From: Myxococcales bacterium | GTDB lineage: Bacteria > Myxococcota_A > Polyangia > Polyangiales > Polyangiaceae | Assembly (NCBI GenBank): GCA_013297655.1 | Contig: JAAFHV010000084.1 | Location: 1-33,135, forward strand | Reading direction: 5' to 3' | Length of the DNA: 33,135 nucleotides | Shown: one piece after another, positions 1 to 33,135 of the stretch | How the letters are laid out: every line of letters starts with the position of its first letter | Position numbering within the stretch: the stretch's first letter is position 1 | Translations under genes and position numbers: made by a program | Notes under the pieces: generated by a model | The model's input: the letters and a program-made list of their open reading frames with translations, nothing else | What the model was told of the DNA's origin: nothing | The model's database searches: none

Positions 1-2
1 AT

Positions 3-416
3 ACATTCGTATCGTTCCTCACGTTGCCTCACGCGCGCACGATCGCCGACTCCCCGGGTGACGCCATCAAGATGCTCACGGTGATGGTGCGCCACGACGT
101 GATGAACCGGCGCCGGAAGAGGGCGCGCCGCGATCGTGGCGACGCGATCCTCGCCGTCGTATCGAACGAGGCGGCCGAGAGCAGCGAGGCGCTCGTCGCG
201 CGGGCGGAGGAGCTCGCGCGCGTGCATGGCTGCATCTTGCGAATGGCCGACTTGCAGCGGCGGGTCATTCTATTGAGCCTCTTGGACGAGGTTCCGCGCG
301 AAGACGTGGCGTCGACGTTGGGTATCTCGGACGGGTACGTTCGTGTTCTCCTTCACCGCGCACGCGAGCACGTTCGCACGTGCAGCTTCGAGTACGACGT
401 AGAGAAAGAAGGTTGA
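3..416 (+). CDS. ECF-like RNA polymerase sigma factor, 5' end outside window
   Basis: The reading frame is open to the left edge of the window, so the gene is probably cut off and the TTG at 24 need not be the start. The visible part fits an extracytoplasmic-function sigma-70 factor: a basic stretch rich in Arg (MNRRRKRARR) like the end of region 2, a linker, then a region-4 helix-turn-helix with the pattern LGISDGYVRVLLHRAREHVR near the C-terminus. Such proteins direct RNA polymerase to a small set of promoters. No anti-sigma factor is seen nearby. The stop codon lies 2 bases before the nitronate monooxygenase start, so the two genes are probably cotranscribed; whether the sigma factor controls it is not shown. 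Confidence 0.75.
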   Translation, partial: TFVSFLTLPHARTIADSPGDAIKMLTVMVRHDVMNRRRKRARRDRGDAILAVVSNEAAESSEALVARAEELARVHGCILRMADLQRRVILLSLLDEVPREDVASTLGISDGYVRVLLHRAREHVRTCSFEYDVEKEG

Positions 417-418
417 TC

Positions 419-1513
419 ATGTGGACGAAGACGGCCCTTACCCAGCTCCTCGAGATCCCCTTCCCTATCGTTCAAGGTCCGTTCGGCGGGGGCAACTCCA
501 CTCCCGCGTTGGCGGCGGCGGTGTCGAACGCCGGCGCGCTCGGATCGCTCGGCGCGGTGGGACTCACCCCCGAGCAAATTCGCGCCGTCATCGCCGATAT
601 CGCAGCGCGAACGACGAAGCCGTTCAATATCAATCTATGGGTCCCGATCCCGGGAGAGGACGACGTCGTACCGACGGAAGAAGCCCAGGCGCAGGCGCGG
701 GCACCGCTCGCCCCCATGTACGAGACCCTCGGCCTCGAAGCCCCGAGTCCATACCCCGAGCCCGCATTCGCCGCACAGGTCGACGCGTTGCTGGACGCGA
801 GGCCACCTGTATGGAGCTTCGTCATGGGCATTCCCGATCGCGCGATGCTCGAGGAGGCGAAGCGCCGAAACATCGTCACGATCGGCACCGCGACGACGGT
901 GGAAGAGGGGGTGCTCATCGCCGAGGCAGGGGCGGACGCGGTGGTGGCTTCGGGCTCCGACGCGGGAGGGCACCGTGGCTCGTTCCTCCGTCGTGTGGAG
1001 TCGTCGCTCGTCGGGACGATGTCTCTCGTTCCGCAGCTCGCGAGCGCGGTGTCCATTCCCGTGCTCGCGGCGGGGGGCATCGCGGACGGTCGCGGAATCG
1101 CGGCCGCGCTCGCCCTCGGTGCGGCGGGCGTTCAAGTGGGAACCGCGTTCCTCATCGCGCCCGAGTCCGGCGCGCCCGAAGCCCACAAGAAGCTCCTCGG
1201 TAAGCCCGAATCGCGGCCTACCCGCCTCACCCGCGCGATCACGGGTCGCTACGCACGCGGGATCGAGAACGAGATCATGAACACGCTCGAGCGCAATCTC
1301 GGCGACGTGCTCCCCTACCCATCGCAACATCACCTTACGAGCTTGCTCCGTAAAACCGCAGGGGCGCGGGGCAAGGCCGAGCTCCTCGGGCTATGGGCAG
1401 GACAAAACGCGGCCTCCGCGCGGGCGATGGGCGCGGCCGATGTCGTCGCGCTCCTCGTCCGAGAGACCAACGCAGTGTTGCGCGAGAGCCGACTCGCCCC
1501 CTCCGACGACTGA
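419..1513 (+). CDS. nitronate monooxygenase (2-nitropropane dioxygenase family)
   Basis: This is a 364-residue FMN-dependent TIM-barrel enzyme that oxidises alkyl nitronates to carbonyl compounds and nitrite, usually a cytoplasmic detoxification role. The start at 419 follows a GAAAGAAGG ribosome-binding site inside the end of the sigma gene; an in-frame start at 380 would lie within that gene and adds residues not typical of the family. Family motifs are clear: a phosphate/flavin-binding N-terminus (PIVQGPFGGG, 15-24), GSDAGGHRG at 179-187 with the histidine (185) expected to act as catalytic base, and the glycine-rich AAGGIADGRGI segment with VGTAFL that binds FMN phosphate. Enoyl-ACP reductase FabK shares the fold, so the exact substrate is inferred. 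Confidence 0.88.
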   Translation: MWTKTALTQLLEIPFPIVQGPFGGGNSTPALAAAVSNAGALGSLGAVGLTPEQIRAVIADIAARTTKPFNINLWVPIPGEDDVVPTEEAQAQARAPLAPMYETLGLEAPSPYPEPAFAAQVDALLDARPPVWSFVMGIPDRAMLEEAKRRNIVTIGTATTVEEGVLIAEAGADAVVASGSDAGGHRGSFLRRVESSLVGTMSLVPQLASAVSIPVLAAGGIADGRGIAAALALGAAGVQVGTAFLIAPESGAPEAHKKLLGKPESRPTRLTRAITGRYARGIENEIMNTLERNLGDVLPYPSQHHLTSLLRKTAGARGKAELLGLWAGQNAASARAMGAADVVALLVRETNAVLRESRLAPSDD

Positions 1514-1514
1514 C

Positions 1515-1557
1515 CACGATCGGCTGGCTCGCGCTCACGTCTGCCACGGCGATCGTG
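1515..1557 (+). terminator. possible hairpin after nitronate monooxygenase
   Basis: An exact 8-bp inverted repeat CACGATCG / CGATCGTG (1515-1522 and 1550-1557) begins just after the stop codon at 1513. The loop is long (27 nt) and no T-run follows, so it may be a weak terminator or chance. The rest of the gap up to the gst gene at 1810 shows no gene I can support. Confidence 0.25.
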
Positions 1558-1809
1558 AGGCGATGACGGCACTTTTGCCAGCTCGCGAATGAATGCCGCG
1601 TCGCCCCTCGTCGGGCGCGGGAAGCTCGCGCCCGATTCACGCTCGACGGGCCGCGGGGGCCGCGAGCCGAGACACGCGATCGCGACGACGCACCGCGCGC
1701 TCGCATACGCGTGCACCCTACACCCAATCACTGCGCGTCGCCGAAGCGACGAAGCGGTCGCGAACGCTCGTCCATCGAAGAATCTCGATACCAAAACAGA
1801 AGGACCACG

Positions 1810-2415
1810 ATGAAGCTCTATTTCACCCCCGGCGCATGCTCTCTCTCCCCGCATATCGTGCTTCGTGAGCTCGGGACGCCGTTCGATCTCGTGAAGGTGG
1901 ACGGGCGCACGAAACGGCTGCCCGATGGCGGCTCGTACGACGCGATCGTAACCAAAGGATATGTGCCTTGCCTCGAGCTCGATGGTGGCGAGCGCATCAC
2001 GGAAGGGCCGGCGATCGTGCAGTATTTGGCCGATACGCGACCGGAGGCGAACCTGGCCCCCGCCGCAGGCACCCTCGCGCGCGTGCGGGTGCAAGAGTGG
2101 CTCAACTTCGTGACGAGCGAGCTCCACAAGTCGTTCTCGCCCCTCTTTTCGCGCGAAACACCGGAGAGCTACTTGCCTATCGCGCGCGCCAAGGTGCTCT
2201 CACGTTTCGAGATCGTGGAGGCGGCGCTGGCGGACCGTTCGTTCTTGACGGGAGACACGTTCACCGTCGCCGACGCGTATCTCTTCGTGGTCGCGGGCTT
2301 CGCGAAGCACGTCGCGGTCGACCTCTCTCGCTTCGCGCGACTGAACGCCTACCTCGCTCGTATCGGGGCGCGGCCCGCGGTGGTCGCCGCGATGCGCGCA
2401 GAGGGGCTTTCGTAG
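1810..2415 (+). CDS. gstA: glutathione S-transferase, bacterial beta class
   Basis: This 201-residue protein is close to E. coli GstA along its length: same length, same N-terminus (MKLYFTPGACSLSPH), and both diagnostic beta-class residues at the same numbers, Cys10 and His106 (in SELHKSF). The thioredoxin-like domain (about 1-80) carries the VPC cis-proline loop (52-54) and the glutathione-gripping TEGPAIVQYLAD segment; the helical C-terminal domain has FTVADAYLF. It conjugates glutathione to electrophiles in the cytoplasm and may act in oxidative-stress defence. The start at 1810 follows AGAAGGA; the frame is open further upstream but that extension is unlike the family. It stands alone, with about 300 bases free upstream. 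Confidence 0.92.
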   Translation: MKLYFTPGACSLSPHIVLRELGTPFDLVKVDGRTKRLPDGGSYDAIVTKGYVPCLELDGGERITEGPAIVQYLADTRPEANLAPAAGTLARVRVQEWLNFVTSELHKSFSPLFSRETPESYLPIARAKVLSRFEIVEAALADRSFLTGDTFTVADAYLFVVAGFAKHVAVDLSRFARLNAYLARIGARPAVVAAMRAEGLS

Positions 2416-2479
2416 CGCGGGCGAGCGGGCTCCTGATTTTGTCCAATGGCGACGGCGCGCTCGTTCCTAACGTGTAGTC

Positions 2480-3031
2480 ATGCATCGTTTAGCGTTTTTC
2501 GTGGGTGCGCTCCTCGTCTTCCTTGCGAGTTGCGCGCCCACGTCCGAGACGACCCCACCACCAAGGACGACCATGACCATGACGACGACCGAGCAAAACA
2601 AGCGCGCGATTCGCAGGCTCTACGAGGCGGTGCTCGGCTCGAGCCGCTTCGAGGGCATCGGCGAGCTCGTCGCCGACGAGTACGAGGGCCCGCACGGGGC
2701 ACGCGGACCGCGCGCGTTCGTGATCACGATCGAAGAGCTTCGCGCGGCCTTTCCCGACCTTCGCTACACGATCGAAGACATCGTGGCGGAGGGCGACCGG
2801 GTCGTCGCGCGGTGGACCTGGAGCGGCACCCACGAGGGAAATTTTCGAGCGTTCGGGGCCACCCATGCGCGGGTGACGAACAAGGGAACCGTGATTCACC
2901 GAATGAGGGAAGGCAAAGTGGCGCAGACCTGGGTCGAGACGGATCGTCTGGGATTTCTCGAGCAGGTGGGCGCCGTGCCTTCAGGATTGGCGGGAGGACC
3001 GCCGGCGCCCGGCGTGAAGAAGCGGCCCTGA
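2480..3031 (+). CDS. SnoaL-like (NTF2-fold) ester-cyclase-type lipoprotein
   Basis: This is a 183-residue protein with a lipoprotein signal (about 1-17, lipobox LASC, Cys18) and a Thr/Pro-rich linker, followed by a SnoaL-like alpha+beta barrel from about residue 35. The family pattern is visible as a first helix (NKRAIRRLYEAVL), FPDLRYTIEDIVAEGDRVVARWTWSGTHEG and the late KVAQTWVETDRLGFLEQVG. Relatives include polyketide cyclases and many stress-linked proteins with no known activity. Lipidation would put it in the periplasm or on a membrane, which is unusual for polyketide cyclases, so a biosynthetic role is not implied. An internal ATG about 30 residues in could give a soluble form. No partner gene is adjacent. 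Confidence 0.75.
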   Translation: MHRLAFFVGALLVFLASCAPTSETTPPPRTTMTMTTTEQNKRAIRRLYEAVLGSSRFEGIGELVADEYEGPHGARGPRAFVITIEELRAAFPDLRYTIEDIVAEGDRVVARWTWSGTHEGNFRAFGATHARVTNKGTVIHRMREGKVAQTWVETDRLGFLEQVGAVPSGLAGGPPAPGVKKRP

Positions 3032-3134
3032 CTCGCGCGTTTCTTCCGCCCGCGGGCGCAACCGAGGAAGAGGAAGAGGTGTCGGCTCTCGTCGCGGCCC
3101 TCGTGCCGAGCGCAAGCGCGAGCGCGACGCGGCC

Positions 3135-3163
3135 TTGCGAGAAGGGACGAGGCGTCGTACGGT
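3135..3163 (+). promoter_or_regulatory. candidate promoter of the tmRNA gene
   Basis: TTGCGA at 3135-3140 and TACGGT at 3158-3163 are separated by exactly 17 bases. Transcription would begin near 3170, giving a short leader that RNase P could remove at 3187. The -10 box is weak, so this is tentative. Confidence 0.3.
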
Positions 3164-3186
3164 GCAGTTGACCGCGACCCCATCTC

Positions 3187-3543
<357 letters not shown>

Positions 3544-3550
3544 TGAAAAG

Positions 3551-3574
3551 ACCCCGGTGAAAGCCGGGGTTTTT
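3551..3574 (+). terminator. intrinsic terminator of ssrA
   Basis: The stem ACCCCGG (3551-3557), loop TGAAAG and CCGGGGT (3564-3570) form a GC-rich hairpin that runs straight into a T-run ending at 3574. It begins 8 bases after the mature tmRNA end. Confidence 0.9.
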
Positions 3575-3733
3575 GCTTTCAGTGCGCCACCTTCTCCACG
3601 GTCTCTCCAAAACCGGGCGGTGCGAAGGCCGCGTCGAGCAGCCCGATGGTGCCGTCGAGGGAGGCCGCTCCGAAGAGCTTCGACGTGCGGCAGTCAGCGG
3701 GTCGCCCCGCGCGGTCTCGCGCCCTAGATACGG

Positions 3734-4549
3734 TCACGGGCCTGCGCACACAGCCTGGTAATCGGAGCAGCAGTCACCGGCCATTTCGCACATCGTGTCG
3801 CAGAAGCAGCCTGCGCTCATGCCGTTGCAATGGCCCACGCACGAACCCCCGCAGGCTTGGCTGTTGCACGCTTGGCTCGTGGACGGCGCCGTACCGAGGC
3901 ACATGCGGGCGGCGAGCGGTGCACTGGCGGCGTCGACGCAGGTGTTCGTGCGCGATTGGGCTCCGCCCCCGCACGGAGCCGAACAAGCTCCCCAAGCGGA
4001 GCTGGTCCACGTCCCGGGTTCGACGATCTCGACGTACGTGTTGTCGCTTCGCGTCGACATCTGCCGCGCGTACGCGTCGTTCGCGACCCAGTCGGCGTAG
4101 AGCGACGCGTTGATGGTGTACGAGTAAATCTGATAGCGGCCAGGCGGGAGCGAGCCCGAGAGCGACGTGCCAGCGCTCCACGGCACGTCGAAACGATACT
4201 GAGCGCCGGGCCAGTCGGTCCAGTCGACGAGGAGCTGCTGCGCACCGGCGACCCCTCCTTCGTAGCGGCGCGCGTAGATACGAATCTTTCGCGTGACGAG
4301 CGGAGCGCCGGGATCGCACTGACGATTTACCCGCAGTGTCATTGGCTGCCCGATTGGCTGTTGCACCTCGAGCGGCGAAGGCTGCAGCATCTTCCCGTAG
4401 CAGCGCGCCGGGCCGAGCGCAGACTCGGCCGTGCCGACGCCGTCGGGGTCGTCGCTGGTATCCGGTGTCGAAGGCACTCCCACACATGCGGCGATGGTGG
4501 CGGCGAGGGCGATAATCGAGACGATGTGCATCGAGGCGACTTGGCTCAT
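3734..4549 (-). CDS. secreted lipoprotein with thrombospondin type-1 and somatomedin B-like domains
   Basis: This is a 271-residue exported protein. The signal segment (about 7-21) ends in a lipobox-like IAAC with Cys22; an alternative ATG at residue 7 would give a more compact signal. A middle region (about 45-175) looks beta-rich and carries few cysteines. Residues about 181-233 form a TSP1-like repeat (WTSSAWGACSAPCGGG, six cysteines), and about 237-268 an eight-cysteine somatomedin B-like knot ending DCCSDYQAVC. Both are disulfide-rich adhesion modules best known from animals and also found in large-genome predatory or social bacteria. A surface or matrix adhesion role is inferred. AAGGAG lies 11 bases before the ATG. 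It is monocistronic and convergent with ssrA. Confidence 0.8.
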   Translation of the reverse strand: MSQVASMHIVSIIALAATIAACVGVPSTPDTSDDPDGVGTAESALGPARCYGKMLQPSPLEVQQPIGQPMTLRVNRQCDPGAPLVTRKIRIYARRYEGGVAGAQQLLVDWTDWPGAQYRFDVPWSAGTSLSGSLPPGRYQIYSYTINASLYADWVANDAYARQMSTRSDNTYVEIVEPGTWTSSAWGACSAPCGGGAQSRTNTCVDAASAPLAARMCLGTAPSTSQACNSQACGGSCVGHCNGMSAGCFCDTMCEMAGDCCSDYQAVCAGP

Positions 4550-5043
4550 GCGGATTTACTCCTTGGGATGTTGAACGGGCGCCCGGCCTGCGACTTAACA
4601 GCCCGCTGACTTTCTCCCGTCGGCCACTTCGTCAGGGACTTCCGACCGTCGTCGCAATCGCGTGCGACCGCCGTCGTCGCGAGCCCCCTGGAAGTGCCCG
4701 ACGAGGGACCAACGCTCCGCCTCCACGGAGCGTGGCTGGGCGCTGATTCGACGACGCCACACGTCCGCAGCGACGTCGGCGCAGTACACTGCCGAAGACT
4801 TTCGCGAGACGTGTTCGATTGCCTGGCCGTGAGGACCGGGGGGATTGTTTGCCTTCAGCGTGCTTCGCCTTCAGAGACGGCGGCGGTTCGCGCGCCCGAA
4901 TACGTGCTCGCACGGGCTCGGTGCGGCGCCATCGACGAGCGCGCCTTTCCGCATACCGCAACGTACGAATATCCGGACGAATTTCGACGTGGAAGGTGCG
5001 AGGAAAAGTTGGCCCGCGTCGCGCCGTCGTCGCAGGAGAAGGC
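4550..5043. other. gene-free stretch with a decayed repeat
   Basis: No reading frame here has a convincing start, ribosome site or family pattern. It holds the upstream region of the minus-strand TSP1/SMB gene, the repeat copy at 4595-4663, and the leader of the plus-strand gene at 5044. Confidence 0.5.
4595..4663 (+). repeat. degenerate copy of the MITE-like terminal repeat
   Basis: Bases 4595-4626 match 31691-31722 at 28 of 32 positions (shared core CTCCCGTCGGCCA), and weaker similarity continues to about 4663 (TCCGACCG and a CGTCG/CGTTG run). The second copy at 31691-31870 has paired inverted ends; here I could not find the partner end downstream, so this copy is truncated or decayed. It lies about 45 bases upstream of the start of the TSP1/SMB lipoprotein gene. 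Confidence 0.6.
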
Positions 5044-5343
5044 ATGACCACAGAGCGCCGCACCAACCGATCACAAAACCCCTGGATCGCCATGAGCTAC
5101 CTCCTCGCGAGCCGCGCCCGCAACGGGGCCGCGCTCCTCTCCGACAACGAGGGCCTCGCGCTCGTCGTCGCCGGATTGCCGCAGGCCGCGGCGGACCGCA
5201 TCGCCGCGGAGGTGTGGTCGACCGAAGGGCCCGTCCTTCACACCGGCTCTGGCCTCCCGGTTCGCATGTACACGGACGCGGTGCCGGAGAACGAGGTCGC
5301 CAGCCTGCGCGCCGACGTTTCACGCTTGCTCGCTGCCGTCTGA
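5044..5343 (+). CDS. small uncharacterised protein
   Basis: This is a 99-residue protein whose ATG at 5044 has a strong ribosome site (AGGAGAAGG). The frame is open upstream to 4819, but that part is Arg-rich and lacks a start signal. There is no signal peptide or membrane segment. The pattern GAALLSDNEGLALVVAGLP, followed by helix-like AADRIAAEVW, faintly recalls roadblock/LC7 proteins, which regulate small GTPases in myxobacteria; the match is too weak to assign. It is convergent with the GH15 gene, with a hairpin between. Confidence 0.6.
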   Translation: MTTERRTNRSQNPWIAMSYLLASRARNGAALLSDNEGLALVVAGLPQAAADRIAAEVWSTEGPVLHTGSGLPVRMYTDAVPENEVASLRADVSRLLAAV

Positions 5344-5385
5344 AGGCCGAGCAGGCTCGCCACGCCAGAGCGCGGGCCAGACCGA

Positions 5386-5408
5386 GGCGCGGATCGGAAG
5401 TCCGCGCC
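5386..5408. terminator. hairpin between convergent genes
   Basis: A perfect 8-bp stem GGCGCGGA / TCCGCGCC with a 7-base loop lies between the stops at 5343 (+) and 5418 (-). There is no T-run on either side; it may act as a two-way transcript end. Confidence 0.4.
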
Positions 5409-5417
5409 CGCGCCACG

Positions 5418-7325
5418 CTACGCGCGACGCAACATCGGACCTACGAGCCTAGGGCCGAACGCCGCTCCCTCGTCGCGCAGACGAAGCGCGAGATCGATGC
5501 GCCACGCCGCGTTGATGAGCCCGAGATGACTGAACGCTTGAGGGAAATTCCCGAGCTGTGTGCGATCGCGCGGGTCGAGCTCCTCGGCGAGCAGGCCGAG
5601 GTGGTTCGACGACTCCGCGTGCGCCGAGAACACGTGAACCGCCTCTTCGATGCGACCTTGGAGCGCGAGCGCCTCCGCCCGCCAAAAGCCACAAAGCGTG
5701 AACGCGCCTTCGTCGCCCCCTACGCCGTCGGCCGTCTTGTAGCGATACAAGTAGGGCCCGTCCGAGAGCTCTCGCTCCACCCAACGCACCGTCTCGACGA
5801 GCCGCGGATCGTCGTCGTCCAAGAAGCCGTGAATCGGCAATAGCAGCAACGCGGCGTCGGCCGTGTCGTCGCCATAGGCCTTGACGAAGTGTTTTCCAGT
5901 AGGGTCCATGCCGCGCGTGCACACCTCTTGGCGAATCTTGAGCGCCGCCTCGGATAACGAACGAGAGAGCTCGGGCTTGCCGAAGCTGGTCGCGAGCTTC
6001 TCGCCGCGGTCCATCGCGAGCCAGTTCATCACCTTCGAGTGCACGTTGTGGCGACCGCCCTGGCGCGGCTCCCAAATGCCTTGATCGGGCTCCTCCCAAC
6101 GCGAAAGCGACGTGAGCAAGATCGACTCCAGCTTGTGCCACGCTTCGAGCGTCAGCGAACCGCCGAATCGCACATAGAGGTGCGCCGCGTCGACCAACGC
6201 GCCATAGGTGTCGAGCTGCACCTGGTCGCGCGCCGCGTTGCCAATCCGCACGGGCTGCGAGCCGAACGAGCCCACGAGGTGACGCAGCTCTTCCTCCTCC
6301 GGGACGGGGCCGCCGTCGATCGTGTACATGAGGTCGAGGCCGCGATCGCTGCGAACCGCGTCGCGGATGAAGTGGTAAAAATTCCTGGCTTCGGTGGAAT
6401 AGCCGAGGAGGTTCGTCGCACGAATGGTCATCGCCGCGTCGCGCGCCCACGTGTAGCGATAATCCCAATTCCGAGTGCCCCCTTTCCACTCCGGGAGCGA
6501 CGTGGTGGGCGCCGCGACGACCGCTCCCGTCGGCGCATACACGAGGAGCTTCAACGCGAGCGCCGAGCGCAACACGTGATGACGAAAAGGCCCGTCGTAC
6601 GAGAGCTTCGCGGCCCACTCGCGCCACGTACGGCGCGTGATCCGGAGCTGCTCGAACGGCCGGTGCGCCGCGACGCAGTCGATCGAGGCCTTGTGCCACG
6701 CGAGCACGCACCACACCATTTCACCTTCGCGCACCGTCGTGGTGGCGCGCATTCCACCTTCGGGCAAGTGCGAGAACGTGAGCTTGCGCGAGACCGAGAG
6801 CGACATTCGCGCGCCGCCCTTTCCCTCGGCGACCACCCCTTCGTCGGTCGTCCACATCCGCGGAACGTCGCGCCCGTAGTCGAACCGAGGGTCGAACACG
6901 ATCTCGACCTCCACCTCTCCTGAAGGGCAATCGATGCGCCGGTGAAGCTCCCCCAGCGCGGCGCGGTTGTCGTCGGTGAAGGGCATGAAGTCGATGAGAT
7001 GCAGCTTTCTGCCGCTCGCGGTGGACATCAGCGTCTCGAGGACGTTCGTGTCCGGATCGTAGGCCTGGAGTGTCTCGAACGGCATCTCGGTAGGTCGAAT
7101 GGCCATCGATCCGCCGCGCTCCGAGTCCAAAATACGGCCGAAGACGCTCGGGCCGTCGAAGCGCGGAATGCAGAGCCAATCGATCGCGCCGTCGACCGCG
7201 ACGAGGGCGGCCGTCACGCCGTCGCCGATGATGCCGCGCGCGTCGATCGGGAGGGTCGCGATAGACCCCTTGTCGCGGACGACGAACGGCTTGGAGAAGC
7301 GCGCGGCGAGGCTCACGAGGTCCAT
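5418..7325 (-). CDS. glycoside hydrolase family 15 protein (glucoamylase/trehalase-like)
   Basis: This is a 635-residue cytoplasmic enzyme with no signal peptide. The N-terminal beta-sandwich domain starts with the family pattern for GIIGDGVTAALVAVDGAIDWLCIPRFD (about 31-57). The (alpha/alpha)6 catalytic barrel carries RNWDYRYTWARD (285-296), QPVRIGNAARDQ (357-368), EEPDQGIWEPR (411-421), which should include the general acid, and KVMNWLAMDR (431-440). GNFPQAFSHLGLINAAW close to the C-terminus is also conserved in bacterial GH15. Members split glucose from maltooligosaccharides or hydrolyse trehalose; sequence alone does not decide. The start at 7325 follows GAAAGG. The frame is open upstream to 7487, but that Arg-rich part is foreign to the family. 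Confidence 0.9.
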   Translation of the reverse strand: MDLVSLAARFSKPFVVRDKGSIATLPIDARGIIGDGVTAALVAVDGAIDWLCIPRFDGPSVFGRILDSERGGSMAIRPTEMPFETLQAYDPDTNVLETLMSTASGRKLHLIDFMPFTDDNRAALGELHRRIDCPSGEVEVEIVFDPRFDYGRDVPRMWTTDEGVVAEGKGGARMSLSVSRKLTFSHLPEGGMRATTTVREGEMVWCVLAWHKASIDCVAAHRPFEQLRITRRTWREWAAKLSYDGPFRHHVLRSALALKLLVYAPTGAVVAAPTTSLPEWKGGTRNWDYRYTWARDAAMTIRATNLLGYSTEARNFYHFIRDAVRSDRGLDLMYTIDGGPVPEEEELRHLVGSFGSQPVRIGNAARDQVQLDTYGALVDAAHLYVRFGGSLTLEAWHKLESILLTSLSRWEEPDQGIWEPRQGGRHNVHSKVMNWLAMDRGEKLATSFGKPELSRSLSEAALKIRQEVCTRGMDPTGKHFVKAYGDDTADAALLLLPIHGFLDDDDPRLVETVRWVERELSDGPYLYRYKTADGVGGDEGAFTLCGFWRAEALALQGRIEEAVHVFSAHAESSNHLGLLAEELDPRDRTQLGNFPQAFSHLGLINAAWRIDLALRLRDEGAAFGPRLVGPMLRRA

Positions 7326-7837
7326 GAATTGGCCTTTCGAGGATCGAGCATAGAGCGACGACGACAGCGCACGAGCCCGCTGCCGTCCGCGGCGACCGCG
7401 GGAGGTTTGGATACTTCGCGCATGGAATGGTGCGCACGCGGCACTTCCCCCGTCACGAGCGTGGCTGTCGAACCGACGGACACCCATTCGAGCCCGCGGT
7501 GCCGCCCGCGGACGCCGAAGCGGACGCTGACGTCGATGCGCTCGGCCTCGGCAAGCGAGCGTTCTTCGGTCTCCCTACGCACGAGGATGCCCACCACGAT
7601 ACCGTGGACTCGGCGGTAGCCGCGAGCGCGATCGCACCGAGCTCGAGGGCTATCGCGGCATGTGACAGCCTCCTCGGCGTGTGAAATCGGGCTTCCACGT
7701 CTTCGCGCGGGACGCAGCGATGGCGACCTCGAGTGCTGACGCGAACGTACGGAAGCTCGGGGGGCGGGTGACCGAGCGGCGCGCCCATGGCGACGCGCCG
7801 GGCGCATCGCGCACGCGGCGTACCCGTCGCGACCTTG
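7326..7837. other. gene-free stretch, no supported coding region
   Basis: This gap separates two minus-strand genes. Several overlapping frames are open on both strands; one minus frame shows a hydrophobic stretch followed by a Ser/Ala repeat near 7500-7660, and a plus frame at 7427-7684 has similar third-position GC. Neither has a ribosome site or recognisable family pattern, so no gene is called. The promoter of the GH15 gene should lie in the part nearest 7326. Confidence 0.4.
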
Positions 7838-8257
7838 CTAAGGCGCGCCGTGACCAGGGGTGCGAATGGCCATCTCGGCGCGGAGCCCATCCTTTTTTGT
7901 CATACCGACCCCGAACCGGAATTGCCCCTTCGTGGTCGGCGAATCGGAGAAGGTGCCGTCGCCGCTCGTGCGTAGTCCGTCCTTCGCGATTCGGAGGAAA
8001 ACATGGCGCTTGACGACGATCGGGATCGGCGGCGCGCCGGTCGGCGCGGCCGCAAAATCGCCCTCGACCGTCACGAAGAGGGGAATCGTGTCGCCGGGGA
8101 AGAGCTCCACGATCACCGGCCGCTCCACGATGAGGCCGTTTGCACCTTCGAGCGCGTGGAGGTCGTTCGCACGCACGCGGAGCGGAGGCGCAGTGGCCGC
8201 GCATCCGAGGGTGCACGTCACGAGGGAAAGAACGAACGCGGCAGAGAGCAGTTTCAT
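7838..8257 (-). CDS. hypothetical lipoprotein under a BlaI-type operator
   Basis: This is a 139-residue protein with a lipoprotein signal MKLLSAAFVLSLVTCTLGC (Cys19). The start at 8257 is preferred over ATG 8269 because GGAG sits 6 bases before it. The rest looks beta-rich, with VERPVIVELFPGDTIPLFV and VKRHVFLRIAKDGLR, and has no cysteines or domain that I recognise. The near-palindrome TTACTA-N7-AGTAGTT (8269-8288) covers its leader and is the same site found before the blaI gene at 9763. The gene is therefore probably repressed by that BlaI homologue and released by the M56 peptidase encoded just upstream. Its function is unknown; an envelope role is likely from lipidation. Confidence 0.7.
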   Translation of the reverse strand: MKLLSAAFVLSLVTCTLGCAATAPPLRVRANDLHALEGANGLIVERPVIVELFPGDTIPLFVTVEGDFAAAPTGAPPIPIVVKRHVFLRIAKDGLRTSGDGTFSDSPTTKGQFRFGVGMTKKDGLRAEMAIRTPGHGAP

Positions 8258-8268
8258 CGGAGTCTCCA

Positions 8269-8288
8269 TTACTATGCACGTAGTAGTT
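8269..8288. promoter_or_regulatory. BlaI-type operator before lipoprotein gene
   Basis: TTACTA-N7-AGTAGTT, with an inner dyad TACTA-N6-TAGTA at 8270-8285. It shares all 13 fixed positions with the site at 9774-9793 and resembles the TACTA/TAGTA half-sites bound by BlaI/MecI repressors. It lies 11 bases before the chosen start codon. Confidence 0.65.
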
Positions 8289-8324
8289 CAGGAACGACGC
8301 AGGGTCCGCGAGGCGCGCCGGCGC

Positions 8325-9362
8325 TCACGGCAATACGAGAGAACGAAGGACGACGAGCGCCACGAGCGTCGCGCCGACCAGACCGGCCACGACCTGCGAG
8401 CGCGGCGCCGGCACCGGAGCTTCGAGGAGATCGTCGACACGAGCGCCGAGCGAGCCGTGACACGCGCCGAGGGCGAGCGCAGGCGGGCGCCCGCTCGCGT
8501 GGACGTGCTCCCTCACACGGACGAGGGCCGACGCGAGCGCATAGGGACACGCTCCGTCGGCGACCGCTCGCTCGTCGGCGGCGGCTTCGAGCGCATCACG
8601 GAGACGCGCCTCGGCGCGACGGACGAACGGGACGAACACGAACGCGGCGCACACGAGGCCGACGAGCGACGCTACGAAGATGTGCCCTTCGCGGACGTGC
8701 GCCACTTCGTGAGCGAGGGCGGCGTTGCGCTCCTCTTCCGTGAGCGCCTCCCAGGTCGACCTCGGAAACACCACGTGAGGCGAAAAGAAGCCTCCCGTGA
8801 ACGGCGTGCCCTCCACCGCGGCAGACACGACGAGCTTCACCGTGCGACCTCCGGCCGGCACGAACGTGACCGACGTGGCTCCCGCCTCTGCTTCCGCGAC
8901 GAGGAGCTGCGACGCGCGAACGGCGCGCGCGTGACACACGAGCGCGACGAGAGCGGCTACGGCCAGACAGCCGACGAGCACCGCCGGCGCGTGGGGATGC
9001 AGGTGCTTCACGAGCGCCGTCGCGACGACGCCCGATACCCCACGAGCGTCCGCCGTACCGCGCGCGACGTGGGTGACGACGACACGAACGATGACCCCGA
9101 GCGGCGTCATCCCGAGACCGACCTGGAACGAGCCGGGGTGTTCGCTCGCGGTCGCGAGGGCCTGGCCGCGGACCTCGGCCGGGAGACCGCGGACGGCAGA
9201 CCACACGAGGGCCACGAGCGGAAGCGCGGCGAGCAGCACGCCCACACGCGCGCCGACGATGCGACGCGAAGCAAACGGGCGCACCACCGCGACGACGACG
9301 AGCGCGAACACGAAGGCACCGATGCCACCGACGAGGTGCTCGAGCGCGTCGCCGACGTTCAT
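8325..9362 (-). CDS. M56 family (BlaR1/MecR1-like) membrane metallopeptidase without penicillin-binding sensor
   Basis: This 345-residue protein has hydrophobic segments near 10-27, 36-56, 85-98 and 126-143 and a final one at the C-terminus (about 327-345). The cytoplasmic zinc-protease motif HEVAH lies at 218-222, followed by a helix with HIFVASLVGLVC. In staphylococcal BlaR1 this protease inactivates BlaI once the external penicillin-binding domain senses a beta-lactam. Here the chain ends right after the last membrane helix, so that sensor is missing and the signal is unknown. The start overlaps the blaI stop by 4 bases (ATGA), showing translational coupling. The downstream lipoprotein carries the same operator and is probably a regulon member. 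Confidence 0.85.
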   Translation of the reverse strand: MNVGDALEHLVGGIGAFVFALVVVAVVRPFASRRIVGARVGVLLAALPLVALVWSAVRGLPAEVRGQALATASEHPGSFQVGLGMTPLGVIVRVVVTHVARGTADARGVSGVVATALVKHLHPHAPAVLVGCLAVAALVALVCHARAVRASQLLVAEAEAGATSVTFVPAGGRTVKLVVSAAVEGTPFTGGFFSPHVVFPRSTWEALTEEERNAALAHEVAHVREGHIFVASLVGLVCAAFVFVPFVRRAEARLRDALEAAADERAVADGACPYALASALVRVREHVHASGRPPALALGACHGSLGARVDDLLEAPVPAPRSQVVAGLVGATLVALVVLRSLVLP

Positions 9363-9763
9363 CGGGAGTCTTTCTTTTGGCGCAGTCGTTCGTCGATCTT
9401 GCCGCGGAGGGCGCGAAGGTCGTCGGCGGAGAGCGCCTCGTCGTCCAAAAGAGCGAGGAGCGGGCCGCGCGCGTCGTTGGGAAAGAGTGCCCGCTTCAAG
9501 CTGGCGACGAGCCCACGCGAGACGCCGGGCGCCTGCATTCCTGCTCGGTAAAGGTAGCGCCGCCCTTCCCGTTCGCGCGCGACGAGGCCCTTCTCGTGGA
9601 GACGCACGAGCACCGTCATCACCGTGGTGTACGCGAGCTCGTGGCCACCGTCTGCGTCCGCGAGGGCGGCTTGCACGTCTTGAACGGAGCGCGCGCTGTC
9701 GGCCTTCAGCAGCCCTAGGACGCGCCCTTCGAGAGGACCGAGGCTTCGTTCGTCCGGCGGCAT
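9359..9763 (-). CDS. blaI: BlaI/MecI/CopY family transcriptional repressor
   Basis: This is a 134-residue winged-helix repressor. The DNA-binding part (about 5-75) has the family sequence GPLEGRVLGLLK, SVQDVQAAL, YTTVMTVLVRLHEKGLV and REGRRYLYRA; the C-terminal half (about 80-130) gives the dimerisation and protease-sensitive helices. Such proteins bind TACA/TACTA-type dyads and are cut by a partner M56 peptidase, which here is encoded by the overlapping next gene. An operator lies 11 bases upstream of its start (9774-9793), so it most likely represses itself. The symbol marks the family, not a proven role in beta-lactam resistance; no beta-lactamase is seen in the window. Confidence 0.88.
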   Translation of the reverse strand: MPPDERSLGPLEGRVLGLLKADSARSVQDVQAALADADGGHELAYTTVMTVLVRLHEKGLVAREREGRRYLYRAGMQAPGVSRGLVASLKRALFPNDARGPLLALLDDEALSADDLRALRGKIDERLRQKKDSR

Positions 9764-9773
9764 GAGCAGAGAG

Positions 9774-9793
9774 TTACTACTACACGAGTAGTT
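9774..9793. promoter_or_regulatory. BlaI-type operator before blaI-M56 operon
   Basis: TTACTA-N7-AGTAGTT; a perfect inner dyad ACTACT-N5-AGTAGT spans 9776-9792. It matches the site at 8269-8288. It lies between the blaI start (9763) and the stop of the OmpA-domain gene (9804), so the operon promoter must be close to or inside the 3' end of that gene. Confidence 0.7.
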
Positions 9794-9803
9794 GTCAAGA
9801 CGC

Positions 9804-10934
9804 TCAGAGGCCTACCTTCGTGATGTGTATCTCGACGCGGCGGTTTTCGGGTGCGGCCCCCGCGACGGGGACTCGGCGTTCGTGCGCTCCGTGCGCGGCG
9901 ACGCGAACGCGTGTCTCCGCGACTCCGTGAGAGACGAGCACGTCACGGGCAGACTTGGCGCGCGCGGCGGAGAGGGCCAGGTTGCGAGCGTCGTCTCCCA
10001 CCGCGTCGGCGTGCCCCTCCACGAGCACCTCCGCGATCGTGGGTGTGTCGACCAAGAGCTTCGCGATCCTCTCGAGCACCTCACGCGCCTTCGGATCCAG
10101 CTTCGCGCTCCCGGTCGCGAAGAACACGAGCTCGTCGGTCGAGATGCGATCGCGCGTGACGACGATGCCAGCGCCCGCTTCGGGACATCCGCGGCGCGTG
10201 CCGGGCAGATCGGGGCATTCGTCGTGCGCGTCGTCGGTGCCGTCGTGGTCACGATCGGGCGGCGCGACCGGCACGGCCGACGCCGAGACCGACGGCACGT
10301 CTGGGGGCTTCGGAGGCGGCTCGCGACGACGGAGCGCACAAAGGCCGAGCCCGAGCGAGACGCTCACCACGAGCGCGGCGAGAGCGACGATCCTCGTGGA
10401 CGCGCGCTCGAGAAGCGCACTTTGGCCGGTCCGCGCGATCGTCGTCGCGGAGCCGGGCGCGGCGGATTCGTCCTTCTTCGACGCGATCTTCGCGAAGCGC
10501 GCGGTGGTGTGCACCGCGAGGCTCTTTGCGCCTTCCTTCCTTCGTGTCGCGCCCCAATTGGCGACCCGAATGGCATGTTCGTTCGGATCGTAAAACCACG
10601 AATCGGGCTCGTCCTTCGGTGGCATCGCGAACGCGGCTCGGAAGCGCGCGAACGCGGAGCCGGGCGTCGCGAGCTCGGTCTCGAGGAGGCGCAGGCGCCG
10701 TTCGAGCTCCGCCTCCGCCGCGCGCACCTCGACGGGATGACGCGTGCGGGCCTCCTCGAGCGTCATGTAGTCGGCGGCATGCCAGGTGACCATCGTAGGC
10801 ATCGCGCGCGGACCTTCCACGTCCGGCACGAGGAGACGGCCGCCCAAGAGATGCGCTTGGTTGAGATCGCCCGCGAGCTGCCAAATGACGACTCCGTCGA
10901 CCAGATTCGGGAGCCACGTGACCTCGGAGCTCAT
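9804..10934 (-). CDS. single-pass inner-membrane protein with C-terminal OmpA peptidoglycan-binding domain
   Basis: This is a 376-residue protein. An uncharacterised N-terminal region of about 180 residues has no signal peptide and should be cytoplasmic; a membrane helix lies at about 182-200. A Pro/Ser-rich linker and an acidic, possibly calcium-binding segment (DRDHDGTDDAHDECPD, 227-242) follow, then an OmpA-like domain (about 255-372) with VEGHADAVGDDARNLALSAAR. That domain binds diaminopimelate in peptidoglycan, so the protein ties an inner-membrane or cytoplasmic function to the wall, as MotB- or TssL-like proteins do. An upstream GTG at 10985 is possible but the ATG at 10934 starts the conserved-looking part. 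It precedes the blaI operon and diverges from the BtpA gene. Confidence 0.8.
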   Translation of the reverse strand: MSSEVTWLPNLVDGVVIWQLAGDLNQAHLLGGRLLVPDVEGPRAMPTMVTWHAADYMTLEEARTRHPVEVRAAEAELERRLRLLETELATPGSAFARFRAAFAMPPKDEPDSWFYDPNEHAIRVANWGATRRKEGAKSLAVHTTARFAKIASKKDESAAPGSATTIARTGQSALLERASTRIVALAALVVSVSLGLGLCALRRREPPPKPPDVPSVSASAVPVAPPDRDHDGTDDAHDECPDLPGTRRGCPEAGAGIVVTRDRISTDELVFFATGSAKLDPKAREVLERIAKLLVDTPTIAEVLVEGHADAVGDDARNLALSAARAKSARDVLVSHGVAETRVRVAAHGAHERRVPVAGAAPENRRVEIHITKVGL

Positions 10935-11059
10935 TGCACGCTGCGTCCCGCACCGAACATCGGAAACGAGCGTACCGCGCGACACCTCCGCGCGGGCGAC
11001 GAACGTGGACCCGCGGATTCTCGCGCCTTTGCCGAACGCCGTGCTTTACCCTGCGGCTC

Positions 11060-11875
11060 GTGACGCACTCCACCTTCGACGACCTCTTCGGTCGCCCCCG
11101 CGCCCTCATCGGAATGATCCACGCCGGCGCGCTGCCGGGCACCGCGCACGCGCGTGATCCCATCGACGCGATCGTCGGCCGCGCCGTCGAGGAGGCGCGG
11201 ATCTATCGCGACGCGGGCTTTACCGCGCTGCTCCTCGAGAACATGCACGATCGGCCGTACCTCGCCGGCCACGTGGGCCCCGAGATCGTGGCCGCGATGA
11301 CGACGATCGCTCGAGAAATCCTGCGTGAAGTGAAGCTCCCGCTCGGCATTCAGGTGCTCGCGGCGGCGAACCAAGAGGCCCTCGCGGTGGCGCTCGCTTC
11401 TGGCGCGACGTTCGTTCGTGTCGAGGGGTTCGCGTTCGCGCACGTGGCCGACGAAGGCATCTTGGAGGCCTGCGCGGGCCCGCTCCTCCGCTACCGGCGC
11501 GCGATCGGGGCCGAGCACGTGAAGGTGTTCGCCGACATCAAGAAGAAGCACTCGTCGCACGCGATCACGGCCGACGTGAGCCTCGCCGAGACCGCGCACG
11601 CGGCAGAGTTCTTCTCGGCCGACGGCGTGGTCGTCACCGGCACCGCGACCGGCTCCCCCGCCCTCCCCGAGGACGTCGAGCGTGTGGCCGGCGCGACCGT
11701 GCTCCCCGTGCTCGTCGGCTCCGGGCTCACCGCGGAGAACTTGGCTCACTATGCGCTCGCGCACGGGTTCGTCGTGGGCTCTTCCGTGAAGCGGAATGGC
11801 CATTGGGCAAATGCCCTCGATCCGGCCGCGTGCGGCGCCGTGGCGCGCGCGTTCGAGGCTTTGCTCCCGAAGTGA
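11060..11875 (+). CDS. BtpA/SgcQ family TIM-barrel protein
   Basis: This 271-residue protein has the family opening IGMIHAGALPGTA (about 17-29), then LLLENMHDRPYL, ADIKKKHSSHA and VVVTGTATGSP, ending in a phosphate-binding pattern VLVGSGLTAENLAHY. BtpA is needed for photosystem I stability in cyanobacteria, while SgcQ sits in a sugar-catabolism cluster of E. coli; in non-photosynthetic bacteria a sugar or nucleoside metabolic role is more likely. GTG at 11060 was chosen because it gives the usual N-terminus, although no clear ribosome site precedes it. The gene overlaps the downstream PfkB-type kinase by 4 bases (GTGA), so both products probably act in one pathway. Confidence 0.82.
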   Translation: MTHSTFDDLFGRPRALIGMIHAGALPGTAHARDPIDAIVGRAVEEARIYRDAGFTALLLENMHDRPYLAGHVGPEIVAAMTTIAREILREVKLPLGIQVLAAANQEALAVALASGATFVRVEGFAFAHVADEGILEACAGPLLRYRRAIGAEHVKVFADIKKKHSSHAITADVSLAETAHAAEFFSADGVVVTGTATGSPALPEDVERVAGATVLPVLVGSGLTAENLAHYALAHGFVVGSSVKRNGHWANALDPAACGAVARAFEALLPK

Positions 11876-12768
11876 GCGCGCTCGATCTCGTTGTCGCCGG
11901 CAACCTCCTCGTCGACGACGTGGTGTCGGACGAAGGAAGCGCGCGGATCGGAGCTCCGGGCGGCGCGCTCCTCCACTGTGCGCTCGCGGCCGCGCTTTGG
12001 AAGGCCAAAGTCGGCCTCGTCAGCGTGGTCGGCACCGACTACCCCACCGCCTCGCTCGCGCTCCTCGCGTCCCGTGGCGTCGACCTCGAGGGCCTTCGCC
12101 ACCTCGGAGCTCCGGGCGCCCGTGTTTGGCTGCTCTACGAAAACGGCATTCGTCGCATGATTCCCCACCTAGGGCGTCCCGACCATGATGCCGTGTCACC
12201 GACTCCGGACGACGTCCCGCAAAAATGGCGCGCCACGAAGGCGCTCCACGTCGCCCCGATGCCGCTCGCACGCCAACGCGCGATCGTCGCCGCGTACGGC
12301 GGGAGCGGACCGCTCGTCTCGGTCGATCCGTGCGATCACCTCACGGCCGACAGCCTCCCCGTCTTCGTCGAAATGAGCAGTCGCGCCGACGTGCTCTTCG
12401 TGAGCGACGATGAGATGACGATTGACGGGAAAGGAGAGGTGCTCTCCCGCCTCGCGCGCGGAGGACGGGGAAAACCGCGCTACGTGCTCCACAAATGCGG
12501 ACGCGAGGGCGGGACCGTATTTCACCCCGACGGGGCGCGAACACCATGGCGCGCCGCAAACGCCACGACGGTCGATCCTACCGGCGCCGGCGACGCCTTC
12601 GCGGCGGCGTTCATGGTCGCCCTCGCGAACGGCGCGAGCCTGGAGCACGCGCTCGCGCGCGGCGCGGTGACGGCCGCCGTCGCGGTCGAGGGCCCGTCGT
12701 CGGACGCGCTCGCGACATCCCATTACGAGACGCTCGCCGCGCGCGAAGTGGCCTATTGCAGGAGCTGA
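11872..12768 (+). CDS. PfkB/ribokinase family carbohydrate or nucleoside kinase
   Basis: This is a 298-residue cytoplasmic kinase that transfers phosphate from ATP to a sugar or nucleoside hydroxyl. The N-terminal glycine-rich segment APGGALLHCALAAALWKAKVG and GLVSVVGTDY fit PfkB signature 1; DPTGAGDAFAAAF near residue 237-249 is signature 2, with the anion hole and catalytic Asp in GAGD. The GTG start at 11872 overlaps the BtpA stop (GTGA). The frame is open further upstream, but that sequence is Arg-rich and lies in the BtpA gene. The substrate cannot be named from sequence. It is convergent with the lipoprotein gene ending at 12811. Confidence 0.88.
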   Translation: MSALDLVVAGNLLVDDVVSDEGSARIGAPGGALLHCALAAALWKAKVGLVSVVGTDYPTASLALLASRGVDLEGLRHLGAPGARVWLLYENGIRRMIPHLGRPDHDAVSPTPDDVPQKWRATKALHVAPMPLARQRAIVAAYGGSGPLVSVDPCDHLTADSLPVFVEMSSRADVLFVSDDEMTIDGKGEVLSRLARGGRGKPRYVLHKCGREGGTVFHPDGARTPWRAANATTVDPTGAGDAFAAAFMVALANGASLEHALARGAVTAAVAVEGPSSDALATSHYETLAAREVAYCRS

Positions 12769-12810
12769 GGATCGTCGCTCCTGGTCGCGTGCTCCTCTGC
12801 AGACCCTCGC

Positions 12811-13770
12811 TCAGATCCCTCCCGCCGGCGCATAGCTCGCGACGGGGAAAAACTCCTGCTCGAGGTCGGTGCCGACCAGCTTGGTGCGGCTGTGCTCGAA
12901 CCACAGCGTCATTTGTCCGTCCGCGCTCTCCGTCGCAGCGAACGGCGCGTACGGACACCCGAAGACGGACGCGACGACGTCGACCTTGGCTCCCGCGCGT
13001 TTCATCGCGAAGCATGGACCAGGGGTGAAACCGTCGTGGCCTTCGATGCGCATCCACACGAACGTGGCGCCAAAGGCAACCGACGTGAAGGAGAGCTTGG
13101 CTTTCGCGAGATCGGGGTCGTGCGCCTTCGCCGCCCGCTCGAGGGCGGCGTTCGCCGGAGCGGTCGTTTTGGCCAGCACGATGGGCAGCGGGGCGCCTTC
13201 CGGGACCGCGAAGAAAGCGTCATCGCAGCCGGCGCCGAGCTTCACGATCACGACCGCGCCGCGCTCGCCTCGCCCGAACATTTTCGCGACGTACTCCGCG
13301 TCGGTCTCGTTCTCGTCGTGCCCGGCGGTGGGATCGTCGGCGACGATGCGGCTCATCACCGCGACATCTTCGCGGGTGGCGAGGCAGCTCTTTCCGCTCG
13401 GCGTTCCGACGGTGTACCGCTCTTCGATTTTGGCGCGTGCCTTGGCATCGAGCTTATCGGGAGGTATCGAGCGAACGATGGAGAGGATCGGCTGCCGCTC
13501 GAGGACGGTGGAGCGGCCGGTCACCATCGGCGCTTCGTCTGCGATCAGGATGGCGGCGCGCCCCTTCCCGTACATGGCGACGAGGAGGGACTCGGCAGGG
13601 CCACGGACCGGCGGCGGCGTGGGCACGACAGTCACCGGAGGCGAAGTCCCGGTTCGCGCGATCGTGACCGGGACCGCGGGCGGCGCTTCGTGGCGAGGCC
13701 CCGCGCACCCCATCAGGAGCGACACCACGACGACCCCGACGCTCCGGAAGTACCTGAAAATCTCGTTCAC
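12811..13770 (-). CDS. hypothetical lipoprotein
   Basis: This is a 319-residue protein with a lipoprotein signal (about 6-21, lipobox LMGC, Cys22) and a Pro/Val/Thr-rich linker to about residue 60. The remaining part is mixed alpha/beta with five cysteines, including SGKSCLA and GAGCDDAFF, and ends with TLWFEHSRTKLVGTDLEQEFFPVASY. No family was recognised. The start is GTG; GGAG 7 bases upstream supports it. It diverges from the AgmX-like lipoprotein at 13899, with about 130 bases between them for both promoters. Confidence 0.65.
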   Translation of the reverse strand: MNEIFRYFRSVGVVVVSLLMGCAGPRHEAPPAVPVTIARTGTSPPVTVVPTPPPVRGPAESLLVAMYGKGRAAILIADEAPMVTGRSTVLERQPILSIVRSIPPDKLDAKARAKIEERYTVGTPSGKSCLATREDVAVMSRIVADDPTAGHDENETDAEYVAKMFGRGERGAVVIVKLGAGCDDAFFAVPEGAPLPIVLAKTTAPANAALERAAKAHDPDLAKAKLSFTSVAFGATFVWMRIEGHDGFTPGPCFAMKRAGAKVDVVASVFGCPYAPFAATESADGQMTLWFEHSRTKLVGTDLEQEFFPVASYAPAGGI

Positions 13771-13898
13771 GATCGTTCTCCGGTCGGGTTCGGCGTCGCC
13801 GAGGGCGGGCCAACGTTCTCCATCATCGCACGGCTCGCGCGGGCCGGCGCACGCCGAGAATTCGAGGTTTCGCCAACGAGCACATTAGGCTCGCGCCC

Positions 13899-14471
13899 GT
13901 GAAGCTCCACCTCGTGCTCCTCGTCCCGTTCGCGATCGCATGCAACGAGCCTTCGCCAGGGCCCAAACCCACGGAGCCGAGCGCGGCGCTCGTTCCCTCC
14001 GCGACCATCGCCCAGGTGCCTTCGGCGATCGCGTCGTCTGCGCCGTCTGCGCCGTCCGCGCCGGCGGCCGCGCCTGTCGTCTCCGCGTCTGCGCCCACCG
14101 TCGCACCGGTCGCGGCCTCTGCCCCGCCTCCCGAGGTGCCGGTCGACGTCGCGAACATCGGTCTCCACATCGGCGGCGGACCGAACGACGACGTGACAAA
14201 AGCGCCAATCGTCAAGTCGATCGAGCCGCATTTTCCTGCGTTTCGTGTGTGCTTTGCCAAGGCAGACGACCCGAAGAAGAAGGGCGACTTCGGGGTCGAT
14301 CTCGCGATCGAGCGCGACGGTGGGAAAGCGAAGGTCACCAAGCCTCGAACGGCGATCGGGGGCGACGCATTCCGCTCCTGCGTGATGAGCGTGTTCGAGG
14401 GCGTGGACTTCCAGAAGCCACGCGGCGGCAAGACGATCGCGAGCTACTCGCTCCGCTTCTCGCCTCGCTGA
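13899..14471 (+). CDS. lipoprotein with AgmX/TonB-like C-terminal domain
   Basis: This is a 190-residue protein with a short lipoprotein signal (Cys15 in AIAC). A Ser/Ala/Pro-rich linker (about 20-85) could span the periplasm. The C-terminal part (about 98-187) has GDFGVDLAIERDGG, a conserved Cys in FRSCVMSVFEGVDFQKP and a closing strand TIASYSLRF. This layout matches the myxobacterial AgmX/PglI type of TonB-like domain, which in Myxococcus is linked to gliding motility and the cell envelope. The gene starts with GTG at 13899. It is convergent with the LpoA-like gene; the two stops are about 30 bases apart. The lipoprotein at 28232 looks like a relative. Confidence 0.7.
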   Translation: MKLHLVLLVPFAIACNEPSPGPKPTEPSAALVPSATIAQVPSAIASSAPSAPSAPAAAPVVSASAPTVAPVAASAPPPEVPVDVANIGLHIGGGPNDDVTKAPIVKSIEPHFPAFRVCFAKADDPKKKGDFGVDLAIERDGGKAKVTKPRTAIGGDAFRSCVMSVFEGVDFQKPRGGKTIASYSLRFSPR

Positions 14472-14482
14472 TCGCGTTCATC

Positions 14483-14500
14483 GCGTCCGCGTCCGCGTCC
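14483..14500. repeat. short tandem repeat (GCGTCC)3
   Basis: Three perfect copies of GCGTCC lie in the gap between two convergent genes. They might allow slippage, but nothing else suggests a function. Confidence 0.5.
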
Positions 14501-14503
14501 GCG

Positions 14504-16402
14504 CTATTTCATCTCCACGACGTGGAGCGTGCGCGCGAGCACGTGACTGCCCTCGAACCCGGGCGCCTCCGTCGACCACAAGGGCGCCCTCGCCCGCGCG
14601 AGGGACCCGGCGACGATCGCGTGGCGCTGGATGACGGCCTCCGGGTTCGCGGTGGTGTTGGCGGGGAGCGCGCTCACCGCTTGGCGCGCGAGGATTCCAG
14701 CGTCCCTCCCGAGCGCGGACCACCACTTCGGCGTCTGACCGAACTCTTTGTAGAATGCAGTCACCTCGGGATCGCCTATTTCCTCCGGCTTCGGGGCGAT
14801 GATCGGCAGTACCCCCGCCCCCGCCGCGAAGAAGCGCGTGTGGGCGTACGAGTCGGGGAGCTCCGCGTCGAGGGTCGCGGCGACGAGCGGGCGCGAACCG
14901 AACGCCTTCTTTTGCCCTAGGATCTTGATCTCGGCGAGGGTGTCGGCGAGGCAATCGCGAGGGCCGGCGACCACGAACGTGCTGACCCCCTGCTTCGCCC
15001 ACGCGTCGAGGGGAAACCGTGGAAGCCCCGGGCGCGGCGGCGCGACGTCGCACCCCACCGTCTCGCGCGCTTTCTGGAGACCACCTTGCGAGAGCGCGCC
15101 ATCGAGGGCCGTACGCGCGGTATTTTCGGACGACGTGAGGATCTGAGCCGCCTTGCCGCCGGCCGCCGCCAGCGCGCGCGCGAGGACCGTGACCTGCGCA
15201 TCGCGTGACTCTCCGAGCACGTATCCCGCGCGGTTCGGGAGTGCCTCTTTCTCCGGCGGATGAAGGAGCAAAAGGGGCATTCCGTGCGACTCTGCCCACT
15301 TGAGCGCGCGGTCCGCGGAGGTGCCGTCGAGACCCGCGATCACGACCGCCGCGCCCTCGCCGAAGAGCTCTTCCATCGCGAGATCGGAGCCCTCGGTGTC
15401 TTTGCCGCCCGCGTCGTTTCGCACCACCAAACGAACCGCGTCTTTGCGCTCGCCGGCGGGCTTCGGGAGCTCGAGGGCCCACGACACACCACGAAGCACG
15501 GAGGCGGCGGCGTCGCGGAGCTCGGGATCGCGAATGGGCAATAGCAGCCCCACGGTGCGCCCCTGCACCTCGCGCAGACCACGCCGGCTCGCGGCGAGCT
15601 CGAGAATGGCGGGGCCCACGTCGCCGAACGCGTCGGCGCCTCCGGGGGTCACGTCGAGCAGCCACCGCGCGAGCTGCGCGTCCTCGTTTTGTGTCGCGAC
15701 GTGCGCGAGCCTCGTCGCGACGAGGCGCTGGATGTCCGGTCCGTAGCCCGAGCCCGTCTGCGAGCGCATCGCGCGGTAGGTGCCCTCGATGACCGCCGGC
15801 GACATGGCCTCGAGCGCCTGCGCGATCTTCGCGCGGCTCGTCTCGCGCTTGTCCTCCGAGATGCCTCGCAGCCACGCATCCATGTACGCGATCGACTCGT
15901 AGTCGTTGCCCGCGCCGAGCGACGCGAGCGTCACTTCTTCCAGGAAAATACCGCGCGTCGTCTCGTCGACCGCTTTGCCCGCGAGCGGCTGAAGCAGCGC
16001 GAGCGCGCCCGCGTTGTCGCCGCGGTGGCGGAGCGACTTGGCCCGCGCGATGGAGAACATGTCGATCTCCGGCCCCGGGCGTAACAGCCTCGGCGTGGCC
16101 TCGAGGATCGCGAGGGTCGCGTCGGCGCGATAATAGTCGCCGAGCTGCATCATCGTGAACGCCAGGTAAAGCCGCGTCATCGCCGCGCTGCCGTCGGTCG
16201 GAAAGCGACGAACGTGGTACTCGATCGCGGCCCGTTGTTTCGCGGGCTCGAGGTCGCGGCGCTCCCATGCGTCACGGAGCTCCTCGAAGCTCTGGGTCGC
16301 GTCGGTGGTCCGCGAGGTGACGAACACGGGCGTCGGCCCGCGCCCGGAAGCGCCGCAAGCCGACAAAAAAAGCACCCCGAGCAGCGCCCGAGCCACCCCC
16401 AT
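14504..16402 (-). CDS. LpoA-like lipoprotein: helical-repeat N-terminus plus periplasmic-binding-protein fold
   Basis: This lipoprotein has about 632 residues and a signal segment ending in LFLSAC (Cys16). The N-terminal half (about 30-260) is helical and TPR-like, with repeated A/L/Y/R patterns around MTRLYLAFTMMQLGDYYRA. The C-terminal half (about 270-620) resembles the leucine/branched-chain amino-acid-binding fold: VGLLLPIRDPELRDAAASVL, VVIAGLDGTSADRALKWAE and LPIIAPKPEEIGDPEVTAF. The combination is that of LpoA, the outer-membrane activator of class A penicillin-binding proteins, though an amino-acid-binding role cannot be excluded. The start at 16402 places the signal normally; GTG at 16435 or 16429 is also possible. 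It diverges from the sdh operon. Confidence 0.72.
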   Translation of the reverse strand: MGVARALLGVLFLSACGASGRGPTPVFVTSRTTDATQSFEELRDAWERRDLEPAKQRAAIEYHVRRFPTDGSAAMTRLYLAFTMMQLGDYYRADATLAILEATPRLLRPGPEIDMFSIARAKSLRHRGDNAGALALLQPLAGKAVDETTRGIFLEEVTLASLGAGNDYESIAYMDAWLRGISEDKRETSRAKIAQALEAMSPAVIEGTYRAMRSQTGSGYGPDIQRLVATRLAHVATQNEDAQLARWLLDVTPGGADAFGDVGPAILELAASRRGLREVQGRTVGLLLPIRDPELRDAAASVLRGVSWALELPKPAGERKDAVRLVVRNDAGGKDTEGSDLAMEELFGEGAAVVIAGLDGTSADRALKWAESHGMPLLLLHPPEKEALPNRAGYVLGESRDAQVTVLARALAAAGGKAAQILTSSENTARTALDGALSQGGLQKARETVGCDVAPPRPGLPRFPLDAWAKQGVSTFVVAGPRDCLADTLAEIKILGQKKAFGSRPLVAATLDAELPDSYAHTRFFAAGAGVLPIIAPKPEEIGDPEVTAFYKEFGQTPKWWSALGRDAGILARQAVSALPANTTANPEAVIQRHAIVAGSLARARAPLWSTEAPGFEGSHVLARTLHVVEMK

Positions 16403-16650
16403 CGACCGAAACGAGACGCTCTCTTTCACGCGCACAAGGCGAGGAGCCTACCCCGGATACGCCGAGGCGCCCCCGCGAACCGACCGCGCCGCCCGAACCG
16501 CGCCCGTCTTTCGGCGCCATCGAGCGCGACAGGACCCATCCGCCGCTGTCCCGCGTCCGGTCGAGGCGAGGCGCTTCGTCAAATCTCTGCGTGCAGGGTC
16601 GAGCCTCGCAAATAATGCGGGTTTTCCCGGGGTTTTTGATGACCCGAACC

Positions 16651-16679
16651 TTGACCTTTGAGGCCCGTTCTTCTACATG
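16651..16679 (+). promoter_or_regulatory. candidate promoter of the sdhCAB operon
   Basis: TTGACC at 16651-16656 and TACATG at 16674-16679 are separated by 17 bases. Transcription would begin near 16686, only a few bases before the GTG at 16688, so the first gene could be almost leaderless. The -10 match is modest. Confidence 0.3.
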
Positions 16680-16687
16680 CGAGACCC

Positions 16688-17419
16688 GTGCCCGAAGCCA
16701 CCGCGACAGAGACCGAGGCCGAGCGAGCGTCGTCACGACGATCGTTTCTGCTGCGGCGTCTGCACTCGCTCTCGGGTGTGCTCCCGGTCGGCGTCTTCCT
16801 GATCGTGCACCTCTGGACGAACGCGTCCGTGCTCGGGGGCCGAGAGCCCTTCGATCACGCGGTCGACGAGATCCAGAAGCTCCCCGCGCTGCCCCTCGTC
16901 GAGGTGGTCGGCGTGCTGCTCCCGCTCGCGTTTCACGCGATTTTCGGCGTCTATTTGGCGACCCAGGGGCGCCCGAACGCGGGCCGCTATGGTCACGGCC
17001 GAAACTGGGCCTACGTGTTCCAGCGCATCACGGGCGGCGTGGCTTTCCTCTTCGTGCTCGCGCACCTATGGGAGCTACGGGTGCAAAAGTGGCTCTTCGG
17101 AATGTCGCACCACGCGTTCTACGACACCCTCGTCTCCCATTTGTCGGAGCTTCGGCTCGGGCTTCCGCTCGTCGCCATTCTTTATCTCGTCGGCATCGCG
17201 GCGAGCGTCTTTCACCTCGCGAACGGGCTCGCCACCTTCACCATGACCTGGGGCATCGTCACTTCACGCGCCGCTCAGCGCCGCGTCGCGATCGCGTTTG
17301 CGATCTTCGGGAGCGGGCTCTTTTTGATCGGCGCGAGCACCGTCGTCTCCCTCTCCACCGGCACGCAGCTTCCCTCCAAGGCCGCCGAGCCTGCCTGCGC
17401 ACCGTCTTCCGCCCCGTAA
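16688..17419 (+). CDS. sdhC: succinate dehydrogenase cytochrome b subunit (type B)
   Basis: This is a 243-residue integral membrane subunit that anchors SdhAB and passes electrons to menaquinone. Five hydrophobic helices are visible, with histidines placed as expected for two haem b groups: LIVHLWTNASV, LAFHAIFGVY, FVLAHLWELR, MSHHAFYD and SVFHLANGLATF. One subunit of this length followed by sdhA and sdhB is the Bacillus/Wolinella/deltaproteobacterial arrangement. GTG at 16688 was chosen; the in-frame TTG at 16658 would overlap the likely promoter. An Ala/Pro-rich tail ends the protein. The operon continues after a 67-base gap containing a repeat. Confidence 0.9.
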   Translation: MPEATATETEAERASSRRSFLLRRLHSLSGVLPVGVFLIVHLWTNASVLGGREPFDHAVDEIQKLPALPLVEVVGVLLPLAFHAIFGVYLATQGRPNAGRYGHGRNWAYVFQRITGGVAFLFVLAHLWELRVQKWLFGMSHHAFYDTLVSHLSELRLGLPLVAILYLVGIAASVFHLANGLATFTMTWGIVTSRAAQRRVAIAFAIFGSGLFLIGASTVVSLSTGTQLPSKAAEPACAPSSAP

Positions 17420-17426
17420 GGGGCCT

Positions 17427-17452
17427 CTCGTTCGCTCCGAAGGCGCAAGGCC
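17427..17452. repeat. 26-bp element, inverted partner at 20475-20500
   Basis: The sequence beginning CTCGTTCGCTCCGAAGGCGC lies between sdhC and sdhA. Its reverse complement occurs at 20475-20500 past the operon terminator with 23 of 26 positions equal. It could be one copy of a dispersed repeat or an RNA-processing hairpin arm. Confidence 0.45.
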
Positions 17453-17486
17453 TTCGTCCACACGTCACTACGCATTAGGAGTCGCC

Positions 17487-19535
17487 ATGGCCAAGGCTGC
17501 CAGCACCACCACCGAATCCGGAAAAGTTCGCCGCGTCATCGTCGTCGGCGGCGGGCTCGCGGGTCTCACCACGGTCATCAAGCTCTGCGAAGCGGGCGTC
17601 CCGGTGGACCTCTTCTCGCTCGTCCCCGTGAAGCGCTCGCACTCCGTGTGCGCGCAGGGCGGCATCAACGCGAGCGTGAACACCAAGGGTGAGGGCGACT
17701 CCCCCAAGGTGCACCTCGAAGAGACCGTGTACGGCGGGGACTTTCTCGCCAATCAGCCGCCCGTCAAAGGCATGGCCGACGCAGCCCCCGGCATCGTGTT
17801 CATGCTCGACCGCATGGGCGTGCCGTTCAACCGCACCTCGGAGGGCCTCTTGGACTTCCGTCGTTTCGGCGGCACCCTCTTCCACCGCACCGCCTTCGCG
17901 GGCGCCACCACCGGGCAGCAGCTCCTCTACGCGCTCGACGAGCAGGTGCGTCGCTACGAGACGGTCGACGTCGAGGACGACAAGGGCATCATCGTTCGCG
18001 GCGAGAAGATGGTCCGCAAGTTCGAGTTCTGGGACTTCCTCTCGATCATCCAAGACGACGAGGGCCGCGCCCGTGGCATCGTCGCGCAAGATCTCAAATC
18101 GATGCAGATCGAGAGCTTCCCCGGCGACGCGGTCTGCCTCGCGACCGGCGGCCCCGGCATCGTCTTCGGGCGCAGCACGAACAGCGTCATCAACACCGGC
18201 ACCGCCGCCGGCAGCGTGTACCGCCAGGGCGCCTGTTACGCGAACGGCGAGGCGATCCAGGTGCACCCCACCGCGATCCCGGGGGCCGACAAGCTCCGCC
18301 TCATCTCGGAGAGCGCGCGCGGCGAAGGTGGTCGCGTGTGGGTTCCCAAGGACCCCAAAGAGAAGCGCCGCGGCAAAGACGTGCCCGAGAAGGACCGCGA
18401 GTACTTCCTCGAAGACAAGTATCCCGGATATGGCAACTTGGTCCCCCGCGACATCGCCAGCCGCGAGCTCTTCCTCAAGTGTTTCCACGAGAACAAGGGC
18501 GTCTTCAACTCGAAGAGTGGCAAGAACGAGCTCGAGGTTTACCTCGACTTGACCCACATCCCGGAGCCCACGCTTCGTAGGAAGCTCGCCGGCATCCTCG
18601 AGATCTACGAGAAGTTCGTCGGCGAGGATCCGTACCACAACCCGATGCGCGTCTTCCCCGCGGTGCACTACTCGATGGGCGGCCTCTGGGTCGACTTCGA
18701 GAAGTCGGCCGACGGCGGGCTCGTGAAGGGCTCTCCCCGCAACCAGAGCACCAACATCGAGGGCCTCTACGCGGCCGGCGAGTGCGATTACCAGTACCAC
18801 GGGGCGAACCGCCTCGGCGCCAACTCGCTGCTCTCGTGCATCTACGCGGGCCTCGTCACCGGCCCCGCGATGGCCACCTACCGCGCCAACCTGGCGAAGA
18901 GCTCGTGGGACCTCTCGAGCTCCCTCTTCGACAAAGCGGAGAAGCGCGAGCAACAGAACTACGACGCGATCCTGAAGATGGACGGCGGGGAGAACCCCTA
19001 CGTCATCCACAAGGAGCTCGGCGACACCATGCTCCGCGACGTCACGATCGAGCGCCACAACGGCACCCTCGAAAAGGTGCTCGAGAAGATCGGCGAGTAC
19101 GAAGATCGTTACCAAAAGATCGGCGTGACGGACACGAGCCCGCGCGCGAACCAGGGCGCGCAGTTCGTTCGTCACTTGAAGAACATGCTCGTGATCGCGC
19201 GCGTCATCGCGACCGGCGCGAAGAACCGCGACGAGTCGCGCGGCGCGCACTTCAAGCCCGAGTTCAAGACCCGCGACGACGCCAATTGGCTCCGCACGAC
19301 GATGGCCCTCTACAAGGAAGACGGGAGCCGGAGCGAGGTCAACTTCGTCCGCGCCCTCGACTACAACCTCTGCGGGAAGCCCTTGCACGTGACGGACGAA
19401 GTGGACATCTCCCTCGTGACCCCGCGCGCTCGCAAATACGAGCAGGCGGGCGCCGCGAGCGCGGCCGCGACGAACACGAAGGCTGACGGGGCGGACGGCA
19501 AAGCGAGCGGAAAGGAAGCAGGCGCGAGCGCCTGA
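17487..19535 (+). CDS. sdhA: succinate dehydrogenase / fumarate reductase flavoprotein subunit
   Basis: This is a 682-residue catalytic subunit that oxidises succinate to fumarate with covalent FAD, facing the cytoplasm and docked on SdhC through SdhB. The Rossmann motif GGGLAG is at 21-26; the FAD-linking histidine is His52 in KRSHSVCAQGGIN. Substrate-binding motifs follow: HPTAIPGADKLRLISESARGEGG in mid-chain and CDYQYHGANRLGANSL near 430-445. The length fits type B enzymes. An Ala/Gly/Lys-rich tail (about 650-682) is an unusual lineage-specific extension. AGGAG lies 6 bases before the ATG. The gap to sdhB is 11 bases. Confidence 0.96.
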   Translation: MAKAASTTTESGKVRRVIVVGGGLAGLTTVIKLCEAGVPVDLFSLVPVKRSHSVCAQGGINASVNTKGEGDSPKVHLEETVYGGDFLANQPPVKGMADAAPGIVFMLDRMGVPFNRTSEGLLDFRRFGGTLFHRTAFAGATTGQQLLYALDEQVRRYETVDVEDDKGIIVRGEKMVRKFEFWDFLSIIQDDEGRARGIVAQDLKSMQIESFPGDAVCLATGGPGIVFGRSTNSVINTGTAAGSVYRQGACYANGEAIQVHPTAIPGADKLRLISESARGEGGRVWVPKDPKEKRRGKDVPEKDREYFLEDKYPGYGNLVPRDIASRELFLKCFHENKGVFNSKSGKNELEVYLDLTHIPEPTLRRKLAGILEIYEKFVGEDPYHNPMRVFPAVHYSMGGLWVDFEKSADGGLVKGSPRNQSTNIEGLYAAGECDYQYHGANRLGANSLLSCIYAGLVTGPAMATYRANLAKSSWDLSSSLFDKAEKREQQNYDAILKMDGGENPYVIHKELGDTMLRDVTIERHNGTLEKVLEKIGEYEDRYQKIGVTDTSPRANQGAQFVRHLKNMLVIARVIATGAKNRDESRGAHFKPEFKTRDDANWLRTTMALYKEDGSRSEVNFVRALDYNLCGKPLHVTDEVDISLVTPRARKYEQAGAASAAATNTKADGADGKASGKEAGASA

Positions 19536-19546
19536 ACGAGGATCCC

Positions 19547-20344
19547 ATGGCACAGGAAACCAGCTCCAAGACCAAGAAGTCCTCCGGCCGAACGGTGCGC
19601 CTCCGCGTGCATCGTCAAGACGGTCCCCATGCTCCCGAGACGAAGCGCGTCGAGGAGTTCGAGATCGACTGGCACCCGCAGATGAACGTCATCTCGGCGC
19701 TCATGGAGGTGCAGCGCAACCCCGTCACGGTGGAGGGCAAGACCGTCGCCCCGATCGTGTGGGAGAGCGTGTGCCTCGAAGAGGTGTGCGGCTCGTGCAC
19801 CATGCTCGTAAACGGCAAAGTGCGTCAGTCGTGCACCGCGCTCATCGATTTGCTCTCGCCCAACGGCGAGGTGGTCGATCTCGCCCCGATGAGCAAATTC
19901 CCGCTCGTTCGTGACTTGCAGGTCGATCGCGCCCGCATGTTCGACGACCTCAAGAAGGTCAAAGCGTGGATCCAGCTCGACGGCACTCACGAGCTCGGGC
20001 CCGGGCCGCGTCAGTCGCCGGAGAACCAGGAAGAGGCCTATCCCCTGTCGCGCTGCATGACCTGCGGCTGCTGCATGGAAGCTTGCCCCCAGGTGCACGA
20101 GGGCTCGAACTTCATCGGCCCCGCCGCGATCAGCCAAGTGCGTCTCTTCAACCTCCACCCGAGCGGCAAGATGCACGCGGCCGAGCGCCTCGAGACGCTG
20201 ATGGGCGAAGGTGGTGTCGCCGACTGCGGCAAAGCGCAAAACTGCGTCGAGGTCTGCCCGAAGGAGATTCCTTTGGTCGACAGCATCGCGCAGGTCTCCC
20301 GCCAAGCGACGAAGCAGATGCTCTTCGGGTGGCTCCTCAAGTAG
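19547..20344 (+). CDS. sdhB: succinate dehydrogenase iron-sulfur subunit
   Basis: This is a 265-residue subunit that carries electrons from the flavin to the quinone site. The N-terminal ferredoxin-like domain binds the [2Fe-2S] cluster through the cysteines in SVCLEEVCGSCTMLVNGKVRQSC; the helical C-terminal domain binds the [4Fe-4S] and [3Fe-4S] clusters through CMTCGCCMEACP and CGKAQNCVEVCPKEIPL. The last one holds a Val-Cys-Pro triplet typical of the 3Fe-4S side. GAGGA precedes the ATG. It is the last gene of the operon, which ends in the terminator at 20403. Confidence 0.96.
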   Translation: MAQETSSKTKKSSGRTVRLRVHRQDGPHAPETKRVEEFEIDWHPQMNVISALMEVQRNPVTVEGKTVAPIVWESVCLEEVCGSCTMLVNGKVRQSCTALIDLLSPNGEVVDLAPMSKFPLVRDLQVDRARMFDDLKKVKAWIQLDGTHELGPGPRQSPENQEEAYPLSRCMTCGCCMEACPQVHEGSNFIGPAAISQVRLFNLHPSGKMHAAERLETLMGEGGVADCGKAQNCVEVCPKEIPLVDSIAQVSRQATKQMLFGWLLK

Positions 20345-20402
20345 AGCCGTCAGCGACCGCCGCATCGGGCCGAGGTAGTACCAGCGGCGGCGCAGCACGA
20401 GG

Positions 20403-20442
20403 CCCGGGCAGCACACGAGTGCTCTCCGGGTCTTCCTTTTTT
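20403..20442 (+). terminator. intrinsic terminator of sdhCAB
   Basis: CCCGG (20403-20407) pairs with CCGGG (20426-20430), and an inner AGCAC pairs with GTGCT around the loop ACGA. A T-rich run (TCTTCCTTTTTT) follows directly, 59 bases beyond the sdhB stop. Confidence 0.8.
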
Positions 20443-20474
20443 GTCGCGTGCGGCCACCCAGGGAGCGCGCACGA

Positions 20475-20500
20475 GGCCTCGCGCCTCCGGAGCGAACGAA
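20475..20500. repeat. inverted partner of the 17427-17452 element
   Basis: Reverse complement of the element between sdhC and sdhA, 23 of 26 positions equal. It lies past the sdh terminator and is followed by a run of seven T after AAGGC, so a second weak transcript end here is possible. Confidence 0.45.
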
Positions 20501-20593
20501 AGGCTTTTTTTCCCGCACGGCGCGCTCCGTCGTCGTCGACGAGGGAACCGGAACGGCGCCGACGACGCGAGCGAGGAGTGCTAGGTTGGGCGC

Positions 20594-21097
20594 GTGAAAA
20601 CTCTCGCGCATCCCGTGTTCGGTGAAGTGGTGGTCGACTCGGACGAGGGCATCGAGTGGAGCGGATCGCAGAGCCTCCGCGGCCAAGCCGTGAGCGTGGA
20701 CCTCACCCTGCCCGGCGGCGAGACGAACCCCGGCGCCTGCCTCGACAAGGTCGCCTCGTTCGTCAAGGAGATGGAGGCGTTCGACGCCACCGCGCGCGAG
20801 GCCCTCGGCGACGACTACGAAGAAGGCCCCGACTCCGCGGTCGGCGGTTACCTCGATCACCACCTCGACGAGCTCGATCCGAAGGTGGTCACCAAGATTT
20901 TTGGCGTCGTCCCGGACGCGGTCGATCTCCCCGCGTTCTTGCGCGCCGCGCGATTGTGCCGTGTCGGACTTTACCCATCGGAGCTCGATCGCTGCGCCGT
21001 GTTCGACTACACGATTGGCAAAGACGTCACGCAGTACGTCTTGTCGGTCGCGTTCGACGGCGAGGGCGAGGTCACGTCGATCGACATGGAGAGCTGA
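20594..21097 (+). CDS. DUF2004-like protein
   Basis: This is a 167-residue soluble, acidic protein without signal peptide. The opening HPVFGEVVVDSDEGIEWSG, a central helix (CLDKVASFVKEMEAFDATAREAL) and a last strand pair (YVLSVAFDGEGEVTSIDMES) resemble DUF2004 proteins, which have no known activity; some relatives act as immunity proteins, but no toxin gene is next to it. The start is GTG at 20594. It follows the sdh operon with its own upstream region and is convergent with the YoaK-like gene; the two stops are 4 bases apart. Confidence 0.65.
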   Translation: MKTLAHPVFGEVVVDSDEGIEWSGSQSLRGQAVSVDLTLPGGETNPGACLDKVASFVKEMEAFDATAREALGDDYEEGPDSAVGGYLDHHLDELDPKVVTKIFGVVPDAVDLPAFLRAARLCRVGLYPSELDRCAVFDYTIGKDVTQYVLSVAFDGEGEVTSIDMES

Positions 21098-21101
21098 GCC
21101 G

Positions 21102-21872
21102 TCAGTCTCGCTCGTCCGGCAACGCTTTGCCCGCCGCGACGCCGTATGCCCCCGCCACGGCGAGCGCGAGCGCGGGCAAAATCAGGGAAAACTTGCCCAC
21201 CCTCGACGTGACGAAGGCCCCGAGGAGACTGCCACTCACGAAGCTGCCCGTGATCGTGAGGAGGAGCGTCATCTTGTCGGTCGAGGGCCGCACGGACGAC
21301 GACGGACCGATCGAGAGCGTCACATTCACGCGCCGGCCGAGGCCTCTCCGCGCATAACGAAACCAGCGCGCCGCCTCGATGCCGATGTCGGTGAGCACGC
21401 CGGTGAGGTGAGTCGTTCGAACGACGGCGCCCGAGAGCCGCGTCACGAGGCTGTTTTGGAGCCCCATCGCGCCACACAGGAGCAGCGCCGGCATGTCCTT
21501 CGCGACGGTCGCTCCTTCCCGCACGAGGGCGATGAACGCGACCAAGATCGCTGCCTCGAGCACCATGGGCACGCCATAGGTGCGCGACGGGCGCCCGAAG
21601 AATTGACTCTCAATCGCCATGCTCGCGAGGAACGCGCCGAGGAAAAACGCAGCGATCAGCACGAACGCCGTCACCGCCGAGAGCGGCTGCCCGAGCGCCA
21701 CGTCGTTCGCGAGGCGCCCCACGTTTCCGGTGACGTGCGACGTGAACGCCCCCACGAGGAGGAAGCTCGCCGAGTTCACGAACCCCGCGATCCACGCGAG
21801 AAAGGCCGCGACGAGGCGGTTCTCACGATCGGTTCGGTCGGCTCCTTCGCGGTGAAACACGTGACTCGCCAA
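21102..21872 (-). CDS. YoaK/DUF1275 family membrane protein
   Basis: This is a protein of about 256 residues with six or so hydrophobic helices and the family hallmark GFVNSASFLLVGAFTSHVTGN in the first third, followed by SAVTAFVLIAAFFLGAFLAS and a conserved LQNSLVTRLSGAVVRTTHLTG stretch. YoaK-type proteins are inner-membrane proteins of unknown transport function. TTG at 21872 gives a short hydrophilic N-terminus, but no clear ribosome site supports it; a GTG four codons later is also possible. It diverges from the esterase gene at 22103 across about 230 bases. Confidence 0.8.
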   Translation of the reverse strand: MASHVFHREGADRTDRENRLVAAFLAWIAGFVNSASFLLVGAFTSHVTGNVGRLANDVALGQPLSAVTAFVLIAAFFLGAFLASMAIESQFFGRPSRTYGVPMVLEAAILVAFIALVREGATVAKDMPALLLCGAMGLQNSLVTRLSGAVVRTTHLTGVLTDIGIEAARWFRYARRGLGRRVNVTLSIGPSSSVRPSTDKMTLLLTITGSFVSGSLLGAFVTSRVGKFSLILPALALAVAGAYGVAAGKALPDERD

Positions 21873-22071
21873 CCCATAGCAGCCCGTCGGCTGTCAGGCC
21901 CTTTCGAGGTGGTGACGGCGATGCCTCTCCGAGAGGCGGAGAAACGACGCCCGAAGCGAGTCTGCGGTCGAGCTCGACTTCCACGAAGTGCCGCACGCGT
22001 GGAAGCGCGCGGTTTCTCTGCCGGTGGAGCCCCCTCGACAGGGACCGAGCGCGATCGCTCGGCGAGGACGG

Positions 22072-22087
22072 GAGCTCGTCGACGAGC
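22072..22087. promoter_or_regulatory. perfect 16-bp palindrome upstream of esterase gene
   Basis: AGCTCGTCGACGAGCT is an exact palindrome ending 15 bases before the ATG at 22103. It could be an operator or a leader hairpin. GC-rich DNA yields such sites at times, so function is unproven. Confidence 0.35.
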
Positions 22088-22102
22088 TGCTAAGCTTCGT
22101 GC

Positions 22103-23044
22103 ATGTCCGTCCGCGCCGTCTCGGTGGTGTCCGCGCTCTCACTGTTCGCTCTCGTCGCCGCGTGCTCGGCGACCACGCCGGCTGTCGTGCCCACGACGGA
22201 CGCGGGTCAGAGCGAGCCCGGCACGAAGGTGCGTGGCGACACGGATCCGGTCGCCTTCGGTGGCGCGCGTCCGGTGAGCCTCTACGTGCCGAGCGCGTAT
22301 TCGGACGACAAGCCCGCGCCTCTCCTCGTGCTCCTTCATGGGTATAGCGCGAGCGGCACGCTGCAAGAGCTTTACCTCGGTATTCGCCAGCACGCGGAGA
22401 CACGCGGTTTCCTTTATGCGCACCCGGACGGCACCGTCGACGCGAGCGGGAAGCGCTTTTGGAACGCGACCGAGTGCTGCGACTTCGGCAAAACGGGCGT
22501 CGACGATCTTGCCTATCTGGACGGCTTGGTCGACGAAATCGGCAAACGATACAAAGTCGATCCGAAGCGGGTATTCCTTGTTGGTCACTCCAACGGCGGG
22601 TTCATGTCGTACCGGCTCGCGTGCGACAAATCGTCCAAGTTCGCCGGCCTCGTGAGCATCGCCGGCACCATCTGGACGGACGCCGCCCGCTGCTCGCCGC
22701 AGGAGCCCGTATCCATTCTTCACGTGCACGGCACCGCCGACGACACCGTCGCTTACGAGGGTGGCTCGATTCAAGGAGTGAAGCTCCCCGGCGCCAAAGA
22801 GACCATCACCCGCTGGGCCGGCTACGACGGATGCGACACGAGCGCGGTCGAGAAGGGCGAGCCCCTCGACATCGAGACGTCGCGCCCCGGCGCCGAGACC
22901 GAGGTCACCGCGTATCGAAAAGGCTGCAAAGGCGGCAGCGCGGTGGAGCTGTGGACGATGAGCGGCGCCGAGCACCTGCCCGCGTTCTCCAACACGTTCA
23001 TGCCGAAGGCGCTCGACTTCCTCTTCGCTCACCCGAAGCCATAA
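22103..23044 (+). CDS. lipoprotein esterase of the CE1 / PHB depolymerase (LpqC) family
   Basis: This is a 313-residue alpha/beta hydrolase. The lipoprotein signal ends in LVAAC (Cys21) and is followed by a short Thr/Asp-rich linker. The catalytic domain (about 48-313) has the oxyanion segment LLVLLHGYSASG (75-86), the nucleophile elbow GHSNGG with Ser163, an Asp in HGTADDTVAYEGG (213 or 214), and His291 in GAEHLP. The cysteine pair in WNATECCDFGK is typical of this family. Members cut feruloyl, acetyl or hydroxyalkanoate esters; being lipid-anchored, it probably acts outside the inner membrane on polymer or plant-derived esters. Its own promoter region faces YoaK. Confidence 0.87.
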   Translation: MSVRAVSVVSALSLFALVAACSATTPAVVPTTDAGQSEPGTKVRGDTDPVAFGGARPVSLYVPSAYSDDKPAPLLVLLHGYSASGTLQELYLGIRQHAETRGFLYAHPDGTVDASGKRFWNATECCDFGKTGVDDLAYLDGLVDEIGKRYKVDPKRVFLVGHSNGGFMSYRLACDKSSKFAGLVSIAGTIWTDAARCSPQEPVSILHVHGTADDTVAYEGGSIQGVKLPGAKETITRWAGYDGCDTSAVEKGEPLDIETSRPGAETEVTAYRKGCKGGSAVELWTMSGAEHLPAFSNTFMPKALDFLFAHPKP

Positions 23045-23056
23045 CCCGCGCTACGA

Positions 23057-23097
23057 GCGACGCGTGAATCGCCCCCCGCGAGGCCGGGGTGCGTCGT
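23057..23097 (+). terminator. hairpin after the esterase gene
   Basis: GCGACGC (23057-23063) pairs with GCGTCGT (23091-23097, one G-T pair), with CCCC and GGGG able to pair inside. It lies 13 bases past the stop and has no T-run, so its strength is uncertain. Confidence 0.4.
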
Positions 23098-23238
23098 TCG
23101 TGACGCGCGCCGAACGAGATAAACCTCGTAAATTCAATAGGTTACGACAGTGACATTTCCGTCAGGAGGTGGCTCGTCCGTTGCTCATGGGGAGGCGACG
23201 GCCCAACCGCGGGTCGTCGAAATCCAAGGAGTAAACTG

Positions 23239-23532
23239 ATGAATATCCGCATGCTGGCCCCCGTCCTCGTCTCGATCGCTGCCCTCGTCGCGTGCTCGTC
23301 CGACGACGGCGGGGGAACGGGACAAGGGAGCGGGAGCGGCAACGGCGACGGAAGCGGGAGCAGCAACGGAAGCGGGAACGGGAGCTCGTCCTCTTCGTCC
23401 AGCTACACCTGCTGCGTGAACAAGGCCTTCTACAAGTGCAGCTCCTCGACGGACATGCAGCATTGCGCGGCGCGAGACATGGAGAGCTACTGCCCGCGTG
23501 ACTCGTCGCAAGACGCGAAGTGCAAAGACTGA
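23239..23532 (+). CDS. small six-cysteine lipoprotein with Gly/Ser linker
   Basis: This is a 97-residue protein. The signal peptide ends in LVAC (Cys19); a Gly/Ser/Asn linker (about 24-53) is followed by a compact C-terminal domain of about 40 residues with six cysteines (YTCC, YKC, HC, YC, KC), which could form three disulfides. AAGGAG 7 bases before the ATG is a strong ribosome site. No homologue was recognised; the form fits small secreted adhesion or signal proteins of myxobacteria. It is monocistronic and convergent with the HxlR gene across a strong hairpin. Confidence 0.72.
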   Translation: MNIRMLAPVLVSIAALVACSSDDGGGTGQGSGSGNGDGSGSSNGSGNGSSSSSSSYTCCVNKAFYKCSSSTDMQHCAARDMESYCPRDSSQDAKCKD

Positions 23533-23563
23533 GAACGAGCTGAGACGCGACTGAACGAACGTT

Positions 23564-23610
23564 CGAGGGGCGTATGCCCGTGAGCCACGCGCCACGGGTG
23601 ACGCCCCTCG
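23564..23610. terminator. strong two-way hairpin between convergent genes
   Basis: A perfect 10-bp stem CGAGGGGCGT / ACGCCCCTCG encloses a small internal loop and a further 6-bp stem CCCGTG / CACGGG with a 10-base loop. It lies between the stops at 23532 (+) and 23650 (-). There is no T-run. Confidence 0.6.
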
Positions 23611-23649
23611 CGGCGTTCGCACGCTCGCATCGCATGGCCATCACGACGG

Positions 23650-24060
23650 TTACCGCGCGGAGACGGGCTTCGTCGCGCTCTCGTCGAACTTTTGGCGCGC
23701 CTCTTCGATGTCCGCGAGGTGACGCTCGGCCCATTTCCCCAGCGCGGCAATAGGCTCGCGGAGCGTGCGGCCGAGCTTGGTGAGCTCGTACTCCACCCGC
23801 GGCGGCACGGTAGGGTACACCGTGCGCGTGACGAGCCCGTCGCGTTCGAGGCCGCGGAGGGTGAGCGTGAGCATGCGCTGAGAGATGCCGTCGATTCCGC
23901 GTTTGAGCTCGCTGAAGCGCTTGGGCCCCGGCGAGAGCATGCGAATCAACGGAATGCTCCACTTGTCACCGACGCGGTCGAGCACGTCGCGCACGAGCAG
24001 GCACCTCGGTGTGGCCTGGGCACATCCATGTGCCTCCTTGTGGCAATCGTCGTTAGTCAC
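23650..24060 (-). CDS. HxlR family winged-helix regulator
   Basis: This is a 136-residue regulator. The N-terminal cysteines (CHKEAHGCAQATPRC) precede the family core: VLDRVGDKWSIPLIRML, GPKRFSELKRGIDGISQRMLTLTLRGLERDGLV and PPRVEYELTKLGRTL. HxlR proteins often sense electrophiles or redox stress by cysteine chemistry. GTG at 24060 is preferred because TGGAG lies 8 bases upstream; the ATG at 24093 has no ribosome site. The divergent DoxX gene begins 82 bases away, and two AGTCAC repeats between the starts are candidate operators, so the regulator probably controls both itself and the DoxX gene. Confidence 0.85.
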   Translation of the reverse strand: MTNDDCHKEAHGCAQATPRCLLVRDVLDRVGDKWSIPLIRMLSPGPKRFSELKRGIDGISQRMLTLTLRGLERDGLVTRTVYPTVPPRVEYELTKLGRTLREPIAALGKWAERHLADIEEARQKFDESATKPVSAR

Positions 24061-24082
24061 CAAACTAGCTCCAGTCACAAAA
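24055..24082. promoter_or_regulatory. direct repeats and dyad in HxlR/DoxX divergent region
   Basis: AGTCACCAAA (24055-24064) and AGTCACAAAA (24073-24082) repeat directly, and TAGT-N6-ACTA (24054-24067) forms a dyad overlapping the HxlR start. Such paired sites fit autoregulation by a dimeric HxlR protein; no binding is shown. Confidence 0.4.
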
Positions 24083-24141
24083 GGGTACCACATCACCCGG
24101 GTTCGTCGAACCTCGCGGCGCTGCGTGAAAAGGAGCTGGTT

Positions 24142-24531
24142 TTGGCCGAGACACCGAAAAAATGGGAGCTTTGGGTTGGTCGGGTGCTCACCGGGTTGCC
24201 GTCGCTCATGCTCGTGGGGAGCGCCCTCGCGAAGCTCGCTAGCCCCGCGGAGATGGTCGCGAACTTCGAGAAGATGGGATTCAAGACCTCGCAGCTCGTG
24301 CCGCTCGGCATCCTCGAGCTCACGTGCGTGGTGCTCTACCTCGTTCCCCGCACCGCCATCTTCGGCGCGATCTTGCTGACGGGTTATCTCGGCGGCGCGG
24401 TCGTCACGCACTTGCGCGTCGGAGAGCCGTTCTTCATCCCGATCGTGCTCGGCGTGATGATTTGGGGTGGCATTTATCTGCGCGAGCCGCGGCTTCGCAA
24501 GCTCGTGCCCCGATCGCCGGACGCGAGCTGA
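24142..24531 (+). CDS. DoxX family membrane protein
   Basis: This is a 129-residue protein with four predicted membrane helices: about 13-33 (VLTGLPSLMLVGSALAKLA), 48-70, 75-95 and 100-115. The EMVANFEKMGF loop after helix 1 is typical of DoxX proteins, which are small inner-membrane proteins tied to redox or thiol stress in several bacteria. TTG at 24142 is set by AAGGAG 6 bases upstream. The divergent HxlR regulator next door is a common partner of DoxX genes and the likely control. Confidence 0.82.
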   Translation: MAETPKKWELWVGRVLTGLPSLMLVGSALAKLASPAEMVANFEKMGFKTSQLVPLGILELTCVVLYLVPRTAIFGAILLTGYLGGAVVTHLRVGEPFFIPIVLGVMIWGGIYLREPRLRKLVPRSPDAS

Positions 24532-24545
24532 ACTGGGCCGTCGTA

Positions 24546-24570
24546 GAGGGACGATTCACGGTCGTCCCTC
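24546..24570. terminator. hairpin between convergent genes
   Basis: A perfect 9-bp stem GAGGGACGA / TCGTCCCTC with a 7-base loop lies 14 bases past the DoxX stop and before the minus-strand stop at 24613. It can serve both directions; no T-run is present. Confidence 0.55.
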
Positions 24571-24612
24571 GCGCGCTCGAGCGTGTTTCGAAGGGCGAAG
24601 GGGCAGCTTTGC

Positions 24613-24861
24613 TCAGTCTTTTTCCCAGCGCGCGTCGCGTTTGGCGGAGACGACCTCGCTCACCACGAGCGGACAGCGCACGCGTGAGCCGCTCTTCGGG
24701 GGTGCCGCGTCGGAGCCGGCCTCGAGCTTGGGGAGCGGAGCGCTCGGGAGCGTCACGGCGAAAGGGTCGTCGGCGACCTCGTCCGGAGGAGGGAGCGGCA
24801 TGGCGGGCTCCTTCGATAGGACACGTCCGAGCCCGAGGCGAGTGACCTTGCGTGGCAACAT
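24613..24861 (-). CDS. small hypothetical protein
   Basis: This is an 82-residue, Pro/Ala/Ser-rich frame without signal or membrane segment and with one cysteine (RVRCPLVV). It starts 14 bases after the stop of the 24876-25637 gene on the same strand, so it may be the second gene of an operon; a weak AAAGG precedes the ATG. No family is recognised and chance cannot be excluded. Confidence 0.45.
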   Translation of the reverse strand: MLPRKVTRLGLGRVLSKEPAMPLPPPDEVADDPFAVTLPSAPLPKLEAGSDAAPPKSGSRVRCPLVVSEVVSAKRDARWEKD

Positions 24862-24875
24862 AGGGTGAAAGACCT

Positions 24876-25637
24876 TTACGAGGAGAGCTCCACGTTCGCG
24901 TGAATCTGGCGCACCCGTCGGATCGCCACATCTCTCGCGTCGCGTGCGAAGCGTACGACGGCGCCGCTCGCCGCGGACACGCCGCCCGAGAAACGCACCC
25001 GCGCCTCGGGAGAACGTAACGTGAGGTACACGCCAACCACGATCGCAGAGAGCCCGACCACGGTCGCGGCGAGGGAGAGCACGCGTCGGAGCCTGTCTTT
25101 TTTCGGACGTGGGAGCGCGACGCTGGAGGGAGCGGGCCCCGCGACGGGCTCGTCGATAGCTGCCGTTTGCACCGGATCGAGCCCGTCGACCTCGACGACG
25201 ATAGGAAACGATGGCGCCTCGTCGACGACGGCGCGCTCTGCCGTCTCGCTCTCGCGTGGATCGTCGATTGGCGGCGACGCAGTGACCTCGGCCGAAGGCG
25301 CGTATTCGGTCTTCGCGAAGGCGCGAACCTCGCCCGTGGCCGCCTCTTCGAGATCGGCGCTCGACGGGAGCGACGCGCGGAGGAGCGCCTTGTCGATGCG
25401 CGGGAGCTCGCGGGTCGCGAGCACGTCCTCGCGGGTCGAGATCACCGAGGCGAGCTTCTCTCGTCCGATGAGCCGCTCGTAACAGCGACCGCCGGAGAGG
25501 GTCGGGGCAAAATCGTCGAGGCTCTCGAGCTTCGGGCGCACCTCGTGGAGCGGCGCCGCGAGCATCGCCTTTCGGTCGTACCGTTTCGTCGGTTCGTCCA
25601 GGTGGAGGGCGAGGTTGCGGCGCGACGATGGTGGCAT
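24876..25637 (-). CDS. uncharacterised protein with one C-terminal membrane helix
   Basis: This is a 253-residue protein with no signal peptide. The first 75 residues are charged (NLALHLDEPTKRYDRK, EVRPKLESLDDFAPTLSGG), followed by an acidic, Pro/Ala/Glu-rich linker, a basic KKDRLRR stop and a single hydrophobic helix at about 197-215 (VLSLAATVVGLSAIVVGVY), then a basic tail of about 35 residues. This suggests an inner-membrane tail anchor with a cytoplasmic front. The frame stays open far upstream to 26843, but that part overlaps a plus-strand gene. No family was recognised. Confidence 0.6.
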   Translation of the reverse strand: MPPSSRRNLALHLDEPTKRYDRKAMLAAPLHEVRPKLESLDDFAPTLSGGRCYERLIGREKLASVISTREDVLATRELPRIDKALLRASLPSSADLEEAATGEVRAFAKTEYAPSAEVTASPPIDDPRESETAERAVVDEAPSFPIVVEVDGLDPVQTAAIDEPVAGPAPSSVALPRPKKDRLRRVLSLAATVVGLSAIVVGVYLTLRSPEARVRFSGGVSAASGAVVRFARDARDVAIRRVRQIHANVELSS

Positions 25638-25961
25638 CGAACGGGATAGTGCACCTCTCGTGCCTCGCGACCGGACGACCGTTCGTGCCCTTGTTTCGAC
25701 GCGATCATGGGCGCAGGAGGACCCGCTGGGCACAGGGGAGGCCCGAACCGAGCCTGTCGAGGTGGACCATGGACCGTGCTCAGAACGATCACACCTGGGA
25801 CACGGCGCTGCACACGAGGAGCGCGACGAACGAGGCCCCCCGAGCGCGCAACGGGGAGCAAAATCTCGAATTTGGCTCATTTTTGCCCGAATTGTCGCCC
25901 GAACGGACGTTGCGGCGGGGCGTGAGGTGCGACACGATGAGCCATCACCTAGGGAGATCTC
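25638..25961. other. divergent intergenic region
   Basis: About 320 bases separate two divergent genes and hold their promoters. It has an AT-richer patch (25855-25895) with GCCCGAA twice, 12 bases apart. No gene is supported here. Confidence 0.5.
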
Positions 25962-26879
25962 ATGACGATGCGACGTGGCACCCGGGCGTTCTTGTTTTTG
26001 GCTCTCGTGGGCACCTGTGGAGCCTCTCTCGTGGTGGCGTGCGTCGGTGACGATCCGGTCGGGACGGGCAGCGATTCGAGCACCCCGATCGTGGCGAGCG
26101 ACGCCTCGGTCGACACCGCGGTCACGCCCACGCCGGGCCCCGATACCTCGACCCCTGTCGACGCGAACGTGGCGGACACGAACGTGGCCGACGCCGCGAA
26201 GACGTTCTGCAGCACCCAAATCGCCCCTGTTGGTTTCACGGACTTCTTCTGCGCCGACTTCGACGGCACCGGCCCGATCGAAGAGGGCTTCACGAACAAG
26301 ACCCTCAGCGACGGCGGCGTGCTCTCGCGCACCACCGCGGTCGCCTATTCGGCCCCCAACGCGCTCTTCACCTCCTCGCTCGGCACGAACCGAGTCGGCA
26401 CGCTCTCGTGGAGAAAGACGGGCGGCGCCACCTTCACTCAGGCCGTGCTCACCGCCAGGGTCAACCCGGATATCCTCGGTGGCGTCGTCCCGCCCGGAAC
26501 GGGGGACGTAAAGCTCCTCGAGATTACGAGCTCCAACGCGCTCGCGGCGGTCTACTACACCGCCGGCGGGAACGTGGGCGGCACCGCCAACTACACGGGC
26601 TATTATTATGAAGGGCGCGCTTTTGGCGGAGGCGTCGCGCTCAAACAGCTCCCGATCACGACCCGACTCACTTCGTCCACCTGGACGGAGGTCAAGCTCA
26701 CGTGGGCGTCGACTGGCGCAGTCACCGTGGCGTACAACGGAGTCAGCGTCTTCACCGACTCGGGCTTCTCGTCGACCGACACGGCGCTCACGTTCACGGT
26801 CGGCTCCGCGGGCAGCGGGACCACGGGAGCGGTCCCTCCGCATCGCTTCGACGACGTGATGTTCGCCATTCGACGCTGA
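25962..26879 (+). CDS. large lipoprotein, possibly lectin/LamG-like fold
   Basis: This is a 305-residue protein with a lipoprotein signal ending in VVAC (Cys27) and a linker rich in Asp, Thr, Ser and Val (about 30-75). The rest is beta-rich, with FFCADFDGTGPIEEGF, YSAPNALFTSS, TWTEVKLTWASTGAVTVAYNGVSVFTDSG and a final HRFDDVMFAIRR. The strand spacing and the late DDV motif recall the jelly-roll/concanavalin-like fold seen in many myxobacterial lipoproteins; carbohydrate binding is inferred. GGGAGA precedes the ATG. It has its own promoter region. Confidence 0.7.
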   Translation: MTMRRGTRAFLFLALVGTCGASLVVACVGDDPVGTGSDSSTPIVASDASVDTAVTPTPGPDTSTPVDANVADTNVADAAKTFCSTQIAPVGFTDFFCADFDGTGPIEEGFTNKTLSDGGVLSRTTAVAYSAPNALFTSSLGTNRVGTLSWRKTGGATFTQAVLTARVNPDILGGVVPPGTGDVKLLEITSSNALAAVYYTAGGNVGGTANYTGYYYEGRAFGGGVALKQLPITTRLTSSTWTEVKLTWASTGAVTVAYNGVSVFTDSGFSSTDTALTFTVGSAGSGTTGAVPPHRFDDVMFAIRR

Positions 26880-26996
26880 CCGCGTTTACGTAGGTTTACC
26901 CCCGCCCCGCGCCGCGACGACGTACCGTGTCGGCGTGACCACCCTATGCAAACGACGCTCGCGCTCGCGTCTTCGGAGCGACGGCGGAGGCTCGCG

Positions 26997-28190
26997 ATGA
27001 CCTGGTTTTTGTGGCTCACGGTGGGTGGATTCGTGGTCACGGTCGCCGCGGCGTGGCGAAGGAGCCGCCCCTTCGCGATGTTCGTAGGCGTGCTCGTCGG
27101 CATTTACTCGCTGCTCGCGGTGAAGATGTCCGCGGTGTACCCGGTGGTGTTGCCGGTCGTCGCGTTCTTCCATGTCGCGGTTTACGTGAATTTCCTCGCC
27201 CTCTCTCGCGCGCGCATGCGGCCGCTGCCGTATCGCATCCTCGTGAGCTGGCCCGCTTCGTTCTTCGCCGCGGGCACCTTGCTCGCGCTGCCCTGGGGCA
27301 TCGCGCTCTCCCTCGGCTTCCACCCCGCAGCCCCCTGGTTGCCTTATGCGCTCGCGGCGATTGGCATGTTCCAGTCGCTCACCACCAAGCGCGAGACCAT
27401 CGATCTGTCGCTCGCCGATCGTCGCGCAGCGGACGACGACGTGGCGATCGTCGCGCGCCAGCCACGTGGTCAGCGGCGGGTGGAGAAGCCGCTTCGCATC
27501 GTGCAAATCTCGGACACCCACATTGGTCCGTTCATGTCGGTGAAGCGACTCGCGGAGATTTGCCAGCGCGCGGTCGACCAGGCCCCTGACCTGATCCTCC
27601 TCACGGGCGACTTTCTGACCATGGAGTCGCACTCCGACGAGCGCCTCCTCGCGGACGCCCTCGCGCCGCTGAAGAAGCTGCCCGGGCGCGTATTCGCCTG
27701 TCACGGCAATCACGATCACGAGGCGCCGAAGACGGTCTCGAATGCCATGTCCGAGAACGGCATCGAGCTCCTCCTCGGCGACGCGAGGGTGGTCGATACA
27801 GCGGCTGGGAAGGTGCAAATCGTGGGCACCGATTTCGTGTGGCGGAACCGAAAGGCGTACCTCGCGAAGGTGTGCGAGGACCACCCTCGTATTCCGGGAG
27901 TCACCCGCATCGTGATGCTCCACGATCCGGGGCAGTTTCACGATTTGCCCGCTGGCGAGGCCGATCTCGTGCTCTCGGGTCACACCCACGGGGGGCAGCT
28001 CGGCCTCCTCAGCCTCGGTCTCACCTGGACGTTCTTGCGGCTCGGCGGGAACCGAATGCCCGATCATGGCTATTGGGGCAAAGGCCACGATCGGCTCTGG
28101 GTGCATCGCGGGACGGGTCATTATGGCTTCCCCCTCCGCCTCGGCGTGCCGGCAGAAGAGAGCTTGCTCCGCGTTCATCCGGCGAGCTGA
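26997..28190 (+). CDS. membrane-anchored metallophosphoesterase (calcineurin-like)
   Basis: This is a 397-residue protein with four N-terminal membrane helices (about 5-120) and a C-terminal phosphoesterase domain. Metal-binding motifs occur in order: DTHIGP (from 173), GDF (204), GNHDH (237-241) and GHTHGGQ near 325, the typical pattern of the YkuE/YaeI group, which hydrolyses phosphate esters such as UDP-glucose-related or phospholipid substrates. The start at 26997 has GGAGG 6 bases upstream; the ATG at 26946 has none. The domain should lie near the membrane surface. The lipoprotein gene at 28232 follows 41 bases later. Confidence 0.87.
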   Translation: MTWFLWLTVGGFVVTVAAAWRRSRPFAMFVGVLVGIYSLLAVKMSAVYPVVLPVVAFFHVAVYVNFLALSRARMRPLPYRILVSWPASFFAAGTLLALPWGIALSLGFHPAAPWLPYALAAIGMFQSLTTKRETIDLSLADRRAADDDVAIVARQPRGQRRVEKPLRIVQISDTHIGPFMSVKRLAEICQRAVDQAPDLILLTGDFLTMESHSDERLLADALAPLKKLPGRVFACHGNHDHEAPKTVSNAMSENGIELLLGDARVVDTAAGKVQIVGTDFVWRNRKAYLAKVCEDHPRIPGVTRIVMLHDPGQFHDLPAGEADLVLSGHTHGGQLGLLSLGLTWTFLRLGGNRMPDHGYWGKGHDRLWVHRGTGHYGFPLRLGVPAEESLLRVHPAS

Positions 28191-28231
28191 CGTTCTCGAA
28201 AGGTTGGCACGGGTCGTGAAAGGTGGTGGGC

Positions 28232-28765
28232 ATGAAGCGCTCCCTCCTCCCCCTCCTCGTCCTTCCTGCCCTCCTCGCGACCGGCTGCACGGACCGCGGG
28301 TTCGCCGCCGCGATGAGCACGACCGCCAGCGTCGTCTCGATCGCCGCGACGGTCGAGTATGCGCGCCAGGTGGGCGAGGAGGAGGCGCGAGAGGAAGAGC
28401 GCGAGGCCTATCACCGCGACCAGCAGGCGATGTGGTCGCGACCCGACGTTTACCTGGTGCCGGAGGCCTCCGCGAAGGACGCCGTGCAGGCGACCAAGCC
28501 TGCCTCGTTCGACCCGATACGTGCCCGGAACAACTTGGCAAATCTCGATTTGAGCGCGTGCGCGGGTGAGGGACGCAGCGGCGCCTCCGGTCACGCGAAG
28601 GTGACGTACCAGCCGTCCGGAGCGGTGTCGAAGGTGGTCATCGACGCGCCTCGTGGGCTCACCCCCGCGATGGTCGCGTGCGTGGGCGCTGGCCTCGGGA
28701 AGAGCCAAGTGCCCCCGTTCGTGGGGAGCCCGATCGTCGTCGGTACCGGCTTTCGTGTGCCCTGA
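28232..28765 (+). CDS. lipoprotein with AgmX/TonB-like C-terminal domain
   Basis: This is a 177-residue protein with a lipoprotein signal (ATGC, Cys19), a hydrophobic-to-helical middle (EEEAREEEREAYHRDQQ, about 51-67) and a C-terminal part with GHAKVTYQPSGAVSKVVIDAPRGL, AMVACVGAGLGKSQVPPFVG and a closing VVGTGFRV. This matches the AgmX-type pattern in which one Cys precedes a VPPF loop, and it resembles the lipoprotein at 13899. AAAGG lies ahead of the ATG. It is probably cotranscribed with the phosphoesterase and is convergent with the TPR gene. Confidence 0.68.
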   Translation: MKRSLLPLLVLPALLATGCTDRGFAAAMSTTASVVSIAATVEYARQVGEEEAREEEREAYHRDQQAMWSRPDVYLVPEASAKDAVQATKPASFDPIRARNNLANLDLSACAGEGRSGASGHAKVTYQPSGAVSKVVIDAPRGLTPAMVACVGAGLGKSQVPPFVGSPIVVGTGFRVP

Positions 28766-28851
28766 AGAGTCGCCCCGCCGCGTGAACGCGCGTACTCGCT
28801 CGTGGCCCTGCCGATGAATCGAGTCTGCCCGAGGTGTTGCGCCTCGCGCCG

Positions 28852-30525
28852 CTACTTGCTCGCGCGGGCGGCGAAGATGCAGCCCTGGGAGATGCCCAAG
28901 TCGCACGCCGCTTTCACGTCGGCGTGGGCGGCGTCGCGTTCGCCCAGGCGATTGTGCGCGCCGCCGCGCTCGAGGTGGGCGCGCCCGTCCTTCGGGTGGC
29001 GAGCGATGTAGCCGTCCCACATTTGAATGACCTCTTTGAAGCGATTGAGCGCGGCGAGGGCGTAGTCGAGCCTCTGGTGCGTGCGGAAGTCGTCTGGCTT
29101 CGCTTTGACGTCGGCTTCGAGACGCGGGATGTCCGTCTTCGGATCGACGTCGAGGAGCACGGCTGCGCTCTGCGCACCCGCGGCGTACTGGTTGCTTGGC
29201 GCGAGCGCGAGCGCGACGTCGAGGAGGTCGAGGGCTGCGTCGCGCCTCTTCGCGACGGTCTCTTCGTGGGCACGCCAAATGAGCCATTCGACGATGTACG
29301 CGTGGTACTCGCGCGCCGTGTCGTTGGTGCGATCGACGCGGACCGCGATCAAGAGCTCTTCGCCCGCTTCTTTCCAGCGCTTCGAGCTCGCGAGGATGGC
29401 CGCGCGGTTCGCGTGCAAGTCGGCGTCCCACGGCGCCAAGTCGAGCGCGTGATCGATAGCGACGAGCGCGCCGGCGAGGTCCTTCTTGCGGTGCAATACG
29501 TCGGCCCGTGCTCCCGCGAAGGTGGCGGCGTCGTAGTGCTTGGTCGCTGCGTCGAGCGCTGCCAGCGCACCATCGTAGTTCTTGGCGACGAGCAAGGAGG
29601 TCGCGCGATCGTCATCGGCGAGGCCGGCGAGGATCGCGAGGCGAGGATTCTTGTCGACCGGGGCGGACTTCGCGAAGGCATCCATCGCTTCGTAGCTGCC
29701 ACCCCAGCGCGGCGCGAGACCGAAGGCGTATGCGAAACGGACCCTGAAACAGGTGGGGCAATCTTTTACGGCGCGGTCGAGCGCGGCCTTCCCGTCCGTG
29801 GCGCGCGAAGTTCCTTTGGCAATTTTGACGCGCACGCGAAGCGCGGCCTGCAGCTTCGGGCGGAGCTCGAGTGCCTTGTTCGCGTCAGCGAGCGCTTTTT
29901 CGTGGAGCTCTTTCATCCTGGCGAATGCTTCGCCGGACGTCTCCCTCGCCGAAGCGCCGCCCCGCGAGTCCCACCCCGCGTTCTCGAAATGGTTCGCGCG
30001 CGCCAAATAAGGCGCGAACGAACTGGGAGATGCGGCGACCCAAGCGTCGAGTTGCTGTTGGAGCTCGTTCTCGGACGAGTCGAACGAGCCGGCCGCCTGG
30101 TAAATGAGCTCCTCGTCGAATACGTCCGTCTCGAAGCGATGTTGGAAGGTCTCGAATGCGGCCTCCAGGAGGGCGTACTTCTTGAAATAGAGGAGGCTGC
30201 GGATGCCCGGCTGATCGACGTATTCCTTCGGCCCCTTACCGGAGGGCGAAACATGTACTTTCAACGGGAGCCCTTCGGGCAGCGGCGCGGGAGCCACGAT
30301 CGCGACAGGTTGCGTGCGTTCGGCCGGCGTGAGCGATGGTGCCTCTGCGCGTCGCGACCAAGGGCTCGCCTGCCCGTCCGTCGCGAAGGTTACCGGCACC
30401 TTCTTTTTACAGCCGACGAGACCGAACGAGCTCGCGCCGAGAAGGAGCAGGAGCAGGACTGCCACCGCGGCCCTACGGGCGACTCCACGACTCCGCGGCA
30501 CGAAGGGTCTCGACCTATCCACCAT
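28852..30525 (-). CDS. TPR-repeat lipoprotein
   Basis: This is a 557-residue protein. A long basic N-region precedes the signal helix (about 20-36) and a lipobox LVGC with Cys39. The body carries repeated 34-residue TPR-like units with the A/Y/A/L spacing, clearest in KALADANKALELRPKLQAAL, ALVAIDHALDLAPWDADLHANRAAIL, ALDLLDVALALAPSNQYAAG and GRAHLERGGAHNRLGERDAA. A scaffold for envelope protein complexes is likely. ATG at 30525 is used; the adjacent GTG at 30522 has better spacing to GGGAG. It diverges from the TIKI/ChaN-like gene, sharing a region with the palindromes at 30542-30560. Confidence 0.78.
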   Translation of the reverse strand: MVDRSRPFVPRSRGVARRAAVAVLLLLLLGASSFGLVGCKKKVPVTFATDGQASPWSRRAEAPSLTPAERTQPVAIVAPAPLPEGLPLKVHVSPSGKGPKEYVDQPGIRSLLYFKKYALLEAAFETFQHRFETDVFDEELIYQAAGSFDSSENELQQQLDAWVAASPSSFAPYLARANHFENAGWDSRGGASARETSGEAFARMKELHEKALADANKALELRPKLQAALRVRVKIAKGTSRATDGKAALDRAVKDCPTCFRVRFAYAFGLAPRWGGSYEAMDAFAKSAPVDKNPRLAILAGLADDDRATSLLVAKNYDGALAALDAATKHYDAATFAGARADVLHRKKDLAGALVAIDHALDLAPWDADLHANRAAILASSKRWKEAGEELLIAVRVDRTNDTAREYHAYIVEWLIWRAHEETVAKRRDAALDLLDVALALAPSNQYAAGAQSAAVLLDVDPKTDIPRLEADVKAKPDDFRTHQRLDYALAALNRFKEVIQMWDGYIARHPKDGRAHLERGGAHNRLGERDAAHADVKAACDLGISQGCIFAARASK

Positions 30526-30541
30526 TCTCCCAGGATGCCAC

Positions 30542-30560
30542 GATTCGCGAATCGCGATTC
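30542..30560. promoter_or_regulatory. two overlapping perfect 12-bp palindromes
   Basis: GATTCGCGAATC (30542-30553) and GAATCGCGATTC (30549-30560) are each exact palindromes and share five bases. They lie 16 bases upstream of the TPR gene start and in the region it shares with the divergent gene at 30680. Repeated half-sites of this kind suggest cooperative repressor binding. Confidence 0.45.
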
Positions 30561-30679
30561 CCTTTTTTGGAGTCGTGCCCCCGCGGTAGGCGTCGCACCG
30601 ACACCCGGGCTCGATCCCGATATGTGTTCCCGCGTTCGAGAGGCACCCAAGGTTCTCGTCTATCGCGGGTATTTCGCCG

Positions 30680-31591
30680 ATGCTGCGGGTTTGGGCGTTC
30701 GTCGCGACGGCATCGACAGGATTCGTGCTCGCCGCGAGCGCGTGCTCCGAGAAACCACGCGACGCTATCGACGCGCGCGCGCCGGTCGCACCGAACGACC
30801 CTGCGTGCGGTGAGCTTCCGTGCGAGACGTTCCCCTCCGTGGAAGCGGCCTTCGCGCGCGTGCTCGCGGACTCCCCTCGAGTATTGGCGGTGGGCGAGTC
30901 GCACGCGTGGGAGGGGGACACCGGGAAGAGCCCCACGAAGCGCTTCGTCGAGACGCTATTGCCGTTGCTCGAGGGTCGCGCGCGGGGGCTCGTGGTGGAG
31001 CTGTGGGTCGCCGACGGCACGTGCAAGGTGCACGCACCGCGCGAGGTCGCGGCGGTCGCCTCGGCGCAGCGGGAGATCACGCGGAGGCAAGCGCCGAGGA
31101 ACCAGAGCGATTTTCTCGCGCTCTACGAGGGGGCGCGGCGGCACGGGCTTCGCGCGAAGCTGCTCGTTCCGCCTTGCGAGACGTACGCGAGCATCCTCGA
31201 CGCCGGCCCGCGCGACGTCGACACGATGCTCACGATGGTGGCCGACGTGACGGCGCGGGACGTGACGGCCATGCTCGCCGAGGCGGACGACGCGGGCGCG
31301 GGCGCGCAGACGGTGGTGGCCTATGGCGGGGCGATGCACAACGATCTCGCGCCGAGGCCCGGGCACGCGCGCTGGAGCTTTGGCCCACGCCTCGCGAAGG
31401 CGACCGCCGGTAGGTACGTGGAGCTCGACCTCGTGATACCGGAGAACGTGCACGACACCGAGGCGACGCGCGCGCAACCTTGGTATTCGCACTTTCATCG
31501 CGAGGCCCAAGGGGCGCGGGCAATTTTGTTTCGTGTGCGGCCTGGATCGTATGCACTCGTGTTTCCGCCCGCGGTGGCGGGGGCGCCGTAA
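30680..31591 (+). CDS. TIKI/ChaN-like lipoprotein
   Basis: This is a 303-residue protein with a lipoprotein signal ending in AASAC (Cys22) and the remaining chain in an alpha/beta fold. RVLAVGESHAWEGDTGKSPTKRF starts the fold, LVVELWVADGTCK follows, and VVAYGGAMHNDLAP near 215-228 gives a second Gly/His segment. This fits the haem-binding-uptake/TIKI superfamily (ChaN, erythromycin-esterase-like proteins), in which Glu and His in the G-E-x-H segment bind metal. An actual activity is unknown. The ATG at 30680 lacks a strong ribosome site. Confidence 0.65.
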   Translation: MLRVWAFVATASTGFVLAASACSEKPRDAIDARAPVAPNDPACGELPCETFPSVEAAFARVLADSPRVLAVGESHAWEGDTGKSPTKRFVETLLPLLEGRARGLVVELWVADGTCKVHAPREVAAVASAQREITRRQAPRNQSDFLALYEGARRHGLRAKLLVPPCETYASILDAGPRDVDTMLTMVADVTARDVTAMLAEADDAGAGAQTVVAYGGAMHNDLAPRPGHARWSFGPRLAKATAGRYVELDLVIPENVHDTEATRAQPWYSHFHREAQGARAILFRVRPGSYALVFPPAVAGAP

Positions 31592-31690
31592 CTATCGATG
31601 CCCGGACGAGCACGTGAAACGCGCGTACGGTCGTTCGATTGATGAGCGTCGTCACGGCGTACGACATGCATTTCAGTCCAGGGCGAGCCG

Positions 31691-31870
31691 TTAGCAGCCC
31701 GTTGATTTACTCCCGTCGGCCAATCGCCGCCGCATCCCGACCGCCTTCGTTGCGATCCTCCGGTGCGTGCTCACCTAGAAAACTAGGCTCCGCGCGCTCC
31801 TCGGATCGCGCCTCGGCGGATCGGGCGCGGACGACAACCGGCCTCGGTCCGTAAATCAACGGACTGCTAG
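31691..31870. mobile_element. MITE-like element with terminal inverted repeats
   Basis: The 180-bp segment is bounded by TAGCAGCCCGTTGATTTAC (31692-31710) and GTAAATCAACGGACTGCTA (31851-31869), which match at 18 of 19 positions as inverted repeats. An inner hairpin CCTAG-AAAA-CTAGG lies at 31774-31787. It has no transposase. Its left 32 bases recur at 4595-4626 with 28 matches. Clear target duplications are not visible, so it may be an old insertion of a nonautonomous element moved by an unseen transposase. Confidence 0.65.
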
Positions 31871-32367
31871 CGCTTCAACCCGTTCATCCAATCCAGCACG
31901 CTCTTCGCCCCCGCCGACGGCGGCCTCGTGCCCGCCGAGAGCGGCACCACCGTGTTCGACCCCGACGCCGTCCTTCCGAAACAATCGAGCTCGTCTTGGA
32001 GCGTGCGATCCCATGGCCACGGCATCGCGGGGAGCTTCGCCACCTGCTCGCCCCTCGCCGCTAGCTCTGCGGGCGGAACCACGCGCGGAGCGCCCCCGTC
32101 GGTGGTACGTGCGCGCCACTCCGTCGCGACACCGCTCGCGTCGACGCCTACCTCGAGGAGCACGACGGTGCCGTCGGCTCGAATCCCGATGCCCGGGTTC
32201 GGGCCCTTCGCTCGGCACGCGAAGAGGTACGGCTCGGCGCTGGTGGGCGCGGGGAACGCCTCGAACGGATAGCGGGAGTCCCAGCAGTTTCGGGCTGGCT
32301 CGTGGCCGCACGCCGATACGCACGCCGCCGCGACGGAGAGAGCAACGAGCCACTTGGTGAAGCTCAT
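31867..32367 (-). CDS. hypothetical lipoprotein, 3' end inside MITE-like repeat
   Basis: This is a 166-residue protein with a lipoprotein signal ending in CVSAC (Cys20; Cys16 is a less likely site). The body has three more cysteines (NCWDS, FACRAK, LDCFGR), a beta-rich middle (GIGIRADGTVVLLEVGVDASG) and a C-terminus DWMNGLKR. Its TAG stop (31867-31869) falls within the terminal inverted repeat of the element at 31691-31870, so the original 3' end may have been altered. The ATG at 32367 overlaps the stop of the M4 peptidase gene by 4 bases (ATGA), so it is translated with it and may be a partner of that peptidase. Confidence 0.68.
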   Translation of the reverse strand: MSFTKWLVALSVAAACVSACGHEPARNCWDSRYPFEAFPAPTSAEPYLFACRAKGPNPGIGIRADGTVVLLEVGVDASGVATEWRARTTDGGAPRVVPPAELAARGEQVAKLPAMPWPWDRTLQDELDCFGRTASGSNTVVPLSAGTRPPSAGAKSVLDWMNGLKR

Positions 32368-33135
32368 TTGCACACCAGCTTTCCGTTGGTGTCGACGACC
32401 GCTCGGAAGTCCGTCGCCGATCGTTGCACGCAGCGGGAGAGAGCGCTCGCGCAGTACTGGGCGCCGGCGATCGCGCCGTTTCGGCACTCGACCGCTCCGA
32501 GGAGGGGGGATTCATGGCACATGGTGCCGTTACCTATCACGCCGCACGAAGCGCTCTTCGGCACCGTTACGGCGCTCGTGCAAACCAGCGACCAAAGGAG
32601 CTGCTCCGCGGGAGCGAGCACGTCGACTGCCGCCCACGCGCAGCCAACGGCATTTCGCGCCTCGGGCCCGATGCGCTCCGCGACCTTGAGCTGGGCGAGA
32701 GCGGCATCGCGGAAGGTGGCGCGCGGGTTCGCGAGCGTCGTCATCGATTGGTACCAAACGTAGGCCGCGCGGGCGTACCCCATCGGTGAAGGCACGGCGA
32801 TCCGCGTCCCCGTCCGCGCGATCTCTTCGCCGCCGACCGCCATCATCGCGTACGCCCGGTTGCCGATACCCGATGCAAAATGAACGTGGCACGCATCGTT
32901 GACGGTGAGGTCGGGCTTATCGCATTTTGGAATTTGGGTGTAGCTGGTGTAGCCACCGTCGATCTTCACGTCCGGCGAGAGCACGTCGCGCATGAAGCTT
33001 CGACCGTACACCTTCGGATTGACCGAATTTTCTCCGAGCTTGAAGGTCGCGCGCTCACGCGCCTCCGGTGCCCACATCTTCGCCGAGATGGCCATCACGT
33101 CGGCGAACGACTCGTTGAGCGCCCCCGACTCGCGC
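32364..33135 (-). CDS. thermolysin family (M4) metallopeptidase, C-terminal part, 5' end outside window
   Basis: The frame is open to the right edge, so only the last 256 residues are visible. The first visible residues ESGALNESFADVMAISAKMW form the M4 segment whose glutamate is the third zinc ligand in thermolysin (E166 region), and HVHFASGIGNRAYAMMA contains the histidine equivalent to thermolysin His231. The HExxH motif must lie in the missing part. After the M4 domain (about to residue 160) there is a Cys-containing extension (CAWAAVDVL, VCTSAV, SCGVIGNGTMC, ECRNG, YCAS, RCVQRS) that is longer than in thermolysin. The protein is probably secreted and proteolytic. It is followed by the overlapping lipoprotein gene. 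Confidence 0.82.
   Translation of the reverse strand, partial: RESGALNESFADVMAISAKMWAPEARERATFKLGENSVNPKVYGRSFMRDVLSPDVKIDGGYTSYTQIPKCDKPDLTVNDACHVHFASGIGNRAYAMMAVGGEEIARTGTRIAVPSPMGYARAAYVWYQSMTTLANPRATFRDAALAQLKVAERIGPEARNAVGCAWAAVDVLAPAEQLLWSLVCTSAVTVPKSASCGVIGNGTMCHESPLLGAVECRNGAIAGAQYCASALSRCVQRSATDFRAVVDTNGKLVCK

Follow-up and report, generated by a model that had tools for sequence, protein, structure and literature searches.

The 33,135-nt stretch of Myxococcales DNA analyzed here (the window) carries what is probably an autoregulated BlaI/M56 envelope-response switch, in which a single type of operator would govern both the transcription of blaI and the M56 peptidase gene and that of a small lipoprotein gene immediately downstream. 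The three genes are present, they share a palindromic operator at their two promoters, the arrangement is conserved in related genomes, and exact copies of the operator in those genomes are found almost exclusively at the module itself.

Genes and operators of the module

The genes lie on the minus strand in the order blaI (9763–9359), M56 (9362–8325) and lipoprotein:

9359–9763, minus strand: blaI-type repressor, 134 aa (PF03965 Penicillinase_R, E=5e-22, 78.8 bits)
8325–9362, minus strand: M56 (BlaR1-type) membrane metallopeptidase, 345 aa, without the C-terminal penicillin-sensor domain (PF05569, E=2.5e-14)
7838–8257, minus strand: small lipoprotein of an unnamed family, 139 aa (lipobox LGC, Cys at residue 19)

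The repressor, one of two BlaI-family proteins encoded in the source genome, passes the PF03965 gathering score (78.8 against 22.6 bits), and the peptidase passes PF05569 (53.6 against 31 bits). The start of the M56 gene overlaps the stop of blaI by ATGA (9359–9362), a 4-nt overlap also found in most of the relatives that bear the module. A preliminary description of this DNA had noted both the overlap and the lipoprotein nature of the downstream gene; the two domain matches and the lipobox cysteine bear it out. For the lipoprotein itself, a start at 8257 (MKLLSAAF..., preceded by GGAG) is more likely than one at the ATG of 8269.

The same description had drawn the operator as TTACTA-N7-AGTAGTT, and a pattern scan of the window recovers it exactly at 8269–8288 and 9774–9793. 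With up to three mismatches there are six overlapping matches, against 0.32 expected from shuffled sequence, and no shuffle reaches six. The placement of the sites before the blaI and lipoprotein genes, on the minus strand, is likewise correct. What does not stand is the register: both sites contain TAC-repeats, so that the 20-bp frame, an artefact of these repeats, sits 3 bp (one triplet) off. Judged by its symmetry, the true element is the 16-bp palindrome TACTAC-N4-GTAGTA:

9778–9793, no strand: operator 1, before blaI, TACTACACGAGTAGTT, one mismatch to TACTAC-N4-GTAGTA, the same place being kept in relatives
8270–8285, no strand: operator 2, before the lipoprotein gene, TACTATGCACGTAGTA, one mismatch to TACTAC-N4-GTAGTA, the same place being kept in relatives
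9793–9798, minus strand: candidate −35 box TTGACA, read from sequence, directly upstream of operator 1

TTGAC occurs at the equivalent place before blaI in most relatives, and the blaI operators, 7–14 nt from the start codon, mostly follow it. An operator so placed would fill the spacer between the −35 and −10 boxes, and its closeness to the start codon would leave the blaI transcript with almost no leader. Further upstream, a gene for an OmpA-domain protein (9804–10985, minus strand) stops ∼5 nt short of the candidate −35 box; read-through from this gene into blaI is possible.

Conservation of the module among relatives

The order BlaI, M56, lipoprotein is kept in nine relatives (G038, G046, G018, G094, G087, G082, G051, G164 and G157) and, divided between two contigs, in G028. 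With at most one mismatch, the operator precedes both blaI and the lipoprotein gene in all of these genomes save G164, in which an exact operator precedes blaI and the letters ahead of the lipoprotein gene are N. One of the nine genomes with both operators, G157, belongs to a different family of the same order. The gene order extends to a distant member of another family of the phylum, G395, in which looser sites are found at both promoters: two TACTACACCAGTCGTA before blaI and TACTACATGTGTAGGA before the lipoprotein gene. The two TACTACACCAGTCGTA copies are identical and lie 70 bp apart (1981–1996 and 2051–2066 of the locus).

In G051 and G157 operator 2 falls inside the opening codons of the lipoprotein gene. 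At the two loci with this arrangement (L071, operator at 1835–1850; L077, operator at 2996–3011) the predicted proteins have odd N-termini, MHHHQQNYYN... and MDSIKKNYERS..., ahead of the signal peptide.

Distribution of the operator in whole genomes

The 9.9-Mb source assembly was scanned with mismatch patterns rather than a position matrix, and the reversed pattern served as control. As a palindrome, TACTA-N6-TAGTA occurs only twice in the assembly, once before the lipoprotein gene of the window and once on another contig (C368:39508), and this second site is also the single exact copy of TACTAC-N4-GTAGTA in the genome. Allowing one mismatch gives five sites, against six for the reversed pattern, so that one-mismatch sites carry no weight by themselves. 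That the sites in the window exceed chance is settled, at the level of sequence, by nine other genomes that conserve them at both promoters and not by mismatch counts in a single genome.

The ten relatives hold 14 exact copies of TACTAC-N4-GTAGTA, 13 of them in the module, at the promoter of either blaI or the lipoprotein gene; the reversed pattern yields four in total. A random scatter of the motif, which the preliminary description had named as grounds for rejecting the idea, is thus not what the genomes contain. The fourteenth exact site (G164:C292) sits inside a coding frame and was dismissed as a target. Two one-mismatch sites of the source genome were similarly set aside as regulon members: C155, which lies inside an AraC-type gene, and C357, which precedes a 428-aa lipoprotein and is not above background. 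The latter site (TACTACATACGTAGCA, C357:14223–14238, one mismatch) lies between a SpoU-type methylase gene and the lipoprotein gene, whose product is without a Pfam match; it could be a further target.

The exact palindrome on C368 is of a different kind. It lies 7 nt upstream of a gene whose product, a lipoprotein of 378 aa, belongs to the beta-lactamase family PF00144 (E=7e-34) and contains an SxxK motif. The gene has a TTGACC box upstream and a base composition that matches the window. The protein is closest to esterase/amide-hydrolase-like members of its family; it scores 19.7 bits with the class C beta-lactamase model (cut-off 415), and the solved structures closest to it are of class C-like serine hydrolases that are not proven beta-lactamases. 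From the operator match, the BlaI of the window probably blocks this gene too. PF00144 homologues in relatives of the family (32–38% identity) are all without the operator and were not counted as regulon members; this member of the regulon therefore rests on one genome. The preliminary description had predicted a three-gene regulon with a lipoprotein and not a beta-lactamase as its output. The link between repressor, peptidase and lipoprotein through one operator type holds, and is repeated in nine further genomes; the exclusion of a beta-lactamase does not hold as worded, given the exact site before a PF00144 gene.

The second BlaI-family gene of the source genome (C514:75358–75770) is directly preceded by two AT-rich palindromes in tandem, TGCTAAAAATTTAGCA and TGCTAGAATTTTAGCA, separated by 25 bp. 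These are of a TGCTA..TAGCA type unlike the TACTAC sites, and no other clear site of this type was found in the source genome. The second BlaI, with palindromes of its own, thus appears to form a separate, self-contained circuit, which most likely leaves the TACTAC sites to the BlaI of the window.

No BlaR1-type sensor in the M56 protein

Hydropathy places the hydrophobic segments of the M56 protein at residues 9–27, 35–53, 125–143 and 324–342. These four segments, the zinc ligands and a re-entrant segment that follows HEVAH all match BlaR1: the zinc site, HEVAH at residue 218, comprises H218, E219, H222 and E259, which are invariant in 11 aligned sequences. The protein is not a sensor of the BlaR1/MecR1 kind, for it ends at residue 345, three residues past the last hydrophobic segment, with no SxxK domain after TM4; against NF000326 it scores 32 bits (cut-off 400). 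A scan of the contigs with a profile made from the M56 alignment was discarded, as it matched no more than the general HELAH region and the M56 proteins that it brought up were unrelated.

In BlaR1 the loop between TM2 and TM3 docks in the active site of the sensor and is displaced by the beta-lactam (PMC9834060; topology also PMC6925264). In the corresponding loop of the M56 protein a conserved GSFxxGxG leads into a run of alternating hydrophobic residues, and a similar motif is found near the end of the lipoprotein:

8991–9203, minus strand: predicted extracytoplasmic loop TM2–TM3, residues ∼54–124, at the EL1/L2 position of BlaR1 (hydropathy and BlaR1/MecR1 topology; PMC9834060, PMC6925264)
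9111–9134, minus strand: GSFQVGLG motif in the M56 loop, common to the lipoprotein C-terminus
7904–7927, minus strand: GQFRFGVG motif at the lipoprotein C-terminus, common to the M56 loop

The lipoprotein family

Homologues of the lipoprotein are found in 15 of the 183 genomes of the order, its own included. The protein has no Pfam or NCBIfam match, a profile search of PDB and Pfam gave nothing usable, and the fold predicted from the single sequence is unreliable (pLDDT 42), too poor for a structure search. Invariant columns of the family are C19, P47, G55, P59, D100 and G116, and the C-terminus takes the form PGSFxFGxG...VxVxI. Some homologues occur without BlaI or M56 nearby; on gene neighborhood, then, the family extends beyond the regulon. 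These BlaI-free homologues adjoin genes for an M16 peptidase, a CAP-domain protein, a pectinacetylesterase-like protein and a molybdopterin oxidoreductase, with no operator in the vicinity.

A motif common to the M56 loop and the lipoprotein

Comparison of the two families, profile against profile, gives one clear match, between GSFRFGxG of the lipoprotein and GSFQxGLG of the M56 loop. The ungapped profile score is 21.8, the next best is 9.8, and none of 1000 column shuffles reaches 21.8; hhalign of the two families gives P=0.003 with a probability of only 10%. With one-residue variants allowed, the motif occurs in the 11 aligned lipoprotein-paired M56 proteins of the order (9 of the 11 scanned separately); it is absent from 20 other M56 proteins located beside BlaI homologues in the family.

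Since the M56 protein is without the BlaR1 sensor, the lipoprotein can be proposed as its extracytoplasmic partner or as a feedback element, acting at the TM2–TM3 loop. On the shared motif we regard this as possible but doubtful. A more specific version, to which we give slightly less credence, is a split BlaR1: a sensor-less M56 protein would answer to a lipoprotein that is encoded separately and co-regulated with it, and the C-terminal hairpin of this lipoprotein would mimic the loop as docking partner or competitor, such that induction feeds back on signaling.

The competing explanation, for which we judge the chances to be about even, is that glycine-rich beta-hairpins of envelope proteins resemble one another by coincidence and that the lipoprotein is unrelated to M56 activity. 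The motif is 8–10 residues long, the hhalign probability is low, and the motif is missing from the M56 protein of G395; moreover the paired M56 proteins appear to be one group of relatives and so are not independent observations. Set against coincidence are the margin by which the match surpasses every other ungapped alignment of the profiles and every shuffle, its absence from the 20 unpaired M56 proteins, and its location in the very loop that BlaR1 uses for signaling. Loop and lipoprotein from the same genome are only marginally more alike than pairs drawn from different genomes (p ∼0.04–0.19, depending on window length). This weak excess, combined with the homologues found away from BlaI and M56, makes the similarity suggestive and not proof of contact.

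A model for regulation

By analogy with characterized BlaI systems, dimers of BlaI would bind TACTAC-N4-GTAGTA at two promoters: that of blaI–M56, where the palindrome lies between start codon and −35 box, and that of the lipoprotein gene downstream. Bound repressor would block transcription of blaI–M56 and of the lipoprotein gene and, in the source genome, very likely also that of the distant PF00144 lipoprotein gene. A signal from the envelope would switch on the M56 protease; cleavage of BlaI would then release repression, and repressor, protease and lipoprotein would rise together.

It is also conceivable, if rather unlikely, that the module is an ordinary regulon for resistance to beta-lactams or cell-wall damage, with the PF00144 lipoprotein as effector in trans and the small lipoprotein as an accessory envelope protein without a signaling role. 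The exact operator and TTGACC box before the PF00144 gene are as this would predict, and Mycobacterium tuberculosis provides a precedent in a sensor-less BlaR that controls blaC in trans (PMC5473688). However, relatives do not show the trans target, 13 of their 14 exact sites being at the module; the output that is conserved is the small lipoprotein, and the PF00144 protein resembles esterases and amide hydrolases more than class C beta-lactamases. A metal switch of the CopY or PetRP type, in which M56 (or BlaI) senses metal and the lipoprotein serves as metallochaperone, is improbable: PetRP is indeed a BlaI/M56 pair with a small regulon and proposed copper-dependent proteolysis (PMC7896320), and CopY (TIGR02698) is the top NCBIfam match of the repressor, but at 44.3 bits against a cut-off of 121.95, while the repressor has no cysteine and hence no CXC motif, and the lipoprotein family keeps no Cys (lipobox aside), His or Met as a metal site.

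Relationship to known systems

The envelope-response switch favored here resembles BlaI-BlaR1-BlaZ and MecI-MecR1 of Staphylococcus aureus and Bacillus licheniformis in that a BlaI-family repressor and an M56 protein are encoded together and autoregulated via a palindromic operator, and in the HExxH...E protease between TM3 and TM4. It differs in the missing penicillin-sensor domain, in the small lipoprotein as adjacent output and in its operator, TACTAC-N4-GTAGTA as opposed to the TACA/TGTA-centered sites of bla and mec. With BlaI-BlaR of M. tuberculosis (Rv1846c-Rv1845c), whose way of responding to beta-lactams is an open question (PMC5473688), it shares the sensor-less M56 protein and, probably, the control of a beta-lactamase-type gene in trans; no linked lipoprotein is described there, whereas the conserved target of the module is the small lipoprotein. 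PetR-PetP of cyanobacteria is likewise a BlaI/M56 pair with a very small regulon and an output other than a beta-lactamase, but it controls plastocyanin/cytochrome c6 in response to copper and has no such lipoprotein; no electron-carrier targets of this sort lie near the operator sites. BlaI_0696 and BlaI_1845 of Clostridium thermocellum also have small, stringent regulons that include BlaR1 and hypothetical proteins (PMC8457756), but with GTCTAT/GACTAT repeat operators and other linked genes.

The preliminary description had considered the arrangement undescribed. This must be narrowed, since BlaI/M56 pairs with other outputs (PMC7896320, PMC8457756) and a sensor-less BlaR (PMC5473688) have been published; the literature searched contains no description of this lipoprotein family, of the lipoprotein-coupled module or of the TACTAC operator, although most subscription papers lay outside its coverage and novelty is unproven.

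Many BlaI/M56 pairs have no penicillin sensor. A lipoprotein linked to such a pair through gene order, a common operator and a common loop motif is a testable candidate for what may replace the sensor, and the 16-bp operator provides a means of finding members of the regulon in whole genomes.
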